In this document: piece by piece, positions 1 through 64,000 of the stretch
Numbering within the stretch: the stretch's first letter is position 1
Layout: every line of letters begins with the position of its first letter
Origin: Myxococcales bacterium 68-20
GTDB lineage: Bacteria; Myxococcota_A; Polyangia; Polyangiales; Polyangiaceae
Assembly: GCA_001899635.1 (NCBI GenBank)
Contig: MKVQ01000018.1
Location: 31,369 to 95,368 of the forward strand
DNA: 64,000 nucleotides
Reading direction: 5' to 3'
Notes under the pieces: model-generated
Seen by the model: the letters and a program-made list of their open reading frames with translations, nothing else
Told to the model about the DNA's origin: nothing
The model's database searches: none
Position numbers and translations under genes: made by a program

Positions 1-1127
1 GCGCGGAGCGGTGAGCGCCGCACCAACAGGGCGACGCGTGTCGAGAGCCGGTCCTCGAGCGCCGCCGGGGCGTTCTTCGGCTTCATGAGCGGAAGCGGTG
101 GGCCGCTCCTCGTGCCGGTCGTGGCCGCTCGCGACGCGACTGCATCGATCGCATCGACGACGCGCTGGGTCTCGATCGGTGTGCTCGGCGCACGCATCTG
201 CTTCGCGCGCGCGAGCACCTGCTCGGCGCGCTCGACGATGGCCGAGGTGAAGTCGCTGCCGAACGGGGCGAGTGCCCTTGCGAGGCGGCCGACGTCTTCC
301 CAGCGCTCGTTCGGATCGCGGCGAATGCACTTCGCGATGACGTCGGAGAGCTCGCGAGGGATCTTCGAGTCCTTCTCCGCGAGCGGAGTCGGCTCCTTCT
401 CGAGGATCGCGGCGAAGATCTCGCCCACTCCCTCCCCGTCGAAAGGCGGAGCGCCCGTGAGCAGCTCGTACGCGACGATGCCGATCGACCAGATGTCTGC
501 GCGGGCGTCGATGTCCGTCGCGTTGCGAAGCTGCTCCGGGGACATGTACACGGGCGAGCCGAGCACGTGCTGACCAGTGAGCCGCTTGTCTTCCGGTTTG
601 CTGCGCGTCGACTTGGAGATCCCGAAGTCGAGGACCTTGATCGCGTTCGATCCGTCGGGCCGGCAACCGAGAAACAGGTTCGCCGGCTTCAGGTCGCGAT
701 GGACGACGTTCGACGCGTGGGCGTGGGCGAGGCCCTCGAGGGCCTGCACGATGTAGTCGACGACGTCCACGACCGGCAGCGTCTTCTGCAGCTCGAGGAG
801 CTCTCCGAGGTCGCAGCCCTCGAGGTACTCCATGACGAGGAACGGCGCGCCGTTCGCCGTCGTCCCCGCGTCGAGGACGCGGGCGACGTGCTCGGAGTTG
901 ATCTTTGCGGCAGCGCGCGCCTCGCGTGCGAATCGTTCGACGATTGCCTCGGAAGCGACGGCCTCGGGAAGGAGGACCTTCACCGCGACGCGTTGCTTCA
1001 AGACGAGGTGCTCGGCAGCGTACACGATGCCCATGCCACCTTCGCCCGCCACCTTGTCGAGGCGGTACTTGGCGGCGACGACATCGCCGATCTTGGGCAT
1101 GGTGCTGCTGGTCACGTTCGGACCCAT
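1..1127 (-). CDS. Ser/Thr protein kinase (Hanks type), C-terminus cut by window edge
   Basis: Cytoplasmic eukaryotic-like kinase that phosphorylates proteins on Ser/Thr. Reading leftward, the domain shows the glycine loop (GEGGMG), the VAVKVL lysine, the catalytic HRDLKPANL motif (Asp near residue 145), the metal-binding DFG (VLDFGISK) and the SPVYMSPEQL activation/APE region. The last visible residues lie just beyond the kinase domain; the remainder, probably a linker, membrane segment or sensor, is outside the window. I chose the ATG at 1127 because an AAGG precedes it; an in-frame ATG at 1100 is the alternative and has no ribosome site. The gene diverges from the GH13 gene across 201 bp. 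A TATACT hexamer at 1159-1164 could serve as a -10 for this gene, but no good -35 is visible. Confidence 0.93.
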   Translation of the reverse strand, partial: MGPNVTSSTMPKIGDVVAAKYRLDKVAGEGGMGIVYAAEHLVLKQRVAVKVLLPEAVASEAIVERFAREARAAAKINSEHVARVLDAGTTANGAPFLVMEYLEGCDLGELLELQKTLPVVDVVDYIVQALEGLAHAHASNVVHRDLKPANLFLGCRPDGSNAIKVLDFGISKSTRSKPEDKRLTGQHVLGSPVYMSPEQLRNATDIDARADIWSIGIVAYELLTGAPPFDGEGVGEIFAAILEKEPTPLAEKDSKIPRELSDVIAKCIRRDPNERWEDVGRLARALAPFGSDFTSAIVERAEQVLARAKQMRAPSTPIETQRVVDAIDAVASRAATTGTRSGPPLPLMKPKNAPAALEDRLSTRVALLVRRSPLR

Positions 1128-1328
1128 CGCGCCTTGTCGGCGTGGCTCGCCAGGTGAAAGTATACGCTGCCTCTTCACTCCGACGGGGGCTTCATTTCTG
1201 ATGCGTTTCGTCGGGGTACGGTTCTTGGCCACGTTTTGGGGGCACGTGTCGGGGCACACTTCTTGGCCGCGCCTCCATCGGTTGGCTTCGATCTTTTGGC
1301 CGCGGGCCGAGGGCGCTAGAGGTGGGTA

Positions 1329-4300
1329 ATGCACGCACGGAGGACGGCACGGGACGCGTTCTTCCCCTCACGGGAGGATGACGCATTCTTTGCGCCGCGG
1401 CGGGGTGACATCGTCTTCCACGACGGCGCAGCCGTCCGCGCTTTCGCCGATCGGGTGAATCGGGGCGAGGCGCGTCCTGAAGGGGCAGCGATCCATCCGG
1501 CCGAGCTTGCGTCGATGGCGCTCGTCCACGAGGTGCTCCACGCGGTCGTCCGCAAGTACCGCGAGCGCCATCCTTCGAGCTTCGCGCGTCTCACGGCGTC
1601 GCTCGAGGCATCGCTCGGTCCCGACGCGAGGCAGATGGCTCTCGACTTTCTCGGGGCGTTTCCGCCCCCGTCGGTCTACCGGGCGCTTCGAGGTGACGGA
1701 GACGACATCCCGCCGCGGTACCTCGAGCGGATGGCGGACCTGGAGCTCGCGGGTACGGCGCAGGGCCGAGCCGGCGCCGAGGCGGAGATCGACGAGGAGC
1801 TGATCCTCCTCTGGGTGGCGAACCAGAACCCTGCCTACGATCCGGTCCGCACGATCATCGGCGACGGCGATCTCGGTCCGACGTATCAGCGGTTCGTCCG
1901 GGAAGTGCGCAGCTTCTTCGACGACGAGCCGCGCTTCGGTCCGAGGAACGAAACTCTCGTCGACTTGCTGCTCGCGCCGTCGCGCGCGCATCCGACGTCG
2001 ATCTTCGCGCAGCTCGAGTACATCGACCGTGCGTGGCGAGAGGCGTTCGGCCTCGACCAGCTCTCGCTGTGGCGCCGCTTGGCGTGGACGCACGATCTCC
2101 GCGTCGAGGAGGAGAAGTGGTTCCAGCGAGGCGGTCCGGGACCGGGGGAGCCGCTCCTCGAGGCGATGAAGTTCGGTGCGAAGGACGAGGGCGAAGGGCC
2201 TGCGCGGTTCAGTCCGGATCTGAACTGGATGCCGAACGTCGTGCTCATCGCGAAGAGCGTCTACGTGTGGCTCGATCAGCTCGCGAAGAAGTACGGTCGC
2301 GACATCCGCGCGCTCGATCAAGTGCCCGACGAGGAGCTCGATCTCCTCGCGTCCCGCGGGCTCAACGGGCTCTGGCTCATCGGCCTCTTCGAGCGCAGCG
2401 CTGCTTCGCGCAAGGTGAAGCAGATGCGCGGCGATCGCGACGCGCTCGCGAGCGCGTACTCGCTGAAGTGCTACGAGATCGCGCACGAGCTCGGCGGCGT
2501 GCCTGCGTACGAGAACCTCAAGGCGCGGGCGGGGGCGCGCGGCATCCGACTCGCGGCGGACATGGTGCCGAACCACGTCGGCATCGACGGCGACTGGGTG
2601 ATCGATCACCCGGACTGGTTCCTCCAGACCCGGCGCCCGCCGTTTCCCAACTATCGCTTCGGCGGGCCCGACCTCGCGGAGAACAACCGTGTCGGGGTCT
2701 TCCTCGAGGAAGGCTACTGGGACAGGACGGACGCCGCCGTCGTCTTCCGCCGTCACGATAGCTGGAGCGGCGAAGATCGGTTCATCTATCACGGCAACGA
2801 CGGCACGAGCATGCCGTGGAACGACACCGCACAGCTCGACTACCTCAAGGCCGAGGTACGGAAGGCCGTCATCGAGACGATCCTGCACGTCGCGAAGATG
2901 TTCCCCATCATTCGCTTCGACGCGGCGATGACGCTTGCGAAGCGCCACATCCAGCGTCTCTGGTATCCGCTGCCGGGACAGGGCGGCGCGATCCCCTCAC
3001 GCGCGGACTACGCGATGACGCAGGAGGAGTTCGACGCGGCCATCCCCGTCGAGTTCTGGCGCGAGGTCGTCGACACGGTCGCCGAGCGCGCTCCCGACAC
3101 GCTGCTTCTCGCCGAAGCGTTCTGGATGATGGAGGGCTACTTCGTCCGGACGCTCGGGATGCACCGTGTCTACAACTCGGCGTTCATGAACATGCTCAAG
3201 CGCGAGGAGAACGACAAGTACCGCGCGACGATCAAGAACGTCCTCGACTTCGATCCGGAGATCCTCAAGCGCTTCGTCAACTTCATGAACAACCCGGACG
3301 AGGAGACCGCGGCTCTCCAGTTCGGCGACGACGACAAGTACTTCGGCACCTGCGTCCTCATGAGCACCCTGCCGGGGCTCCCCATGTTCGGCCACGGGCA
3401 GATCGAGGGATTCCGCGAGAAGTACGGCATGGAATACAGCCGCGCGCGGTGGCACGAGGAGCCGAACGAGCACCTCGTGCGCCGTCACGAGCGCGAGATC
3501 TTCCCGCTCCTCCACAAGCGCTACCTCTTCAGCGGCGTCGAGCGCTTCGCGCTCTATGACTTCGTCACCGACGGCGGGCGGGTCGACGAGGACGTGTACG
3601 CCTATTCGAACGGCGCCGGCTCCGAGCGAGCCCTCGTCGTCTTCAACAACAAGTGGAAGACGACGCGCGGCCGGATCTTCACGAGCACGCATCGCGGGAA
3701 CGTCGCCTCCGAGCTCGGGCTCGACGTGGAGCGATCGAAGGCGGAGAGCGAGTGGCTCGTCATCCGCGACCTTCCGCACGGGCTCGAGTACCTGCGGCGC
3801 GCGAGGGACATCGTCGAGGGCGGCGTTGCCTGGGAGCTCCAAGCGTTCCAGTACCACGTCCTCTCAGGCTTCCGTCCGGTGAGCGCGACGTTCGAGCTCC
3901 CGTACGACAGGCTCGCCGCGGAGCTCGCGGGACGCGGTGTTCCGGACATCGAGCTCGCCGTCCGGGAGCTTCATCTCCGGCCGATCCACGCCCCGCTTCG
4001 CGAGGCATGCTCGAAGGGGCACATCGAGTACCTGACCTCGCAGCTCGACGCGGACGACGACGTCCGCGCGCGTGCAGCGCTCGAGGAGAAGCTCGGTCAC
4101 GTCGCCGACGGGCTCGATTGGATGCTCTCGCGCCGCTCCGGCCTCGAGATTGCGGTCGATCGAGCGCCCGCGATCCGAGCAGCCGGCGATCGATTCGCGG
4201 CGCTCCACGCGGTCGTTCGCAAGGCGGCGCCCGCGACGGCGCCGGAGGAAAGCGCACCGGAAGCGGCGACGGCGGTGCCGGAAGCGACCACCACTCCGGT

Positions 4301-5129
4301 GGTGGAGACCTCGGTGGAGGCGGAGGAAGAGGTCGCGGCGCCGAAGGGCGTCGAGGAGCCCGCGGCCACCGCGATCACCGGCGCTCCGCCGTCGACCAAG
4401 GCGGACGGCGATGCGTCGGTGCTCCATGTCGATCTCCTGCTCGCATTGATCCAGGTGGAGGCGGTCCTCGATCTGCTCTCCTCCGCGGAGCCAGCCGTGG
4501 CCGCAGCCATGACGCGCCCGGCATCGACATCGGAGGCAGAGCACGACGCTACGACCGGAGTGCCGGAGCATCCACAGTCCGAAGTGGTCGAGCCCGCCAG
4601 CGAGCCCGAGCCCGCGGCCCCGACGGCGGTCGCATCCGCGCCGGCGATCGCGATCGCCCCTCCGGCGATCACGCCGGCGATGTGGCCAGCGCGCGAGGCC
4701 GCGATCGCGCAGTGGGAGCTCGCCACGCCGCTCACCGCCGGCTTCGGCACGATCGTCGACGCGAGCGAAGCGCGCCGCCGTACCGCTCTCGTCCTCCTCG
4801 CTGCGACGCTTCCGACGGGCGCCGTCTCGGTCGCCGTGCGCCTCGCGCTCGGGACCAAGCGTGGACAGACGTACATGGATGTCCACGAGTCCGACGGCAC
4901 GCTCTGGTTGAACAAGGAGCGCTTCGAAGAGCTCGCGCGCTTCCTCGCCGAGCGCGAGGCCGCCTCGGGTCGGCGCACCCACGGCGCCGCCAGCGCGGAG
5001 GCCGATGCGCTCGCGCAGCTCGCGGAGCGCGAGGGGTATCGCGCGGAGCGAATCGCCTCGAACCTGGGACCGGCCCCGAACGTCGACGCTCCGACGTCAG
5101 GAGCGGCTACGCCACTGGTCCGGCGCTGA
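1329..5129 (+). CDS. GH13 alpha-amylase-family glycosyl hydrolase, large
   Basis: Predicted alpha-glucan-active enzyme of 1266 aa. The (beta/alpha)8 barrel lies at about residues 340-720 and carries the GH13 regions: MVPNHVG (Asn415, His416), the nucleophile in RFDAAM (Asp531), the acid/base in LLLAEAFW (Glu596) and FMNNPD (Asp657) as the transition-state Asp position. An additional 300-residue N-terminal domain precedes the barrel and contains an HEVLH string at 67-71. After about residue 960 comes a Pro/Ala/Glu-rich linker of about 220 residues and a short charged C-terminal block. There is no signal peptide, so action on cytoplasmic glycogen or maltodextrin is likely, which is inference. 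GAGGTGGG just before the ATG supports the start. A terminator hairpin follows the stop. The exact substrate cannot be told from sequence. Confidence 0.9.
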   Translation: MHARRTARDAFFPSREDDAFFAPRRGDIVFHDGAAVRAFADRVNRGEARPEGAAIHPAELASMALVHEVLHAVVRKYRERHPSSFARLTASLEASLGPDARQMALDFLGAFPPPSVYRALRGDGDDIPPRYLERMADLELAGTAQGRAGAEAEIDEELILLWVANQNPAYDPVRTIIGDGDLGPTYQRFVREVRSFFDDEPRFGPRNETLVDLLLAPSRAHPTSIFAQLEYIDRAWREAFGLDQLSLWRRLAWTHDLRVEEEKWFQRGGPGPGEPLLEAMKFGAKDEGEGPARFSPDLNWMPNVVLIAKSVYVWLDQLAKKYGRDIRALDQVPDEELDLLASRGLNGLWLIGLFERSAASRKVKQMRGDRDALASAYSLKCYEIAHELGGVPAYENLKARAGARGIRLAADMVPNHVGIDGDWVIDHPDWFLQTRRPPFPNYRFGGPDLAENNRVGVFLEEGYWDRTDAAVVFRRHDSWSGEDRFIYHGNDGTSMPWNDTAQLDYLKAEVRKAVIETILHVAKMFPIIRFDAAMTLAKRHIQRLWYPLPGQGGAIPSRADYAMTQEEFDAAIPVEFWREVVDTVAERAPDTLLLAEAFWMMEGYFVRTLGMHRVYNSAFMNMLKREENDKYRATIKNVLDFDPEILKRFVNFMNNPDEETAALQFGDDDKYFGTCVLMSTLPGLPMFGHGQIEGFREKYGMEYSRARWHEEPNEHLVRRHEREIFPLLHKRYLFSGVERFALYDFVTDGGRVDEDVYAYSNGAGSERALVVFNNKWKTTRGRIFTSTHRGNVASELGLDVERSKAESEWLVIRDLPHGLEYLRRARDIVEGGVAWELQAFQYHVLSGFRPVSATFELPYDRLAAELAGRGVPDIELAVRELHLRPIHAPLREACSKGHIEYLTSQLDADDDVRARAALEEKLGHVADGLDWMLSRRSGLEIAVDRAPAIRAAGDRFAALHAVVRKAAPATAPEESAPEAATAVPEATTTPVVETSVEAEEEVAAPKGVEEPAATAITGAPPSTKADGDASVLHVDLLLALIQVEAVLDLLSSAEPAVAAAMTRPASTSEAEHDATTGVPEHPQSEVVEPASEPEPAAPTAVASAPAIAIAPPAITPAMWPAREAAIAQWELATPLTAGFGTIVDASEARRRTALVLLAATLPTGAVSVAVRLALGTKRGQTYMDVHESDGTLWLNKERFEELARFLAEREAASGRRTHGAASAEADALAQLAEREGYRAERIASNLGPAPNVDAPTSGAATPLVRR

Positions 5130-5134
5130 GTCGG

Positions 5135-5163
5135 ACGCGCGCGAGCAGCGTGCTCACGCGCGT
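5135..5163 (+). terminator. Intrinsic terminator after GH13 gene
   Basis: Inverted repeat of 13 bp with one mismatch (arms 5135-5147 and 5151-5163, loop GCG) followed by a T-rich stretch (TTGTTCTTG). It lies 6 bp past the GH13 stop and overlaps the end of the convergent DUF5985 gene, so the stem also encodes that gene's last codons. Confidence 0.55.
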
Positions 5164-5423
5164 TTGTTCTTGTCGATGACGGCCCACGCGATGAGGACGA
5201 AGGCGCCGAGTCGGATGAGATAGAGGTACGGCTGCGACTCGCGCGTGGGCTCGAGCAACGCGAGGAGCACGCGGTTCAACGACAGCGCCCCGAACGCGAC
5301 CGCAAACAACAAGAACAGCCGGTCTCGGCTCGCGTTCCAGAAGCGAAGGAAGAAGACGGCTGCCACGAGGAAGGCCGTCGCTCCTGCGCCGGTGAGAAAC
5401 GAGTGGAGGGAGCTGGCGCTCAC
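5154..5423 (-). CDS. DUF5985 family small membrane protein (second of pair)
   Basis: Protein of 89 aa made of about three hydrophobic segments: residues 10-27 (GAGATAFLVAAVFFL), 36-55 (DRLFLLFAVAFGALSLNRVL) and 68-84, ending in the basic tail DKNKRA. The arrangement and the NRVLLALLEP stretch match the DUF5985 family of unknown function. It is the last gene of a three-gene minus-strand operon, 4 bp after its DUF5985 neighbour. An inner-membrane location is inferred from the segments. The role is unknown. Confidence 0.8.
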   Translation of the reverse strand: MSASSLHSFLTGAGATAFLVAAVFFLRFWNASRDRLFLLFAVAFGALSLNRVLLALLEPTRESQPYLYLIRLGAFVLIAWAVIDKNKRA

Positions 5424-5427
5424 GAGA

Positions 5428-5688
5428 TCACCGCGTGCTCCAGACGAGACCGATCACGAGCGCGGAGACGGAGGCGAGGTTCGTGAGGTCGCGGGCCAAC
5501 AGGAGATTGACCTCGTCCTTCGTGAGCACGACGTCGATGACGAGGAGCACGTTGTTGATGAAGAGGCCCACGAAGCACACGCTGCTCCAAAGCAGGAGCG
5601 GTGAGCGATTGGCGAGGTACGACCTCACGAGGAGGACCGCACACGCGAGGCTCGTCAATGCGCAGAGGATGTAGACGACCTCACCCAT
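5428..5688 (-). CDS. DUF5985 family small membrane protein (first of pair)
   Basis: Protein of 86 aa with hydrophobic segments around residues 3-20 (EVVYILCALTSLACAVLL), 28-50 (LLLWSSVCFVGLFINNVLLV) and near the C-terminus. The CALTSLACAVLL and NNVLLVIDVV stretches are characteristic of DUF5985. The ATG at 5688 has a strong GGGAGG 5-8 nt upstream and overlaps the stop of the upstream regulator gene by 8 nt, implying translational coupling. It and the next gene are two diverged copies of the same fold, suggesting a heteromeric membrane unit (inference). Confidence 0.8.
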   Translation of the reverse strand: MGEVVYILCALTSLACAVLLVRSYLANRSPLLLWSSVCFVGLFINNVLLVIDVVLTKDEVNLLLARDLTNLASVSALVIGLVWSTR

Positions 5689-6097
5689 CTGCTCCTCCCT
5701 TCTTGTCCGACTTACGAATGAGGAATGCGTTGGCAAACACGTAGACCGGATCCCGCTCGGCGCGGCTGTTCAGCGTGGCGACGATGTCTGCGCGGCGATC
5801 ACGATAGAGGTCCTCGATCTCCTGCATCGCGGCGTCGATCGCGGCGCTCACCGGTTGATAACCGTAGAGCAGATCCGTCCCGATGCTCACCGTCAGGAAG
5901 CCCCGCCCACAGAGGATGGCCAGGTGCTGCTCGGCGAATGCGCTCGAGACCTGGAGAGCGTGGGCGACGGAGCGGGCCGCGAACGATTTACCTCGATGTG
6001 CCCGGAGATGGAGCAGGATTTCGAGGCGTTCTACCGACTCAATCGACGATGTGAGGAGGCGAGCGAGGTGCTCTGGGGTGCTGCGTTGTTCGGGCAT
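5681..6097 (-). CDS. Winged-helix-like regulatory protein, operon leader of DUF5985 pair
   Basis: Protein of 138 aa. Residues about 20-75 (SVERLEILLHLRAHRGK, then an AARSVAHALQ helix and a LAILCGRGFLTV turn) look like a winged helix-turn-helix in which a helix-turn-helix is followed by a short beta wing. The rest is helical (MQEIEDLYRDRRADIVATLN) and may dimerise. No enzyme motif is visible. It overlaps the first DUF5985 gene by 8 nt and so is almost certainly co-expressed with it. Inferred role: transcriptional control of this operon, perhaps autoregulation. The family is not recognised with certainty. Confidence 0.72.
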   Translation of the reverse strand: MPEQRSTPEHLARLLTSSIESVERLEILLHLRAHRGKSFAARSVAHALQVSSAFAEQHLAILCGRGFLTVSIGTDLLYGYQPVSAAIDAAMQEIEDLYRDRRADIVATLNSRAERDPVYVFANAFLIRKSDKKGGADG

Positions 6098-6222
6098 TGC
6101 CTGGCTGTGACGGACCTCGTTCCGCTATTTCGAGAGTCAACATTCTCTTGGCGAGGATCACCAGATGGTCCTTTGCCGCAGCGCAGAGAGCATGAGCTTG
6201 CTCGCGCACGACGCGCACGAAC

Positions 6223-6771
6223 TCAGGGCAGGCACGCCTGCCGGCAGTCTTTGCAGTTGGGGCAGCTCCCAGCGCACTTGCAGGTGAGCTCCGGAGCCCC
6301 GACGCAGGCCGAGCCGTCCACGCACGGGGCGGCGCAGATCGGGGTCGCGCTCTGGTAGACGCACTCCTTGCCGACGTCGCAGACGACTGCCTTACAGGGG
6401 TCGACCTCGCTGTCCGGTGCGCAGGCAGCGACGCAGGCCTCGGGCGTCTCGAAGCGGTTCGCGTTGCCCTCGCATCCTCCGTAGCTGAAGTACTCGCACT
6501 TGCCCGTTTCCGCGTTGAACCAGTAGGACGGCATCGCCGCGTCGCATGTCCCTCTGACCTTGGGGAGGGAGCAGGTCGTTCCGCCGTCGGACTGGTCGCC
6601 GTTGCTCCCGACCGCGCTGCCCGTGCTGCCCGCGTTGCCGCTGTTCCCAGGGCTGCCGCTCTTGGGACCGTCGTCGCCGCTCGCCACGATCGGCGTCTCG
6701 GCGCCGCCTCGGCAGGCGCTCATGAGAGCGATGAGCGCAGCGAAGGTAGGAACCAAGATGCGGAGGGGCAT
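6223..6771 (-). CDS. Lipoprotein with Kunitz/BPTI-type inhibitor domain
   Basis: Lipoprotein of 182 aa. The signal peptide ends in the lipobox LMSAC (Cys20). A Gly/Ser/Asn-rich linker (residues 30-65) leads to a domain whose six cysteines at 67, 76, 92, 100, 113 and 117 have exactly the spacing of BPTI (9, 16, 8, 13, 4) and which contains the family signature F-x3-G-C-x6-F-x5-C. The P1 position after the second cysteine is Asp77 rather than Lys/Arg. A further Cys-rich stretch (126-180, twelve cysteines) follows. Kunitz domains usually block serine proteases as tight substrate mimics; with Asp at P1, trypsin inhibition is unlikely, so the target is open. The ATG at 6771 gives a compact signal peptide; an upstream GTG at 6810 is less likely. 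It stands alone on its strand. Confidence 0.88.
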   Translation of the reverse strand: MPLRILVPTFAALIALMSACRGGAETPIVASGDDGPKSGSPGNSGNAGSTGSAVGSNGDQSDGGTTCSLPKVRGTCDAAMPSYWFNAETGKCEYFSYGGCEGNANRFETPEACVAACAPDSEVDPCKAVVCDVGKECVYQSATPICAAPCVDGSACVGAPELTCKCAGSCPNCKDCRQACLP

Positions 6772-6849
6772 CCGACGATTGTCGGATGTCGTGGCCTTTC
6801 GGTCAAACACGCGGCCACGCGCGTCCGAGCGCAGAAGCGCCCCGTGCGA

Positions 6850-7140
6850 TCAGCTCGTGCTGCGCTTGCGGAACAACATGAAGTACGCCGCGATGGCTCC
6901 GAACGCCGCGATCCCGACCGCCACGGCGAGGAGGATCCACACGACGCCCGAGTCGCGCTGCTCTGCGCCCGGGGGACAGTAGACGTAGGCGCGTGGCTCC
7001 ACGCGCTCGCACATCACCTCGAGGCCGTTCGCGACCGCCTCGCTCTGGCAGGCTCGATCGTCCGTGCCGCATTGGCGGCCCGTGCTCGAGCACCTCTGCT
7101 GGACCGTGCAGCCATGCGGGTCGGGGACCACCATCATCAA
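6850..7140 (-). CDS. Cys-rich single-pass membrane protein, unknown
   Basis: Protein of 96 aa with eight cysteines before residue 60 (including CTVQQRCSSTGRQC), then a hydrophobic segment at about 67-88 (VVWILLAVAVGIAAFGAIAAYF) and a basic tail (RKRSTS). The topology suggests the Cys domain outside and the tail in the cytoplasm. No classical signal peptide precedes the Cys domain, and an in-frame stop lies only three codons upstream of the first ATG, so the N-terminus may be incomplete or the single segment may act as a reverse signal anchor. The function is unrecognised. Confidence 0.62.
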   Translation of the reverse strand: MMMVVPDPHGCTVQQRCSSTGRQCGTDDRACQSEAVANGLEVMCERVEPRAYVYCPPGAEQRDSGVVWILLAVAVGIAAFGAIAAYFMLFRKRSTS

Positions 7141-7571
7141 CGATCAGCCCTCGAGTGCTCCCATCCGGTGCTCGACGAGCTTGGTCGAGCAACTTCATCC
7201 GCTGCAGTAGCACCGAGCGCGCAGGATCGCGAGGCACGACGACGCGGGCGCCGGTGGTGCTGCGGGCGACGAGTGGCTCGCGCTCACGCAGCGCCGCGTG
7301 TCGACTCGCTCGCCCGCCTCGGGGAGCCGACCGGCCGACGACGAGGCCAAGTGACGGCCGGACTGGTGGTCGGTCGAGGGCAACCGTCAGCGAAGCTCGG
7401 GTGTAGCGTGAGGGAAACGGTGCTCATCCCCCGGCCCGGTTGGGGCAGATGCGTCCGGTCGTGGCCTTTTGTCCGGGTCGTACCGCCGATCGCGATGTGG
7501 GCGCCGTCGTTCGCCGGCCTTCCGTCGGAACGACCGTTGCACTGAAGCGCCGCAGTGCTATGAGGCCGGCC
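7141..7571. other. Gene-free stretch of 431 bp
   Basis: No convincing coding frame, RNA gene or terminator is seen here. It separates the Cys-rich membrane protein from the rightward lipoprotein and must contain the upstream regions of both. Confidence 0.5.
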
Positions 7572-7853
7572 ATGAAGCTCGACCGCGCAGCTCGGTTCCT
7601 GGCGGTTCTCGTCGCTGTCTTCGCGACGGGCTGCGGAGCGCGCATGTCGACGCGGCCGGTCTCCACGTCGACGACGCCGATCTCCAGGGTCCATCTCCTG
7701 GCGGCCGAGCTGCGCGACACCGACGATGCGCCGAAGGTCGGCAAGTCGCAGCACTCGGACTCGTCCGTCGTGGACGAGGAAGAGGGCAAGAAGGACCCGC
7801 CGCACGGTCGCGCCGATCGCAAGCGGGGCGGCGGCTTCAGCGGCTACAAGTGA
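7572..7853 (+). CDS. Small lipoprotein, unknown
   Basis: Predicted lipoprotein of 93 aa. A hydrophobic signal (RFLAVLVAVFATGC) ends in the lipobox at Cys21. The mature part is hydrophilic and low in complexity, rich in Ser/Asp/Glu/Lys, with an acidic-basic stretch (VDEEEGKKDPPHGRADRKR) and a Gly-rich end. It has no domain I recognise. The ATG at 7572 has a GAGG shortly upstream; another in-frame ATG lies 12 nt earlier. It is convergent with the HAD gene, 33 bp away. Confidence 0.7.
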   Translation: MKLDRAARFLAVLVAVFATGCGARMSTRPVSTSTTPISRVHLLAAELRDTDDAPKVGKSQHSDSSVVDEEEGKKDPPHGRADRKRGGGFSGYK

Positions 7854-7886
7854 GCGTAGAGGCGGATCAGCCTCCGCGCGCGTCGC

Positions 7887-8606
7887 TCAAACGGCGACGC
7901 GGCGCGTACGCGTCCTCCTGAGGCTCGGCGGCTCCGACTCGCGATCGAGCGCAAGCGGTGAACGATCGAGCTCGGAGGAGAGAGCGGCGGGATCATCGTA
8001 GATGGCGATCGCGCCGGCCAGGTCGGAGTCCGACCAGCCCCCGCAGCGAAGCGCGACGACGGGCACGCCAGCCCGCTCACCGGCCTCGACGTCGTACGGG
8101 CTATCCCCGATGAGCAGCGCTTCGGCCGCGGTCACGTCGACACGGTCGAGCGCGATCTCGATGAGGTCGGGGCTGGGCTTGCTCTGGTCGGCGTCGTCGC
8201 GCGAGACCACGACGTCGATGAGGTCGGCCACGCCGGCCGCCCGAAGGAGGTCGGCGATGTCGCTCGCGGACGCCGAAGACACGGCCGCGCAGACGAGACC
8301 GCGCGACCTCAAGCGATCGACGAGGACGCGCGCGCCGTGGAACGGGCCGAGGTCGGGGAGGTAGTGCGCCTTGAAGATCATCCCGCGGCGTTCACTGATC
8401 GAGATGCCCTCGACCGAGGCGTGATCGATCGCGGCGATCTCGGAGAGCAGCTTGTCGCCGCCCATTCCGATCTTCGATCGCAGCTTCTCGAAGGGGACGT
8501 TGCGCCCGTGTCCCCGAAGCGAGTCGAGCCACGCATGTGCATGTGCGTCGTTGCTGTCGAGCAAGGTTCCATCGATGTCGAAAAGGACGGCTCGTATCCG
8601 CGCCAT
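7887..8606 (-). CDS. HAD-superfamily hydrolase (phosphoglycolate-phosphatase-like)
   Basis: Cytoplasmic phosphatase of 239 aa. HAD motifs appear in order: motif I FDIDGT (nucleophile Asp10, acid Asp12), motif II AVSSAS, motif III Lys in QSKPSPD and motif IV IGDSPYDVEAG. The helical insert after motif I fits a C1 cap as in phosphoglycolate phosphatase and beta-phosphoglucomutase. The natural substrate is not deducible. The C-terminal 30 residues are Arg/Ser-rich and not part of the fold. It is monocistronic. Confidence 0.9.
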   Translation of the reverse strand: MARIRAVLFDIDGTLLDSNDAHAHAWLDSLRGHGRNVPFEKLRSKIGMGGDKLLSEIAAIDHASVEGISISERRGMIFKAHYLPDLGPFHGARVLVDRLRSRGLVCAAVSSASASDIADLLRAAGVADLIDVVVSRDDADQSKPSPDLIEIALDRVDVTAAEALLIGDSPYDVEAGERAGVPVVALRCGGWSDSDLAGAIAIYDDPAALSSELDRSPLALDRESEPPSLRRTRTRRVAV

Positions 8607-9285
8607 GGCTCACCTTCTGTGATGCTTGCTGCAGTCCACGTGCCCGGGCTCGAGCGGCGACGCGTTCGTCCACGGGTGAGGAGCGAAGCCTCGATAAGCG
8701 CGGTTCCTCCACAGGGTCGACGGGCCGCGGACGCGGGCGCGCGCCCCAGCACCCCGCCGTAGTGCCTCAACGATCCGCAGGCGTGCAGCAAGCCCCCGCA
8801 GACGTGAGCCTCGCGTTCAGGGACGTCGCCGGTGGAACACCGCTTGCGCCGTGACGATGACGACGACGCGCGGGCGTGCGGCCTCGAGCCCGTCATCGCA
8901 TCGGACGGCGTCCGGGCCTCGCGCGGCCCTAATTCCTCCCGAGCAGGGGCGTGGGGGGCGAGAAGCCGGTCTTTCTGCGTGCGCCGCCGATCGATCGCGT
9001 GGATGACGAAACTCGTTCGCCATCGACCGGGCGATCCGCCCGGGCTCGATCGCGAGCCTCCGCTACTCCGACCGCGAAGCACGTCGATGCGTGTGGCCTA
9101 CGTTCGGGCCTCGTCGGTTCCTCGTCGCTCGCGAGCGGCTCGCGGGTAAGGCACGGGCTCGTCGACACGAAGCGGACGTGGAAGCTGATCGGCCCGTTCC
9201 ATCAGCGGTGAGCTCCACACGCGCGCCACGGCTCGCCTTCGGGGAGGCTTGCCCGTTGCACGACGGCGCGCGGAAGGAGCGACCC
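8607..9285. other. Gene-free stretch of 679 bp
   Basis: Open frames here lack ribosome sites, recognisable domains and natural protein composition. I see no tRNA, terminator with a T-run or repeat. It separates the leftward HAD gene from the rightward sulfatase, so it holds both promoters; it may also contain decayed sequence. Confidence 0.45.
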
Positions 9286-10905
9286 ATGGACCTTCTCCGA
9301 ACGGGGCTCGGCGTCGTCGCGCTCGTCACCGCGGTCTTGGCCTCTTGCAACGAGTCGCCGCAGATCGATGGTCAGGCCGTGACGGTCGAACACAAGCCGA
9401 ACATCGTCTTCATCATGGCCGACGACGTCGGTTGGTTCAACATCGGCGCCTATCACCAAGGGCTGATGGCGGGCCGTACGCCGAACATCGACAGCCTCGC
9501 CTCGCAGGGGATGAGGTTCACCGACTACTACGCGGAGCCGAGCTGCACTGCGGGGCGAGCGAACTTCATCACCGGTGAGCTCCCGATGCGGACGGGGCTC
9601 ACGACGGTCGGGCAGGCGGGCGCCGACGTCGGCATTCCGGACCAGGCCGTGACCGTCGCCAGCATGCTGAAGTCGATGGGCTACGCGACCGGACAGTTCG
9701 GCAAGAACCACCTCGGCGATCTCAACAAGTACCTGCCGACGGTCCACGGCTTCGACGAGTTCTTCGGCTACCTCTATCACCTGAACGCGATGGAGGATCC
9801 GTACTGGCACAGCTACCCGGAGGACATGAAGGCCAGGATCGGGCCGCGGAACATGATCCACAGCTGGGCGACCGACAAGGACGACGAGACGGAAGAGCCG
9901 CGCTGGGGCAGGGTCGGCAAGCAGCGCATCGAGGACGCCGGGACGCTCCCGCCCGAGCGCATGGAGACCGTCGACAACGAGTTCGTCGATGCTGCGGTCG
10001 CGTTCATGCGGAAGGCGAAGGAGCAGGGCAAACCGTTCTTCCTCTACCTGAACCCGACGCGCATGCATGTCTTCACGCATCTGTCCGACGAGTACGCGAA
10101 GAAACAGACGGCGGAGAACTCCTGGTACACGTACGAGGCCGGCATGGCGCAGCTCGACGACATCGTCGGGAAGGTGACCGCCGAGCTCTCGTCGCTCGGG
10201 GTCGCGGAGGACACGATCGTCGTCTTCACGACGGACAACGGCGCCGAGGTCTTCACCTGGCCCGACGGAGGCATGACTCCGTTCGCGGGAGCGAAAGGCA
10301 CCGTCCTCGAAGGCGGGATGCGCGTCCCGATGATCGTTCGATGGCCCGGCAAGGTGCCTGCGAACAAGGTGGAGAACTCCATGATGTCCGGGCTCGACTG
10401 GTTCCCCACGTTCGCCTCGGCCGCGGGCAACCCCGACATCGTCGAGCAGCTCGCGCGCGGCACGAAGATCGGTGAGAAGCAGTACAAGGTCCACCTCGAC
10501 GGAGTCGATCAGATCGATCTCTTGATGGGTAAGGGGCCGACGAGGCGCGACAAGGTCTGGTACTTCGCGGAGCAGTCGCTTGGCGCCGTGCGCATCGGCG
10601 ACTGGAAGTACCGCTTCATCGATCAGCCCGGAGGCTGGCTCGGCGGAACCGTCAAGGTCACCTGGCCGGTCATCGCCAACCTGCGCCTCGATCCGTTCGA
10701 GCGCACCGACCCCAGCAAGGCCCCGGCCTCGCTCTCCGATTTCGCCGGCCGCGAGATGTGGCGCTTCGTCTTCGTGCAGGACGAGGTGCAGAAGCTGGGG
10801 CAGTCGTTCGTCGACTTCCCACCGATGCAGAAGGGCGCGAGCTTCAACGTCGACAAGGTCCTCGATCAGGTCCGGGAGGCGATCGCCAAGCGGCAGAGCG
10901 AGTGA
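9286..10905 (+). CDS. Sulfatase (arylsulfatase family), lipoprotein
   Basis: Type I sulfatase of 539 aa that would hydrolyse a sulfate ester using a formylglycine made from Cys. The N-terminal metal-binding motif NIVFIMADDVGW (Asp46, Asp47) and the modified site CTAGR at Cys87 are visible; the site is C-x-A-x-R rather than the commoner C-x-P-x-R. VVFTTDNGAE supplies the later metal ligands, with GTVLEGGMRVPMIVRWPG downstream. A short signal peptide ends in LASC (Cys21), implying a lipid-anchored envelope enzyme. The start at 9286 has GGAG 7 nt upstream. The substrate, an aryl or carbohydrate sulfate, is unknown. No sulfatase-maturing enzyme gene is adjacent. It is convergent with the multiheme gene. 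Confidence 0.9.
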   Translation: MDLLRTGLGVVALVTAVLASCNESPQIDGQAVTVEHKPNIVFIMADDVGWFNIGAYHQGLMAGRTPNIDSLASQGMRFTDYYAEPSCTAGRANFITGELPMRTGLTTVGQAGADVGIPDQAVTVASMLKSMGYATGQFGKNHLGDLNKYLPTVHGFDEFFGYLYHLNAMEDPYWHSYPEDMKARIGPRNMIHSWATDKDDETEEPRWGRVGKQRIEDAGTLPPERMETVDNEFVDAAVAFMRKAKEQGKPFFLYLNPTRMHVFTHLSDEYAKKQTAENSWYTYEAGMAQLDDIVGKVTAELSSLGVAEDTIVVFTTDNGAEVFTWPDGGMTPFAGAKGTVLEGGMRVPMIVRWPGKVPANKVENSMMSGLDWFPTFASAAGNPDIVEQLARGTKIGEKQYKVHLDGVDQIDLLMGKGPTRRDKVWYFAEQSLGAVRIGDWKYRFIDQPGGWLGGTVKVTWPVIANLRLDPFERTDPSKAPASLSDFAGREMWRFVFVQDEVQKLGQSFVDFPPMQKGASFNVDKVLDQVREAIAKRQSE

Positions 10906-10923
10906 GCGGCATGCTCGGCCTCG

Positions 10924-13146
10924 TCACCGGTCGCCGGCAAAGGCTGCGAGCGCCGCACGAGTCGGCTCGTGGCCAGGGAACCGACGGGCGGTGTCGGTGA
11001 GGATCCGGAGCGCGGCGTTCCGGTCGTTCGCGTCGCGGAGCGCGACCGCCCATACGTATGCGGCCACGGGATCGTCGGGCGCGAGCTTGCTGCTCGCCGC
11101 GAGGTGAGAGAGCGCGTCGCGCGTACGCCCGCCGCGGACGAGCGCGAGCCCGAGCGCGCGACGCAGCACGGCGGAGTCCGGTGATGTGGCGAGCCCGCGC
11201 TCGAGGACGGCCGCGCCCTCCTCGTCGCGTCGACCCTCGCGTAAGAGATCGGCGAGGTTCACGTACGCAGGGACGAACGCGGACTGGAGCTCGATCGCGG
11301 TGCGGAGCTCGCGTTCGGCGACGTCACGCCGTCCGAGGCGCAGCTCGAGGTTCGCGAGCTCCACGAGGGAATCGGCTCGGTCGGCGTTTTCGCGGAATGA
11401 AGCTCGAGCCTCGTCGATCGCGCGGGCCATCGGCTCGGTCGTCGCGCCCGCCGGCTCGGCGAGCGCCATCACCGCCGCGAGGCGGACCGTTCGCACCGCA
11501 TCGACGAGGAGCGGGCCGAGCGCTCGACGTCGGACCTCCTTCGGCGCGCTCTCGAGGACAGAAGCCGCGGCTCGTCGAACGAGCGGGTCGGCAGCACGAG
11601 CCGCGCGCTCCACCTCCGCGAGCACCTCGGTCGAGGGGTAGCGCTGGAGCAGCACGATCGCCGTCGCCCGCACGATCGCAGGGACCGAGTCGTCACGGAC
11701 GACGCCGAGCAGCCGCTCCCGCGCGTCCGCCTTCCAGGCACGTCCCGCCGCGATCGCCTGGCCGTAGTGGGGAGGCCGCCGCGGGGCGGGGTAGTGCTGC
11801 GCGACGGCCTGCGCCGCCCAGGTCGAGGTCTTTTCCGAATGGCACGACGTCGTGCAGGCGTCGGGGGTGCCGAGCTCCTGCGCGAGATCCGGGCGTGGAA
11901 TTCGGAACGAGTGGTCGCGCCGGAGATCGATGCGCATGTAGACCCGCGAGGGCATGTGGCAGGCGATGCAGCGCGATCCCGGCGAGCTTGCGACGTGCAT
12001 CGTGTGCGCGGGCGTGTCGAACGACGCGGGGGCGTGGCACTGATGGCAGAGAGCGTTCCCTTGCTGCCGCGTCGCTCCGGAGTGTGGGTCGTGGCAGTTC
12101 GTGCAGACGACTCCGCGCGCGTGCATCTTGCTCTGGAGGAACGAGGCGTACTCGTAGACCTCTTCTTCGATCTGTCCGTCGGGGAAGTAGAGCCCTTCCT
12201 CGAGGAGCGCGGCGCGATGCGTGTCGGCGAGACGCGCCCGATGGTCGTGGAGCTCACTCCAGATCGGCATCCGCCGGGAATGGCAGCGCGCGCACGTCTC
12301 GACCTGCGCCGCTCCTCCGCGGAGGGGCTCGACGCGCGAGGCGATCGGCTTGCCGTCGAAGCTCCACGCGAAGGTGTCTCCCCCGAGGCGAACGGTGAGC
12401 CCGGCGGTCGGATCGCCTGCGCGGTCGCTCCGTGCGGCCCACCCGAGGTGGAGCGAGCCGGGGCCGTGGCACGCTTCGCAGCTCACCCCGAGCTCCGCGT
12501 ACGAGCTCTCGTACGTGCGGCTCTCCGCTCGGTAGGCCTTTTGGAAGCTCGTCACGTGACACTCGCCGCACGCGGTGTTCCAGCATTGCGAGGGGCCCGT
12601 CCAGTGGAGCGCGTCGCGGAAGGTCGTCGTCTCGTTCGGATAGACGTGGAACCAGCGCTGGCCGCCCTCCTTCTTCGGTCGCGTGTCCCACGCGATGGGA
12701 AGGGCCTGCAGTCGGCCATTCCCGAAGGGAACGAGGTATTGCTGGAGCGGTCGCTCGCCGAACGAGAACGTCACGGGGAAGGTCGCGAGACCGCCGTCGG
12801 CGCCATCGGTCGCGACCTCGTAGCGGTCCCCGATCCGGCGAAAGGACGACGTCGTCCCGGCGTAGGAGTACGTGCGGTCCTCGAAGTCTCCGGCGATCGA
12901 CGTGCTGCCGGCGATCTTCATCGCGTGCGCATGATCGGAGCCGCGCCACGTACGGGTCTGCTCCGTATGGCAGCCCGCGCATCGCTCTGCGCCGACGAAG
13001 GTCGCGCGAGCAGCCTCGTCGCGCGTCGGTCGCGGATCGGCAGGCGCGGGGACGGTGGTCTCGAACGAATGCGACGCGACCGCCGCGATCCCGCCTGCGC
13101 CGATCGCTAGGCCGAGGGCCGCGGCTCGCCGCGCGGACCACTTCAT
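10924..13146 (-). CDS. Multiheme c-type cytochrome with TPR C-terminal region
   Basis: Exported protein of 740 aa. An N-terminal hydrophobic signal (residues 8-25) precedes seven CXXCH heme sites starting at residues 56, 193, 223, 285, 348, 367 and 393, and one CX3CH at 431 (CTTSCH). From about residue 470 there is a helical HEAT-like stretch (VPAIVRATAIVLLQRYPS), then TPR units (residues about 590-730, such as PDDPVAAYVWAVALRDAND). The order matches periplasmic cytochrome c554/NrfA-like multiheme proteins fused to TPRs, seen in Myxococcota and Planctomycetes (family knowledge). Electron-transfer partner and substrate are unknown. Its stop lies 18 bp from the sulfatase stop. It appears monocistronic. 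Confidence 0.9.
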   Translation of the reverse strand: MKWSARRAAALGLAIGAGGIAAVASHSFETTVPAPADPRPTRDEAARATFVGAERCAGCHTEQTRTWRGSDHAHAMKIAGSTSIAGDFEDRTYSYAGTTSSFRRIGDRYEVATDGADGGLATFPVTFSFGERPLQQYLVPFGNGRLQALPIAWDTRPKKEGGQRWFHVYPNETTTFRDALHWTGPSQCWNTACGECHVTSFQKAYRAESRTYESSYAELGVSCEACHGPGSLHLGWAARSDRAGDPTAGLTVRLGGDTFAWSFDGKPIASRVEPLRGGAAQVETCARCHSRRMPIWSELHDHRARLADTHRAALLEEGLYFPDGQIEEEVYEYASFLQSKMHARGVVCTNCHDPHSGATRQQGNALCHQCHAPASFDTPAHTMHVASSPGSRCIACHMPSRVYMRIDLRRDHSFRIPRPDLAQELGTPDACTTSCHSEKTSTWAAQAVAQHYPAPRRPPHYGQAIAAGRAWKADARERLLGVVRDDSVPAIVRATAIVLLQRYPSTEVLAEVERAARAADPLVRRAAASVLESAPKEVRRRALGPLLVDAVRTVRLAAVMALAEPAGATTEPMARAIDEARASFRENADRADSLVELANLELRLGRRDVAERELRTAIELQSAFVPAYVNLADLLREGRRDEEGAAVLERGLATSPDSAVLRRALGLALVRGGRTRDALSHLAASSKLAPDDPVAAYVWAVALRDANDRNAALRILTDTARRFPGHEPTRAALAAFAGDR

Positions 13147-13253
13147 GCGCCGAGAACGTGCGCGCGCGCGTGCGCATGGTCAATGAGCCAGCTCGCCTCG
13201 CTCGCGAGGGCATTGCCGAAGCCATGCATCGCGTGGCTACGCGATGGCGCGGC

Positions 13254-14498
13254 TCACCAGCCGGTCTTCTCGCGGATGATCGGCGTGAGGTCCTTCGCGA
13301 GGCGTTGATGGAACTCGGGGCTGCCGTGGCCCTCGCATCCGGTGAGCTCCGTCTCGACTGCCACGGGAGGAGTCACCGCGTAGACCCTCGTGTCGCCGGC
13401 GCTGTGCCGCCGCGTCACGACGGTGTCGATTCCGGCGAGCACGTTCGTGCGCGAGCGTCGATTGGGGGGCTCCGCGTCGTTCACGGACGGGGAGGTCAGG
13501 AGGAAGAGGTGCGCGTCGGCGTACCTCTCGCGGACGGTGACGACGAAAGCGTCGTAGGCGTCGGTGAATTGCGCGAGCGTCGCAGGCCCCTCGTCCACTG
13601 GCTGCCCCAACGCGAAGTCGTTGCCGCCGATCATGAAGACGACGACGTCGGGGACGTAGGCGCCGAAGTCCCATGTGCTGCTCTCGTCGGTAGGCACCGC
13701 ACGAGGGAAGAGCTTCGGCATCGTTTCTTTGTCGGCGGCCCAGACGTTCTTCACGATCCCTTTGCCCGAGTACACCGTGCCCGAGACCTCGGCCTTCAGC
13801 CCTTCGCCGAGACGAGCCCCGAACGACTTGTGGAAGTCCTGCCATTGGGCGGCCCAGGTCACGGGGGGGCACATCGGGCCCTTGCCGACGCCGTCGACGC
13901 CGAACGCCGCGGGCTGAGAGTCACCGATGATCTCGATCTTGCGGACGTGGCGCCCGGGAGGTGCGAGGAGCGTCCCGTCGCCGAAGTCGTATCCGTGGAA
14001 GCGCGTCACTCCGGTCTGCGCCTCGTTGCGCTTGTAGAGCTCCACCACGTGCACCCCGCGCGGTAGCTTCGTCGCCAGGACATAGTCCTTCGTCCCCGCT
14101 GCCATGACGAGCTTGGGCTGGAGCTGGCCGTCGATCGTGACGTCCCACTCGCTCGGGCCCCCGTCCATCCACGACTCGGTGATCTCTTCGAGGCGTGCCG
14201 AGACGCGTGTTCCCTCGAAGCGCGCGACGATGCGACACCCTGGCCACCCGCATGTCGGGCTCGCCGGCTCACGAGTGTCGAAGCGTCCGATGAAGTCGAT
14301 CCGCGGCGGCCCCGACGGCTCGGGATCGGGCGGTGCGGACGATTGGCCATCGTCCTTCACCTCGGTGCTGTTCGTACCAGGGGGCTGCGTGTCGTGCGCT
14401 CCGAGCTCGTGCGGTGCGTTCTTCCTCGGGGTGTCGTTGCTACAGGCCGTGACCAGGACGAGGGAGGCGCTCAGCAAAAGAGTCGAGGTGCGTGACAT
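13254..14498 (-). CDS. SGNH/GDSL esterase, CE2-like, lipoprotein
   Basis: Lipoprotein of 414 aa. The signal ends in LVTAC (Cys19). Residues about 65-180 form an N-terminal beta-sandwich of the kind found in carbohydrate esterase family 2. The SGNH part starts at IIGDSQ (Ser194), with GGND (Asn293) as block III and a C-terminal GCEGHGSPEFH in which His391 is the likely catalytic base. CE2 enzymes remove acetyl groups from plant or bacterial polysaccharides, so deacetylation of an extracellular glycan is the expected reaction; this is inference. It diverges from the kinase gene at 14693 across 194 bp. Confidence 0.85.
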   Translation of the reverse strand: MSRTSTLLLSASLVLVTACSNDTPRKNAPHELGAHDTQPPGTNSTEVKDDGQSSAPPDPEPSGPPRIDFIGRFDTREPASPTCGWPGCRIVARFEGTRVSARLEEITESWMDGGPSEWDVTIDGQLQPKLVMAAGTKDYVLATKLPRGVHVVELYKRNEAQTGVTRFHGYDFGDGTLLAPPGRHVRKIEIIGDSQPAAFGVDGVGKGPMCPPVTWAAQWQDFHKSFGARLGEGLKAEVSGTVYSGKGIVKNVWAADKETMPKLFPRAVPTDESSTWDFGAYVPDVVVFMIGGNDFALGQPVDEGPATLAQFTDAYDAFVVTVRERYADAHLFLLTSPSVNDAEPPNRRSRTNVLAGIDTVVTRRHSAGDTRVYAVTPPVAVETELTGCEGHGSPEFHQRLAKDLTPIIREKTGW

Positions 14499-14692
14499 CG
14501 GTCGCTCGCGTTGCAGGTCGCGTGCACATGACTCGACCGCGTCGAGGCGATGAGTTGCTCGAGTGAGGTGCGATGCTGGGGCGCGCGGTCGCTCTCTCTG
14601 TCGCGCTGCTGTGAACGACCGACATGTCGGTCGAGCTCTAGCGCAACGCGGGACACACCCGTCTTCGCGAGGCTGCGGCATAATCACGACGG

Positions 14693-16342
14693 ATGGTCGC
14701 CACGGACCCACAGGCGCAGGATCGCGTCGGGAGCGTGCTTCACGAGAAGTGGACGCTCGAACGCCTGATCGGGGTCGGCGGCATGGGAGCCGTATATGCC
14801 GCGCGCCACCGCAACGGCGCGCGTGCGGCGGTGAAGGTCCTGTCGCCGGCGATGGGACGGCTGCCGCACATCCGCAAGCGATTCCTCCACGAGGGATACG
14901 CGGCGAATCGGGTCGACCATGCAGGTGCGGTGAAGGTCCTCGACGACGACGTCATTCCCGAGGGCGAGGACGAGGGCACTGCATACCTCGTCATGGAGCT
15001 GCTCGAGGGCGAGCCTCTCGGCGATCGCGCGAAGCGCGAGCCGCCTCTCGGCGAGCGCGAGCTCCTCGAGATCGCCGATGGCGTGCTCGCCGTGCTCGCT
15101 GCTGCGCACGCGAACGGCGTCGTGCATCGTGACCTCAAGCCCGACAACTTGTTCCTCGCGCGCGACGCCGAACGCGAGGGGACGCAGATCAAGGTGCTCG
15201 ACTTCGGGCTCGCGCGTCTGCTCGAAGCGCGCGAACAAACGATCGCCGGGATGGCCATCGGCACGCCGACGTACATGTCCCCGGAGCAGGCGGCGGGGCA
15301 TGTCGACGAGATCGACGGCCGGACGGACATCTACGCGCTCGGGTCGATCCTCTTCCAGCTCGCCAGCAACAAGCGCATCCACGACGCGGCGCACACGCTC
15401 GGGCTCGTGGTGCGGATGGCGACGACGCCTGCGCCGAAGCTTCGCTCGGTTGCGCCGGACGTCTCCGAGCCGTTCGCGCGCATCGTCGACCGCGCGCTGG
15501 AGTTCAAGCGCGAGGACCGCTACCTCACCGCCGCCGCGATGCGGGCCGACGTGCAGGCGGCTCTCGAGCTGCTCCCGGCCGGAGCCTCGACGCTGAACGT
15601 GATCTCGCCGCCGACCCCCGCGAGCGCGCGTCCGGTGGTGCCGTTGCCGGCTCCACACGTGACCGTGCCGCAGGCGCCTGCGCTCGCCGACACGGTTCGC
15701 GTACCCGCAGTGGTGGCAGCAGCGGTAGCGCCCTCGCTCGGTCGCGCGCTCGCCCCGCCGGACGAGGAGGTGGTCGTCGAGAGGGCATCTCTGTCGTCAC
15801 GCCCGCAGGGAGCCACGCGTGCGCCGCGGTCTTGGTTCCCGACCGCGATCCTGCTCGCGGTCGCCGGGATGACGGGCTACCTCCTCTGGACCAATCGTTC
15901 GCCGATCCATCGCGTCTTCGTGGCGCGCGAGCTCGATCCCACGCCCGTGGAGATCGCGTCGGGCTCGCTCGAGTCTCCGACTCCGGGAGAGGCAGCCGTT
16001 GACGCGAGCGCGCTGGAGACGCCGCTCGGCGATGCATCGTCGCTCGTGGTCGAGCTCGGAGACTTGGATGCCTCCACAGCCGAGGAGACCGACGATCCGG
16101 CGGACGCGTCTGCCGGCGACGACGAAGAGGACGACGACGAGGAAGAAGAAGCGGAGGAGCTCGACGCTTCGATCGAAGCATCGGCGCCGACACTGCCGTC
16201 ACCGCCGATCGCGGTCGGCGCATCGCGACCCGCTCCCCGCTCGCCGGTGGCGAAGCCGGCGCCGAAGAAGCGACCGCCGGTGCGAGCATCCAGCCAGCCC
16301 GCGCCGAAGAAGAAGAAAAAGAAGAAGCGATGGCACTGGTAG
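14693..16342 (+). CDS. Transmembrane Ser/Thr protein kinase
   Basis: Hanks-type kinase of 549 aa. The domain covers residues about 20-285: GVGGMG loop, Lys48 in AAVKVL, HRDLKPDN (Asp147), KVLDFGLA, and TPTYMSPEQ. A Pro/Ala-rich linker leads to one membrane helix near residue 385 (PTAILLAVAGMTGYLLW). The presumed external tail is strikingly polarised: an Asp/Glu block (DDEEDDDEEEEAEE) followed by a Pro/Ala/Lys block that ends in seven consecutive Lys and RWHW. No extracellular ligand domain is recognised. It has no adjacent phosphatase or obvious substrate gene. Confidence 0.93.
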   Translation: MVATDPQAQDRVGSVLHEKWTLERLIGVGGMGAVYAARHRNGARAAVKVLSPAMGRLPHIRKRFLHEGYAANRVDHAGAVKVLDDDVIPEGEDEGTAYLVMELLEGEPLGDRAKREPPLGERELLEIADGVLAVLAAAHANGVVHRDLKPDNLFLARDAEREGTQIKVLDFGLARLLEAREQTIAGMAIGTPTYMSPEQAAGHVDEIDGRTDIYALGSILFQLASNKRIHDAAHTLGLVVRMATTPAPKLRSVAPDVSEPFARIVDRALEFKREDRYLTAAAMRADVQAALELLPAGASTLNVISPPTPASARPVVPLPAPHVTVPQAPALADTVRVPAVVAAAVAPSLGRALAPPDEEVVVERASLSSRPQGATRAPRSWFPTAILLAVAGMTGYLLWTNRSPIHRVFVARELDPTPVEIASGSLESPTPGEAAVDASALETPLGDASSLVVELGDLDASTAEETDDPADASAGDDEEDDDEEEEAEELDASIEASAPTLPSPPIAVGASRPAPRSPVAKPAPKKRPPVRASSQPAPKKKKKKKRWHW

Positions 16343-16712
16343 CGCGCATCGAGTAGCGCGCATCCATCTTCATCGCGGGCGTGCCGCGGTCACTCCCCGA
16401 TCAGGCGCGGCGTGGCCGCGCGTACAGCTCGCATCGCTCGATGCGACGACACGACACCCAGCAGATCAGCAGCCGGCGAGGACGATCGGCGGCGGCCAGC
16501 CCGCCCAACGATTGCGACGGACGCGGCGGACAACGCTGGTGAGGAGGCGGTACATGGCGCGCCCCAACTACGCTCGGATCTGGCAGAGGTCAAGAACCTG
16601 TCGCGGGCGCCGGCGTCGCTGAAGCAACGCTGAGGGAGAACCCGAGTGGTCTCGCGGACTCGACGCGGGCACCACGCGTCGCGAGCGTGCGCGCTTGTGG
16701 CATCATGGGCGC
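16343..16712. other. Gene-free stretch with an 18-nt inverted repeat
   Basis: No supported gene lies between the kinase and the GreA-like gene. An 11-nt direct repeat occurs just after the kinase stop. A perfect 8-bp inverted repeat with a 2-nt centre (TCGCATCG/CGATGCGA) lies at 16429-16446 and could be an operator or part of a small hairpin. Confidence 0.45.
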
Positions 16713-17216
16713 GTGAACGAGCGAAAGGACCTCAAGCGTGCGCTGATCGAAGCGCTCCTCGCGAAGCTCGATGACGAGCTCACCAACATGCGTCGCGCCG
16801 CGAAGGACGCGCGCGACGCGGCGACGCACGAGGAGGCCAAGCCCGAGAACGACAAGGACACGCGCGCGCTCGAGGCTTCGTACCTCGCCGGCGCGCAGGC
16901 AGCTCGCGTGCGCGAGATCGAAGGCGCCATCAAGGCGATCAACGCGATGCCGCTCCTCGATCTTTCGAACGGAAAGACGATCCAGTCGTCCGCCGTGGTG
17001 ACGCTCGAGGATGAGGACGAGGAGCGGTCGACGTTCTTCGTCGCGCCGTTCGGGGGCGGCATCACACTCACGGTCGACGAGCTCACCGCTCAAGTCGTCA
17101 CGCCACAGTCGCCTCGTGGGCAGGCGCTGCTCGGACGCACGCAGGGTGACGTCATCGAGGTGCGCGGGACGAAGCCGGGACCGCCGCGCGAGCTTACGAT
17201 CGTCGACGTCTGGTAG
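16713..17216 (+). CDS. GreA/GreB-related protein
   Basis: Protein of 167 aa. Residues 3-95 are strongly helical and charged, fitting the coiled-coil finger of transcript-cleavage factors. The C-terminal half (FFVAPFGGG, then SPRGQALLGRTQGDVIEV) resembles the FKBP-like GreA C-domain, in which the SPxGxALLG and GD motifs are conserved. It may bind RNA polymerase through the secondary channel, but lacks the classical finger-tip DxxE acidic pair that I would expect, so true GreA activity is uncertain. The start is a GTG at 16713; no clear ribosome site is seen. Confidence 0.75.
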   Translation: MNERKDLKRALIEALLAKLDDELTNMRRAAKDARDAATHEEAKPENDKDTRALEASYLAGAQAARVREIEGAIKAINAMPLLDLSNGKTIQSSAVVTLEDEDEERSTFFVAPFGGGITLTVDELTAQVVTPQSPRGQALLGRTQGDVIEVRGTKPGPPRELTIVDVW

Positions 17217-17448
17217 CGCGGAGCGCCGACGCCCGCTCGCCCGCTCCCGGCAATGCCGTCCGAACGGTAGGCCCGCGCGTCGGGCGGAAAAACCAAGCTC
17301 TTCCGGCGGTGTTCGAGCGTCACGGAGATCGAGCCTCAGCGACGGGGCGCCGCGGGCCTCGTCATTGCGTCGCACCCCTGAAAAAAAGGGGTTCGAGTGG
17401 ATGAGTTTTGGTTGCGCGGGTCATACATGGTGGTACACGGGCGCCACC
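17217..17448. other. Intergenic region with small A-rich hairpin
   Basis: Contains a 6-bp inverted repeat ACCCCT/AGGGGT (17374-17392) whose loop is a run of A, an unusual AT-rich spot in this GC-rich sequence, 57 bp before the Kazal lipoprotein start. It may be part of the promoter or leader of that gene. Confidence 0.35.
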
Positions 17449-18468
17449 ATGAAGCTGGCTACTGGGCTCCTTCCCGCTTTCGTCCTCTCCTTCACCGTTG
17501 CCGCTGGCTGCGTCGCGCCGACCGACGACGAGGCGAACGACGACGTCGAGGTCGACGTCGACTCCGCCGAAGAGGCTCTCTCGGGCGCGCCTTCGAACCA
17601 CGGCTACTTCCAGGTCACTCGGCGTGACTTCCGCAAGTGCGCTGCTCCGCTCTGCGGTGGTTTCTTCGTCAAGCGCGTGAACGAGGAGAAGACCCTCTGC
17701 GCGAACGGCAGCCGTCAGGCGGAGTGCTACGTCTCGTCGATCGAGCTGAAGAGCATCGGCCTCTCCGCTCGTGAGGAGTCGGACTTCCGCGCGGCGCTCG
17801 AGAGCGGCAAGGCGGTCGTCAAGGCGCGCACGTACAAGACGAAGCACGGCGGCCAGGCGATCGGCGTCCTCAAGGCGAACGAGGCGTGGAGCGGCGCGAC
17901 CGGCTCCGTCGCCGACGGCACCTTCTACCGTACGGCCGACAACGGCATCCGCTGCATCACGGCGCCCTGCCCCTCGACGACGGCCTACAAGCTCAACGCC
18001 GGCGCGAGCGAGAGCTACAACGTCATCGCCGTGCACCTCGAGAACACCCAGGTCCCTGCGGATCAGGAGACGCTGGACCGCGCGCAGAACGCGATCGGCA
18101 CCAAGGAGGGCATCCTCGTTTCCGGTGGCGTCGCGCTTCCGAAGTGCCTGCCCGGCAGCAACTGCGGGCCGTTCGTCTCGGCGTCGGAGTTCTACCTCCG
18201 GGTGACGGCGCGTGAGGGCAAGGGCTGCGGATCGTGGTCGGGGACCATCTGCAACCCCGGCCAGTTCTGTAGCTGGGCGGCCGAGGACATCTGCGGAGCG
18301 GCCGACGCGGCGGGCAAGTGCGCGTACAGGCCCCAGGTCTGCATCCAGCTCTACGATCCGGTCTGCGCGTGCGATGGCAAGACGTACGGCAACGCCTGCA
18401 TGGCGGCGGCCGCCGGCGCATCGGTCTCGAGCAAGGGCGAGTGCGCGCCTCCGCCCGCGGCGAAGTGA
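17449..18468 (+). CDS. Lipoprotein with DUF6748-like and C-terminal Kazal domain
   Basis: Predicted lipoprotein of 339 aa (lipobox VAAGC, Cys21). After an acidic linker, residues about 50-240 resemble DUF6748 (YFQVTRRDFRKCAAPLCGG start, with an internal repeat-like IRCITAPCPST). The C-terminal 75 residues are Cys-rich and include a Kazal-type inhibitor core, CACDGKTYGNAC, with cysteines at 291, 298, 306, 308, 317 and 332. Kazal domains inhibit serine proteases outside the cell, so the protein may protect the envelope from secreted proteases; this is inference. The ATG at 17449 directly precedes the signal peptide; the ribosome site is weak. Confidence 0.87.
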   Translation: MKLATGLLPAFVLSFTVAAGCVAPTDDEANDDVEVDVDSAEEALSGAPSNHGYFQVTRRDFRKCAAPLCGGFFVKRVNEEKTLCANGSRQAECYVSSIELKSIGLSAREESDFRAALESGKAVVKARTYKTKHGGQAIGVLKANEAWSGATGSVADGTFYRTADNGIRCITAPCPSTTAYKLNAGASESYNVIAVHLENTQVPADQETLDRAQNAIGTKEGILVSGGVALPKCLPGSNCGPFVSASEFYLRVTAREGKGCGSWSGTICNPGQFCSWAAEDICGAADAAGKCAYRPQVCIQLYDPVCACDGKTYGNACMAAAAGASVSSKGECAPPPAAK

Positions 18469-18628
18469 ACGCCTGAACGTCGTCTCGCACCGCAGATGAG
18501 CTCGAGCCGCTCGCGCGGCATCAAGCTCGACCGCTTCGAAGGCCGACGCCGAGCTCCCTGCGAGCGCGGTGTCGGCCTCGGTCGTTTGGGAGGCTCGTCG
18601 TTGCGGACTTGCGTGATACCAATCCGTA

Positions 18629-19003
18629 ATGGGACGACCGAAGCTTCTCGTCGTCGATGACGAACCGATCATCCACTCCGCGATACAACGGCTCCTTCGC
18701 CAGGACTTCGATGTCGTGGCGAAGTCGAGCGCCGAGGAGGCGGTGACGGATCTCGGTGACGATCTCGCGTCCTTCGACGTCGTCCTCCTCGACGTGAACA
18801 TGCCGGGAGTCCCTGACGGCGTCGACCTGTTCCGCCGGCTCGAGCAGATGGATCGGGGGCCTGCCGTGATCTTCATGACGGGCGATCCGCACTTCGCGAA
18901 GGTGCTCCCGAGGACCACCCAGACGCGATGCCTCTCGAAGCCGTTCCGAAGCGCCGAGCTCCGTGAGGCGGTCGCGGAAGTCATCGAAGCGCAGAAGGCC
19001 TGA
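18629..19003 (+). CDS. Single-domain response regulator
   Basis: CheY-like receiver of 124 aa with no output domain. Acidic pocket Asp10/Asp11, phosphoacceptor Asp55 in VVLLDVNMPG, Thr84 in FMTGD and Lys104 in LSKPF are all present. It probably relays phosphate or binds a partner. No kinase gene is adjacent, so its partner is unknown. Confidence 0.92.
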   Translation: MGRPKLLVVDDEPIIHSAIQRLLRQDFDVVAKSSAEEAVTDLGDDLASFDVVLLDVNMPGVPDGVDLFRRLEQMDRGPAVIFMTGDPHFAKVLPRTTQTRCLSKPFRSAELREAVAEVIEAQKA

Positions 19004-19149
19004 GCCGCGCGCTTCTGTTCGCGATCACGAAGCGAGTCGACGACGGACCTTCGACCGGTGTCGCGTGGCGTGAGGGCGATGGAGTCGAGCTCCTCGCGCC
19101 TCGCGGGCCGGTCGGTCACGTCGTTGCATGTCGCGAGCGTCGTCGATCG

Positions 19150-19632
19150 TTACTTGGCGTCCTTCGAATCGCTCGCGTGCGGCTCTTGGCCGAGCTGCGG
19201 TGCGCTCCGCTCACGCGGGGCGATCGTGATCTTGCGCGGCTTCGGCTTCGGCTGCTGTGCCACGCGGATCGTGAGGACGCCGTTGGCGAGATCGGCCGAG
19301 AGCTGATCGGGATCGACCGTCTCGGGGAGCGTGAACGAGCGGCTGAACGAGCCATAGCTTCGTCCCAGCCACACCTTGTCCTTGCCGTTTCCCTCGTAGC
19401 GGCGCTGCCCCTTGATCGTGAGCACGCCGTCGTCGAGCGTGATCTCGAGATCGTTCTGATCGATCCCGGGAACGTCGGCGGTGAAGACGATCTCCTCGGC
19501 GTTGGCGCGCACGTCGAGCGCGGGAGTAAAGCCTCGCGCCGGCGTCGCCGGTCCGAACGCCGTGCCCGCTACGCCGGTCATCACGTCGTCGAGCAGGCGA
19601 TCGAGCATGGGGAAATGGAAGGCCGTGGTCAT
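19150..19632 (-). CDS. Small heat-shock protein (Hsp20/alpha-crystallin)
   Basis: ATP-independent holdase of 160 aa that binds unfolding proteins. The alpha-crystallin domain spans residues about 37-140, with VFTADVPGIDQNDLEI, a LDDGVLTIKGQRR strand pair and the conserved NGVLTIRV motif near its end. The C-terminal tail is Pro/Lys-rich and lacks an obvious I-x-I motif except KITIAP. GGAGAGG sits 6 nt before the ATG. The leader is about 100 nt and contains a stable hairpin, consistent with temperature-responsive control. Confidence 0.95.
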   Translation of the reverse strand: MTTAFHFPMLDRLLDDVMTGVAGTAFGPATPARGFTPALDVRANAEEIVFTADVPGIDQNDLEITLDDGVLTIKGQRRYEGNGKDKVWLGRSYGSFSRSFTLPETVDPDQLSADLANGVLTIRVAQQPKPKPRKITIAPRERSAPQLGQEPHASDSKDAK

Positions 19633-19686
19633 GGAACACCTCTCCTGTGTGAGACGTTGAAGTGAGTGCGGCCGAGCTCAGCGACA

Positions 19687-19704
19687 GGCCGGTTCTTCCC
19701 GGCC
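19687..19704 (-). promoter_or_regulatory. Leader hairpin of hsp20
   Basis: Perfect 6-bp inverted repeat GGCCGG/CCGGCC with a 6-nt loop, located in the presumed 5' leader, about 55 nt before the Hsp20 start. It does not itself cover the ribosome site, so an RNA-thermometer role is only a possibility. Confidence 0.35.
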
Positions 19705-19736
19705 CCCGCGGTCATCAGCCGTCGTGGACATGGGCA

Positions 19737-19764
19737 GAAATAACCCTGCTCCTCGCATCGTCAA
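19737..19764 (-). promoter_or_regulatory. Candidate promoter of hsp20
   Basis: TTGACG (19759-19764) and TATTTC (19737-19742) on the minus strand, 16 bp apart. The -35 matches the housekeeping consensus at five of six positions; the -10 is weak at three of six. CCCCTTGA also partly resembles a heat-shock -35. Confidence 0.4.
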
Positions 19765-19992
19765 GGGGCCCAGATCCTGCCTCGAGAGCGCCGAGCGCAC
19801 GCGACGCCGCCGTCGTCGTCGCGCGATGTTCGAGCCCGTCGCCTGCAGCGCCGTCGACCGGTCGCGGCGGATGTGAGGGCACGACATCGCTGTCAGAGCG
19901 GACGTGCCGTGGCGCAGCCTCTCCGGCGCCCGACGGCCGCGATTCCGGGGATTTGAGCCGACGCACGTGCCTTGCTAACAACCACCGAGGCA
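19765..19992. other. Upstream region shared by hsp20 and rightward lipoprotein
   Basis: No coding frame or RNA gene is supported between the Hsp20 promoter and the lipoprotein gene starting at 19993. Confidence 0.4.
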
Positions 19993-20994
19993 ATGCGCGT
20001 TCGTGCTCTCGCTCTTGCTCTGACGTTGCCGTTCGGGGTCGCGGCTTGTCCGACCGAGAAGTCTTCGGACACGCGCTCGACGCTCGTCGTGGGAGTTCAG
20101 TCCGACGAGCTCGGCACCCTCGCCGAGTCGGTGCACGTCGTCGTGAAGAAGGACGGCGCGGTCTTTCGGGACGAGACGCTCGTGACGGCGGGCGTTGCAC
20201 CGTCGCCGCTGCCGAAGGAGATCGAGGTCGTCGGTGATCCGGGCGCGCGCATCGAGGTGATCGCGGAGGCGCTTCCAGCGGGCGGTGGTGCACCGATCAT
20301 CGCGCGCCTCGCATCCACGCGGATGCCTGCGAGCTCGGGCGACGCTTCGGAGAAGAAGCTCCTTCGGGTTCATCTCGAGAGCCGCTGTGTCGTCCTCCCG
20401 ACGCTTCCGCCGCCGCCGGGGACGACATGCGCCGCGCCGCTGACGTGTATCGCCGGCGCGTGTCAGCCGAGCGAGGTCGCCGACGACGCGCTCGAGGACT
20501 ACGAGCCCGGCTGGCCGGCTGCGCCGCCGGACATCTGCCGCCCGGCGAAGCGCGGACCGCCGGAGGTGATCATCGGCACGGGACAGACGGACTATTCGGG
20601 CCTGACCGACGGACAGGTCCTTCAGCTCGAGAAGGGACCGCAAGGCGGCCACCACATCTGGATCGCCGCGCGGATGAAGAACCTGCGCCAGTCCGGCTCG
20701 ACGACGACGATCACGTCGATCATCGAGGGCGATCCCGAACCTGTTCCTCCGATCTCGTTCGTCTTCACCTTCGATCGCGACGAAGGGGCGTACTGCAAGG
20801 TGTGGGGCCTCCGCTACCAAGTCGACGCGGGGGCGGGCGATCTCCGCTCCGCCTACAAGCGGTTCCTCGGCAAGCGCCTCTCGGTGACGGTCGAGGTCGC
20901 GGACTCCACGGGTGCGAAGGCGAGCTCGACGCGCGTGGTGCAGATCGCAGACAAGCTTCTCTGTCCCGACGGGACCGACGCCTGCAACCCCTGA
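19993..20994 (+). CDS. Lipoprotein, unknown
   Basis: Predicted envelope lipoprotein of 333 aa; the lipobox is VAAC at Cys19. The mature protein has two parts: residues 30-130 with beta-strand character (LVVGVQSDELGTLAESVHVV) and residues 170-330 that resemble an immunoglobulin-like fold (ISFVFTFDRDEGAYC to VTVEVADSTGAKASSTRVV). Four cysteines cluster at about 125-155 between them. No catalytic motif is seen. GAGG lies 2 nt before the ATG at 19993. It is convergent with the dsbD-like gene. Confidence 0.8.
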   Translation: MRVRALALALTLPFGVAACPTEKSSDTRSTLVVGVQSDELGTLAESVHVVVKKDGAVFRDETLVTAGVAPSPLPKEIEVVGDPGARIEVIAEALPAGGGAPIIARLASTRMPASSGDASEKKLLRVHLESRCVVLPTLPPPPGTTCAAPLTCIAGACQPSEVADDALEDYEPGWPAAPPDICRPAKRGPPEVIIGTGQTDYSGLTDGQVLQLEKGPQGGHHIWIAARMKNLRQSGSTTTITSIIEGDPEPVPPISFVFTFDRDEGAYCKVWGLRYQVDAGAGDLRSAYKRFLGKRLSVTVEVADSTGAKASSTRVVQIADKLLCPDGTDACNP

Positions 20995-21104
20995 GCGATC
21001 GCCGCTTCGATGGAACGTGCGGAGCGCCGGACGCGCGAGCACGACTTGGGCTTTGCACCCGAGCCAGTCGCAGCGGCAAGCCTTCGGGCTGCGTCGAAAT
21101 GCGA

Positions 21105-21130
21105 AGGGCCCGGCGTCGCCGCCAGGCCCT
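21105..21130 (-). terminator. Candidate terminator after dsbD-like gene
   Basis: An 11-bp stem (arms 21105-21115 and 21120-21130, one G-U pair, 4-nt loop) lies 37 bp beyond the stop of the minus-strand gene. The following bases are only moderately T-rich (TCGCATTTCG on the minus strand). Confidence 0.4.
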
Positions 21131-21166
21131 CTCGTCTCGAAGCTCGAATGGTCGAGCGCGGATCGA

Positions 21167-22561
21167 CTACTGCATGCCGACGACGTCGGAGCCGCCCGAG
21201 GCGACGTTGCACTTCATCGCCGCGTAGAACTTGTCCGCCTGCACGAAGTCGTTGAAGCGGACGACCTCCTTGCCGGTCTTGTCGAGCATGATGACCGTCG
21301 GCAGACCGACGACCTTGTACTTGTCCTTCAGCTTGTTGATGGTCTCGTCCTCGTCGTCGGTCGCGTCGACGCGGAGGGCGACGAAGCGCTGGGCCTCGCT
21401 GCGGACGTTCGGGTCGGGGAAGGTCTGGTGCTCGAGCTTCTTGCAGGCTGCGCACCACTCGGCGCCGAAGTCGATGAGGACCGGCTTGCCCTCGGCGTTG
21501 GCCTTGGCGAGCGCCTCCTCCTCGTTGGTCAGCCAGGTGATCTCGGGCGCGTTCGGATCGATGTTGTGGTTCAGGCCGACCCAGGTGAAGAGCATCGCCG
21601 CGCCGGCGACGGCGGGGATGATCGACGCGAGCTTCATCGGCTTGGAGAGGTGAGCGATCGGCGACTTCCGGCGCTCCGCCATCATGTGGATCACGCCGAG
21701 GACCACACCGACGAGGAGCACTGCGCCCGCGAGCGCGCCAAAGGCGTAGCTCGGATGATCGACGAGGCTGCGGACCACCTCGAACTTGTCGCGGAGGTAG
21801 GAGAACGCCATGTAGGCCAGGCCGACGCCGCTGACCCACTTGATGCCCATCATCCACGCGCCGCCCTTCGGCAGGTTCACCGCGAAGGCGCCGGCGACGA
21901 AGAAGATGACGCCGAGGCCGAGCGAGAACGAGAAGAGGGCCGCCGAGCCGAGCACGACGTTCCCGGTCGTTCCGATGTACATCAGCAAGCCGGTGAGGAA
22001 TGGACCCGTGCACGGCGCCGCGATGAGGCCCATCACGAGCCCCATGACGAAGGCGCCCTTGAAGCCGACGCCGCCGACGGTCGACAGCTTGTTTGTCAGG
22101 CCCGCCGGGAGCGCGAGCTCGAACGCGCCGAACATCGACGCGGCGAGGGCGAGGAAGAGGACGGCGAGGCCGACGATGACCCACTGGTTCGAGAGCGCCG
22201 AGCCCATCAGCATGCCGGTCTTTCCCGCGATGGCGCCCATCGGCGTGAAAAGGACCGCGATGCCGAGGACGAAGGTGCCCGAGAGCGCCGCGCCGCGAAG
22301 GCGCGACTTCGTCTCCGTCGCGCCGAAGATGGAGACCGTGATCGGCACCATCGGGTAGACGCACGGCGTGAGGCTGGCGACGATGCCGAAGCCGAACGAC
22401 ATCAGGACGGCGACGAGCGCGCCCTGTGTCTCGAGGATATGCTGGAAGCGTCCCGTGTCCGATCCGCCTCCGCCGCCATCGACGCAGTCGCTCGCCCAGG
22501 CGAGCGCCGGGACGAGGAGGATGAGCATGAGCACGATGGTTTGCGTCAGGCGACGATTCAC
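21167..22561 (-). CDS. dsbD: DsbD-type thiol:disulfide transporter with thioredoxin domain
   Basis: Inner-membrane protein of 464 aa that carries reducing power from cytoplasmic thioredoxin to periplasmic proteins. After a signal (residues 8-24) come about eight membrane helices with the redox cysteines in TPCVYP (Cys67) and APCTGP (Cys184), then a C-terminal thioredoxin fold with WCAAC (Cys370/Cys373) and a cis-Pro in GLPTV. The N-terminal DsbD-alpha domain of E. coli is replaced by a short Gly-rich stretch with one Cys, so the partner is different. The GTG at 22561 follows an excellent GGAGGA. It may supply electrons for cytochrome c maturation or disulfide repair (family knowledge). Confidence 0.93.
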   Translation of the reverse strand: MNRRLTQTIVLMLILLVPALAWASDCVDGGGGGSDTGRFQHILETQGALVAVLMSFGFGIVASLTPCVYPMVPITVSIFGATETKSRLRGAALSGTFVLGIAVLFTPMGAIAGKTGMLMGSALSNQWVIVGLAVLFLALAASMFGAFELALPAGLTNKLSTVGGVGFKGAFVMGLVMGLIAAPCTGPFLTGLLMYIGTTGNVVLGSAALFSFSLGLGVIFFVAGAFAVNLPKGGAWMMGIKWVSGVGLAYMAFSYLRDKFEVVRSLVDHPSYAFGALAGAVLLVGVVLGVIHMMAERRKSPIAHLSKPMKLASIIPAVAGAAMLFTWVGLNHNIDPNAPEITWLTNEEEALAKANAEGKPVLIDFGAEWCAACKKLEHQTFPDPNVRSEAQRFVALRVDATDDEDETINKLKDKYKVVGLPTVIMLDKTGKEVVRFNDFVQADKFYAAMKCNVASGGSDVVGMQ

Positions 22562-23003
22562 GGATCCTCCTCGGATTGAGCCCGGCTCATGGGAGCGCGG
22601 CGGAGTCATGCAGATGCTAGCAAGGCCGGGACCGCTCTTGCGACAGAGTCGAGCCCGAGCGCGCGGATGGAACTCCCACCAGGTCCCACCACCGGATCAT
22701 CGAGCTTTTGCGGCGGAGCTTGTCGGACGGACTGCGCAACGACCGCAACCCGCTGGATCGCTGCCGTCTCAGACCTGAGGTGCACCGCCAGCGATGCTGG
22801 GGGACGCACCCTGCGACCGTGCACACGGTCGAGCTCGCCCGAGCATGTGACTCTCCGCTCTCAGCCGAACGGGAGGCGACCCCGTGCGCGACGGCCGATG
22901 GCGGAAGGTCCTCGTGAAACATGTATGCTGCACGCATGGGCGACTCGGCACGAAGACCGAGCCATGGTCGACAAACGACCAAGCTGCAGCATTCCCGAAT
23001 CGA
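22562..23003. other. Gene-free stretch of 442 bp
   Basis: No supported gene. Two small inverted repeats are visible (5 bp near 22950-22966 and GGTCG/CGACC at about 22971-22985), the latter about 20 bp beyond the TPR gene's stop; neither has a T-run. Confidence 0.4.
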
Positions 23004-23762
23004 TCAGTTCGCGCTCATCTTCGCGAGCGTCGCACGCGTCATCCGCATCTCGCCTTCGAGCGCGATGCCGAGCGCCGGGCGCGAGGCGGTCGTCCGCTTC
23101 AGGAACGCTTCAAGGTAGCGCTTCGCCGTCGGCCACTCACCCGCGGCATAGGCGAGGTGACCGAGGATGAAGCGGCCGTAGCCCTGACCACACGGAGCCT
23201 CTGCGAGCTGGTTGATCGTCTCCTGGAGATCCTCGACCGCGTCACCGGCGGCGATGCGCGCGAGCGCGAGGTGCGCTCGGTAGAGCGGCTTGTCCTTCGT
23301 TCCCCAGCGCGCTGCGCGGGAGAGCGCCGCTGTTGCCTCGGCGTAGCGCTGCGCCAAGAACAGCGTGCCGCCGAGCGTCCAGAGGTGAAACGGGCGGCGT
23401 GAGGCCGGGCCTCGGCGGGCAGCCGCACGCAGGTGCGCCAGGGCGCCCTCGAGGTCTCCGTTGGCGAGCGCCGCACGTGCAGCGTCCTGGTTGAGCACGT
23501 CGGCGAGGACGTCGAGCTCGAGCGCCTGGAGCGCGACGGTATGCGCCTGCTTGAAGCGGCGGTCCTCGAAGAGCGAGAGGTAGAGCTGCCGGAGCAGCAT
23601 CGCGTGGGTCGTCCGATCGAGCGGACCGCGGGATGCGAGTCCTCGCTTGGCGTAGAGCGCGCGAGAGCGTGCGCTCCGCGCGGCCATCGCCTTGCGCAAG
23701 AAGTCCTCGGGGGCCGCCGGGCTCGCGCTCGGCGTCGTCTCCCGCTCAGGCGGCTTGCTCAC
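23004..23762 (-). CDS. TPR-repeat protein
   Basis: Soluble protein of 252 aa, all helical. Residues about 50-230 hold five to six degenerate tetratricopeptide units (for instance DAARAALANGDLEGALAHLR, LGGTLFLAQRYAEATAALSR and LGHLAYAAGEWPTAKRYLE). Such repeats bind partner proteins; none is identified. There is no signal peptide. The GTG start lies exactly where a transcription start is expected from the promoter at 23769-23798, so translation may be from a leaderless mRNA. Confidence 0.82.
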   Translation of the reverse strand: MSKPPERETTPSASPAAPEDFLRKAMAARSARSRALYAKRGLASRGPLDRTTHAMLLRQLYLSLFEDRRFKQAHTVALQALELDVLADVLNQDAARAALANGDLEGALAHLRAAARRGPASRRPFHLWTLGGTLFLAQRYAEATAALSRAARWGTKDKPLYRAHLALARIAAGDAVEDLQETINQLAEAPCGQGYGRFILGHLAYAAGEWPTAKRYLEAFLKRTTASRPALGIALEGEMRMTRATLAKMSAN

Positions 23763-23768
23763 CGAAAA

Positions 23769-23798
23769 AGTGTAGCACGCACGCTTTTAAGCGGCCAA
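23769..23798 (-). promoter_or_regulatory. Candidate promoter for TPR gene (leaderless)
   Basis: TTGGCC (23793-23798) and TACACT (23769-23774) on the minus strand with an 18-bp spacer. The last -10 base is 6 nt from the GTG initiation codon at 23762, so +1 would coincide with the start codon. Confidence 0.45.
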
Positions 23799-23908
23799 AA
23801 GCCACCGATCGTCCCCAAGGCGTTTTTCGGAGAGGTATGACCGTTTCAGTCGAGTCAGGTCGGAAGGCCTTGGGGGACGGCCGGCGACCGTGCTACGCGT
23901 TCATCCGG

Positions 23909-24190
23909 ATGCGCTGGTTCGTCGGTGCCTGCCTCGCTCTCTGTATCGCCGGTTGCGGCCGCAAGGCGACGCGCGCGGACTGCGAAGCGGTCGTCGACAA
24001 GAACGTCGAGGTCAAGCTGCGCGCCGATGGCGTCACGGATCCGCCCTTGGTCGAGAAGCGGAAGGAAGAGCTCCGCGCTTCCCTCAAGGAAGACATCGAC
24101 AAGTGCGTTGGAAAACGCGTCACGGACGCGATGCTGACCTGCGTCAAGGGCGCAGAGACGGCCGAACAGATCGACAAGTGCCTTCGATGA
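23909..24190 (+). CDS. Small Cys-containing lipoprotein, first of a tandem pair
   Basis: Lipoprotein of 93 aa with lipobox CIAGC (Cys16). The mature part is helical and charged and carries three further cysteines (DCEAVV, DKCVGKRV, LTCVKG) plus a final KCLR. It is paralogous to the next gene: both share a Cys-Val/Leu start helix, a mid Cys and the ending AETxxxxxKCL. An in-frame ATG at 23837 has a better ribosome site (GGAGAGG) but would add 24 residues before the signal peptide, so I prefer 23909. Its stop overlaps the next start (ATGA). Confidence 0.75.
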   Translation: MRWFVGACLALCIAGCGRKATRADCEAVVDKNVEVKLRADGVTDPPLVEKRKEELRASLKEDIDKCVGKRVTDAMLTCVKGAETAEQIDKCLR

Positions 24191-24519
24191 AGCGACCTCC
24201 GGGGGGAGGCAACGGGCGCGCGAGCATCTTCTCTCCGCTCGTGGTGGCACTCGTGCTCCTCGCGAGCATGAGCGGATGCAGGCAGAAGATCTCGCCGTCG
24301 CAGTGCGACCAGATGCTCGACCACTTCGCCGAGCTCGTGGTGAAGGAGCGCTTCGCGGATGCGGGACCCGAGGTGATCTCGGCCGAGCAAGCGCGTGAGC
24401 GCCGGGAAGCCAAGACCGCCGACGAGTTCAAGAACTGCCCAACGCAGGTGCAGGCGAACGAGCACGACTGCGCGATGAAGGCGGAGACCTCCGACGCGCT
24501 GATCAAGTGCCTCGAGTAG
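24187..24519 (+). CDS. Small Cys-containing lipoprotein, second of tandem pair
   Basis: Lipoprotein of 110 aa; the signal ends in SMSGC (Cys31). The mature helical domain (SQCDQMLDHFAELVV, then a basic/acidic middle and DALIKCLE at the end) is a diverged copy of the preceding protein. ATGA overlap with the upstream stop implies translational coupling, so the two are likely made in a fixed ratio. The function is unknown. Confidence 0.78.
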   Translation: MKRPPGGGNGRASIFSPLVVALVLLASMSGCRQKISPSQCDQMLDHFAELVVKERFADAGPEVISAEQARERREAKTADEFKNCPTQVQANEHDCAMKAETSDALIKCLE

Positions 24520-24531
24520 TCAGCGTCGCCG

Positions 24532-25950
<1,419 letters not shown>

Positions 25951-25966
25951 GGCCTTGCGGCTCGGG

Positions 25967-26302
25967 TCACTTCTGGTGGGCAGCGCGTCCGGAGAGCTTC
26001 TTCTTGCCGGCCTGCATCGTCGGTTTGTCGTCGACACCCCACACGGTGTCCGCGCCGAGCTTGCAGGCCTGGTCCTTCAACTCGCGCAGGCACGCGTCGT
26101 CGGAGATCAACTCGTCGCAGCTCGCGGAGACCGGGCCGATGTTGTCGGTCTGATACGTCGGCGACTCGGGGAACACCTGCACCTCGCACCCGGGCTCGCG
26201 CGACGGATACTTGCCCGGCTTCTTGGGCTCCGATGCGCACGCCGCGCATGCGAGGCTGGACGAGAGGAGGAGCGCGACGAGGGCGTAGGAGCGGAACGAC
26301 AC
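25967..26302 (-). CDS. Small lipoprotein with four-cysteine domain
   Basis: Lipoprotein of 111 aa with signal and lipobox near residues 18-22 (LACAAC). The mature domain (CEVQVFPESP, NIGPVSASCDELISDDACLRELKDQ, CKLGADTVWGV) has four cysteines and ends in a basic tail. The arrangement of a beta strand, a DNIGPV turn and a C-xx-LxxxACxLGAD helix resembles DUF4156/RcsF-type small envelope lipoproteins, a tentative link. It lies 9 bp downstream of the NRDE gene and 16 bp upstream of the FHA activator, so the three may be one operon. Confidence 0.75.
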   Translation of the reverse strand: MSFRSYALVALLLSSSLACAACASEPKKPGKYPSREPGCEVQVFPESPTYQTDNIGPVSASCDELISDDACLRELKDQACKLGADTVWGVDDKPTMQAGKKKLSGRAAHQK

Positions 26303-26311
26303 CCGAAAAAG

Positions 26312-27091
26312 CTAGCCGGTTTTCTCGGCCTCCGCACTCACCAACCTTCCGAGCTCGATCTCCGTGAAGGGTGTGGTGCATGGAGGTCCCTCGGCCCAGA
26401 GCATGCGCGTCCGCTCCGGCCTCGAAGCTCCGTTCGCGCCGTCCGCGACCGTGAGGACCATCGAGCTCCGTGTTCCATAGCGGAGCTCGTCGAGATGAAT
26501 GCATGTTGCGCCGAGCCGGTCGGCGTCGTCGTGCTCGGCGAGCAGCAAGGTCGCGCGGGCACGGTCGAACGGCTCGCCCGTCGTCAGGCGCGACCATCCG
26601 GCCATGATCTTCCGGACACGCTCGTGATCGTGCTCGCCGTCGCCGGCATCGAACGAGCGCTCGGTCACGATCGCGATCCCGTCGCCGAGCGTGAGCTGCG
26701 CGAGCTCGCGGCCGTCGGAGACCGTGGCGAGGACGTCGCGATCGTCGGCGTAGACGAGATGGAAGCCGTTGTGACGCGTCGGATCGAGGCGGCTCATCGC
26801 ATCGTGGATCTCGCGCGCCGAGGAGAGGCGCAGCGCATCGACGACGAGCGCACCTCGCGACGTCCGCGCGGCATCGCGCATTCCGAGGTAGCGATTCGTG
26901 ATGGCGACGAACACGCCGGCGTCGTTCAAGCCGAGCCAGGTCCCTCCGGCGACGTCGTCCCGCGGCGCGACGAAGCCTTCCTTCCACCGGAGCGGAGGCG
27001 ACGACGCGCGAGCTCGCTGCTCGTCCCGGTTCGCCACGACGACGAGCGGAAAGCCGGGGACGGTCCGCGCGGCGATCACGAGGGTGCACAT
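26312..27091 (-). CDS. NRDE-family (TANGO2-like) protein
   Basis: Protein of 259 aa that begins with MCTLVI, where Cys2 would be the N-terminal residue after Met removal, and has VVVANRDE (the NRDE signature), RDDVAGGTWLGLNDAGVFVAITN and a helical C-terminal half. NRDE/TANGO2 proteins are widespread; the eukaryotic member has been linked to heme or lipid handling, and the biochemical role in bacteria is not settled. It could be an N-terminal nucleophile hydrolase-like fold. No signal peptide. Confidence 0.88.
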   Translation of the reverse strand: MCTLVIAARTVPGFPLVVVANRDEQRARASSPPLRWKEGFVAPRDDVAGGTWLGLNDAGVFVAITNRYLGMRDAARTSRGALVVDALRLSSAREIHDAMSRLDPTRHNGFHLVYADDRDVLATVSDGRELAQLTLGDGIAIVTERSFDAGDGEHDHERVRKIMAGWSRLTTGEPFDRARATLLLAEHDDADRLGATCIHLDELRYGTRSSMVLTVADGANGASRPERTRMLWAEGPPCTTPFTEIELGRLVSAEAEKTG

Positions 27092-27244
27092 GGGTCACCC
27101 GACCTTAGGATCGGCCGCTCGCCGTTTCAAACGCAGCAGGCCCGTGGCTCGGACCGACCGCTCTCCGGGGGGGCGGGGGCGCGACGGGCCCGCGTCGATG
27201 GCGGCGCGTTCGTCTCCGCGTCGAGCTCGCGTGATGCCCGCGCG

Positions 27245-27727
27245 CTACCTCGTGCGGTGAGCCGTCTTCCGGAGGAGCTCCTGCACGCAGTCGAGCAGCT
27301 CTTTCGGGAGGCAAGGCTTGGCGCAGACCGCGTCGGCGCCGGCCGCGCGCGCGGCCTCGAGGTTCGCCGGCGTCGTGTTGCCGGTGACCACGATGACGAT
27401 CACCTGAGTCGTGCGCGGGTTCGACTTGATGAGACGGGTCGCTTCCCAGCCGTCGAGCTTCGGCATCGACAGGTCCATGATGACGACGTCGGGCGCACGC
27501 TTCGCGACTATCGCGAGGGCCTCCTCACCGTCGCTCGCCTGCTCCGCGTGGAAACCCCAATGCGCGAAGTACGTCGCGTAGAGGTCTCGGTTGTCCTCCA
27601 CGTCATCGACGACGAGGATGCGACGAGCCGCGGCGTCGTCGTCGCTCCGTCGCGCGCCGCTTCCCCGCACCGGATGAGCGTCCGATCCGAGCTCGCGACG
27701 TACGACGTGCATCTTGCCATCAGGCAT
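27245..27727 (-). CDS. Response regulator, receiver domain with disordered N-terminus
   Basis: Protein of 160 aa. After about 34 low-complexity residues, the receiver domain shows ILVVDDVEDN (acidic pair), the phosphoacceptor in VVIMDLSMPKLDGWEA, VVTGN and the Lys in VCAKPCLP. There is no output domain. AGGT just before the ATG at 27727 supports the start. No kinase gene is adjacent; it may act with a hybrid kinase elsewhere. Confidence 0.9.
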   Translation of the reverse strand: MPDGKMHVVRRELGSDAHPVRGSGARRSDDDAAARRILVVDDVEDNRDLYATYFAHWGFHAEQASDGEEALAIVAKRAPDVVIMDLSMPKLDGWEATRLIKSNPRTTQVIVIVVTGNTTPANLEAARAAGADAVCAKPCLPKELLDCVQELLRKTAHRTR

Positions 27728-27880
27728 TACCTAAAACGGTTGCAGGCAACGCCATCCTCGACAAGGTGGCGAGTCGTCGCAGCTCGAGCGCGGACGAATG
27801 ACTCGCCGCTCGCAACCTGCCGTCGACGGCGCGATTGCCGCGGCCGCTCCTCCCCGTGCCCGTGCGTGCGGCGCCGCGGG
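27728..27880. other. Short intergenic region
   Basis: No feature seen between the receiver gene and the lipoprotein gene upstream of it on the same strand. Confidence 0.35.
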
Positions 27881-29110
27881 CTACGGGAGCGTGAGCTCGT
27901 CGTAGCCGATGTACTCGAACGCCGGCGCGGCGCGGGACGCGACCGCGGCGATCGTCTTGCCCCTCGACGCGGCTGCGGCCGTCGCCGGATCGAAGCTCGG
28001 AGCGAGCGCCCTCGTCGAATCGCCGACGCTGTTCCACGTCTTTCCGTCCCAGCGCTTCGCGCGAACCACGAGGTTCGTGGTGTCGTCGTAGACGGGATAG
28101 ACGAGGACGGGTTGCCCCGTGTCGTCCTCCACGGCCGCGGCATTGCCGACTCGCTCCGGGCTGTCGACCGTGCCGTCGTCGGCGCCGAGCGGGGTCCACG
28201 ACGACTCGTCACCCCGCATTGCGATGAGCCAGGCCTGCGCGACGGCGATCGCGACGACGGCGCCCGAGGTCGTGTTCGAGAAGGCCACGCCATACTCGGA
28301 GTCGAACACGAGAGCGCTGTTGACCCTCGTCCAGTTGGTGGTGCCGGCTTCGTTCCTGGCGAGATATGCGGAGTTCGACGGGATGCCCTGCGAGCCCCAG
28401 AACGAGTAGAGCACGGCGAGCGCTCCGCCCGGGGTCACGTCGATGAGGGGCGAGATGACACTCGAGGAGATGCCCTGCGGGGGCGCCTCGTCGACGAACG
28501 AGACCCCGTCGAAGCGCTTCACCTGCGAGGGCGTGCCACCGGAGAAGATATGGATCTTGCCGTCACCGGAGCTGGAGTGGAACTCGGGCGGCCGAGCGCC
28601 CTTGGGACCGTCGCTCACGGTGAAAGGCGAGCCTGCGACGTCGTTCCATTCCGTCCCGTCGTACTCCTGGACGTGGATGTTCTGCTCGACCTCGGCCTCC
28701 TGGCTCACGAGGAAGAGCCTCGTCCCGAGCGCGTGCAGCTGGAATCCCCCGTCGAGCAGACGATTCGGAATTGCCGCGCCGAGCGCCTTCCATTCGGCGT
28801 CGTTCCACCGCCGTACGCGAATACCGTCGCTCGTCCCGTAGGCGACCACGGGATGCGCGCCATCGTCGAATGCCACGCTCAGACGCCGACTCGAGCCGAC
28901 GTCGACGCACGCTTTCCCGAGCGCGTCGCACGAAGCGGGGCTTGCGTCGACCCCGCCCTCGTCGACGGGTGAGCGGCGTCCGCCATCGCCTGCCGACGCA
29001 TCATCGCTTGTCGGCGTCGCGCTCTTGCTCCCATCACCGCCGTCACCGCACGCGGCGACGATGCTCACGAGAACGACTCCCGTGCCGAGGCTGTAGCGGA
29101 CGAGGCGCAT
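27881..29110 (-). CDS. Lipoprotein with beta-propeller-like repeats
   Basis: Lipoprotein of 409 aa with lipobox IVAAC (Cys21) and an Asp/Ser/Gly-rich linker (residues 22-55). Residues about 60-400 contain recurring blocks of the form Gly-x-x-W-x-x-hydrophobic-Gly (RWNDAEWKALGAAI, EYDGTEWNDVAGSP, RWDGKTWNSVGDST) separated by about 60 residues, as in WD/kelch-like or sialidase-like propellers. Probably an extracellular binding protein; no catalytic motif. GGAG lies 7 nt before the ATG. It diverges from the Hint lipoprotein. Confidence 0.8.
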   Translation of the reverse strand: MRLVRYSLGTGVVLVSIVAACGDGGDGSKSATPTSDDASAGDGGRRSPVDEGGVDASPASCDALGKACVDVGSSRRLSVAFDDGAHPVVAYGTSDGIRVRRWNDAEWKALGAAIPNRLLDGGFQLHALGTRLFLVSQEAEVEQNIHVQEYDGTEWNDVAGSPFTVSDGPKGARPPEFHSSSGDGKIHIFSGGTPSQVKRFDGVSFVDEAPPQGISSSVISPLIDVTPGGALAVLYSFWGSQGIPSNSAYLARNEAGTTNWTRVNSALVFDSEYGVAFSNTTSGAVVAIAVAQAWLIAMRGDESSWTPLGADDGTVDSPERVGNAAAVEDDTGQPVLVYPVYDDTTNLVVRAKRWDGKTWNSVGDSTRALAPSFDPATAAAASRGKTIAAVASRAAPAFEYIGYDELTLP

Positions 29111-29316
29111 TCACACTCTCCTTGAAGTGGCGGAGAGGCGCTCTGTACCACGGGCACTTCGAGGAATATGGAGCGTCCAACGAGCATCGAATGGCAGAGT
29201 TCTGCCGCGTCGCATCACCGTCTACTCGGCATCTGACGAGCGCTCGAAGCGCGGACGGCCTCTTGACGTATTCGACACATTCGTCGGTTCGGCCGTGGGA
29301 TGCTGCGTGCCCTCGT

Positions 29317-30159
29317 ATGCGCGCCCGCCATCTTCTCGTGACTGCCTTCTTGGGGGCTGCATCCGTGGCGGCATGCACCGAGGAGAGGTCGTGCTTCGTT
29401 GCCGGAACTCTCGTCACGACGCCCTCGGGAGACCGACCGATCGAGCTCCTCGCGATCGACGACGTCGTCCTCGCGTACGACCACGCCGAACGCGCCGTCG
29501 TCGAGCGCCGCATCATCGCCGTCCATCGTGCGCGCGCGAACGAGGTGCGCGTGGTCGAGATGGCGACCGAGCGCGGAGAGCGCCTCGTGCTCCATGTGAC
29601 GCCGTCGCACCCGTTCTGGGTCGCGTCGCGCGATGCGTACGTCGCGGTCCGCGATCTGCACGAGGGAGACCGCGTCCTGGTTCGACGCGATGCAGTGCTC
29701 TTCGAAGCAGTGGTCTCTCGGATCGGCGTCCACGAGCACGCGACGGCCGACATCGAGGTCTTCAACATCACGGTGGAGGCCCCGACCTCGAACTACTTCG
29801 CGGCGGGCGTGCTCGTGCACAACAAGTCGTACTCCAACCCTTGCGGCGAGAACGAGGTGACGATCGGCACTGCGACGCCCGTCAGCGAGGACGAGACCGG
29901 CACGCGCTATCGGCTCGAGGTGGACGCGATCGAGCCGCTCGAGGTCAAACCCGTCGGGCATGTCTGGCCCGCCAGCGCGCCCGACGAAGTCCTGGTCGTG
30001 ACGTCGACCTCGTCTCCTGACCGACGGAAGTGGACGCTGGAGTTCGTCCTGGAGCACCGCGCTCGAGCGCGGCTCCACGTCGGCTGCGAGGTGCAACGGG
30101 CGAACGGCACGTCGTGCGAGGTCTGGGAGACGACGTACCTGCCCGATCCGGGCAGCTGA
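29317..30159 (+). CDS. Lipoprotein with Hint (hedgehog/intein-type) domain
   Basis: Protein of 280 aa. A 20-residue signal ends in SVAAC, with Cys20 the expected lipidation site. Six residues later a Hint domain begins at Cys26 (CFVAGTLVTTPSG), continues through block B TPSHPFW (Thr95, His98) and ends at VFNITVEAP...NYFAAGVLVHN (His168, Asn169), followed by Lys170. Hint domains catalyse N-S acyl shift at the first Cys and, in inteins, Asn cyclisation. Here the +1 residue is Lys, so splicing is not expected, but cleavage at either end is chemically possible. The C-terminal 110 residues (170-280) form a separate beta-rich domain with four cysteines. Related Hint domains occur in polymorphic toxins, but I see no toxin motif. 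Partner genes are not evident. Confidence 0.86.
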   Translation: MRARHLLVTAFLGAASVAACTEERSCFVAGTLVTTPSGDRPIELLAIDDVVLAYDHAERAVVERRIIAVHRARANEVRVVEMATERGERLVLHVTPSHPFWVASRDAYVAVRDLHEGDRVLVRRDAVLFEAVVSRIGVHEHATADIEVFNITVEAPTSNYFAAGVLVHNKSYSNPCGENEVTIGTATPVSEDETGTRYRLEVDAIEPLEVKPVGHVWPASAPDEVLVVTSTSSPDRRKWTLEFVLEHRARARLHVGCEVQRANGTSCEVWETTYLPDPGS

Positions 30160-30619
30160 TGTTCGGGAGCATCGCGCATTGCGCCCAGCGTGCACGTGCG
30201 ACGGAACCGACGACAGGGGGCGTAGAGTCGTCGCCGAGCGCCGGCACCGTCACGGGACCAGTCTCCGTCGCGTGAGCTGCACGAGGTCTCTCCGTATGCG
30301 CCCGAGAGCGGCGGCGGTGGCCTCCACGGGCCCTACCTCCACCCATAGTCGGTAGCCGAGCGCCGTCGAGGCGCACGCCGCGGCCGCGAGCATGCTCGCG
30401 GGGTCGTCGGTCGTCGCCGTCGTGACCCACGGCTCGGAAGTGCGTGCTCATCTCGAAGGGAGTGGTGAGTTTCGATCGCAGCGCCGCGCGCACGCGCTCG
30501 AGCTCGGGCTCCGATCGCCTCGAGGGAGGATGCGATCGCCGATCGAGCGCGTGGAGGCGTCGCGCCGCGTTGTTGGGCGCGCGTGGGCATGTTCGTGTTC
30601 CCGCGCGAAGGAGGTCCCG
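30160..30619. other. Gene-free stretch with perfect palindrome
   Basis: No supported gene between the Hint lipoprotein and OsmC. It contains a perfect 18-nt palindrome at 30384-30401. Confidence 0.45.
30384..30401. repeat. Perfect 18-nt palindrome
   Basis: CCGCGAGCA/TGCTCGCGG, uninterrupted dyad centred between 30392 and 30393. Possible operator for the OsmC gene 218 bp downstream, or a chance GC-rich palindrome. Confidence 0.4.
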
Positions 30620-31045
30620 ATGGCGATCAGCAAGGCAACGGCGGAGTGGACGGGTGACTTGAAGAGCGGGCGGGGCGTGATGCGTCCGGGCAACGCGAGC
30701 GAGGTGCCGTTCTCGATGGGGACGCGCTTCGAGGGCCAGAAGGGCGGAAACCCCGAGGAGATGATCGGCGCCGCGCTGGCCGGATGTTTCTCGATGGCGA
30801 TGTCGCTCGGCCTCGAGAAGGCCGGCATCACGCTCCGGAACATCAACACGTCGGCGAAGGTCCACCTCGAGAAGGACGGCGAGGGCTTCGCGATCCCGCG
30901 GATCGAGCTTGCTACCGAGGTCCGCGCGACGGGCGGCGACGAAGCGAAGATCCGCACCATTGCCGAGGCGACGAAGAAGGGCTGCCCCGTCGGCAAGGCG
31001 CTCAAGGCGCAGATCGATCTCGACGTGAAGGTCCTCTCGACCTGA
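30620..31045 (+). CDS. OsmC/Ohr family peroxidase
   Basis: Cytoplasmic thiol peroxidase of 141 aa expected to reduce organic hydroperoxides. The peroxidatic Cys56 sits in EEMIGAALAGCFSMA with Glu47/Glu48 nearby, and the resolving Cys122 in KKGCPVGKAL. It belongs to the OsmC branch (N-terminal ATAEWTGDL strand and length near 140). A very strong AAGGAGG lies 5 nt before the ATG at 30620. It seems monocistronic and may be induced by stress. Confidence 0.93.
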   Translation: MAISKATAEWTGDLKSGRGVMRPGNASEVPFSMGTRFEGQKGGNPEEMIGAALAGCFSMAMSLGLEKAGITLRNINTSAKVHLEKDGEGFAIPRIELATEVRATGGDEAKIRTIAEATKKGCPVGKALKAQIDLDVKVLST

Positions 31046-31244
31046 GGCGAAGACGAAAGCGAGCCGCTTCCGGCACGGCAAGACCGCGTCTCGTCGGCGG
31101 CGGTCGGAGCGGCACATGAGAGGGCGCCCGGGCGAGCGGCAGGCACGGCGCCAGCGCCCGGCGAGTGCCGCTCCCTTCGATCGCGATGGTGCGTTGCACC
31201 ATTGTGGCGAACGATCGCGCATACTTGCGGCGAGCGTGGCAATT

Positions 31245-31273
31245 TTGATTGCTGCGCCGCCGCAAAGTACTAT
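31245..31273 (+). promoter_or_regulatory. Candidate housekeeping promoter of acetate-transporter-like gene
   Basis: TTGATT (31245-31250) and TACTAT (31268-31273) with an exact 17-bp spacer, each four of six to consensus. Transcription would start about 20 nt before the GTG/ATG-proximal ribosome site GGAGG of the gene at 31298. Confidence 0.55.
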
Positions 31274-31297
31274 CGGTTCATCCCTCGGAGGATGAAC

Positions 31298-31987
31298 ATG
31301 CAGGCGAACGACAAGGCTCCCGCACCGCCGATGCCCTTTGCCGATCCGACCGCGCTCGGTCTCTTCGGCCTGGCGATCGGTTGTGCCTCTCTGCTCCCGG
31401 TTGCCTTCGGGGTGAAGGAGGCGTTCGCACCGGATGCCCTCCGCACGTGCGCGTGGTTCTGCCTGCTCTTCGGCGCTGGTTGTCAGTTTCTCGCCGGGAT
31501 CCTGAGCTTCGCCAACAAGAACATGCTCGGCGGGACGCTGCTGACGACCTTCTCGTTCAACTGGGTCATGAACTACTGGTCGCTCTCGGAGCTCGCGCAA
31601 GGACGCGTTCCGTCGAGCGTGGTCATCCTGTCGGTGGACGTCTGCTTCCTGGTCGTCTTCCTCGTCATGACGTACGCGTTCGGCTTCTTCTCGAAGCTGC
31701 TCTTCGTCTTCCTCCTCGACATCGATTTGCTGTACGTCCTCCGCATCGTGCGCGAGGTGACGCACGCTCCGGCGCTCGGCTTGCCCGTCGCTCTGGTGAC
31801 GGTCGCACTGATGGCAATCGCGCTGTACATCGCCTTCGCGCTCGTGCTCACGAACGCGTCCGGCCGGGCATTGCTGCCCATCGGCGGCCCCCTCTTCGGC
31901 GTCGCGGCGCCCGCGCCCGCGTCCGCACCACACGCGGTCGGGTCGAAAGCGGACGACCCCGCGCCGAACACGGCGCTCTCGGCCTAG
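31298..31987 (+). CDS. SatP/YaaH-family acetate transporter-like membrane protein
   Basis: Membrane protein of 229 aa. It begins with the family signature region ADPTALGLFGLAIG and has six hydrophobic segments at about residues 18-40, 52-71, 77-98, 108-130, 135-150 and 163-185, followed by a flexible Ala/Pro tail. GPR1/FUN34/YaaH proteins carry acetate and related monocarboxylates (family knowledge). The internal GCQFLAGILSFANKNMLGGT matches the conserved amphipathic helix pore region. The ATG at 31298 is 6 nt after GGAGG and preferred over the ATG 6 nt earlier. Confidence 0.88.
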   Translation: MQANDKAPAPPMPFADPTALGLFGLAIGCASLLPVAFGVKEAFAPDALRTCAWFCLLFGAGCQFLAGILSFANKNMLGGTLLTTFSFNWVMNYWSLSELAQGRVPSSVVILSVDVCFLVVFLVMTYAFGFFSKLLFVFLLDIDLLYVLRIVREVTHAPALGLPVALVTVALMAIALYIAFALVLTNASGRALLPIGGPLFGVAAPAPASAPHAVGSKADDPAPNTALSA

Positions 31988-32056
31988 CCGCGCGCCATCC
32001 GCGGCTGCTGCTGCCGATCGTGCGAGTCGTCCGGGGCGCGGCCGGTTACGCCGAGG

Positions 32057-32962
<906 letters not shown>

Positions 32963-33235
32963 TCCCGTCGTCTCCTCCCCGCGCAGGGCGCGGTGCCCTT
33001 TCGATACCACGCCCGGGGCGCAGGCGGAGCCCGGACATGCCGGCGTTCGCTCCCCCGAGAATCGTCGAGCTCTCTGGGACGTTGCGCGAGCGAGGCGTCG
33101 ACATGCGGGACGGGAGAGAGGGGAGTGCGAGCGCCAAGCCTCGGCCCGCCGTCCCTTCGACGGCCGAGTCTCCGTAGCGGCTCCAGGGGGACTTCTACCT
33201 CTGCCGCTCGCCGGGCCCCGGTATCTTGCGGGACG

Positions 33236-33937
33236 ATGAAGCGAACCTGCGCAGTAGTGTTTGTATCGATGTTGGCGGGGGCGATGGGGCTCCTCACCGT
33301 CGCGTGCAGCGACGACAAGGGGACCGCGACGCCGGAGGGTGTCGATGCGTCGTCCGTGGGCAAGGACGGCGGCGGCCCCTCGAGCGGTGACGACGACGAC
33401 GACGACGACACCAACGGGAATCCCGACGGCGACGGAGAGCAGGACGCTGGCGACTCCTGCATCGGGAAGTACGCGGCGCCCGATCTGAACGGTTCCGGGG
33501 CGTGCGGAACGATCGATTTCGGTGAGCCTGCCGCCAACTTCGGTCCGGTCGACACCAACGACCCCGACTACAAGGGGACGGTCCTCCCTGACGGGATCTA
33601 CGACCTCATCAACGCCGAGCGCGGGAGCACCGGCCCCGGATCGTTTCGCGAGACCTTCGTCGTGAAGGGCAACCGCTTCACGCGTATCCGTCAGATCAAC
33701 GCCACCGGAAACAGCGCAGGCGCGATCACGTATCGCTCCGGGACGTTCGAGATCGATCCGTCGGGCAAGCAGATGGTCAAGTTCACCTACGACTGCGCAA
33801 AAAAGGGTGACAACTTCGAGGATGCGGGGGTCGACAACTATCCATTCGACGGGGTCGTCGCTGACGACTGCGGCGTGCGCTATCGCTTCGGCTTGGCTGG
33901 CTTCCGGGTCACGCTCCGCCGTCGCGCCGCCAACTGA
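33236..33937 (+). CDS. Lipoprotein with acidic linker, unknown domain
   Basis: Lipoprotein of 233 aa. The signal ends in LTVAC; an acidic low-complexity linker (residues about 50-75, including seven Asp in a row) follows. The mature domain (residues 80-233) is beta-rich with paired cysteines (CIGKY, GACGT, YDCAKK, DDCGVR). No family recognised. The stretch GCA AAA AAG at 33799-33807 forms an A-AAA-AAG heptamer in frame. A rightward gene with its own upstream region; ribosome site weak. Confidence 0.78.
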
Positions 33938-33992
33938 GCGTCGAAGGCCTCAAGAGGTCAGCGGTAGCGAGCCACCAGACCAATATCGGTGA

Positions 33993-35543
33993 TCAGAGGC
34001 CGAGGACCGCCTGAGCGACCCCGCTTTTGCCGTCCAGTCCGGTGGCTCCGCTGACCGAGCCCGTCGTTGCCGTCGGGCCTGACGCGCCGCCCTTTCCTGC
34101 ATCTCCAGGCGCACCGACCGAGATGCCATCGAGCGTCGCCGTGCCAGGAGTCGATCTCCCGTCAATCAGCGGTGTCCTTACCTTCCAGAGAATCCCGACG
34201 GAGATCCCCCCCGCACCACCACCACCACCGCCGCCAGCACCGCCGGTGCCACCCTTCAACTCCTCGAGACAATCGCCGGTTGGCCCGCCACGCTGAGCGA
34301 TCTGCCCCTGCCCACCCGTGCCGCCTCTGCCGGCGCTGCCGGCCATGAAGAAGCTCTGTTCGATCACGAGGGGGGAGTCCAGGACGGCAAGCGCGACGCT
34401 TGCGCCGCCACCGCCACCGCCAGCGCCGCCGGCACCACCGCAACCGCCGGGGCCTCCGCCGCCGGGGTAGAAGCCCAAGTCTGGCGACGTGCCTCCTCCT
34501 CCTCCCTGGCCGGGTGAGCCGGCGCCGCCACTCTGTCCGGCTTCCGGCAGCCATCCATTCTTGCCGAGGAGTCCGAGGCTCGTCGCTCCAGAACCGCCAG
34601 CGCCGCCGTTGCCGTGCGACCCGTCATGTCCAGGTTCGCCAATCTGGTTGGTGCCGGGCGCGCCCGTGTTCATGGGAGGCACGGCCGGGGAAATGAGAGG
34701 TTTGCCGCCAGTCGCAAAAGGTCCATTCGGCACTTTGCCGGAAGCACCACCCACGCTGGTGGGACACATCGGGTTCGCGAGGGCTGGAGCGTAGCCATCC
34801 GGCTCCCCATCGCCGCCCTTGGGAGCGGTTGCCGGTTGGAACGTGTCCTTCGGGGGCGCGTCGACGCCGGGCTGGCCTGCACCCGCCTTGAACAAGGTCC
34901 GCTGCAACCTCACATTGCTAGTGACGATCAGTCCAGCGATGCTCGAGGCTCCCCTCGCGTCGGCCGGAGGTGTCTCGAAGTCCAGATCCGTGATGACGAC
35001 GCCGCTCGCGCCCGAAACGACGAGCGCGGGTTTGTCCGTCGTGCCTTCGACTTTTGGATGCACTCCATTCGGAGTCCAGTCGGAGCACGAAAAGCCACCA
35101 TGCAGCCCGACTGGAACCGTCACCGTGATGGCCTCACGATACGTGCCGTCGCACACATAGATCCGTGGCTTAGCCTGGAGCTTGCTCAGAGCCGCGCCGA
35201 TGGTGCGGACGGGCCGAGCCTTGGTGCCATCGTTGGTATCGTCGCCTGTCGGCGACACGAAGATCGCGATCTCATCGGAGATGCACGCTGGAGCCTTGTC
35301 GGGCGTGACGGAGAGATCGCAGCCGTCTGGAATCGCCGTCGACGGCGTCCCACCATCGGGGCTTTCGGGGGTCGCGTTCGACGGCGCGCAGGTGCCCGTG
35401 TCGGCACAGTCGCTCCCGACACATGATGGTGCGGTGATGACGGTGACGATGCCCACGAGAAGGACAGGCGCGGACTTGAAGAATCGCACCGCCACGTGCG
35501 GGACCTTCGCATTCCGACCTTGGTGGGAGATGTCGAGTGTCAT
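33993..35543 (-). CDS. Glycine-rich surface lipoprotein
   Basis: Protein of 516 aa. A long basic N-region precedes a hydrophobic stretch (VLLVGIVTVITAPSC) with a lipobox-like ending near residue 41. Residues about 90-220 resemble a right-handed beta-helix start (IAIFVSPTGDDTNDGTKARP, then repeats of IYVCDGTYREAI type, DUF1565-like). From residue 240 the sequence is dominated by Gly-Gly-x repeats in several blocks (for example GGGGPGGCGGAGGAGGGGG), as in PGRS-like or myxobacterial adhesin-like proteins. Likely exported and extracellular; adhesion or matrix role is inference. The ATG at 35543 was chosen over a TTG at 35579. Confidence 0.82.
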   Translation of the reverse strand: MTLDISHQGRNAKVPHVAVRFFKSAPVLLVGIVTVITAPSCVGSDCADTGTCAPSNATPESPDGGTPSTAIPDGCDLSVTPDKAPACISDEIAIFVSPTGDDTNDGTKARPVRTIGAALSKLQAKPRIYVCDGTYREAITVTVPVGLHGGFSCSDWTPNGVHPKVEGTTDKPALVVSGASGVVITDLDFETPPADARGASSIAGLIVTSNVRLQRTLFKAGAGQPGVDAPPKDTFQPATAPKGGDGEPDGYAPALANPMCPTSVGGASGKVPNGPFATGGKPLISPAVPPMNTGAPGTNQIGEPGHDGSHGNGGAGGSGATSLGLLGKNGWLPEAGQSGGAGSPGQGGGGGTSPDLGFYPGGGGPGGCGGAGGAGGGGGGASVALAVLDSPLVIEQSFFMAGSAGRGGTGGQGQIAQRGGPTGDCLEELKGGTGGAGGGGGGGAGGISVGILWKVRTPLIDGRSTPGTATLDGISVGAPGDAGKGGASGPTATTGSVSGATGLDGKSGVAQAVLGL

Positions 35544-35710
35544 GGCGCCCAGGATTGCTTGAGCTTGTGGGTTTGGCAAACGGCATCACCCGTCTGAACG
35601 CGCGTCTCGCGTCGTGTCGCAGTCTCAGGCGTGCATAGGCGCGGAAACATATAGTGTTGGGCTACGGCCGCTGTGGACGACCGCTGCTCGCAACGCTCGC
35701 GGGATCAGCT

Positions 35711-36418
35711 ATGAGGGATCGCGTGCGACGTCTCGAGCTCCTGCGCCAGGTCCACGCCGATCTCGACGCGTGCACGGCGTGCCCGAAGATGATCGGACCC
35801 GTCGTTCACGGGCCGCCGGTGCTCGGCAGTGTCATGCTCGTCGGGCAGGCGCCGGGGCCGCGCGAGGGGAGCTTCGGCCGACCGTTCGCGTGGACCGCGG
35901 GGCGCACGCTCTTTCGTTGGTTCGAGGAGTCGATGCACGTGAGCGAGGAAGAGTTCCGCGCGCACGTGTACATGGCCGCGGTCGCGCGCTGCTTCCCCGG
36001 CAAGGCGAAGGGCGGCGGCGATCGGAAGCCCGATGCCGAGGAGATCGGGCGGTGCAAGTCCTTCCTCGCGCGTGAGGTGGAGATCCTCCGACCCGAGCTC
36101 GTGCTCGCGGTCGGCTCGCTCGCGATCAGCGAGGTGCTCGGTCCGCGCGTGGCCGGCAAGAAGCTCGATGCAATCGTGGGCAACGTGGTCCGCGCCACAT
36201 GGCATGGTCACGAGACGGACGTGATCGCGCTTCCGCATCCGAGCGGCGCGTCGCCGTGGCACAAGATCGAGCCGGGAAAGACGCTCCTCGATATCGCGCT
36301 CCTCCAGGTGAAGCATCATTCGGCGATGCGCGCGACGCTCGCTGCCGTGGAGCGGGAGCGCGCCTCTCGTCCGGCTGCGGATCCGCGCGCGGTAGCCGTC
36401 GAACGTCCTCGGCGATGA
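35711..36418 (+). CDS. Uracil-DNA glycosylase, family 4/5 (Fe-S)
   Basis: DNA repair enzyme of 235 aa that removes uracil from DNA. Four cysteines at 21, 24, 94 and 115 fit the [4Fe-4S] ligands of family 4/5. The motif QAPGPREGSFGRPFAWTAG (residues 46-64) carries the uracil-binding region, and PHPSGA near the C-terminal part is the second active-site motif. The protein is slightly long at its C-terminus. The stop overlaps the start of the next gene (ATGA), so the two genes are coupled, an unusual pairing. Confidence 0.9.
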   Translation: MRDRVRRLELLRQVHADLDACTACPKMIGPVVHGPPVLGSVMLVGQAPGPREGSFGRPFAWTAGRTLFRWFEESMHVSEEEFRAHVYMAAVARCFPGKAKGGGDRKPDAEEIGRCKSFLAREVEILRPELVLAVGSLAISEVLGPRVAGKKLDAIVGNVVRATWHGHETDVIALPHPSGASPWHKIEPGKTLLDIALLQVKHHSAMRATLAAVERERASRPAADPRAVAVERPRR

Positions 36419-37092
36419 CGATGTCGATGTCGATGTCCCGACGACGCTCCGTGAAGGCGTGGCTGCGTGCGGCCTCGGCAGCGCTCTTGGCGCTCGTGGC
36501 GCTGTCGTCTGCGGGCGAGGCCGCGGCCGCGGACCCGGCATCGGATCCGATCTTCGGCCTCGCGATCGCGATCGCGCGCGACGACAAGGGAGAGCGCATC
36601 GTCGACGACGCGTGGGTCCAGCGTCAGATCGACGACGCGAACGGCTTCTTCGCTCCGCTCGGCACGCGCTTTCGCTGGACGATCGAGAAGCCGCTTCCCG
36701 AGCCGCACGGTGAGCTCCACACGCGTGCGAACCGCGACGCGCTCACGCCGCTCACCGAGAAGAACATGATCGACGTGTTCGTCGTGCGCGCGCTCGAGGA
36801 CGTCGACGAGCCGGGGCGCTACCGCATGGGCGTCTGCTGGACCGGTCGCGGCGGCAAACGCTTCATCGTCATCGCGCGGACCGCGCGGCCGACGGTGCTC
36901 GCCCACGAGCTCGGTCACTTCTTCGGCAATCGCCAGCACAGCACCGTCGTGAACAACCTCATGAGCTACTCGCGCGACGGGGGAACGGTCTTCCTCGACG
37001 AGCGACAGGCAAGGACGATCCAGCGTTTCACGACGAGCTTCCTCGAGACCGGCCGTCTCATCGACGTCGGCCCGCCGCGCCGCGTGCGCTAG
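36415..37092 (+). CDS. Secreted HExxH zinc metalloprotease (metzincin-like)
   Basis: Exported protein of 225 aa. The signal peptide (residues 8-39, LLALVALSSAGEAAAAD) follows four in-frame ATG/Met codons at the start, so the exact start among 36415, 36421, 36427 and 36433 is uncertain. The catalytic motif is HELGHFFGNRQH (His164, Glu165, His168, His175), followed by NNLMSY, which fits a metzincin Met-turn. The third His is one residue later than the canonical HExxHxxGxxH spacing. It is likely a small periplasmic or extracellular protease; substrate unknown. It overlaps the UDG gene by 4 nt. Confidence 0.78.
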   Translation: MTMSMSMSRRRSVKAWLRAASAALLALVALSSAGEAAAADPASDPIFGLAIAIARDDKGERIVDDAWVQRQIDDANGFFAPLGTRFRWTIEKPLPEPHGELHTRANRDALTPLTEKNMIDVFVVRALEDVDEPGRYRMGVCWTGRGGKRFIVIARTARPTVLAHELGHFFGNRQHSTVVNNLMSYSRDGGTVFLDERQARTIQRFTTSFLETGRLIDVGPPRRVR

Positions 37093-37161
37093 CAACTCGA
37101 GCGCTGGGAAGGCGCGCTCGGGCCGAAGTGCTAAGCTCTGCTTCGAGGATCGGGGGCACCG

Positions 37162-37917
37162 ATGAAGAAGGCTTGGATTGCGGTCATCGCAGCGACGGCT
37201 TCGCTAGGAGTCATCGTGGCGTGCTCGGGCTCTTCGGACGTCGACATCCTGGGGGCGGGGTCGTCGTCGAGCGGCTCCAGCGGGTCGAGCGGCTCGAACG
37301 GTTCGAGCGGTTCGAGCGGCGAAGACGGGGCGGGTGCCTGCCCACCGTGCCCAGCGCCTCCCGATCCGGCGTGCAAGGGAACCGGTGCGTGCAACTGTGG
37401 ACCATGGGTGTGCCCCGACGCAGGATCCGATCCGGTCGATGCCGGCTCCGATGCGGGGGGCGCCTGCACGTGGTCGGCGGGCTCGAATCCGTGTGGGCCC
37501 GGAATGTACTGCGCGGCGAAGAATTGCAAACAGGGCACGTGCGTCGCCGTCGGCACGAATGAGTCCTCGAACCGGAACCCTGTCTGCGGATGCGACGGCG
37601 TCACTTATTGGAACGAGTCCGTCGCCGCGAAGAACGGGATGAGCATCGCGAAGGGCGGCGCGTGCGGGAACGACGGCGCGATCTGCAATGGCATCGTTCC
37701 GTGCCCCAACGGCTCGAAGTGCAATCGTCGCCTGCAGGGCGCAGACGGTTGCCTCGGTGGCAATGCGCAGGGCTCGTGCTGGATGACGCCGTCGACCTGT
37801 CCCGGGGTCCTCGTCGGGACGAAATCACGCGCGTGCGGGGCCCTGACCTGCAACGACGAGTGCAACCTGATCAAGGCCGGGTCGACCTGGTACGTGGACG
37901 GGCTCTGTCCGCAGTGA
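37162..37917 (+). CDS. Lipoprotein with Kazal-like cysteine domains
   Basis: Lipoprotein of 251 aa (VIVAC, Cys21). A Ser/Gly repeat linker (residues 33-53) precedes a Cys-rich region. Residues about 141-171 read PVCGCDGVTYWNES, the Kazal core C-x-C-D-G-x-T-Y, but the cysteine that should follow is Ser (N-E-S). A second domain of about 80 residues has ten cysteines (ICNGIVPCPNGSKC through CNDEC). Such proteins are thought to inhibit serine proteases outside the cell. The position right after a metalloprotease gene is suggestive, but the protease is not a serine type. ATG at 37162 preceded by GGGGGCACCG. Confidence 0.8.
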   Translation: MKKAWIAVIAATASLGVIVACSGSSDVDILGAGSSSSGSSGSSGSNGSSGSSGEDGAGACPPCPAPPDPACKGTGACNCGPWVCPDAGSDPVDAGSDAGGACTWSAGSNPCGPGMYCAAKNCKQGTCVAVGTNESSNRNPVCGCDGVTYWNESVAAKNGMSIAKGGACGNDGAICNGIVPCPNGSKCNRRLQGADGCLGGNAQGSCWMTPSTCPGVLVGTKSRACGALTCNDECNLIKAGSTWYVDGLCPQ

Positions 37918-37950
37918 CGTCGTGATGGCGGCGCTGCGGAGGCAGAGCCG

Positions 37951-39117
37951 CTACTTCATCACGAGCTTCATCACGACCGCGGCGAGGGTTGCGCCCACGA
38001 CGAGGAACGCGACGGCGACGCCGACGAGCAGGCCGAGCGACGGCTGCTTGCTCCGGCTCACCATTCGCGGCAACGGCGACGACTGCGGCGGCCTCGGCGC
38101 GTGGCCATGGGCAGCCTGCATCGCTCCTGCGCCCTGAGCCGGCTCGGCGTTCGCGTTCGGTATCGGCAGCGCGGCCGGCGCCGAGCCCATCATCGGACGC
38201 ATCGCCTGACCGTTCTGGTACGGGGGCACATGCGGGAGCCCGCTCAGGACCGCGCCGAGCGCGTGCGCGAACTCCGCGCCGGAGGCGTAGCGCTCCTCGG
38301 ATCTCTTCGCGAGCGCCTTCTCGAGCACGGTCCAGAGCAGCGGCGGGAACGTCCTGCCCGGGACACGCTCGTTGATCGGCTTCGGCTTCGCCGTCACGTG
38401 GAGCTGGATGTACTCCATCGGGTTCTTTGCCTCGAACGGCAGCTTCCCGGTGAGCACTTCGTAGAGGATGATCGCGAGCGAGTAGATGTCGCTCGCGGGC
38501 GTGAGCGCCTTGCCCTGCGCCTGCTCCGGGCTCATGAACTCCGGCGTGCCGAAGACCATGCCTTCTTGCGTGAGGATGACCGAGCCGGGGCGCATCTCGC
38601 GCTCGGTGACCTTCGCGAGGCCGAAGTCGAGGACCTTGGCGTAGTCCTTCATCCCGCCTTGCTGGCTGAGGAAGATGTTCTCCGGCTTGAGGTCGCGGTG
38701 GATGATCCCCGCGCGATGCGCCTCCTCGAGCGCGTGGCATGCCTGGATCAGGATCGGCACGCCGCGCTCGAGCGACATCGGACCTTCGGCACGAACCGTC
38801 TGGTTGAGGTTCTTGCCCTCGAGGTACTCCATGACGATGTACAGCGAGCCGTCCTCGAGCTCACCGTAAAGGTACACCTTCACCGTATTGGGATGGGTGA
38901 GGTGACTCATCGCGCGCGCCTCGCGGCGGAAGCGTGAGACGAGATCTTTCCGGTTCGCGAGCTTCGGATGGAGGATCTTGACCGCCACCATCCGGTTCAT
39001 CGCCGGCTGGAGCGCCTTGTAGACGGACCCCATCCCGCCCGATCCGATCTTCTGCAGGATCTGGAACTGTCCGTTCAGGATGTCCCTGCCAATGAACGGA
39101 TCCGGCGGACGCGCCAT
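37951..39117 (-). CDS. Transmembrane Ser/Thr protein kinase
   Basis: Hanks-type kinase of 388 aa. GSGGMG loop (residues 25-30), Lys47 in VAVKIL, HRDLKPEN (Asp142), VLDFGLAK (Asp164) and TPEFMSPEQ are intact. The kinase domain ends near 285; a Pro/Ala/His-rich linker leads to a membrane helix (LVGVAVAFLVVGATLAAVV, about 365-385) and a four-residue tail. There is no external sensor, so regulation is probably through partners. It diverges from pgeF across 60 bp, so the two promoters overlap. Confidence 0.94.
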   Translation of the reverse strand: MARPPDPFIGRDILNGQFQILQKIGSGGMGSVYKALQPAMNRMVAVKILHPKLANRKDLVSRFRREARAMSHLTHPNTVKVYLYGELEDGSLYIVMEYLEGKNLNQTVRAEGPMSLERGVPILIQACHALEEAHRAGIIHRDLKPENIFLSQQGGMKDYAKVLDFGLAKVTEREMRPGSVILTQEGMVFGTPEFMSPEQAQGKALTPASDIYSLAIILYEVLTGKLPFEAKNPMEYIQLHVTAKPKPINERVPGRTFPPLLWTVLEKALAKRSEERYASGAEFAHALGAVLSGLPHVPPYQNGQAMRPMMGSAPAALPIPNANAEPAQGAGAMQAAHGHAPRPPQSSPLPRMVSRSKQPSLGLLVGVAVAFLVVGATLAAVVMKLVMK

Positions 39118-39177
39118 CGCGAGTACCGTGATATCACGAAGGGCGGTCACAGGTCTTTTCGGCCGCGAGCTTCGACC

Positions 39178-39951
39178 ATGATGCTTCCGCTCCTCACGTC
39201 GAAGGCGCTCACCCAGGCTGGCTTCGCGCACGGGTTCACGACGCGGCTCGGCGGGGTGAGCCTGCCGCCGTTCGATTCCCTGGACTTCGCCGTTCTGCGC
39301 GATCCGGCGCTTCTCCGCGAGAATCAGGGCCGCCTTGCGAGCGCCGTGGGGTTCGACCCAGGCCTGTTTCATCAGGCGATGCAGGTCCACGGGGCGGCTC
39401 TCCTCGTCGCCGGAGGCGACCCGAAGGCTACGCTCGCGCTCGAGGCCGATGCGCTGGCCGCCGAGCCAGGCACCAATCATGCCGTCGCGGTGAGGGTCGC
39501 GGACTGCGTCCCGGTCTTGATCGCCGATCCGGGGAGCGGGCGTGTCGTTGCGGCTCATGCCGGATGGCGAGGGATCGAGGCTGGCGTCATTCGTGAGAGC
39601 GTCCGCCATCTCGCGTCGAACGGCGGCTCTGCCGAGGCAATGATCGCGGCGATCGGCCCGAGCATCGGTCCGTGCTGCTTCGAGGTCGGAGGGGACGTCG
39701 GCGAGCGCATCGCGAAGGCCTCGAGCGACGACGTGATCGTCCGGCGCGCGGGCGAGAAGGCGTTCGTCGATCTACGGCTGGCCGTTCGCGAGCAGCTCCG
39801 TGGGCTCGCGCTTGCCGACGACGCGATCGACGACGTGCCCGGGCGCGGCCCGGAGGGGTGCACCCGATGCGACCGCGAGCGCTTCTACTCGTACCGTCGT
39901 GATGGCGACGCGAGTGGACGCTTGCTCGGCGTGATCGTCGCTCGCGGGTGA
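39178..39951 (+). CDS. pgeF: Laccase-domain protein PgeF/YfiH
   Basis: Zinc-dependent purine nucleoside/peptidoglycan-editing family protein of 257 aa. The metal ligands His71 (MQVHG), Cys110 (VADCVP) and His127 (AAHAGWRG) are present, with GFTTRLGGVS at the N-terminus and IGPSIGPCCFEVG downstream. E. coli PgeF removes L-Ser-containing muropeptide errors, while homologues have adenosine deaminase/phosphorylase activity (family knowledge). Either ATG at 39178 or 39181 can serve as the start. Confidence 0.92.
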   Translation: MMLPLLTSKALTQAGFAHGFTTRLGGVSLPPFDSLDFAVLRDPALLRENQGRLASAVGFDPGLFHQAMQVHGAALLVAGGDPKATLALEADALAAEPGTNHAVAVRVADCVPVLIADPGSGRVVAAHAGWRGIEAGVIRESVRHLASNGGSAEAMIAAIGPSIGPCCFEVGGDVGERIAKASSDDVIVRRAGEKAFVDLRLAVREQLRGLALADDAIDDVPGRGPEGCTRCDRERFYSYRRDGDASGRLLGVIVARG

Positions 39952-39978
39952 GCTCGCGTCACGCGGCGCTGCTGCTCG

Positions 39979-40650
39979 TCAATCCGGCAGCGCGGCGGGA
40001 TCGGCGAGCAGCGCTCCCGTGAAGCGCGTTCGGAGGTAGAAGCCGCGCGGGACCGTCGCGATCGCCTCACCCTCGGAGCCCCACGCGAGCGTGCGCACGC
40101 TCCCATCGCGCGCCTTGGGCCTCACCTGGAGCCAGCGACCGCGATGCGCCGTCAGCTCTTCGATGCGCCCTACGCCGATCAGGCCGACGACGTCGTCGAA
40201 GTCCGCGCGCAGGATGTCGTCCTGCTCGCTCGTCGGGCTCCAGAGCACCGGCGCGCCGACGACACGCTCCTGCCAGGCGATCTTGTGAGCGCCGACGAGC
40301 GGGACGAAGAGCACGCGTGCGAGCTTCGCGCGGACCCAGGATGTCTCCCATTCCTGGAGCTCGGCGTCCGCGAGCGAGAGCGTGCAGACGTAGGTCGACT
40401 CGAGCGGCGTACCCTCTGCGGTCACCGGGATCGTCTTCAGCTCCACCCCGAGGTCGGGGAAGTCGAGCACCTGCGACGAGCCTCCCGTGGCCCCGAGCGC
40501 GCGCTCGAGCGTCTCGCCGGCGGAGCCCTTCGTCCGCACGGGATCCGCGCTCGCCGCGAGCCCGAGGTCGCGGAGCACCGCGCCGACGGCAGAGCCCGTG
40601 AGAGCGCGCGCGCGTTCGAGGAGCTCGTCGATCGAGGCAGGCGGCATCAT
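39979..40650 (-). CDS. mutH: DNA mismatch repair endonuclease MutH
   Basis: Restriction-endonuclease-fold nickase of 223 aa. It aligns along its length to E. coli MutH (229 aa): the active-site residues Glu49, Asp63, Glu70 and Lys72 lie in TLERALGATG and DFPDLGVELKTIPV, and further matches include STYVCTLSLAD, WETSWVRAKLARVLFVPL, VGAPVLWSP and the C-terminal LPRGFYLRTRFTGALL. MutH nicks the unmethylated strand at hemimethylated GATC when activated by MutS/MutL. MutH is generally restricted to Dam-containing gammaproteobacteria, so presence here is notable. The 74-bp gap separates it from a divergent methyltransferase-like gene. Confidence 0.95.
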   Translation of the reverse strand: MMPPASIDELLERARALTGSAVGAVLRDLGLAASADPVRTKGSAGETLERALGATGGSSQVLDFPDLGVELKTIPVTAEGTPLESTYVCTLSLADAELQEWETSWVRAKLARVLFVPLVGAHKIAWQERVVGAPVLWSPTSEQDDILRADFDDVVGLIGVGRIEELTAHRGRWLQVRPKARDGSVRTLAWGSEGEAIATVPRGFYLRTRFTGALLADPAALPD

Positions 40651-40724
40651 CGTCGCGCTCGATTGCCAGGGCCGGCCGCGCGCGGCAAGCCCTGCGCGTG
40701 GGCCGACTCCCGTACAATGCGCCG

Positions 40725-41435
40725 ATGCCTGGTCCCGATCCGCTGACGAACGACGTGCCTGGATGCGAGCCCGATCCCGTGGCGAGGGGAGGGCGCCGCG
40801 TGGTCGTCCAGGCCGAGGCGCTGGCGTGGATGGACGCGAACGCGCCCGACCCTGCGGCGAGCGTGATCACCTCGCTGCCCGACCTCAGCGAGCTCGCGCT
40901 CGACCTCGACGGATGGCGCGCGTGGTTCATCGCCGCGGCTCGCCGCGTGATCCGCTGGGTGCCGCCGAGCGGCGTCGCGATCTTCTACCAGAGCGACATC
41001 CGCCATGGCGGCGTGTGGATCGACAAGGGCTACCTCGTGATGCGCGCAGCGGAGGAGGAGCGCGCGATCGTGCTCTGGCACAAGATCGTCTGCCGCCGCC
41101 CGCCGGGGACGATCGCGTTCGGCCGCCCGAGCTACTCGCACATGATCTGCGTGACGCGCACGCCGCGTGCGCCGATGCGGAAGCCCGGACCCGACGTCCT
41201 CCCCGACGCCGGCTTCGCGCCGTGGAGCCGCGCGATGGGCGTCGCTGCGTGCGAGGTTGCGTGTCGCTTCCTCCTCGAGGAGACAAGGGCCCGCGTGGTG
41301 GTCGATCCGTTCTGCGGTCGCGGGACGGTGCTCGCCGTCGCCAACGAGATGGGGCTCGACGCGCTCGGTGTCGACATCGGCACGAAGCGTTGTCGGGCCG
41401 CCCGTTCGCTGACGCTCGACCGTCGGTCCGAGTGA
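40725..41435 (+). CDS. Predicted SAM-dependent DNA methyltransferase
   Basis: Protein of 236 aa. The motif order is permuted: catalytic-type motif ITSLPDLSE (residues 48-56) comes first, and the SAM-binding motif VVVDPFCGRGTVLAV (191-205) with VDIGTKRC after it comes near the C-terminus, as in beta-class amino-methyltransferases. The catalytic tetrapeptide is SLPD rather than the usual DPPY/SPPY. The middle (FYQSDIRHGG, HKIVCRRPPGTIAFGRPSYSHM) is typical of this uncharacterised family. DNA is the most likely target, but RNA cannot be excluded. It diverges from mutH. Confidence 0.75.
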   Translation: MPGPDPLTNDVPGCEPDPVARGGRRVVVQAEALAWMDANAPDPAASVITSLPDLSELALDLDGWRAWFIAAARRVIRWVPPSGVAIFYQSDIRHGGVWIDKGYLVMRAAEEERAIVLWHKIVCRRPPGTIAFGRPSYSHMICVTRTPRAPMRKPGPDVLPDAGFAPWSRAMGVAACEVACRFLLEETRARVVVDPFCGRGTVLAVANEMGLDALGVDIGTKRCRAARSLTLDRRSE

Positions 41436-41456
41436 CCGGCCGAGCCGTGGTCACTC
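41430..41456. repeat. Inverted repeat spanning two convergent stop codons
   Basis: Perfect 8-bp arms GAGTGACC (41430-41437) and GGTCACTC (41449-41456). The stops of the methyltransferase and the convergent lipoprotein are in the arms. No T-run follows, so it is at best a weak bidirectional terminator. Confidence 0.4.
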
Positions 41457-42470
41457 CTTCGCCGGATGCACCTCGCGCCATCGCGCTGCATACCTCGCGG
41501 CGAAGGCATCGAGCGGCTCCGCGCGCGCGCCTCGCCATTCCTTTGCGAGCCACTCGAGCATCGAGAGCTCGACCGCCTCGGCCGAGCGTCGATGGACGGA
41601 ACGGTGTTTCGGCTCCCACCCCGTGACGATCGTCGCGGCGGAGTGGATGATCAGGAGCGACCACGCTCGCTCTCCGTCGTGTGGGCCGAGCTCGCGAACG
41701 AGCGTGTCGTGGAGGGGACCGGCGAGCGCCGCGTCCTCGCCCTGCACCGCGGAGAGCGCGTGCACGAGCAAGCAGTCGAGGATGCGCGCCTGGTCGACGC
41801 CCTCGTCCGGACCGCGACCGGTGGCCCGATCGCGGAAGAAGCAGCGTCCTCGCGTCGAGAGGGCGACGGGAGCGAGCGCCGCGCGACCGACGGGCGGCGC
41901 CTCCGAGACGACGCTGATCGGTACCGGGTGATCGGGCCACGTGAGGCCGAGGTCGCTCGCTGCGCGGGTGAAGATCGCGTCGGCGGCGGGCCCGATCGCG
42001 CCGAGGACGGCGCGGCTGGCCTCGAGCCCGACCCAGGCGGCGGATGCTCGGTCCGCCCACGTCCGGGCCACGAAATGCGGCAGGGCTCGATCGTACGCGT
42101 GTCCGAAGCCCTCGGAGGCCACGGCTGTGCTCGAGCAGTGGTCGTCCGCGCAGGCCGAGAGGGCGCGTGCCGTTCGCTCGAGGAGCAGGTCGTCGTCGTC
42201 GTCCCGGAGCGAGCGGGCGTAGGCCAGTCGGGCAGTCTCGAGCGCCGGATCCACCTCCGCGCCGGTGCGAGCGGCGGTCGCGAGCCAGGCGTGCAGCTCG
42301 ACGTAGGCGGTCACCTGGAGCGAAATGCGGCCCTCCCTGACCATGAGGGCGCGCGCCGGAGGGCCCGGAGGCGGAGGGAGCGGCGGGCGCTGTGCGCACG
42401 ACGCAGCGCAGAAAGCGGCCACTGCGAGCGTCAGGAGGGTTGTCGTGCTTGCGCGAATGCCGTGCCGCAT
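41451..42470 (-). CDS. Lipoprotein, unknown
   Basis: Lipoprotein of 339 aa with lipobox CAASC (Cys25) and a Pro-rich linker (QRPPLPPPPGPP). The mature region is helical, with a run of Asp (DDDDD) near residue 90, paired cysteines (SACADDHC) and GRCFFRDRATGRG. No catalytic motif recognised. Its ATG and that of the cbs gene are only 16 bp apart and divergent, so promoters must lie inside the neighbouring coding regions or overlap. Confidence 0.78.
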   Translation of the reverse strand: MRHGIRASTTTLLTLAVAAFCAASCAQRPPLPPPPGPPARALMVREGRISLQVTAYVELHAWLATAARTGAEVDPALETARLAYARSLRDDDDDLLLERTARALSACADDHCSSTAVASEGFGHAYDRALPHFVARTWADRASAAWVGLEASRAVLGAIGPAADAIFTRAASDLGLTWPDHPVPISVVSEAPPVGRAALAPVALSTRGRCFFRDRATGRGPDEGVDQARILDCLLVHALSAVQGEDAALAGPLHDTLVRELGPHDGERAWSLLIIHSAATIVTGWEPKHRSVHRRSAEAVELSMLEWLAKEWRGARAEPLDAFAARYAARWREVHPAKE

Positions 42471-42486
42471 CGTATGCCCGTCTCCC

Positions 42487-43977
42487 ATGATGCAAGGCGC
42501 TCTCGAAGACATCACCAAGGCCGTGGGCAACACGCCGATCGTTCGACTCAACAAGGTGACGAAGGGACTTCCGCCCGGCATCGAAATTTACGTCAAGTGC
42601 GAGTACCTGAACCCCGGAGGCAGCCACAAGGACCGGCTCGCCTGGAACCTCCTCCGTAGGGCCGAGGAAGCGGGCCTCAAGCCCGGCGGCACGATCGTCG
42701 AGGCCACCAGCGGCAACACCGGCGCCTCGCTCGCGCTCCTGGCCACCATCCGTGGCTACAAGTGCATCTTCGTGATGCCCGACAAGATGAGCCAGGAGAA
42801 GGTCGCGAACCTCCGCGCGTTCGGCGCGAAGGTCGTGCTGTGCCCCACGGCCGTCGATGCGGACGACCCGCGCAGCTACTACAAGGTCTCGCGTCGCATC
42901 GCCGACGAGACGCCGAACTCGTTCTACGCGAACCAGTACCACAACCCCGCCAACCCCGAGGCGCACTACCTCTGGACGGGACCGGAGATCTGGAAGCAGA
43001 CGAAGGGCGACTTCGACGCGTTCGTCGCGGGCCTCGGCACCGGCGGCACCGTCAGCGGCACGGGCAAGTACCTGAAGGAGAAGAAGCCGGAGATCACGAT
43101 CGTCGGCGTCGATCCGGTCGGCTCGCTCTATTACGACTTCGTCAAGACGGGCCGGGTCACGAAGCCGTTCTCGTACAAGGTCGAGGGCATCGGCGAGGAC
43201 TTCTTCCCGTCGACGATGAACCTCAAGATCCTCGACGACATCATCCGCGTCGACGACAAGGAGTGCTTCCTCATGACCCGCGCGATGACGCGCGAAGAGG
43301 GCCTCTTCGTCGGCGGCTCCGGCGGCGCGGCCGTCGCGGGCGCGATCAAGTGGGCGAAGACCTTCGGTCCGCGCATGCTCGCGGCGAAGAAGGGCAAGGG
43401 CCCGATCAAGATCCTCGTCTTCCTCTGCGACGGCGGAACGAAGTACGTGTCGAAGATCTTCAACGACGAGTGGATGCGCGAGAACGGCTTCCTCGACGAG
43501 GAGCCGGGCATCGGGACCGTCGCGGACATCCTCCACCTCCGCAACAAGCGCAAGATCGTCACCACGACCTCGAGCGCGAAGGTGAAGGACGTCATCTCGA
43601 CGCTGAAGGAGCTCGGCATCAGTCAGCTCCCCGTCGTCGACAAGGGCAAGCTGAAGGGCATCATCAGCGAGGTCGATCTCCTCCGCCACATGGTCTCGGG
43701 ACCGAAGACGGCGAATGCGTCGATCGCGTCGCTCCTCGAGAGCGACTACGCCACCGTGACGCCCGACACGAAGATCGAGCTGCTCCAGGGCGTGCTCGCG
43801 GACGCGCGTGCGGCGATCGTCACCGAGCGCGACTCCGTCGTCGGCATCGTCACGAAGATCGACCTCATCGAATACCTCGCGAAGAAGAGCGCCGAGGTGC
43901 CGGTCGCGAAGGGCAAGGCGCCGAAGAAGAAGGTGGCCGTCAAGAAGGCCAACGGCGCGCGCGAGCGCCGCGCCTAG
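42487..43977 (+). CDS. Cystathionine beta-synthase with CBS domain pair
   Basis: PLP enzyme of 496 aa. The fold II catalytic domain (residues 1-330) has the PLP lysine in GGSHKDR (Lys48), the phosphate/substrate loop TSGNTGAS, and GLGTGGTVSGTGKYL. From about residue 360 come two CBS domains (DVISTLKELGISQLPVVD and later TPDTKIELLQGVLADA), known to bind adenosyl ligands such as SAM. A Lys/Ala-rich tail of about 30 residues follows. Reaction: serine plus homocysteine to cystathionine, or O-acetylserine-type chemistry. An intrinsic terminator follows 25 bp downstream. The start at 42487 is one of two adjacent ATGs. Confidence 0.92.
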   Translation: MMQGALEDITKAVGNTPIVRLNKVTKGLPPGIEIYVKCEYLNPGGSHKDRLAWNLLRRAEEAGLKPGGTIVEATSGNTGASLALLATIRGYKCIFVMPDKMSQEKVANLRAFGAKVVLCPTAVDADDPRSYYKVSRRIADETPNSFYANQYHNPANPEAHYLWTGPEIWKQTKGDFDAFVAGLGTGGTVSGTGKYLKEKKPEITIVGVDPVGSLYYDFVKTGRVTKPFSYKVEGIGEDFFPSTMNLKILDDIIRVDDKECFLMTRAMTREEGLFVGGSGGAAVAGAIKWAKTFGPRMLAAKKGKGPIKILVFLCDGGTKYVSKIFNDEWMRENGFLDEEPGIGTVADILHLRNKRKIVTTTSSAKVKDVISTLKELGISQLPVVDKGKLKGIISEVDLLRHMVSGPKTANASIASLLESDYATVTPDTKIELLQGVLADARAAIVTERDSVVGIVTKIDLIEYLAKKSAEVPVAKGKAPKKKVAVKKANGARERRA

Positions 43978-44001
43978 GCACCGGCTTCGACGCAACGAGA
44001 A

Positions 44002-44038
44002 CGGGAGGCGGCGAGGATCTCGCCGCTTCTCGCGTTTT
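44002..44038 (+). terminator. Intrinsic terminator after cystathionine beta-synthase gene
   Basis: A 14-bp stem (44002-44015 and 44019-44032, two G-U pairs) with a GAT loop is followed by CGTTTTGT. It is the best rho-independent terminator in the window and matches the end of the gene by 25 bp. Confidence 0.75.
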
Positions 44039-44123
44039 GTGGGGGCTGGAGGTCACAGCGACACGCGGCGGATGAGCCGCGTCCCCGCACCATCTCTTTG
44101 AGGCTTCGTCGCGCCCCCTCGTG

Positions 44124-44174
44124 CCGGACCTGGTGTAGAAGCTCAGCAGTCCGTAGCTGAAGCACCAGATCCGG
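44124..44174 (+). promoter_or_regulatory. Large leader hairpin before lipoprotein gene
   Basis: Outer arms of 12 nt (44124-44135 and 44163-44174, 11 of 12 paired) enclose an inner 5-bp stem CTCAGC/GCTGA, giving a 51-nt two-tier hairpin that ends 8 nt before the ATG at 44183. There is no T-run, so it is not a terminator; it is more likely a leader regulatory element or mobile-element-like repeat. Confidence 0.5.
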
Positions 44175-44182
44175 GGTTCACG

Positions 44183-45235
44183 ATGCTCCTTTCGTCGAAG
44201 ATGCGTGTTGGGCTCATCGTCGCCGGCTCCGTCGCTGCGCTCGTCCTCGCGTGTGGCTCGGAGACGGGCAGCGAGTTCGATCCGAACGGTGGGGCCTCGT
44301 CCGGATCCATGCAAGACGGGAGCTTCGGCTCCTCGAGCGGCGACCTGCCCGACGCGGATCTCTACGCGAACGATCCTCCGCCCAAGTGGTGCGGGCCCGG
44401 CGGCGATCCGGCACCCCCACCGCCCGGCGGGACCGAGGAGTGCCCCGACGACAAGAACAAGCCCGGGTGCGGCTGCACGACGGCTCGCGAGAAGGCTGCG
44501 TGCTGGACGGGCCTCCGCAAGCACCGCAACCTCGGGATCTGCAAGGACGGCCAGACGACCTGCACCCGGAGGAACGAGAACTCGCTCGAGTGGGGGCCGT
44601 GCGAGGGTGAGGTCCTTCCGGCGCCCGGCGCGACGAAGGGCAAAGAGGCGTGCGGCTGCTTCTCCGCGGGCCAGTGGAAGATCGCCAACCTGTCTCCTTG
44701 CACCATGACGTTCACGGACGGGAGCGGCACGAAGGTCAACGCCGTCTCCACGATCCTCGATGGCAACACGTCGAAGTGCCCTGATCAGAACCCGCCCACC
44801 GCGGCGCCCGCGCAGGCCTGGTCGACCAACACGCTCAACGTCGACTGCGCGGGGCACTTCAAGCTGTGTCTCCGCATTCGACAGGGGGTCTTCGAGACGC
44901 CGAGCTCGAACGACTGCGTGCTCGCCGAGGTCTGCGCCGAGAGCGACTACAAGACGGCGAACGTCGAGCAGGCCTGGCCGGATCTCCCGGGCTGGCTCGG
45001 CAAGGACCCCGCGTGCGCGAAGAAGTGGAGCGACGTGCCCGACTCCACGAGCGCCGGCTACGCCGAGATGATCGTCAAAGGGCAGTCCGTACGCTGCGAC
45101 GCCATCGACGATGGCAAGGGCGGCGACCTCGTGTTCAACCGCGTGAAGTACTGCCCGCGGGCCTGCAATCAGTCGGCGAACGCGAACCTCCCCGAGTGCG
45201 TGAGCTGCCAGCAGAGCGGCCAGGGGCAGTTCTAA
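44183..45235 (+). CDS. Cysteine-rich lipoprotein, unknown
   Basis: Lipoprotein of 350 aa (LVLAC, Cys24) with an acidic Ser/Gly linker. Mature part has about 20 cysteines in several clusters, including GCGCTTAREKAACWTG, the CTRRNENSLEWGPCEG block, CGCFSAGQWKIA and SCQQSGQG at the end. The Cys-rich spacing resembles repeats of small disulfide domains in myxobacterial secreted proteins; no named family recognised. The start at 44183 follows the hairpin directly; an in-frame ATG at 44201 is an alternative. It is convergent with the FIST gene. Confidence 0.78.
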   Translation: MLLSSKMRVGLIVAGSVAALVLACGSETGSEFDPNGGASSGSMQDGSFGSSSGDLPDADLYANDPPPKWCGPGGDPAPPPPGGTEECPDDKNKPGCGCTTAREKAACWTGLRKHRNLGICKDGQTTCTRRNENSLEWGPCEGEVLPAPGATKGKEACGCFSAGQWKIANLSPCTMTFTDGSGTKVNAVSTILDGNTSKCPDQNPPTAAPAQAWSTNTLNVDCAGHFKLCLRIRQGVFETPSSNDCVLAEVCAESDYKTANVEQAWPDLPGWLGKDPACAKKWSDVPDSTSAGYAEMIVKGQSVRCDAIDDGKGGDLVFNRVKYCPRACNQSANANLPECVSCQQSGQGQF

Positions 45236-45246
45236 CCGTGCGCGCC

Positions 45247-45262
45247 GGTGAGCGTGCTCACC
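45247..45262. repeat. Inverted repeat in convergent intergenic gap
   Basis: GGTGAGC-GT-GCTCACC, a perfect 7-bp inverted repeat with a 2-nt centre, lying between the convergent lipoprotein and FIST genes and overlapping the FIST stop. Without T-runs its terminator role is weak. Confidence 0.4.
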
Positions 45263-46496
45263 AGCCGACCATCACGGCGGTAGAGTTGTGGAAGCCCTCT
45301 ACGCTCCCGCCGAACTTGGCGATCTCTCCGTAGGAGGAGAGCCCGAGCGTCGGTGACCTCTGGTCGCCCGTGAACGCGCGCGTCTCGTTCTCGAACCGAT
45401 CTCGGAGAAGGCGGAGGCGCGCAGCACAGTCGAAGACGAGCGCACCACGCAGCGGTGCGCCGACCTGCCTTCGCACGCGCGCGGCGAGCTGCTCGGCGGC
45501 GTTCACGAGTCGATCGGGCGTGGCCCCCGCGATCTGGACTGCATCCCCTGCGGAGAGGCCGCCGGCGAGCATGATCGAGCCGTCGCGGGACACGCCGAGC
45601 GGGGCCCGGACCTTGAGGTGCTCGCCGAACGGAGTCGAGACTCCGAGCTCGGATGTGTAGTGCGTCTGTTCGAGGTGCTCACCCGGGGCCAGGAGGCCGA
45701 GCCGCGTGAGCTCTGTGACGTACACCTCGGCTGCCGGTCGGTCGTCGAGCTTTCGGAGCACGCTGCCTTCGGCGGCGGTGATGACCATGCCTCTACTGTC
45801 CGGAACGGGGGACCAACCGTGGATGACGTCCATCGCCAGCTTCGTCGGCGACTCGATCAGCACGAAGACCGCCGCGTTCGAGAGCACCTCCCCGCCGTGG
45901 AAGACGTAGGTGTTCTCGAATGCCCAGTTGTCTCCCGCCATCGCTCCGAAACAGCGGCACTCGACCGGAGTGTGCCTGCGGAGCGCGGAGACGATCGTCT
46001 CGCCGTCGGTCGCATAGGCATCCATGAGCGCGAGGACCGAGGACGTCCGAGCAGAGCCGATCTCGAGCGAATCCAGCGCTCGATGGATGGCGTCGCAACC
46101 GTTGTGTCGGAGATTGCGAGCATCGGCGGAGCGGATCGAAACGCCCCCGCCGAGCACTGCGCCGACGACGCCGGTACGGGTGACGCCGCGCTCGGTGAAC
46201 GCGGCTCCCCCGGTGGTGGCTCCAACGACGACCGCACGGCGCGCGGCCCGTGCCGCTCCCGCGAGGAACGCTCGGAGGTCGGCGGGAGGCAGGACGGGCA
46301 GGTAGACGATGACCAGCTCGACGGTTTCTTCGAGCTCGGCGTACGCCTTCGCGACTGCGGCGCTGAACTCGGATGGCCCACCATGGAGCGGACCGATCGA
46401 GGCGAGCCTTAGACCACCCGCACGAAGCATCGCACCCTCTGCTGTTTCCTTCCTTCGCTGATCGCCCGTCGTCCTCGCCCTTCCATGCGTCGCCAT
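45258..46496 (-). CDS. FIST-domain sensor protein
   Basis: Predicted ligand-binding signalling protein of 412 aa with FIST N domain (residues about 40-220; VELVIVYLP, VVVGATTGGAAF) and FIST C domain (about 230-370; IMLAGGLSAGDAVQIA, VFDCAARLRLLRD). FIST domains are thought to bind small ligands such as amino acids, often beside signalling domains. The start at 46496 (GAGAGG nearby) gives a 22-residue N-terminal extension; 46430 is the alternative. It diverges from the histidine kinase over 97 bp, suggesting that the sensor feeds that kinase. Confidence 0.82.
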   Translation of the reverse strand: MATHGRARTTGDQRRKETAEGAMLRAGGLRLASIGPLHGGPSEFSAAVAKAYAELEETVELVIVYLPVLPPADLRAFLAGAARAARRAVVVGATTGGAAFTERGVTRTGVVGAVLGGGVSIRSADARNLRHNGCDAIHRALDSLEIGSARTSSVLALMDAYATDGETIVSALRRHTPVECRCFGAMAGDNWAFENTYVFHGGEVLSNAAVFVLIESPTKLAMDVIHGWSPVPDSRGMVITAAEGSVLRKLDDRPAAEVYVTELTRLGLLAPGEHLEQTHYTSELGVSTPFGEHLKVRAPLGVSRDGSIMLAGGLSAGDAVQIAGATPDRLVNAAEQLAARVRRQVGAPLRGALVFDCAARLRLLRDRFENETRAFTGDQRSPTLGLSSYGEIAKFGGSVEGFHNSTAVMVGW

Positions 46497-46593
46497 GACG
46501 CCTCTCGCAAGCCGAGCCGGGCGAGCGCCGAGCGGTCCGCCGCATGCACGACCCTGCCCGGGTCCGGACTCTGGAGCGCGACGAGGCGCGGGT

Positions 46594-48000
46594 ATGGCAG
46601 CGCAGGAAACACGAGCGCTCGACGACGTGACGTCGAGCGAGCGACAGCCAAGGCGTCTGGCGTGGGCCCTGGCGCTCGGGCTCATGGCGGTTGCCGTTGC
46701 TCAACTCGTCACCGCACCATCCGGCGGCGCAAGCACGCCACGCGCGGCAATCCTGGCCATGCTCGTCGGCGCCGGCGTGCTCGGGGCCTACCTCCTCCGG
46801 GGCGTCGAGAAGCGGCGCGGTACCGCCGAGGCTCCGCGCGGCGTCGAGCGCGCGTGTGAGAGCCCCCACGAGGGCACATTCGCCGACTCGGCTCCAGAAG
46901 CGCATGCGGTGTTCGAGGTCGTCGCGTCGCAGACGCCGATCGGCCTCGCGTACTTCGATCGGACGCTCCTCTGTATCCTCGTGAACGACGCGCTGACGGA
47001 GCTCGACGGTCTGTCGATCGAGCAGCACCGTGGGCGGCACGTGAAGGACATCCTTCCTCCTCCGCTCGGCGAGGCGGTCGCCGAGGACATGCTTCGCGTG
47101 ATCGAGACGGGAGCTGCGACGAACGGTCTGCCGGTGAGGGTCGAGTCGCGCTCGAGGCCAGGCGAGATGCGGAACTGGGTGATCTCGTACTGCCCACTTC
47201 GCCTCGCGAACTCGGAGATCAAGGGCGTGGGGTGCACGATCGAGGATGTCACGGAGCGCCTGCACACCGAGCGGGAGCGCGAGCGGCTCGTCGTCGATCT
47301 GCGCGAGGCGGTCCGGGCGCGTGACGACTTCCTCTCGATCGCGTCACACGAGCTCCGGACTCCGCTCTCGACCCTCGCGCTCGGGACGCAGGAGCTCATT
47401 CGTGCGGCCGACGCAGGGGTGACGCCAACGCCCGCACAGCTCCGAAAGAAGGCGGAGCGCTTGCGCTCCCAAGTGCATCGGCTCGAGCGTCTGATCGGCA
47501 CCGTGCTCGACGTGTCCCGGATCACACAGGGACGCGTGCGCCTCTTTCCGGAGCAGCTCGACGCGTCGGCGGTCGTGCGCGAGCGGTGTGAGCAGCTCCG
47601 CGATGATGCCGCCCGCGCAGGATCGTACATCGAGCTGAGTTGCAGCGAGGCGATCGTTGGCAACTTCGACCGCACGCGGCTCGAGCAGATCGTCGACAAC
47701 CTCTTGTGCAACGCGATCAAGTTCGGCGCCGGCAACTCGATCGAGGTGACCCTCGAGTCGACGCTCGAGATCGTTCGCCTGACGGTGCACGATCATGGCG
47801 TCGGGATCGCGAAGGAGGATCAGGCGCGGATCTTCGAGCGCTTCGAGCGCGCGGTTTCGTCACGGCACTACGGCGGGCTCGGCCTCGGGCTCTGGGTGGT
47901 CCGACAGATCGTCGAGTCGATGGGCGGGACGATCTTCGTGACGAGCGAGCTCGGCATGGGCTCTACCTTCGTCGTCGAATGGCCGAGGGTTCCCGCATGA
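46594..48000 (+). CDS. PAS-containing sensor histidine kinase
   Basis: Kinase of 468 aa. Two hydrophobic segments at about residues 22-40 and 47-66 anchor it in the inner membrane. A PAS domain (about 105-220; LAYFDRTLLCILVNDALTEL) precedes the HisKA box SIASHELRTPLSTL (His252) and the ATPase with N-box (DNLLCNAIKF), G1 (DHGVGIAKED) and G2 (GGLGLGLWVV). There is no large periplasmic domain, so sensing is by the PAS domain or by the FIST protein beside it. The stop overlaps the response-regulator start by ATGA. Confidence 0.93.
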   Translation: MAAQETRALDDVTSSERQPRRLAWALALGLMAVAVAQLVTAPSGGASTPRAAILAMLVGAGVLGAYLLRGVEKRRGTAEAPRGVERACESPHEGTFADSAPEAHAVFEVVASQTPIGLAYFDRTLLCILVNDALTELDGLSIEQHRGRHVKDILPPPLGEAVAEDMLRVIETGAATNGLPVRVESRSRPGEMRNWVISYCPLRLANSEIKGVGCTIEDVTERLHTERERERLVVDLREAVRARDDFLSIASHELRTPLSTLALGTQELIRAADAGVTPTPAQLRKKAERLRSQVHRLERLIGTVLDVSRITQGRVRLFPEQLDASAVVRERCEQLRDDAARAGSYIELSCSEAIVGNFDRTRLEQIVDNLLCNAIKFGAGNSIEVTLESTLEIVRLTVHDHGVGIAKEDQARIFERFERAVSSRHYGGLGLGLWVVRQIVESMGGTIFVTSELGMGSTFVVEWPRVPA

Positions 48001-48383
48001 GCCCGCGAGTCCTGGTCGTCGAGGATGACGACGATCTCCGCGAGATCGTCTGCGAGGTGCTGGAGGGCGCGGGCTACGAGGCCAAGGCCGCGTGCGGAGG
48101 TGAGGAAGCGCTCGTCGTGCTCGAAGACCCGGTGCGCCCGGATGTCATCTTGCTCGATCTGACCATGCCGGGGATGAGTGGCTTCGAGCTGAGAGAGCGC
48201 CTGCTGCGGACCCCGGAGCTGCGAACGATCCCCACCATCGTGATGACGGCGAGCCGCGCATTCGATCCGGCGACGCTCTCCCCAGCGGGCGTGCTCCTCA
48301 AGCCGCTCGACGTTTCGCAGCTCCTCGAGGCAATCGACCGGGTGCTCCCGGGGGAGCCGCCGTGCGAGGTCAGCCCCTCTTGA
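47997..48383 (+). CDS. Single-domain response regulator (cognate of upstream kinase)
   Basis: Receiver of 128 aa with Asp10-Asp11 pocket, phosphoacceptor Asp54 (VILLDLTMPG), Thr in IVMTAS and Lys102 (LLKPLD). There is no DNA-binding domain, so output is by protein contact. The ATGA overlap with the kinase makes it its likely partner. The end overlaps the convergent thioesterase gene by 14 bp. Confidence 0.92.
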   Translation: MSPRVLVVEDDDDLREIVCEVLEGAGYEAKAACGGEEALVVLEDPVRPDVILLDLTMPGMSGFELRERLLRTPELRTIPTIVMTASRAFDPATLSPAGVLLKPLDVSQLLEAIDRVLPGEPPCEVSPS

Positions 48384-48795
48384 TGATGATGTTGTAGACG
48401 CCCTTGCCGGTGGCGATCGTGTCGGACTCGGCGGACGGTTGGAAGAGGCGCACGTCGGCGACACCGACGCGATTGCCGAGCCGCACGACCTGCGCCTCGG
48501 CGACGACGAGCTCGAGCTTCGCCGGTCTCAGGTAGTCGATCCGGAGATCGATCGTCGACACCCGCGCGCGATCGTCTTCGAGCCCGGCCCACACCGCAGC
48601 GCCCCCTGCGGCGTCCGCGAGCGCCGAGAGCACGCCACCGTGAAGCGCGGGCCGCAGCGGATCGCCGATGAGCTCCTCGCGAAAGGGGACCTCGAGGCGA
48701 GCGAAGCCGGCGCCAGCCTTCGCCATCCTCACGCCGAGGTAGCGATTGAAGGGGATCAGCTCCTCCATCACTCGCTTCAGGACGTCGGGAGTCAT
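48370..48795 (-). CDS. PaaI-type hotdog-fold thioesterase
   Basis: Predicted acyl-CoA thioesterase of 141 aa. Hotdog features: LRPALHGGVLSALADAAGG (the HGG motif and active-site Asp region), STIDLRIDYLRPAKL and VGVADVRLFQ. The substrate is unknown; phenylacetyl-like or aromatic CoAs are typical for PaaI. Monocistronic. Confidence 0.88.
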   Translation of the reverse strand: MTPDVLKRVMEELIPFNRYLGVRMAKAGAGFARLEVPFREELIGDPLRPALHGGVLSALADAAGGAAVWAGLEDDRARVSTIDLRIDYLRPAKLELVVAEAQVVRLGNRVGVADVRLFQPSAESDTIATGKGVYNIIIKRG

Positions 48796-48833
48796 TGCGC
48801 GATCATCGCAGGCGGTTCGGGTGACCGACCAGC

Positions 48834-50063
48834 TTAGCTCGGGGAGAGGTATTGCATCTCGACCCAGTGTTGCTGGCCGTCCGGGAAGACGACGAGGCAC
48901 TGCGTGCCGCTCACCTGGCTCACGGTCGCCGGGTAGCGCTGTCCGTTCGACCAGGTGACCTGTACGCGCGATCCGGGCGCGTACCCGAACGGGTACTGGA
49001 CCATCGGGGGCTGCGCGGCCGGCATCCCCGCATGCCACCCCCATCCACCCGGCCCCACCGGCGCCGGTGGTTGCTGCGGGTAAGGAGGCGCCGCGTTGTA
49101 GGGAGCTCCGGGGTGCGCCATCGGTGGCTGTCCCATCGCGCTCTGTGGCTGCGGCTGCGCATGGAGCGCGCCCTGCGGATGTGGCTGGAACCCGCCCGGC
49201 TGGGCGACGCCCGGATGAGGTCCGGCCGGTTGGATCGCGCCCGGGGGCATCTGGTGTGGAGCGTTGGTCGGTGCCATCGCGCCATGCGGCATCACCGGAT
49301 TGCCTGGGGGAGCCACGCTCGGCTGCACGACGCTCGGCGGCTGTGCGGGGACGCCGATGCCTTGAGGTGGGCTGCTCGCGACGCCGCCCGGTGTCGTGTT
49401 CGGAGCAGCGCCGCCCGGCAGCGCGCCGCCGAAGCTCATCGCGACGGTCCGCGGAGGAGCCTTCTTCGGCGACGCCGCAGCCTCTTGCGGTGCGGGCGTG
49501 GGAAGCGGTCGACCGGGCGCGCTCGGCATGACCTGCGTGCCGGCCTTGTGCGGGCGCGCTGGAGGTGCCGGCGGCGTCACCGACGAGCGCGCCTTGTCCA
49601 TCACCTGTTCCATTGCCTGCTGGAACGCTCCGCGCTCGGAGTGCGCGCTGCTCACCGCGAGGGGGGAGACCGGCGAGCCTTCGGTGCCCGGCGGTGGCGT
49701 CGACGGGCGGAAGGCCGGTGCCTCCTTCGCCTCGGCGGCCGGCGCGAGAGGTTGCGCGGGTTGCGGTGCTTCGCCGTTCTCGGCAGGTGACAACGCGGGC
49801 GCAGGGGGCGCGGGCTCGATGGCCCGAGACGTCGGTGATGCCGTCGCCGCGAACGGGTTCACGTGCGATACCGGCCCGCCGCTCGGCGAGGTGGTGACGC
49901 TCGGATTGGAGTGCGTCGTGGCCGACAGTCCGCCGAGCGTGCTCGGCCCCTGCTCGCTGGTTGCTTGCTGGACGACAGGCGAGCCGCAGGCTGCGCAAAA
50001 TTTGGGGCTCGAACCACCCGCAGTGGTCGTCAGGTCAGCGCTGCACTTCGTGCAATTCGCCAT
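48834..50063 (-). CDS. Zinc-ribbon, proline-rich protein with C-terminal SH3-like domain
   Basis: Protein of 409 aa. A small zinc ribbon at residues 4-26 (CTKC, CAAC) is followed by about 315 residues of low-complexity Pro/Ala/Gln/Gly (for example PPQGIGVPAQPPSVVQP). The last 50 residues (GSRVQVTWSNGQRYPATVSQVSGTQ.. WVEMQYLSPS) look like a Tudor/SH3-like barrel of the kind seen at the end of similar myxobacterial proteins. No enzyme motif. Possibly a scaffold or nucleic-acid/kinase-associated adaptor; speculative. ATG at 50063. Confidence 0.75.
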   Translation of the reverse strand: MANCTKCSADLTTTAGGSSPKFCAACGSPVVQQATSEQGPSTLGGLSATTHSNPSVTTSPSGGPVSHVNPFAATASPTSRAIEPAPPAPALSPAENGEAPQPAQPLAPAAEAKEAPAFRPSTPPPGTEGSPVSPLAVSSAHSERGAFQQAMEQVMDKARSSVTPPAPPARPHKAGTQVMPSAPGRPLPTPAPQEAAASPKKAPPRTVAMSFGGALPGGAAPNTTPGGVASSPPQGIGVPAQPPSVVQPSVAPPGNPVMPHGAMAPTNAPHQMPPGAIQPAGPHPGVAQPGGFQPHPQGALHAQPQPQSAMGQPPMAHPGAPYNAAPPYPQQPPAPVGPGGWGWHAGMPAAQPPMVQYPFGYAPGSRVQVTWSNGQRYPATVSQVSGTQCLVVFPDGQQHWVEMQYLSPS

Positions 50064-50147
50064 GGCGGACCTCCATGTTGGGTCACCTCGTCCGATCGCA
50101 CAAGTAGCGGCCGTCGTCCGGCAAGGCGCCCGATTTCTTTTCGGCGC

Positions 50148-51857
50148 TCATGTGGGGCCACGCTTGCGTTTCCCCGGCGCCTTCGGGCCTGCGTCCTTGG
50201 TAGCGCCGACGATTCGGCGCTTTTTCTCTGCGCGTTTCACGTAGACCGCGAGCTCGGCCGAGAATCCGCCCATGTCGACGCTGAACGCACGCTCGAGGTC
50301 GAGGCCAGCGGCCGCTGCGCGCTCGCGGATGCGACGCGGCTCCGGCACCAGCCAGACGAGCGCTCCGCCAGGGACGAGCACGCGCGCGGCGTGCGAGACG
50401 AAGCGTTCGAGGAGGTCGGCGTGGGTCCCGCGGTGAACGCGACGTCCCATCGGTGGATTCGTGATGATCAGCGTGACGCCTTCGGGCGATGCGGTGACCG
50501 CGTCGCCTTCCTCGATTGCCGCCGCGTTCTCGAGCCCCGCGCGCTTCAAGTTCGCGCGCGCAGCTTCGATGGCTTCGCGATCGACATCGGTGCCGAACAA
50601 GCGCCGGTACGGACCGAGCCGGGCGCGCTCGATCAGCTCCGCACCCGCGCCCGCGAACGGGTCCCAGACGACGTCGTCCTTGCTTCGTGGCGCGACCCGC
50701 GCGAGCGCTGCAGCGATCGTCGGATGCGATGACGCGGCGACGAGATCCGTGCGCCAGGCGAAGCGCTCGTCGGCGTAGCCGCGAGGGACGAGCTCGACTT
50801 TCACCTGCGGTCCGGCGTCGTCGACCTGGACCTCCCACGTGCTCTCCTTCGGATCGTTGATCAGCTCCGGCGCAGCAGTGCGGACGAGCTCCGCGACGCG
50901 CCACACGATCGAGCGTCGATGTCCGCCGCGCGTGAAGTCGATTCGGAAGCGGATCGCCGCGCCGTCCGGCGACGACGTGAAGGCGCGGAAGACCCCGAGT
51001 GCGTCGGCCGAGCCGATCGCGCGGACGATGTCCTCGGCGAGGTCCTTTCGCTTCTCGACCGGCGCGAGCGGGATGCCCACGTGGGTGGCGGTCCGGATCT
51101 GGAGCGCGTCCGCGAGCGGTCCGTCGAGCTCGGCCTCGACGACGCCGGGCGCCACGAAACGCGGCTTGCCGAAGCGCGATCCGAGCTCCTCCTTGACCAC
51201 GTCCTCGAGGCCCGATCGCGTGTGGAACCGGACGCGGAGCCGCCGACCGTACGCGCGTGTGGGGTCGATCGTGCTGCGGGTCTGCCGTGCGAGCTCGCGA
51301 TCGACGATGAGGGAGGCTCGCCCGTGCCCGCCGCCCGCGAGCCGTGCTCGTGCCGCCTCACCTCCGGTCTTGCCGAGCGCCAGCGCGAGCACGCGCTTGT
51401 CGTCGTCGCTCGATGCCTGATCGTACGCAGCGGCGAGCGCCGTCTCGATCGCCTCGGTCCGTTCGAGCTTGCCGAGCCCGCGCGCCGCGGCGCGCCGGGT
51501 CTTGGGATCGGGATCGGGGAGCGCCTCGAGGAGCCACGCGAGCGCGACGCCGTTCGGATCGCGTCCCTCCTGGGCGAGACGACCGGCGAGGTGCGAGAGC
51601 CGGCCACGCGCCGGGCGCTCTGCCGTTCGTGCCCGCGCGACGATCTCCTCGGCGACGCGGCCTGCGTATTGCGCCTCGATCCTGAGCACGGCGCGCTCGG
51701 CGCTCTTCGCGACGTCCTCGTCGTCGTGGGCGAAGAGCTCGAGCATCTCGCCGAGGCGGCGGACGGACGGCGTGAAGCCGGGATCGGAGAGCCGGGCCGC
51801 TAGGTCAGCCGTGGATCCGGATGTCTTCGGCGGTGTCCCTTGCTTCGAAGTCGCCAT
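50148..51857 (-). CDS. HEAT-repeat/methyltransferase fusion (THUMP-Trm14-like)
   Basis: Protein of 569 aa. Residues about 20-190 are HEAT-like helices (DPGFTPSVRRLGEMLELFAHDD, DPKTRRAAARGLGKLER). The middle (200-330) fits a THUMP-type RNA-binding region (VRFHTRSGLEDVVKEELGSRF). The C-terminal methyltransferase has VVWDPFAGAGAELIERA and the catalytic NPPMG motif (IITNPPMGRR), followed by a basic tail. Trm14/RlmK-like enzymes methylate guanosine N2 in RNA; the target here is unknown. The HEAT fusion is uncommon. Confidence 0.82.
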   Translation of the reverse strand: MATSKQGTPPKTSGSTADLAARLSDPGFTPSVRRLGEMLELFAHDDEDVAKSAERAVLRIEAQYAGRVAEEIVARARTAERPARGRLSHLAGRLAQEGRDPNGVALAWLLEALPDPDPKTRRAAARGLGKLERTEAIETALAAAYDQASSDDDKRVLALALGKTGGEAARARLAGGGHGRASLIVDRELARQTRSTIDPTRAYGRRLRVRFHTRSGLEDVVKEELGSRFGKPRFVAPGVVEAELDGPLADALQIRTATHVGIPLAPVEKRKDLAEDIVRAIGSADALGVFRAFTSSPDGAAIRFRIDFTRGGHRRSIVWRVAELVRTAAPELINDPKESTWEVQVDDAGPQVKVELVPRGYADERFAWRTDLVAASSHPTIAAALARVAPRSKDDVVWDPFAGAGAELIERARLGPYRRLFGTDVDREAIEAARANLKRAGLENAAAIEEGDAVTASPEGVTLIITNPPMGRRVHRGTHADLLERFVSHAARVLVPGGALVWLVPEPRRIRERAAAAGLDLERAFSVDMGGFSAELAVYVKRAEKKRRIVGATKDAGPKAPGKRKRGPT

Positions 51858-51952
51858 GATCCCATTGCTTTACACGACCTTGCGCGTGGCGTGTGATGCC
51901 GCGTAACCGAGAGCGGCCTTCGCGCGTAACCTCTGACGGAGAAGGGAAGATC

Positions 51953-52684
51953 GTGAGCCGTATCGAACGACCGTCCTCGCCGGAGCTCGTAGTTCAGCCG
52001 TCCATGAGCCGCCGGGCATTCGTCCGGTCGGCGATGATCGGCACGACCGTGATCGCGCTCGGCGGCGCGACCTATGTCCTCGCGAGCACGGAGGAGGAGA
52101 AGAAGGCGCGTGCGACGAAGCGCCCTGACGGACGGCCGCGCCTGCCGCCGAACCAGTACCTCCTCACGAGGATCCGCCCGATGGGTGGCACCGAGGGGAG
52201 TCCGAGCCCGGGCGCCTTCCGCCTCCAGGTGCACGGCGAGGTCGAGCAGCCGTTCACGATCGACTTCGCCGAGCTCCTCGGGATGCCGCAGGTCGACCAG
52301 ACGTGCGACGTCCACTGCGTGACGAAGTGGACCGTGCTCGACTCGCGCTGGACCGGCGTCCGTCTTGCCGATCTTGCGGCGCGTGCGAAGCCGAAGGCGT
52401 CCGCGCGTCACGTCATCTTCGAAGCGCATGCGGGCTACACCGCGAACGTCCCGATTCGCGAGGCGCTCGCGCCGAACGTGCTCGTCGCCCACAAATACGA
52501 GGGCTCGCCGCTCGCGCGGACCCACGGCGCGCCGGTCCGCGCGCTCGTTCCGGACCTCTACTTCTGGAAGAGCGCCAAGTGGCTCACCGGGATTCGCTTC
52601 GTCGCGACGGACAAGCCGGGCTACTGGGAGACGCGCGGCTATCACAACCACGCCGACCCGTGGAAGGAAGAGCGGTATGGCTGA
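51953..52684 (+). CDS. Molybdopterin oxidoreductase, sulfite-oxidase/MsrP-like, TAT exported
   Basis: Protein of 243 aa. A TAT signal SRRAFVRS (residues 19-26) and hydrophobic segment precede a sulfite-oxidase fold with the Mo-ligand Cys122 in CDVHCVTKW, VRLADLAARAK and GAPVRALVPDLYFWKSAKW. It is short relative to the ~330 aa MsrP. The GTG start at 51953 is preceded by GAAGGGAAG; a shorter form from 52004 would keep the signal. It overlaps the next gene by 8 nt, as MsrP is often paired with its membrane partner MsrQ. Likely periplasmic reduction of methionine sulfoxide or another oxyanion; inference. Confidence 0.83.
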   Translation: MSRIERPSSPELVVQPSMSRRAFVRSAMIGTTVIALGGATYVLASTEEEKKARATKRPDGRPRLPPNQYLLTRIRPMGGTEGSPSPGAFRLQVHGEVEQPFTIDFAELLGMPQVDQTCDVHCVTKWTVLDSRWTGVRLADLAARAKPKASARHVIFEAHAGYTANVPIREALAPNVLVAHKYEGSPLARTHGAPVRALVPDLYFWKSAKWLTGIRFVATDKPGYWETRGYHNHADPWKEERYG

Positions 52685-53324
52685 CGCGAAAGCGCCGGGC
52701 GCTCCGCCCACCGACGGAAGCGACGGCAGGCCTGCGAGCACGGCGATCGGTCGACCGAAGAAGAAGGCAGCGTGGCGCCCGCGGCTGCGCGCGATCCATC
52801 GCGACGTCGGTTACGTGGCCGTCGGGCTCACGTTCGTGTACGCGCTCTCGGGCATCGCGGTGAACCACATCACCGACTGGACCGACGGCGATCCGAGCTT
52901 CAAGACGTACAGCCGCACCGTCGACGTGGGCCGTCTCGAAGGCGACGACGAGGCGATCGTCCTCGCGCTGCGAAAGCGTTTCGGGATCACCGAGACGCCG
53001 CGCGAGGTGTATCGCGCCTCGCCCGAGCAGCTCGAGATCCTGTTCGACAAGCGCTCGCTCCATCTCGACACCGCGCAGGGCACCGTCGTCGACGAGGGCC
53101 AGGAGCCGCGCTTCATCCTGCGGGTAGCAAACTGGCTCCACCTCAATCGCGGGAAGAAGGCGTGGACCTACGTCGCCGACGCGTATGCGGCGGGGCTCAT
53201 GCTGCTCGCGACGAGCGGTGTCTTCATGATCGCCGGCAAGAAGGGCCTCGTCGGCCGGGGCGCGGTGCTCGTGCTCGTGGGCATCCTCATCCCGGTGCTC
53301 TACGTCCACTTGGCCGGCCCGTGA
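52677..53324 (+). CDS. PepSY-associated transmembrane protein, probable partner of MsrP-like enzyme
   Basis: Membrane protein of 215 aa. Three membrane helices at about residues 44-64, 168-188 and 192-212 flank an extracytoplasmic PepSY-like domain. His residues in IHRDVG, VNHITDW and NWLHLNR sit near helix ends and could hold heme b. It overlaps the molybdoenzyme gene by 8 nt. It probably delivers electrons from the membrane to the molybdoenzyme. Confidence 0.8.
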   Translation: MADAKAPGAPPTDGSDGRPASTAIGRPKKKAAWRPRLRAIHRDVGYVAVGLTFVYALSGIAVNHITDWTDGDPSFKTYSRTVDVGRLEGDDEAIVLALRKRFGITETPREVYRASPEQLEILFDKRSLHLDTAQGTVVDEGQEPRFILRVANWLHLNRGKKAWTYVADAYAAGLMLLATSGVFMIAGKKGLVGRGAVLVLVGILIPVLYVHLAGP

Positions 53325-53406
53325 CGAGCGACCCGTCGGCGACGGGCAGCCGTCCTCCGCGCTAAGGTATTGAGCGAGCGCGCGTCTGCGCGTTCGTGTT
53401 CCGTTG

Positions 53407-53850
53407 ATGACTCTCTCCCGCCTCCCGCTCGCATTCACCGGCGCGCTTGCCGCGTTCGCCATCGCTGCGTGTACCAGTCCGCCGCCGCAGCCCGTCAAGT
53501 ACGCGGGCAAGAGCTCGAAGGCCGACATCGCGCTCCAGACCGCTGCGCGCGATCTCGGCTGTCCCATCGAGGAGCTCTCCGTCATCGGCGAGTCGCGGCG
53601 CCGCTACATCAACGAGTCGTCGTTTCGCTGGGTGATCGAGGGATGCGGGGAGCGCGCCGGTTACTTCGAGACGTGCGAGCTCCTCGAGGCACCGATCCCT
53701 GCGGGCTGGACGATCGTGGAGGGGGAGCTCGCTTGCCGCAACGTCCTGATGACCCGGATCCGGATCGCGCCCGCCCCGCCCGGGCCGGCTGGAGGGAGCG
53801 AGCTGATGCCGTCGCCGTCGCCGTCATCCACGTCCGAGCTGCCGTTCTGA
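53407..53850 (+). CDS. Small lipoprotein, unknown
   Basis: Lipoprotein of 147 aa (AIAAC, Cys22). A mature domain of about 95 residues with four cysteines (DLGCPIEE, EGCGERAG, ETCELLEA, LACRNVLM) and a Pro/Ser-rich tail. No known family recognised. It lies 82 bp after the PepSY protein on the same strand, so could be transcribed with it. Confidence 0.7.
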   Translation: MTLSRLPLAFTGALAAFAIAACTSPPPQPVKYAGKSSKADIALQTAARDLGCPIEELSVIGESRRRYINESSFRWVIEGCGERAGYFETCELLEAPIPAGWTIVEGELACRNVLMTRIRIAPAPPGPAGGSELMPSPSPSSTSELPF

Positions 53851-54169
53851 TTTTCTCCCGCCGTGAAGCGCCGGTCATCCGTCGCGGAGGCTTGCAGCGA
53901 TGGCCTCCGGCGCGTTTCCGAAATCGACGTGCAGCAAGGTCCACGTCGTGAATAGGGGACTCACGTGTGGGGCGCGAACGCCTCTGGCGGGAACGTGACC
54001 GTCACGAACGCAGCTCCGGAAGCGTGTCGATCGGCAACGGCCGCGTGCAGCAGTTCATCCAGGTCGGCAGCGCCTGGTTCGCGGCGCAGTGACATCGTCC
54101 GTCGACATCGCTTCGCTGTTCGCGTGAATGTGCGAGCGCTCGCGCTTTCACATGGAGCCACGCTGCGGC
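53851..54169. other. Gene-free stretch of 319 bp
   Basis: No gene, RNA or repeat supported between the lipoprotein and the DUF488 gene. Confidence 0.4.
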
Positions 54170-54601
54170 ATGCTTCGCGTCGTGCCGATTCGGACCAAGC
54201 GCTGGAACGACCCTCGTGAGGTAGAGGACGGCTACCGGCTGCTCATCTGTCGGTACCGTCCGCGCGGGGTTCCGCGGGACGAGGAGACGTGGGACGCCTG
54301 GTGCAAGGCGCTCGCTCCGAGCGAAGAGCTTCATGCCGCGGCCTACGGGAAGAGCGGAGCTCCGATCTCGTTCGCGGAGTACACGGAGAGGTTCCGTGTC
54401 GAGATGGAACGGCAGCGCTACTGGATCGAGAGCTTCGCCGCGCGCGTGCGCTCCGGCGAGACGATGACGCTCTTGTGCTCGTCGGCATGCGTCCACGAAG
54501 CGCGCTGCCATCGCATCCTCGTGAAGACGCTGATCGAAGAAGCGGCGTTTCCTCCTCCTCCGCCCACGCCCCAAGCGAACGTCATTCGCCGTCGCTCGTA
54601 G
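54170..54601 (+). CDS. DUF488 family protein
   Basis: Protein of 143 aa. Family-wide features: KRWNDPRE near the N-terminus, DGYRLLICRYRPRGV, WDAWCKALAPSEELHAAAYG and the Cys-rich end TLLCSSACVHEARCHRILV. DUF488 proteins are widespread and uncharacterised; the conserved Cys/His set suggests a metal or thiol role. Start could also be 54152 or 54128. Confidence 0.85.
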   Translation: MLRVVPIRTKRWNDPREVEDGYRLLICRYRPRGVPRDEETWDAWCKALAPSEELHAAAYGKSGAPISFAEYTERFRVEMERQRYWIESFAARVRSGETMTLLCSSACVHEARCHRILVKTLIEEAAFPPPPPTPQANVIRRRS

Positions 54602-54649
54602 GTCCGCGCAGGTACAGACGTGGCCGCTTCGGAACGAAGAGAAAGACGA

Positions 54650-54725
54650 GGTCCTCCGAGCACCCTGCAGAGCTCCATGGCGGCGGCGATCCGCGGGATC
54701 GTCATGCCGCCATGGAGCGAGGACC
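54650..54725. repeat. Long nested inverted repeat (structured element)
   Basis: Arms GCTCCATGGCGGC (54672-54684) and GCCGCCATGGAGC (54706-54718) are perfect 13-bp complements. Inside, CGATCC/GGATCG adds six pairs around a 3-nt loop; outside, GGTCCTC (54650-54656) pairs with GAGGACC (54719-54725). No T-run. It sits between convergent genes. Confidence 0.6.
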
Positions 54726-54773
54726 GCGTGAACGAACGACGTACGCACGATCCGGTGGAGAGACGGAACGGAG

Positions 54774-55826
54774 CTACCAGATGCCCATGCCGTACCCGCC
54801 GATGAGCGGGTACCCGGCGGCGTAGCCGCTGCTCACGGTCATGCTGCGCGCGCTGTAGCCGCCACCCCAGCCCCGGACGGCTCCCGCGCGGTAGCCACGA
54901 CCGACGACGATGCCCTGCTGAGCCTCGCCGAGAAGCTCACCTTCGTTCTGATGCCCACCGATCTTCGGCATGTGCACACCCTTCAGCGGCTCGCTCGGGC
55001 TCTTCGCCTCGAGCCTCTTGGCGAGCTCGCTCCGCTGCTCGGGCGTCAGGATGTCGGCGAGCTCCTTCGTGACGCGGACCATCTCGGTCGCCCGCTTCCG
55101 CGTTCGCTCACCGACCTCGGAGATCGGAACGATCCGCTCGATCGAGAACTCCTTGCCCTTGAACGCATCGAACAGTTCATTCGCCTTCTTTTGCTCTTCG
55201 GCGAGATTCGCCTTCGTCTTCTCGAGGACGTCCTTGGATCGGTGCTTCTGCTCCTCCGAGAGGCGGAGGTCCTTCGAGAACTCGTCGAACCATTTCTGTG
55301 AGGCCTGATCGAGGTCCTTGATGCGCGACTTGAGCGCGTCGACGAAGGCACCTCGTTGTTCCTCGTCGAGGATCCCGTGGAGGTTCTCGACGGCCTTGCG
55401 CAGCGCCGGGCTCGCCTCTTGGCGGGCCTTCACGAGCGCGTCGATCTGGTGCTGGAGTGCTTGCGCGTCGATCTTTCCCTCCTCCAGCTGCTTGGCCAGA
55501 GCCAACTTGAGCTCGTGACGGGCATCGGCGACGGCCTTCTCTTTTTCGGCGACCTCCTTGCCGAGCTTCTCCGCCGCGGTGCGCTGCTCGTCGCTCAGGC
55601 CGACCTTCGCGAGCGCATCGGCGATGTGGGCAACCGGGCCGTACGGCTCACGCTGTTGCTCGGCCTCTTTCGTCTCGTGGCTCTCCGGCGTCGCAGCCGT
55701 CTCGACGCTTTCGCTCACCGTCGACGTGGGGGCGCTGTCGGGCGCGGCGGAGACGGTGCACCCTCCCGCTGAGGCTATGAACAGGCCGAGCGGCCCGATG
55801 AACTTCGCTCGAATGAACAGCTTCAT
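54774..55826 (-). CDS. LTxxQ/Spy-CpxP-like lipoprotein
   Basis: Lipoprotein of 350 aa (SAGGC, Cys23), mostly coiled-coil helices. The LTxxQ-type motifs LSDEQR, LSEEQK and LTPEQRSEL recur at about 100-residue intervals, as in the periplasmic stress chaperones Spy and CpxP. The C-terminal 60 residues are Gly/Tyr-rich (GYRAGAVRGWGGGY). Likely a periplasmic chaperone or metal-stress protein; inference. GGAGG lies 5 nt before the ATG. Confidence 0.83.
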   Translation of the reverse strand: MKLFIRAKFIGPLGLFIASAGGCTVSAAPDSAPTSTVSESVETAATPESHETKEAEQQREPYGPVAHIADALAKVGLSDEQRTAAEKLGKEVAEKEKAVADARHELKLALAKQLEEGKIDAQALQHQIDALVKARQEASPALRKAVENLHGILDEEQRGAFVDALKSRIKDLDQASQKWFDEFSKDLRLSEEQKHRSKDVLEKTKANLAEEQKKANELFDAFKGKEFSIERIVPISEVGERTRKRATEMVRVTKELADILTPEQRSELAKRLEAKSPSEPLKGVHMPKIGGHQNEGELLGEAQQGIVVGRGYRAGAVRGWGGGYSARSMTVSSGYAAGYPLIGGYGMGIW

Positions 55827-56243
55827 GGCAACCTCCGGTCGCCGTTCCGAGCACCCACCATGCCGACTCCCGCGCGTGAAGCCCGTTGCGCGTGATCGTT
55901 CGGCCTCGCCCGCACCGACTCGTCCGCGGGGGCCTGTCGAGGTCGACGAGCGCGGGCGTGCTTCTGCGCGCAGGCGCTCTTTGCGCGTCAGCCGTCGGAC
56001 GGACGAGCCCGAACATCGACGACCTCCGCACCGAACGTGATGCTCGGCGACCGAGCCGTCGAGACGTCACCTCCCGAAACGAGCACTGCCGCAGGCGACG
56101 TCGAAGGAGGCTGCGCTTGTCCTCGTGCGCTGCCGCGAACGCGGCCCTGCGATCGACCCTGCTTCCGTGTCGAGGACCTCAGCGCGAGTCTCACGTGGGC
56201 GGCGCGCTGCCGCCGATTCGCGAGGTATCGACGCGCGCAGACT
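55827..56243. other. Gene-free stretch of 417 bp
   Basis: Nothing coding is supported. A 6-bp hairpin GGCGGC/GCCGCC at about 56199-56215 lies 30 nt past the stop of the next minus-strand gene without a T-run. Confidence 0.4.
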
Positions 56244-56729
56244 TCACTTCGTCGCGACGAGGAGCTGCACGGTCGTCTCCTTGTCGCCCTTGCCGATGGT
56301 CGCGACGTAGGACGTCGTCCCGTCCTTCTTCGTCAGCATCTTGTTCTCACCGAGGTCGAGGGCCGCCTCCTGCTTGCCCGGGAGCTTCGCCTTGTAGAAG
56401 TCGTTGACCTTGTCGGGGGAGTCTGTCGTCGTGAACGTCACCTGCTTGCCTTCCGGCGTGCTCAGTGATGCGACGACCTTCGCGCCGGGATAGATCGGCG
56501 CCGACGAGGGCCATCCGTCGGGGACGCTCGCGCCGGCCTGCGCGATCGCGCCGGTCTTCGGGTCGCGGACGGTGACACTGCCAGACGAGCTGCCGAGATC
56601 GACCTCGGTGCCCGTCGCCGACTCGACGACCTTCTCTGCGGCCTTCTCCGCGAGCTTCTCTTTGATGCGGTTGCAGCCGACGAGCGCAAAGAGCGAGAGA
56701 GACACGGCGATCGCGTGAGTGGTGCGCAT
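56244..56729 (-). CDS. Lipoprotein, unknown
   Basis: Lipoprotein of 161 aa (LFALVGC, Cys19). The first mature region is a Lys/Glu/Ala amphipathic helix (IKEKLAEKAAEKVVESATG); the rest is beta-rich with YPGAKVVASLSTPEGKQVTFTTTDSPDKV, a pattern seen in small lipoproteins that bind a partner through a beta sandwich. No enzyme motif. Monocistronic. Confidence 0.8.
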   Translation of the reverse strand: MRTTHAIAVSLSLFALVGCNRIKEKLAEKAAEKVVESATGTEVDLGSSSGSVTVRDPKTGAIAQAGASVPDGWPSSAPIYPGAKVVASLSTPEGKQVTFTTTDSPDKVNDFYKAKLPGKQEAALDLGENKMLTKKDGTTSYVATIGKGDKETTVQLLVATK

Positions 56730-56833
56730 GCGACCGTTCTATCACGGCGACCGCCCCACCCGCTCGTGCGTCCGAAGTCGGTGGCTTGAAACGGAAGTCA
56801 CGTCGCTCGGTGAGCGCCAGCCGCACTCGCCTC

Positions 56834-56860
56834 TATCCTCACTATCCTCGTTGTCCTCGC
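56834..56860. repeat. Imperfect 9-nt tandem repeat, three copies
   Basis: TATCCTCAC, TATCCTCGT and TGTCCTCGC follow one another directly in the gap between two minus-strand genes. Function unknown; possibly a slippage-prone spacer. Confidence 0.4.
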
Positions 56861-56931
56861 CGTATGCGGGAGGGCGATGGCGATCAATCGGCGACGCAGA
56901 CGCGTCGTCGCGCTCGCCGCCAGCCGTCGGG

Positions 56932-57600
56932 CTACTCGTTCCGGTGATCGTTCGATCGAGCGCGCGCAGAGATCCGGTGCATCAGTGCCGCGACCTCGCG
57001 GTCGCGCGCCTCCGGGCTCGCACCGAGGGCGGCCTCCACGCGATTGCGATCCGCGGGAGAGCGGTTCTGACTCAGCTTCAGCTTCGCGCGTACATCCGTG
57101 ACCTCGATCGCGAAGCCGACGATGCCGCGGCGAAGCTCCTCGAAGAACGTCGGATCGAGGTGGTCTGGATGCCAACGGTCCGCGCCGCGCTCGAACCGCT
57201 CGGCCATCGACTCGAGGTGTTGAACGAGAGCTGCGTCGTCGAGCTTGCGCAGCCGACCGCGCACGTGGACGACGGCGTAGTTCCACGTCGGCACCTGCTC
57301 GACCGGTCCTTCGTAGATCGTCGCCGAGACGTAGGCGTCGGGACCGTGGAACGCCGCTGTGACCTCCGCTCCGCTCGCGACGAGGCGGGCGAACGGATTC
57401 ACATTCGCGATGTGGCCCGTGACGAGGAGGCTCGCGTCGGGACCGTCGACGAGCAAAGGCACGTGGACCATCTCCACGCCGGCATCGGCATCGGCATCGG
57501 CGCCGGCGTGCGACACCCCCACGACGGTCGCGAACGGATGAGCGCGGAGCAGGTCACGAGTCACATCGGGCGTGCTCTCGAATACGCGCTGAAGGTACAT
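56932..57600 (-). CDS. PaiB-family FMN-binding protein
   Basis: Protein of 222 aa. PaiB-type features: MYLQRVFE start, LLRAHPFATVVGV, VHVPLLVDG, THIANVNPF-type (GHIANVNPFAR), YISATIYEG-like (AYVSATIYEG), TWNYAVVHVRG and KLSQNRSPADR. It has a split-barrel FMN-binding fold; some relatives are transcriptional repressors of sporulation/protease genes and others are flavin enzymes. An Ala/Asp repeat insertion (GADADADAG) is unusual. Confidence 0.9.
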   Translation of the reverse strand: MYLQRVFESTPDVTRDLLRAHPFATVVGVSHAGADADADAGVEMVHVPLLVDGPDASLLVTGHIANVNPFARLVASGAEVTAAFHGPDAYVSATIYEGPVEQVPTWNYAVVHVRGRLRKLDDAALVQHLESMAERFERGADRWHPDHLDPTFFEELRRGIVGFAIEVTDVRAKLKLSQNRSPADRNRVEAALGASPEARDREVAALMHRISARARSNDHRNE

Positions 57601-57782
57601 GCGCCGATGGTATGGCGCGCCACCGCGCTCAGGGGCCCGAAACGTCCGGAGGCCGGCAGCCGGAGCCGCCCGAGCCCGGAGCCGCGAGCCCCACCGAGCG
57701 AGCGAACAGCCCCGCTGGCCTGCGAGCTCACTCGGCCTCGAGCCAGCGCGCGGAGCTTGACGGCACGGCCGTGCGGCGAGAC

Positions 57783-58391
57783 ATGAAGAGCATGAACGAT
57801 CCGGCGCTTCTCGACCTCGTTCTCTCGCGACGGAGCGCTGCGGCGCTCGTAGAGCCCGGTCCCACACGCGCAGAGCTCGAGCGCGTGCTCCTCGCAGCGG
57901 GGGCCGTCCCCGACCATGGACTCCTCCGGCCGTTCCGCTTCGTGATCGCGGAAGGGGAGGGGCGCGCGCGCTTCGGCGATGCGCTCGCAAAGACCGCCGC
58001 CGAGCATCGGCCCGGCATGCCCGCGACGGGCCTCGAGAAGGTCCGCGCCAAGGCGTTCCGCTCGCCGACGATCGTGGTGCTCATCGCATCGCCGAAGGCG
58101 GGGAAGATCGAGACGTGGGAGCAGAACGCGACCGCGGCGTGTGCGGGCTATGCGATCGTCCTTGCCGCCCATGCGCTCGGCATCGGTGCGGTGTGGAAGA
58201 GCGTCCCCTTCACGAAGGGACAGGCCCTGACCGAGACGCTTGGTCTCGCGGAAGGCGAAGAGATGCTCGGCTGGATCCACCTCGGTCGCGCGGCACGCGA
58301 AGAGGAGCTCCCGCCGCGGAAGCCTCTCGCGCTCGGTGAGATGACCTCGGTCCTCGACGGCGACGGTCGCAAGCCCTACGTCGTCGGTTAG
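57783..58391 (+). CDS. Nitroreductase-family protein (YdjA-like)
   Basis: FMN-dependent oxidoreductase of 202 aa. SRRSAAALVEP at the N-terminus binds the FMN phosphate, DHGLLRPFRF is typical of the YdjA branch, and NATAACAGYAIVLAAHALGIGAVWKS forms the dimer core and second FMN contact. Substrate unknown. The ATG at 57783 or 57792 may be used. It is divergent from paiB. Confidence 0.9.
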   Translation: MKSMNDPALLDLVLSRRSAAALVEPGPTRAELERVLLAAGAVPDHGLLRPFRFVIAEGEGRARFGDALAKTAAEHRPGMPATGLEKVRAKAFRSPTIVVLIASPKAGKIETWEQNATAACAGYAIVLAAHALGIGAVWKSVPFTKGQALTETLGLAEGEEMLGWIHLGRAAREEELPPRKPLALGEMTSVLDGDGRKPYVVG

Positions 58392-58422
58392 CCTCCGTAC
58401 GCGCCGGGGTCGCCGTGAGCGA

Positions 58423-59142
58423 TCATCCGCGCTCCGGCGGATCGGCGTCGATGAGATGCCCCGAGCGTTTCGCTTTCGTCTCGAGGTAGAAGCGGTTGTG
58501 CGTGTTTGCGGGGATGACGTGGGGAAGTCGATCCCGAACGACGATACCGTGTTGCTCGAGCTGAGCGATCTTGCGCGGGTTGTTGGTGAGCAGGCGTACG
58601 GACCCGACGGTGAGGCTCGCGAGCATGTGCGCAGCGATCGCGTAGTCGCGTTCGTCGTCCCGAAATCCGAGGGCCAGGTTCGCATCGACGGTGTCGAGCC
58701 CGTGGTCCTGCAGCGAATACGCGCGGATCTTGTTGAGCAGCCCGATCCCGCGTCCCTCCTGGCGCAGGTAGAGGAGCACACCGCGCGGCTCGGCGCAGAT
58801 CCGCTCGAGCCCGGCGCCGAGCTGCTCGCGACAATCGCAGCGAAGAGAACCGAGCGCGTCGCCAGTCAGGCATTCGGAGTGCAGTCGCGTCACCACGTCC
58901 TTCGCGCCGAGCACGTCGCCGTGGACGAGCGCGAGATGCTCCTTCGCATCGCGGTTGTTCCAGAACGCGACGACTCGGACGTGCCCGAAGCGAGTCGGTA
59001 GATCCGCGACGGCCTCGACGCGCACGCAGATGCGTTGCGCGCCGAAGCCCTCACAGTCGTGATTCCGGTCACGCTCGACGAGATCCTCGAGACGCGCCAC
59101 CGGCGTCAGGCTCGCGGTGCAGGGCGTACGCTGCGCGCTCAC
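58423..59142 (-). CDS. ribA: GTP cyclohydrolase II
   Basis: First committed enzyme of riboflavin synthesis, 239 aa. Zn-binding cysteines 91, 102 and 104 in SECLTGDALGSLRCDCREQ, catalytic QEGRGIGL, and the C-terminal NNPRKIAQLEQHGI are intact. The first 45 residues extend beyond the usual start and may bind other partners. The GTG start overlaps the sigma-factor stop (GTGA), so translation is coupled. Not in a ribosome of riboflavin genes: no ribB/H/E nearby. Confidence 0.95.
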   Translation of the reverse strand: MSAQRTPCTASLTPVARLEDLVERDRNHDCEGFGAQRICVRVEAVADLPTRFGHVRVVAFWNNRDAKEHLALVHGDVLGAKDVVTRLHSECLTGDALGSLRCDCREQLGAGLERICAEPRGVLLYLRQEGRGIGLLNKIRAYSLQDHGLDTVDANLALGFRDDERDYAIAAHMLASLTVGSVRLLTNNPRKIAQLEQHGIVVRDRLPHVIPANTHNRFYLETKAKRSGHLIDADPPERG

Positions 59143-59867
59143 CGCTCCTGCTCCTCGGTGGACGCGTCGATCGAGATCGACACGTTCTCTTCGGAGGTCT
59201 GCGGGGTACAAATGCGTGCGAGCACGGCGTGAGCGACGCGGTCGCAGCGAACGAGGTGGAAGTCGAAGGCCTGCGGCGCCGAGCTCTCCAGCTTCTTCTC
59301 CAGCGTCTCGCGAAGGAGCGCGCGCGCGCGATGGAGACGCGTGCGCACCGTCTCGGCAGGGATGTCGAGCGCCTCGGCTGTTTCGTCGACGCTCATCTCT
59401 TCGACGACGCGCATGACGAACACCGTGCGGAAGCCGACCGGGAGCGTATCGATGGCGGTCTCGAGGAGAGCCCGGACCTCGACGTCGCTCGCTGCGCCCT
59501 CCGGACTCCTCGTCGTCGCCATCGGATCCTCTCCAAGCTCTGCATCCTCGAGGGAGGTGAGGCGCTTGCCGCGACGGAGACGGCGGAGCGCCTCGTAGAC
59601 CGCGATGCGGACGAGCCAGGTCGAGAAGCGTGACCGTCCTCCGAAATCGCGAAGGTGCGCGAAGGCCGAGACGTAGGCCTCCTGCATCGCGTCCTCGGCT
59701 TCCTCGTCGCTCCGCAGGATCGCGCGTGTGGCGCGGAAGACGCGGCGATTGTGGCGCCGCATGAGCACCTCGAACGCCGCGGTGTCGCCGGCGACGACGC
59801 GCGCGATGACTGATTCGTCGCTCGCATCGACGGACCCGATGTCGGCCACGGAGGCAAGATAGCGCAT
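59139..59867 (-). CDS. ECF RNA polymerase sigma factor
   Basis: Sigma-70 family factor of 242 aa. Region 2 (residues about 28-95: FEVLMRRHNRRVF, DAMQEAYVSAF and the RFSTWLVRIAVYEALRRLRR stretch) and region 4 (about 145-195: LLETAIDTLPVGFRTVF, EEMSVDETAEALDIPAETVR) are clear. The C-terminal 45-residue tail with two cysteines is extra. It is coupled to ribA, so one of its outputs may be flavin supply, or the link is incidental. It diverges from a Rieske oxidoreductase. Confidence 0.92.
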   Translation of the reverse strand: MRYLASVADIGSVDASDESVIARVVAGDTAAFEVLMRRHNRRVFRATRAILRSDEEAEDAMQEAYVSAFAHLRDFGGRSRFSTWLVRIAVYEALRRLRRGKRLTSLEDAELGEDPMATTRSPEGAASDVEVRALLETAIDTLPVGFRTVFVMRVVEEMSVDETAEALDIPAETVRTRLHRARALLRETLEKKLESSAPQAFDFHLVRCDRVAHAVLARICTPQTSEENVSISIDASTEEQER

Positions 59868-59972
59868 GCATCTCAATGGAGTCGGAACGGCGGCTGGCGT
59901 TCCCGAAGAAATGAGCACCACTCCCGGAACGCCTGGGGGATGATGGATCTCTCTCGAACGGAGGTTGTGGCG

Positions 59973-61517
59973 ATGGGGGGTGGCGCAGCAGGGCTTTCGG
60001 GGCCCGATCTGGAGAAGGGGGTCGCATTCGCGTCGCTCGAGGAGGCAAAGCCCCTGCTCGGGCATGCCCATGGCGAGGCCGTCGTGCTCGTCCGGGTCGG
60101 CGAGGACGTGCGGGCGATCGGTGCCTCCTGCACGCACTACGGTGGTCCGCTCGCGGAGGGCGTCGTCGTCGACGGCACGATCCGCTGCCCGTGGCATCAT
60201 GCGTGCTTCGACTTGGCGACGGGCGAAGCGGTCGGCGCACCTGCGCTCGCCGACTTGCCCTGCTTCGAGGTCGCACGCCAGGGAGACCTCGTCCAGGTGC
60301 GCACGAAGAAGGTCGCGCCCGAACGGCCCGCGGTGAAGGGACCGTCCTCGATCGTGATCGTCGGGGCCGGCGCGGCGGGCGCGGCGTGCGTCGAGAGCCT
60401 GCGCAAGCACGGCTACGCCGGTCCGATCACGATGCTCGGCGCCGAGGAGCCCGGCCCGGTCGATCGACCGAACCTGTCGAAGGACTACCTCGCGGGCACG
60501 GCGCCCGCGGAGTGGATCCCGCTCGGGACACGCGAGCGCTACGCGACGTTGCGAGTCGACCTCGCACCGGCCGATCCGGCGATCGCGATCGATACGAAGT
60601 CCAAGACGGTCACGACGAAGAGCGGCAAGAAGGTCGGGTACGGTGCGCTCCTCTATGCGCCCGGCGCCGAGCCTTCACGGCTCCCCATCGAGGGCGCCGA
60701 CCGTCCCCATGTGCTCACGTTGCGCAGCCTCGCGGACGCCGACACGATCATCGAGCGCGCGCAGGGCAAGAAGCGCGCAGTCGTCGTCGGCGCGAGCTTC
60801 ATCGGGCTCGAGGTAGCGGCCTCGCTCGTCACGCGTGGGCTCCACGTGCACGTCGTCGCGCCGGAGCGTGTTCCTCTCGGGCGTGTCGTCGGCGACGAGG
60901 TCGGAGCGTTCCTTCGCACCGTGCACGAGGGTAAGGGCACCACGTTTCACCTCGGCACGAAGCCGAAGGCGATCCGAGAGAGCTCCGTCGAGCTCGAGAG
61001 CGGCGAGGTGCTCCCGGCCGATCTCGTCGTCCTCGGCGTCGGCGTGAAGCCGCGTATCGCGCTAGCGGCGGCCGCGGGGCTCGAGGTCGACGACGGCGTG
61101 GTCGTCGACGCATCGCTCCGCACGAGCGCCGAGGGCGTGTGGGCCGCCGGCGACGTCGCGCGCTTCCCGGAGGCGCGCTCCGGAGAGCTCGTGCGCATCG
61201 AGCACTGGGTCGTTGCGGAGCGGCAGGGCCAGGCGGCCGCGCGCGCGATGCTCGGTCAGCCGAGTACGTTCCGCGACGTGCCGTTCTTCTGGAGCGTGCA
61301 TCACGACGTGATCCTCGCGTACGTCGGTCACGCCCCGAAATGGGACCGCGTCACCGTGCAGGGCTCACTCGAGAAACGTGACGCGACCATCGTCTACGAG
61401 ACCGGCGGGACCATCACGGCTGTCGCCACGATCAACCGCGACACCGTCAGCCTCGCCGTCGAGGCCGCGCTGGAGCGTGGCGACCGAGCCGCCGTCGAGC
61501 GACTCGTGCGCGGCTGA
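59973..61517 (+). CDS. Rieske-domain FAD/NAD(P)H oxidoreductase (AIFM3/ferredoxin reductase-like)
   Basis: Protein of 514 aa. The N-terminal Rieske [2Fe-2S] domain has CTHYGG (Cys53, His55) and CPWHHA (Cys72, His75). The reductase part has the FAD Rossmann motif IVIVGAGAAGAAC (about 127) and the NAD(P)H motif AVVVGASFIGLEVA, with VWAAGDVARFP near the end. The start at 59973 is 8 nt after a perfect GGAGG; ATGs at 59940 and 59943 would add 10-11 residues. It diverges from the ECF sigma factor over about 105 bp. Substrate unknown, likely a redox partner. Confidence 0.92.
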   Translation: MGGGAAGLSGPDLEKGVAFASLEEAKPLLGHAHGEAVVLVRVGEDVRAIGASCTHYGGPLAEGVVVDGTIRCPWHHACFDLATGEAVGAPALADLPCFEVARQGDLVQVRTKKVAPERPAVKGPSSIVIVGAGAAGAACVESLRKHGYAGPITMLGAEEPGPVDRPNLSKDYLAGTAPAEWIPLGTRERYATLRVDLAPADPAIAIDTKSKTVTTKSGKKVGYGALLYAPGAEPSRLPIEGADRPHVLTLRSLADADTIIERAQGKKRAVVVGASFIGLEVAASLVTRGLHVHVVAPERVPLGRVVGDEVGAFLRTVHEGKGTTFHLGTKPKAIRESSVELESGEVLPADLVVLGVGVKPRIALAAAAGLEVDDGVVVDASLRTSAEGVWAAGDVARFPEARSGELVRIEHWVVAERQGQAAARAMLGQPSTFRDVPFFWSVHHDVILAYVGHAPKWDRVTVQGSLEKRDATIVYETGGTITAVATINRDTVSLAVEAALERGDRAAVERLVRG

Positions 61518-61534
61518 ACGAGTCGCGGCAAACA

Positions 61535-62395
61535 TCAGAAGCGTGCACCGCCGCTCAACGTGGCGCCCCACGATGTCTGATCCGTTCGAGCGAGCCCCTG
61601 CGGTCCGTCGATCCCGGTGACCACCTCTGCGCCACCGAAGAACCGGGCTTCGTCCCACCGCAGGAATGCCGCCGCCGTGCTCTGGGAGAAGTCGTTCGTG
61701 TCGCGCGGGCGCGACGTGAAGAGCGACGTCAAGCGGAGCCCCGGTGAGAGCGAGCCGAGACGCATGGCTGCCTCGAATGCGCCCAGCAAAGCGACCGACG
61801 ACGGATCGCGATTCACGGAGACGAGGAGACCCGGCTCGAGATCGATGCGGACCACGAGCTCTTCGACGACGTACTGGAGTCGCGCGAACGCGACGAGGGG
61901 CACTGCGTTCCGCGCCCAGAGCCAGTAGATGCGCTGGCCGGTGGCCCCTGTCGCCGCGCGGTCTGCGTGCTCCGCCGCTGCGTTCGCGGTGATGCCTCCC
62001 GGCACGGTCACGAGCGGCGCTCCGGCCGTCGCGCCGAGGCGAAGGCGAAGGCGATCCGACTCGAGCATGCCGAGCTGGATGCCCACCATCGGATTCGCGA
62101 GGCGCGTGATGCCGCTCCGCTCCTGGTTCGCGAAGCGGTAAGACGTCATCGACATCGCCAGGTCCGCGGTGAGCGTCCAGCGTTCGCTCGTTCGGAATGC
62201 GCCCGAGAGCGCCGGAATGAAGGCGAGCGTCTTCACCGCCGTCGATTGCGGCGAGGCGGTCGCGGTCGTCGAGAGGCTCACGCCCGCGCGGTCCTCGGGC
62301 CGAAGCGGCACGTCCGCGACTCCGCCGGCTCGCGCACGGGCAGCCCCCAGCGTGCTCGTCACGGCGATCGCGACGGCGATGAAGCGCCGTCTCAT
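61535..62395 (-). CDS. Probable outer-membrane beta-barrel protein
   Basis: Exported protein of 286 aa with a type I signal (MRRRFIAVAIAVTSTLGA). The mature part is a series of alternating beta strands (RLRLRLGATAGAPLVTV, FARLQYVVEELVVRIDL) and ends in an aromatic residue (GARF), which fits outer-membrane barrels. No family assigned. Its ATG overlaps the stop of the upstream frameshifted gene (ATGA), so they form one operon. Confidence 0.75.
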   Translation of the reverse strand: MRRRFIAVAIAVTSTLGAARARAGGVADVPLRPEDRAGVSLSTTATASPQSTAVKTLAFIPALSGAFRTSERWTLTADLAMSMTSYRFANQERSGITRLANPMVGIQLGMLESDRLRLRLGATAGAPLVTVPGGITANAAAEHADRAATGATGQRIYWLWARNAVPLVAFARLQYVVEELVVRIDLEPGLLVSVNRDPSSVALLGAFEAAMRLGSLSPGLRLTSLFTSRPRDTNDFSQSTAAAFLRWDEARFFGGAEVVTGIDGPQGLARTDQTSWGATLSGGARF

Positions 62396-62939
62396 GGTCG
62401 TCGCCGCGGCACGAGCTTGCGTACGCGATGGCCGTCGGCCTCCGCGACGTAGATCGCGCCGTCCTTCCCGAGCGCGAGCGCGTGCGCTCCATCGAGGTTC
62501 CAGGTGGAGCCTCCGCGCGCGACGACCTTACCGTCTCGCGTGAGCTTGGTGACTCCTCCGCGCGGACGGTCGGGATTCTGGTCGCCTCCGTCCACGACGT
62601 ACACGAAGCCGTCGCGACGAAGGCGAGCGCATGCGGCGTCCGGAAAGAGCTCGCGTCGACGCCGCCGATGACGCTCCCGGTCTCCGGATCCAGCGCGATG
62701 ATCTCGGGGTGGGCGTCCGCTTCGCCCGTGTGCGAGATCCAGACGCGGCCTTCGGCGTCGACGGCGACCCCGAGGACACGTCCGAGCTGCTTGCCCGGCG
62801 GGAGCTTCGGCCACTCCGGGCTCGGATCCCAGCCTTCGGGCGCGTCGTCCGAGAAGGGGGGCGCCGCGATGGGCGCAGGCTCACACGACAGCAGCGCGGC
62901 TGCGACCACCGGAAGCGCGAATCGGCGCAGTGCCCCCAT
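62392..62939 (-). pseudogene. Lipoprotein with NHL-like repeats, interrupted by a frameshift
   Basis: The N-terminal frame (from 62939) gives a lipoprotein signal ending in LLSC and an NHL-like unit GRVLGVAVDAEGRVWISH..; it runs well until about 62625. The continuation of the repeat (FVYVVDGGDQN.., GVTKLTRDGKVVARGG, HALALGKDGAIYVAEADG) is in another frame and ends at 62392. The total of 548 nt is not a multiple of three, implying loss of one base (or gain of two) around 62618-62625. The ATGA overlap with the next gene argues that the gene was recently intact. Sequencing error is an alternative. Confidence 0.7.
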
Positions 62940-63321
62940 CGGCGCTTCTATAGCAGAGCTCTAGTCGCCAGCGCCTGGGGGAGGTCGTCTTCGACTACGG
63001 AGACGTCCGAGCGAGGCCATTGCCTCTGGTCGGCAGAGCCCGCGGGATCTGCTCGGGATGTCCGCGCGCCTGGTGCCGAGTTTGCGGCGTCCGACTGCCG
63101 GTTTTTCAGCAGCGCCTCGCGTTTTGCTCGATGGAACGGGTGGCGCCGATCGTGCTTCCGCTGCGTGCGATGAGCTCGCTCCCGAGACGCCGACGCCGTG
63201 CTGCCCACGCGAGCACGCTCCAGACGTTCCAGCCCCGCACGCGCGGACGCTTCGACCTGTAGATGATCTCCGACGTGTCGAACCTCACGTTCAACCCGAC
63301 GCAGACGTGTGTCGAGCGTCG
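62940..63321. other. Gene-free stretch of 382 bp
   Basis: No coding region supported. The frame preceding the sigma factor runs in from upstream, but composition and lack of a ribosome site argue against coding before 63322. Confidence 0.4.
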
Positions 63322-63996
63322 ATGACCCGGGCTCTCGCGAACCTCGTCGCGCAGAACGCGGAGCAGCTCGATACGGGGCTGCGGCGCGTGCCCTTCGTCG
63401 GTGAGGGGACCGGACCCGGCGCCCACGCTCGAAGCAGCACGGGCGGCGTGAGAGCCGACGCGGCGCCGAGGCCCCAGGCCGAGCTCGATGCGCTCATGGA
63501 GCGGCTCGCCGACGGTGACCGCTCGGTGTTCGCACGCGTCTTCGAGCTGCTCTGGGCTCCGATTCAGCGGTTCTGTTTGAGCTTGCTGAGAAACGAAGCC
63601 GACGCTGCCGACGCGGCCCAAGAAGCGATGCAGAAGATCTTCGAGCGCGCTCCGGCGGACTACGACCGCAAGCGAGCAGCGATGCCGTGGGCGATGGCGA
63701 TCGCGGGATGGGAATGCAGGACGATCGCGCGTAGGCGATTCCGCCGCCGAGAGGTCGATGATTCCGCGGCCGGCGAGCTCCCGGGAGCCGACGCGGAGGA
63801 GGCGCTCGTCCAGAGCAATCTGACCCGTGCAGCGGTAGCTGCGCTCGGAGAGCTCTCCGACACGGATCGCGAGACGCTCGTCGCGACGTTCTGGGACGAA
63901 GCGGCGTCGGCGTCGGGCGCGACGTTGCGAAAGCGTCGCGAGCGCGCGCTGGACCGACTCCGGGGCGCGTTTCGGAGGCTCTATGGACTCGATTGA
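63322..63996 (+). CDS. ECF RNA polymerase sigma factor
   Basis: Sigma factor of 224 aa. A disordered N-region (1-50) precedes region 2 (residues about 62-125: ADGDRSVFARVFELLWAPIQRF, DAADAAQEAMQKIFER) and a reduced region 4 (about 165-215: LGELSDTDRETLVATFWDEAAS). The region 4 lacks the usual second helix GxSxxEIA, so DNA recognition is divergent. The start at 63322 is one of few options; confidence in it is moderate. The next gene starts inside its end. Confidence 0.83.
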   Translation: MTRALANLVAQNAEQLDTGLRRVPFVGEGTGPGAHARSSTGGVRADAAPRPQAELDALMERLADGDRSVFARVFELLWAPIQRFCLSLLRNEADAADAAQEAMQKIFERAPADYDRKRAAMPWAMAIAGWECRTIARRRFRRREVDDSAAGELPGADAEEALVQSNLTRAAVAALGELSDTDRETLVATFWDEAASASGATLRKRRERALDRLRGAFRRLYGLD

Positions 63997-64000
63997 TCGT
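63983..64000 (+). CDS. Start of a gene overlapping the sigma factor, cut by window edge
   Basis: ATG at 63983 (MDSIDR...) lies in another frame within the last 14 nt of the sigma-factor gene, with GGAGG 4 nt upstream. This is the usual arrangement for a coupled anti-sigma factor gene. Only six codons are visible, so the identity is inferred from context. Confidence 0.5.

Follow-up and report, generated by a model that had tools for sequence, protein, structure and literature searches.

The closest described counterpart of the locus presented here is the methyl-directed mismatch repair system of Escherichia coli, with the proteins MutH, Dam, MutS and MutL. We take E56, D70, E77 and K79 of E. 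coli MutH to be its catalytic residues, and R184, P185, K186 and Y212 to be the residues that read the GATC sequence and sense its methylation. MutH and Sau3AI have a common fold. The catalytic motif IV of DNA amino-methyltransferases has the consensus (D/N/S)PP(Y/F/W). One review describes methyl-directed repair as confined to a few gammaproteobacteria (PMC8744996), and another describes the MutL endonuclease motif as missing only in some gammaproteobacteria with MutH (PMC3848065). In searches of an open-access library, no paper on MutH in myxobacteria, Sorangium, Myxococcus, Myxococcota or Deltaproteobacteria was recognised by its title or the beginning of its abstract; many of the hits probably reflect the author name Muth, and in one paper MutH and Deltaproteobacteria were mentioned without connection to each other.

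The locus is part of a 64-kb window, which is the whole stretch of DNA that was analysed, from the genome of a Labilithrix-like myxobacterium. As in E. coli, MutH, Dam, MutS and MutL are all encoded in this genome, and the catalytic, GATC-reading and methyl-sensing residues of MutH are identical. The system differs from that of E. coli in its host and in its MutL, which keeps the motif DQHA(X)2E that is lost in two gammaproteobacterial controls. Because the endonuclease motif of MutL is present, the putative system is better described as a variant of Dam-directed repair than as the E. coli type proper. It is likely that the MutH of the window is directed by Dam and GATC and works with MutS and MutL, and that the methyltransferase with an SLPD motif encoded beside it is an incidental neighbour with its own target.

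The mutH gene and its surroundings

Judged by its sequence, the minus-strand gene encodes a genuine MutH (Table 1). The protein matches the equivalog model NF003458 over its full length with 252.6 bits (NCBIfam cut-off 243); it reaches 217.1 bits with the second NCBIfam model, TIGR02248, which is under the cut-off of 229.9, and 91.9 bits with Pfam MutH. Residues 2–216 align without gaps to the MutH chains 1azo/2azo (E 3e-54). Glu49, Asp63, Glu70 and Lys72 are positioned opposite E. coli E56, D70, E77 and K79 (offset +7), and R177, P178, K179 and Y205 opposite R184, P185, K186 and Y212. The original prediction of a full-length MutH with these four acidic and lysine residues, encoded outside gammaproteobacteria, is thus borne out for this myxobacterium.

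Table 1. Features of the mutH locus in window coordinates
Feature	Position	Strand	Evidence
Cu-oxidase_4 / laccase-domain protein	38968..39951	+	Pfam, 183.5 bits; start as in ORF listing
mutH, DNA mismatch repair endonuclease MutH, 223 aa	39979..40650	-	NF003458 equivalog, ungapped alignment to 1azo/2azo, invariant key residues
Gap between divergent start codons, 74 bp	40651..40724	.	Read directly
Permuted (beta-order) amino-methyltransferase, 236 aa, SLPD at motif IV position	40725..41435	+	ATG at 40725, stop ends at 41435; Pfam motif I, AlphaFold model, structure matches
Hypothetical protein	41451..42581	-	No Pfam/NCBIfam family above cut-off

Ten positions (E. coli K48, E56, D70, E77, K79, K116, R184, P185, K186 and Y212) are identical in 46/46 myxobacterial rows, which are the window protein, 32 proteins from the phylum sample and 13 named loci (L194 is the same as G051, L215 as G111 and, apparently, L190 as G349), with most of the 115 Myxococcota genomes that have MutH outside the alignment. 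The same positions are identical in 66/66 other rows, which were drawn from the best 80 of 577 relatives and are labelled gammaproteobacterial by their record titles, one of them carrying an alphaproteobacterial name, Martelella alba (L224). The tree places the Martelella protein amid enterobacteria.

Among the best 80 of 577 relatives, the closest named MutH is that of the Labilithrix MAG ACE_MYX5 with 87% identity. Further MAGs of Labilithrix, Polyangiaceae and Myxococcales have identities of 71–73%, two strains of Sorangium cellulosum 59%, and Minicystis rosea 58%; Dam and a MutL with the endonuclease site are encoded in the Labilithrix, Sorangium and Minicystis genomes alike. In the MutH tree, the window protein clusters with five rows of Labilithrix/Polyangiaceae type (SH-aLRT 100); the description of the host as a Labilithrix-like myxobacterium is based on these relatives. 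A quick MutH tree places the 66 gammaproteobacterial-labelled rows on one side of a branch (SH-aLRT 90) amid myxobacterial rows. This tree has a very long branch to its outgroup and leaves 52 of its 114 inner branches open, and the 66 rows were taken from the best 80 of 577 relatives; given these properties, no claim is drawn about the direction of MutH transfer.

The window genome has a size of 11.9 Mb in 52 contigs, with 98.4% completeness and 4.2% contamination. The Cu-oxidase_4 gene adjoins mutH also in L182, L183 and L185, and the hypothetical gene has the same position in L182, L183, L184 (partial) and L171. Since the neighbour genes of mutH are common to Labilithrix/Polyangiaceae relatives, arrival of the gene by contamination is unlikely. 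MutH and the methyltransferase each have full-length relatives in other genomes, indicating that neither is a chance reading frame, and their divergent arrangement across 74 bp, as well as the SLPD motif, were confirmed on the sequence.

The SLPD methyltransferase

The methyltransferase has the SLPD motif at residue 50 and the sequence DPFCGRGT at residue 194. Pfam N6_N4_Mtase covers only its C-terminal motif I (residues 191–226, 32.9 bits, cut-off 26.7). The AlphaFold (AF2) model of the protein has a mean pLDDT of 87.4, and its VIA structure matches are TTHA0409, CcrM, MboIIA and M.BceJIV, with Z from 19.6 to 20.2 and identity of 12–17%. According to the model, the protein has the fold and permuted motif order of a beta-class amino-methyltransferase, which it has in common with TTHA0409, CcrM and MboIIA. 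It differs from these three enzymes, besides the low identity, in the SLPD motif and in a short target-recognition region, which leaves little room for target recognition. Of the earlier description as a permuted DNA methyltransferase, the permuted methyltransferase is supported by the model (Z about 20), and DNA is a putative substrate. All 25 aligned relatives have TS(L/M)PD at the motif IV position and (D/N/S)PP(Y/F/W) is absent; SLPD thus represents a motif IV without its aromatic residue. The protein is not a Dam of the D12 class with a DPPY motif, as indicated by SLPD, the permuted motif order, and the lack of a match to the D12-class Dam family TIGR00571 among NCBIfam models up to E 1.

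Relatives of the SLPD methyltransferase at E 3.4e-42 or better are encoded in at least 44 of 377 phylum genomes, in a survey that scored up to seven first-look candidates per genome. The first match past these has E 8.7e-7, and later ones are partial, mostly with little beyond motif I. No relative was found in the plasmid collection at E 1e-5, and one scan of viral contigs yielded 63 pattern matches with no relative among them. The search of phages identified a relative in a single virus (two accessions), Haloarcula tailed virus HCTV-2, whose AdoMet-methyltransferase (34%) is the sole annotated relative found. Clustering of open reading frames over the methyltransferase loci pointed to a common neighbour in 8 loci. 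Two of three genomes from one genus (L060 and L061) contain genes for Ku and an Smr-domain protein after the methyltransferase gene. A conserved partner was rejected because tblastn places the Ku and Smr genes only at these two loci and not at L181, the third genome of the genus. The other clustered neighbours are probably antisense frames of the methyltransferase gene itself.

The proximity of the two genes raises the possibility that they form a functional pair, in which the SLPD methyltransferase would set a second mark that is read by MutH in a non-Dam methyl-directed repair. The starts of the genes diverge across 74 bp, the methyltransferase has the fold of beta-class DNA methyltransferases, and the arrangement is kept in Labilithrix ACE_MYX5 (L182), which has the closest SLPD methyltransferase seen (77%) together with the 87% identical MutH, and in G347, with a further reading frame between the two genes. 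MutH is found in 23 of the at least 44 genomes with the methyltransferase, more often than expected (p 0.0015, a value that ignores kinship). However, the other 21 have no MutH, and they include the genomes of the three closest methyltransferases of the 377-genome sample (69–71%). Conversely, the two Sorangium genomes and Minicystis contain MutH, and differ from the window genome in that no SLPD methyltransferase was found in them. Among the loci examined, many of which span only 1.5 kb either side, tblastn found both genes in five loci representing three genomes, and they are adjacent only in the window genome, ACE_MYX5 and G347. Four near relatives (L183–L186) have no SLPD methyltransferase beside mutH. 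The gene is elsewhere in their genomes, and in that of L185 it is apparently broken (L343, L344; G380:C88:7975-8606), although MutH is whole. Furthermore, the window genome encodes Dam, its MutH keeps the GATC-reading residues, and SLPD is devoid of the motif IV aromatic residue. A functional pair is therefore very improbable. The predicted side-by-side conservation largely fails: a conserved linkage was rejected on the 377-genome tables and on tblastn over the loci. With dam elsewhere in the genome, the SLPD methyltransferase next to mutH is probably a chance neighbour.

Dam and GATC in the window genome and in Myxococcota

The Dam-family methyltransferase of the window genome is encoded on another contig (TIGR00571, 274.8 bits, cut-off 114.85). 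Over its whole length it can be aligned with DpnM (2dpm, 235 bits), the nearest among solved structures, and with Dam chains (149 bits), and it keeps DPPY; the GATC specificity of Dam-family proteins is assigned by homology. The same genome encodes MutS (833.8 bits) and MutL (512.7 bits), so that dam, mutS and mutL, the search for which had been proposed together with the original prediction, are all present. The window contains 596 GATC sites, with an observed/expected ratio of 1.02 (Markov expectation), and the sequence is not avoided. CTAG is strongly avoided in the window, with 13 sites seen and 43 expected.

In the proposed mechanism, a mismatch would lead MutS and MutL to recruit MutH, which would nick the still-unmethylated strand at a hemimethylated GATC. 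The GATC mark would be laid down by the Dam-family methyltransferase, and the SLPD methyltransferase, which would sit beside mutH by chance in a small lineage and have a separate target, would be irrelevant to MutH. We infer from the gene content that MutH, Dam, MutS and MutL act together in repair and that Dam methylates GATC in vivo. The presence of Dam, together with the retained GATC-reading residues of MutH and its unconserved linkage to the SLPD methyltransferase, speaks against the non-Dam mismatch-repair pair that had been suggested.

The similarity of Dam to DpnM is also a likeness to restriction-modification systems of the DpnII and LlaDCHI type. In contrast to these systems, the window genome has no restriction gene among the five scanned frames flanking dam, which encode a FUR regulator, a 5-FTHF cyclo-ligase, a thioredoxin, a DUF4340 protein and one protein without a family, and no DpnA-like methyltransferase was found in the genome at E 1e-45. 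The alternative that mutH belongs to a restriction-modification system, as a nuclease of the MutH/Sau3AI fold shielded by the neighbouring methyltransferase, draws on the distant sequence similarity of the window MutH to Sau3AI (NF040973, 25.7 bits) and on a pair in the distant genome G075 (see below), which indicates that such arrangements may exist. Nevertheless, the window protein belongs to the MutH equivalog family and scores far under the Sau3AI model cut-off of 300, GATC is not avoided in the window, the surroundings of mutH are common to its relatives, and PADLOC gives the nuclease only a weak match (15.7 bits, E 0.0012). The restriction-like pair, which had also been put forward, is thus very improbable as well, and repair directed by Dam remains the preferred reading.

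The phylum sample places this reading in a broader context. With NF003458, 128 of the 377 genomes have a match at E 0.001 or better, which exceeds the cut-off in 84 of them, and E. coli is the only one of 14 control genomes to match. At E<1e-30, MutH is present in 115 of 377 genomes from 21 families, with a patchy distribution within families; the 13 matches excluded by this threshold are ten of the divergent family f35, G075, G202 and the fragment G337. Dam is encoded in 96 of the 115 genomes, 12 more have a DpnA-like methyltransferase alone, and seven have neither; three of these seven (G019, G024 and G136) reach a completeness of 90% or more. In total, 108/115 genomes with MutH encode a methyltransferase that is Dam-family or DpnA-like and, by homology, of GATC type. 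Dam is also present in 9/9 named myxobacterial MutH genomes examined, with four further named myxobacterial loci outside the count. For these numbers, Dam was counted in 216 of 226 matches (214 over the family cut-off), after ten weaker than about E 1e-25 were dropped, including G261 (1.7e-23, perhaps a partial Dam) and G331 (4.3e-17), and the DpnA-like methyltransferase was counted at E<1e-90 in 42 of 45 matches. Fisher p values for co-occurrence ignore kinship. The co-occurrence of MutH and Dam is not specific, since 120 genomes have Dam and no MutH at E<1e-30; a weaker MutH-like match is present in 12 of the 120. A Dam-family or DpnA-like methyltransferase is encoded in 145 genomes that contain no MutH at E<1e-30. 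Together with the 108 genomes, this fits a MutH that depends on the mark and a mark that also serves other purposes.

The DpnA-like beta-class methyltransferase is encoded in 12 of the 19 MutH genomes without Dam, namely in family f25, G331 and G335 (loci L268 and L270–L277). It is 56% identical to the second methyltransferase of the Lactococcus plasmid pSRQ700, a further likeness to systems of the DpnII and LlaDCHI type. The pSRQ700 gene is positioned between genes for a DNA adenine methylase and a type II restriction endonuclease, and we take the plasmid to be the carrier of LlaDCHI. One paper assigns LlaDCHI to the GATC systems (PMC4190342). By sequence similarity, the DpnA-like methyltransferase is likely a substitute for Dam in these lineages.

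Divergent MutH-like proteins are encoded in family f35 (L300–L304, L319–L322), with E from 5e-18 to 2e-11 against NF003458, in genomes with Dam. In the five aligned rows, the catalytic E, D and E-K are retained, as is a QPRP(K/R)G motif. All four f35 genomes examined have lost the MutL endonuclease site, and the MutH-like gene is located about 10 kb from mutL in G057 and G212. In G075, a MutH-like stretch lies about 0.14 kb from a gene for a DpnA-like methyltransferase (L299, G075:C62:11370-12727), and the MutL endonuclease site is kept there. It is possible that this pair is a MutH-fold restriction system.

The MutL endonuclease site and the nicking step

The MutL of the window genome keeps the endonuclease motif (DQHAAAERVTFD, plus CPHGRP). 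The last residue of the longer motif DQHA(X)2E(X)4E is Asp; this position varies also in relatives without MutH, and the Asp is therefore no clear sign of decay. MutL sequences were aligned from 78 of 80 sampled genomes (G175 and G335, cut by contig ends, were left out), 77 of which are in the tree. The DQHA(X)2E site, whose retention was judged by three residues of the first motif alone (in G117, counted as retaining it, the second motif is degenerate), is lost in 20 of the 78: in 11/37 genomes with MutH, 4/5 with a divergent MutH-like gene, and 5/36 without MutH. Losses in genomes with MutH are distributed among families f2, f3, f22, f26, f29, f31, f38, f45, f51 and f54, and those in genomes without MutH comprise 5/5 in family f13 and 0/31 outside it. 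The site is kept in 26/37 genomes with MutH, including all seven in the sample from the family of the window genome, and in 9/9 named myxobacterial MutH genomes, Sorangium and Minicystis among them, compared with 0/2 gammaproteobacterial controls.

In family f13 (L305–L314), in which the MutL site is lost in 5/5 genomes examined, Dam was not found and a DpnA-like methyltransferase is present. A hidden MutH was sought in this family: the divergent-MutH profile A5 found none in 10/10 genomes, and there was none in the loci around mutL and the DpnA gene.

On the tree of MutL N-terminal parts, the state of the site changes 11 times, and at least six of the changes are forced by starred branches. 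A tree-based paired test of whether the MutL site is lost together with the presence of MutH yielded six pairs, three in the same, expected direction, none in the opposite direction and three with no difference (p 0.25, not significant). With its intact MutL site, the window genome may be able to start repair without MutH, and the losses of the site that speak for MutH come from families other than its own. It is conceivable, if rather unlikely, that most of the nicking is done by MutL, with MutH in an auxiliary role or in the course of being gained or lost, a reading that overlaps with Dam-directed repair and differs from it in the weight given to MutH. This would agree with the retention of the MutL site in most genomes with MutH, including the named myxobacteria, unlike the gammaproteobacterial controls, and with the patchiness of MutH within families. 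However, the catalytic and recognition residues of MutH are invariant in the rows aligned, and the repeated changes of state on the tree include losses of the MutL site in several families with MutH, suggesting that nicking can be performed by MutH in those families. For Dam-directed repair by MutH, MutS and MutL, it is possible that both MutH and MutL nick, or that one of them is auxiliary. The retention of the MutL site in 26 of 37 genomes makes two-nuclease repair by MutH and MutL a testable possibility.

The phylum counts go against both statements of the reviews as general rules (PMC8744996, PMC3848065). The combination of MutH with a methyltransferase of the Dam family or DpnA-like type is common across Myxococcota, the MutL site has been lost outside gammaproteobacteria too, and many genomes of the phylum contain MutH as well as an intact MutL site. 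As a tentative proposal, mismatch repair in Myxococcota could employ two nicking enzymes in one cell, MutH directed by Dam and MutL with an active endonuclease, and could represent the intermediate that gave rise to E. coli-type repair; MutH would then be older and more varied here than in Gammaproteobacteria, and a non-homologous DpnA-like GATC methyltransferase would have replaced Dam in some lineages (f25, G331 and G335). The genomes of Sorangium cellulosum and Minicystis rosea, complete by their titles, encode MutH, Dam and a MutL with the endonuclease site. Given the counts in Myxococcota, the takeover of MutL-nuclease repair by MutH and Dam may be tested in organisms such as these two species.
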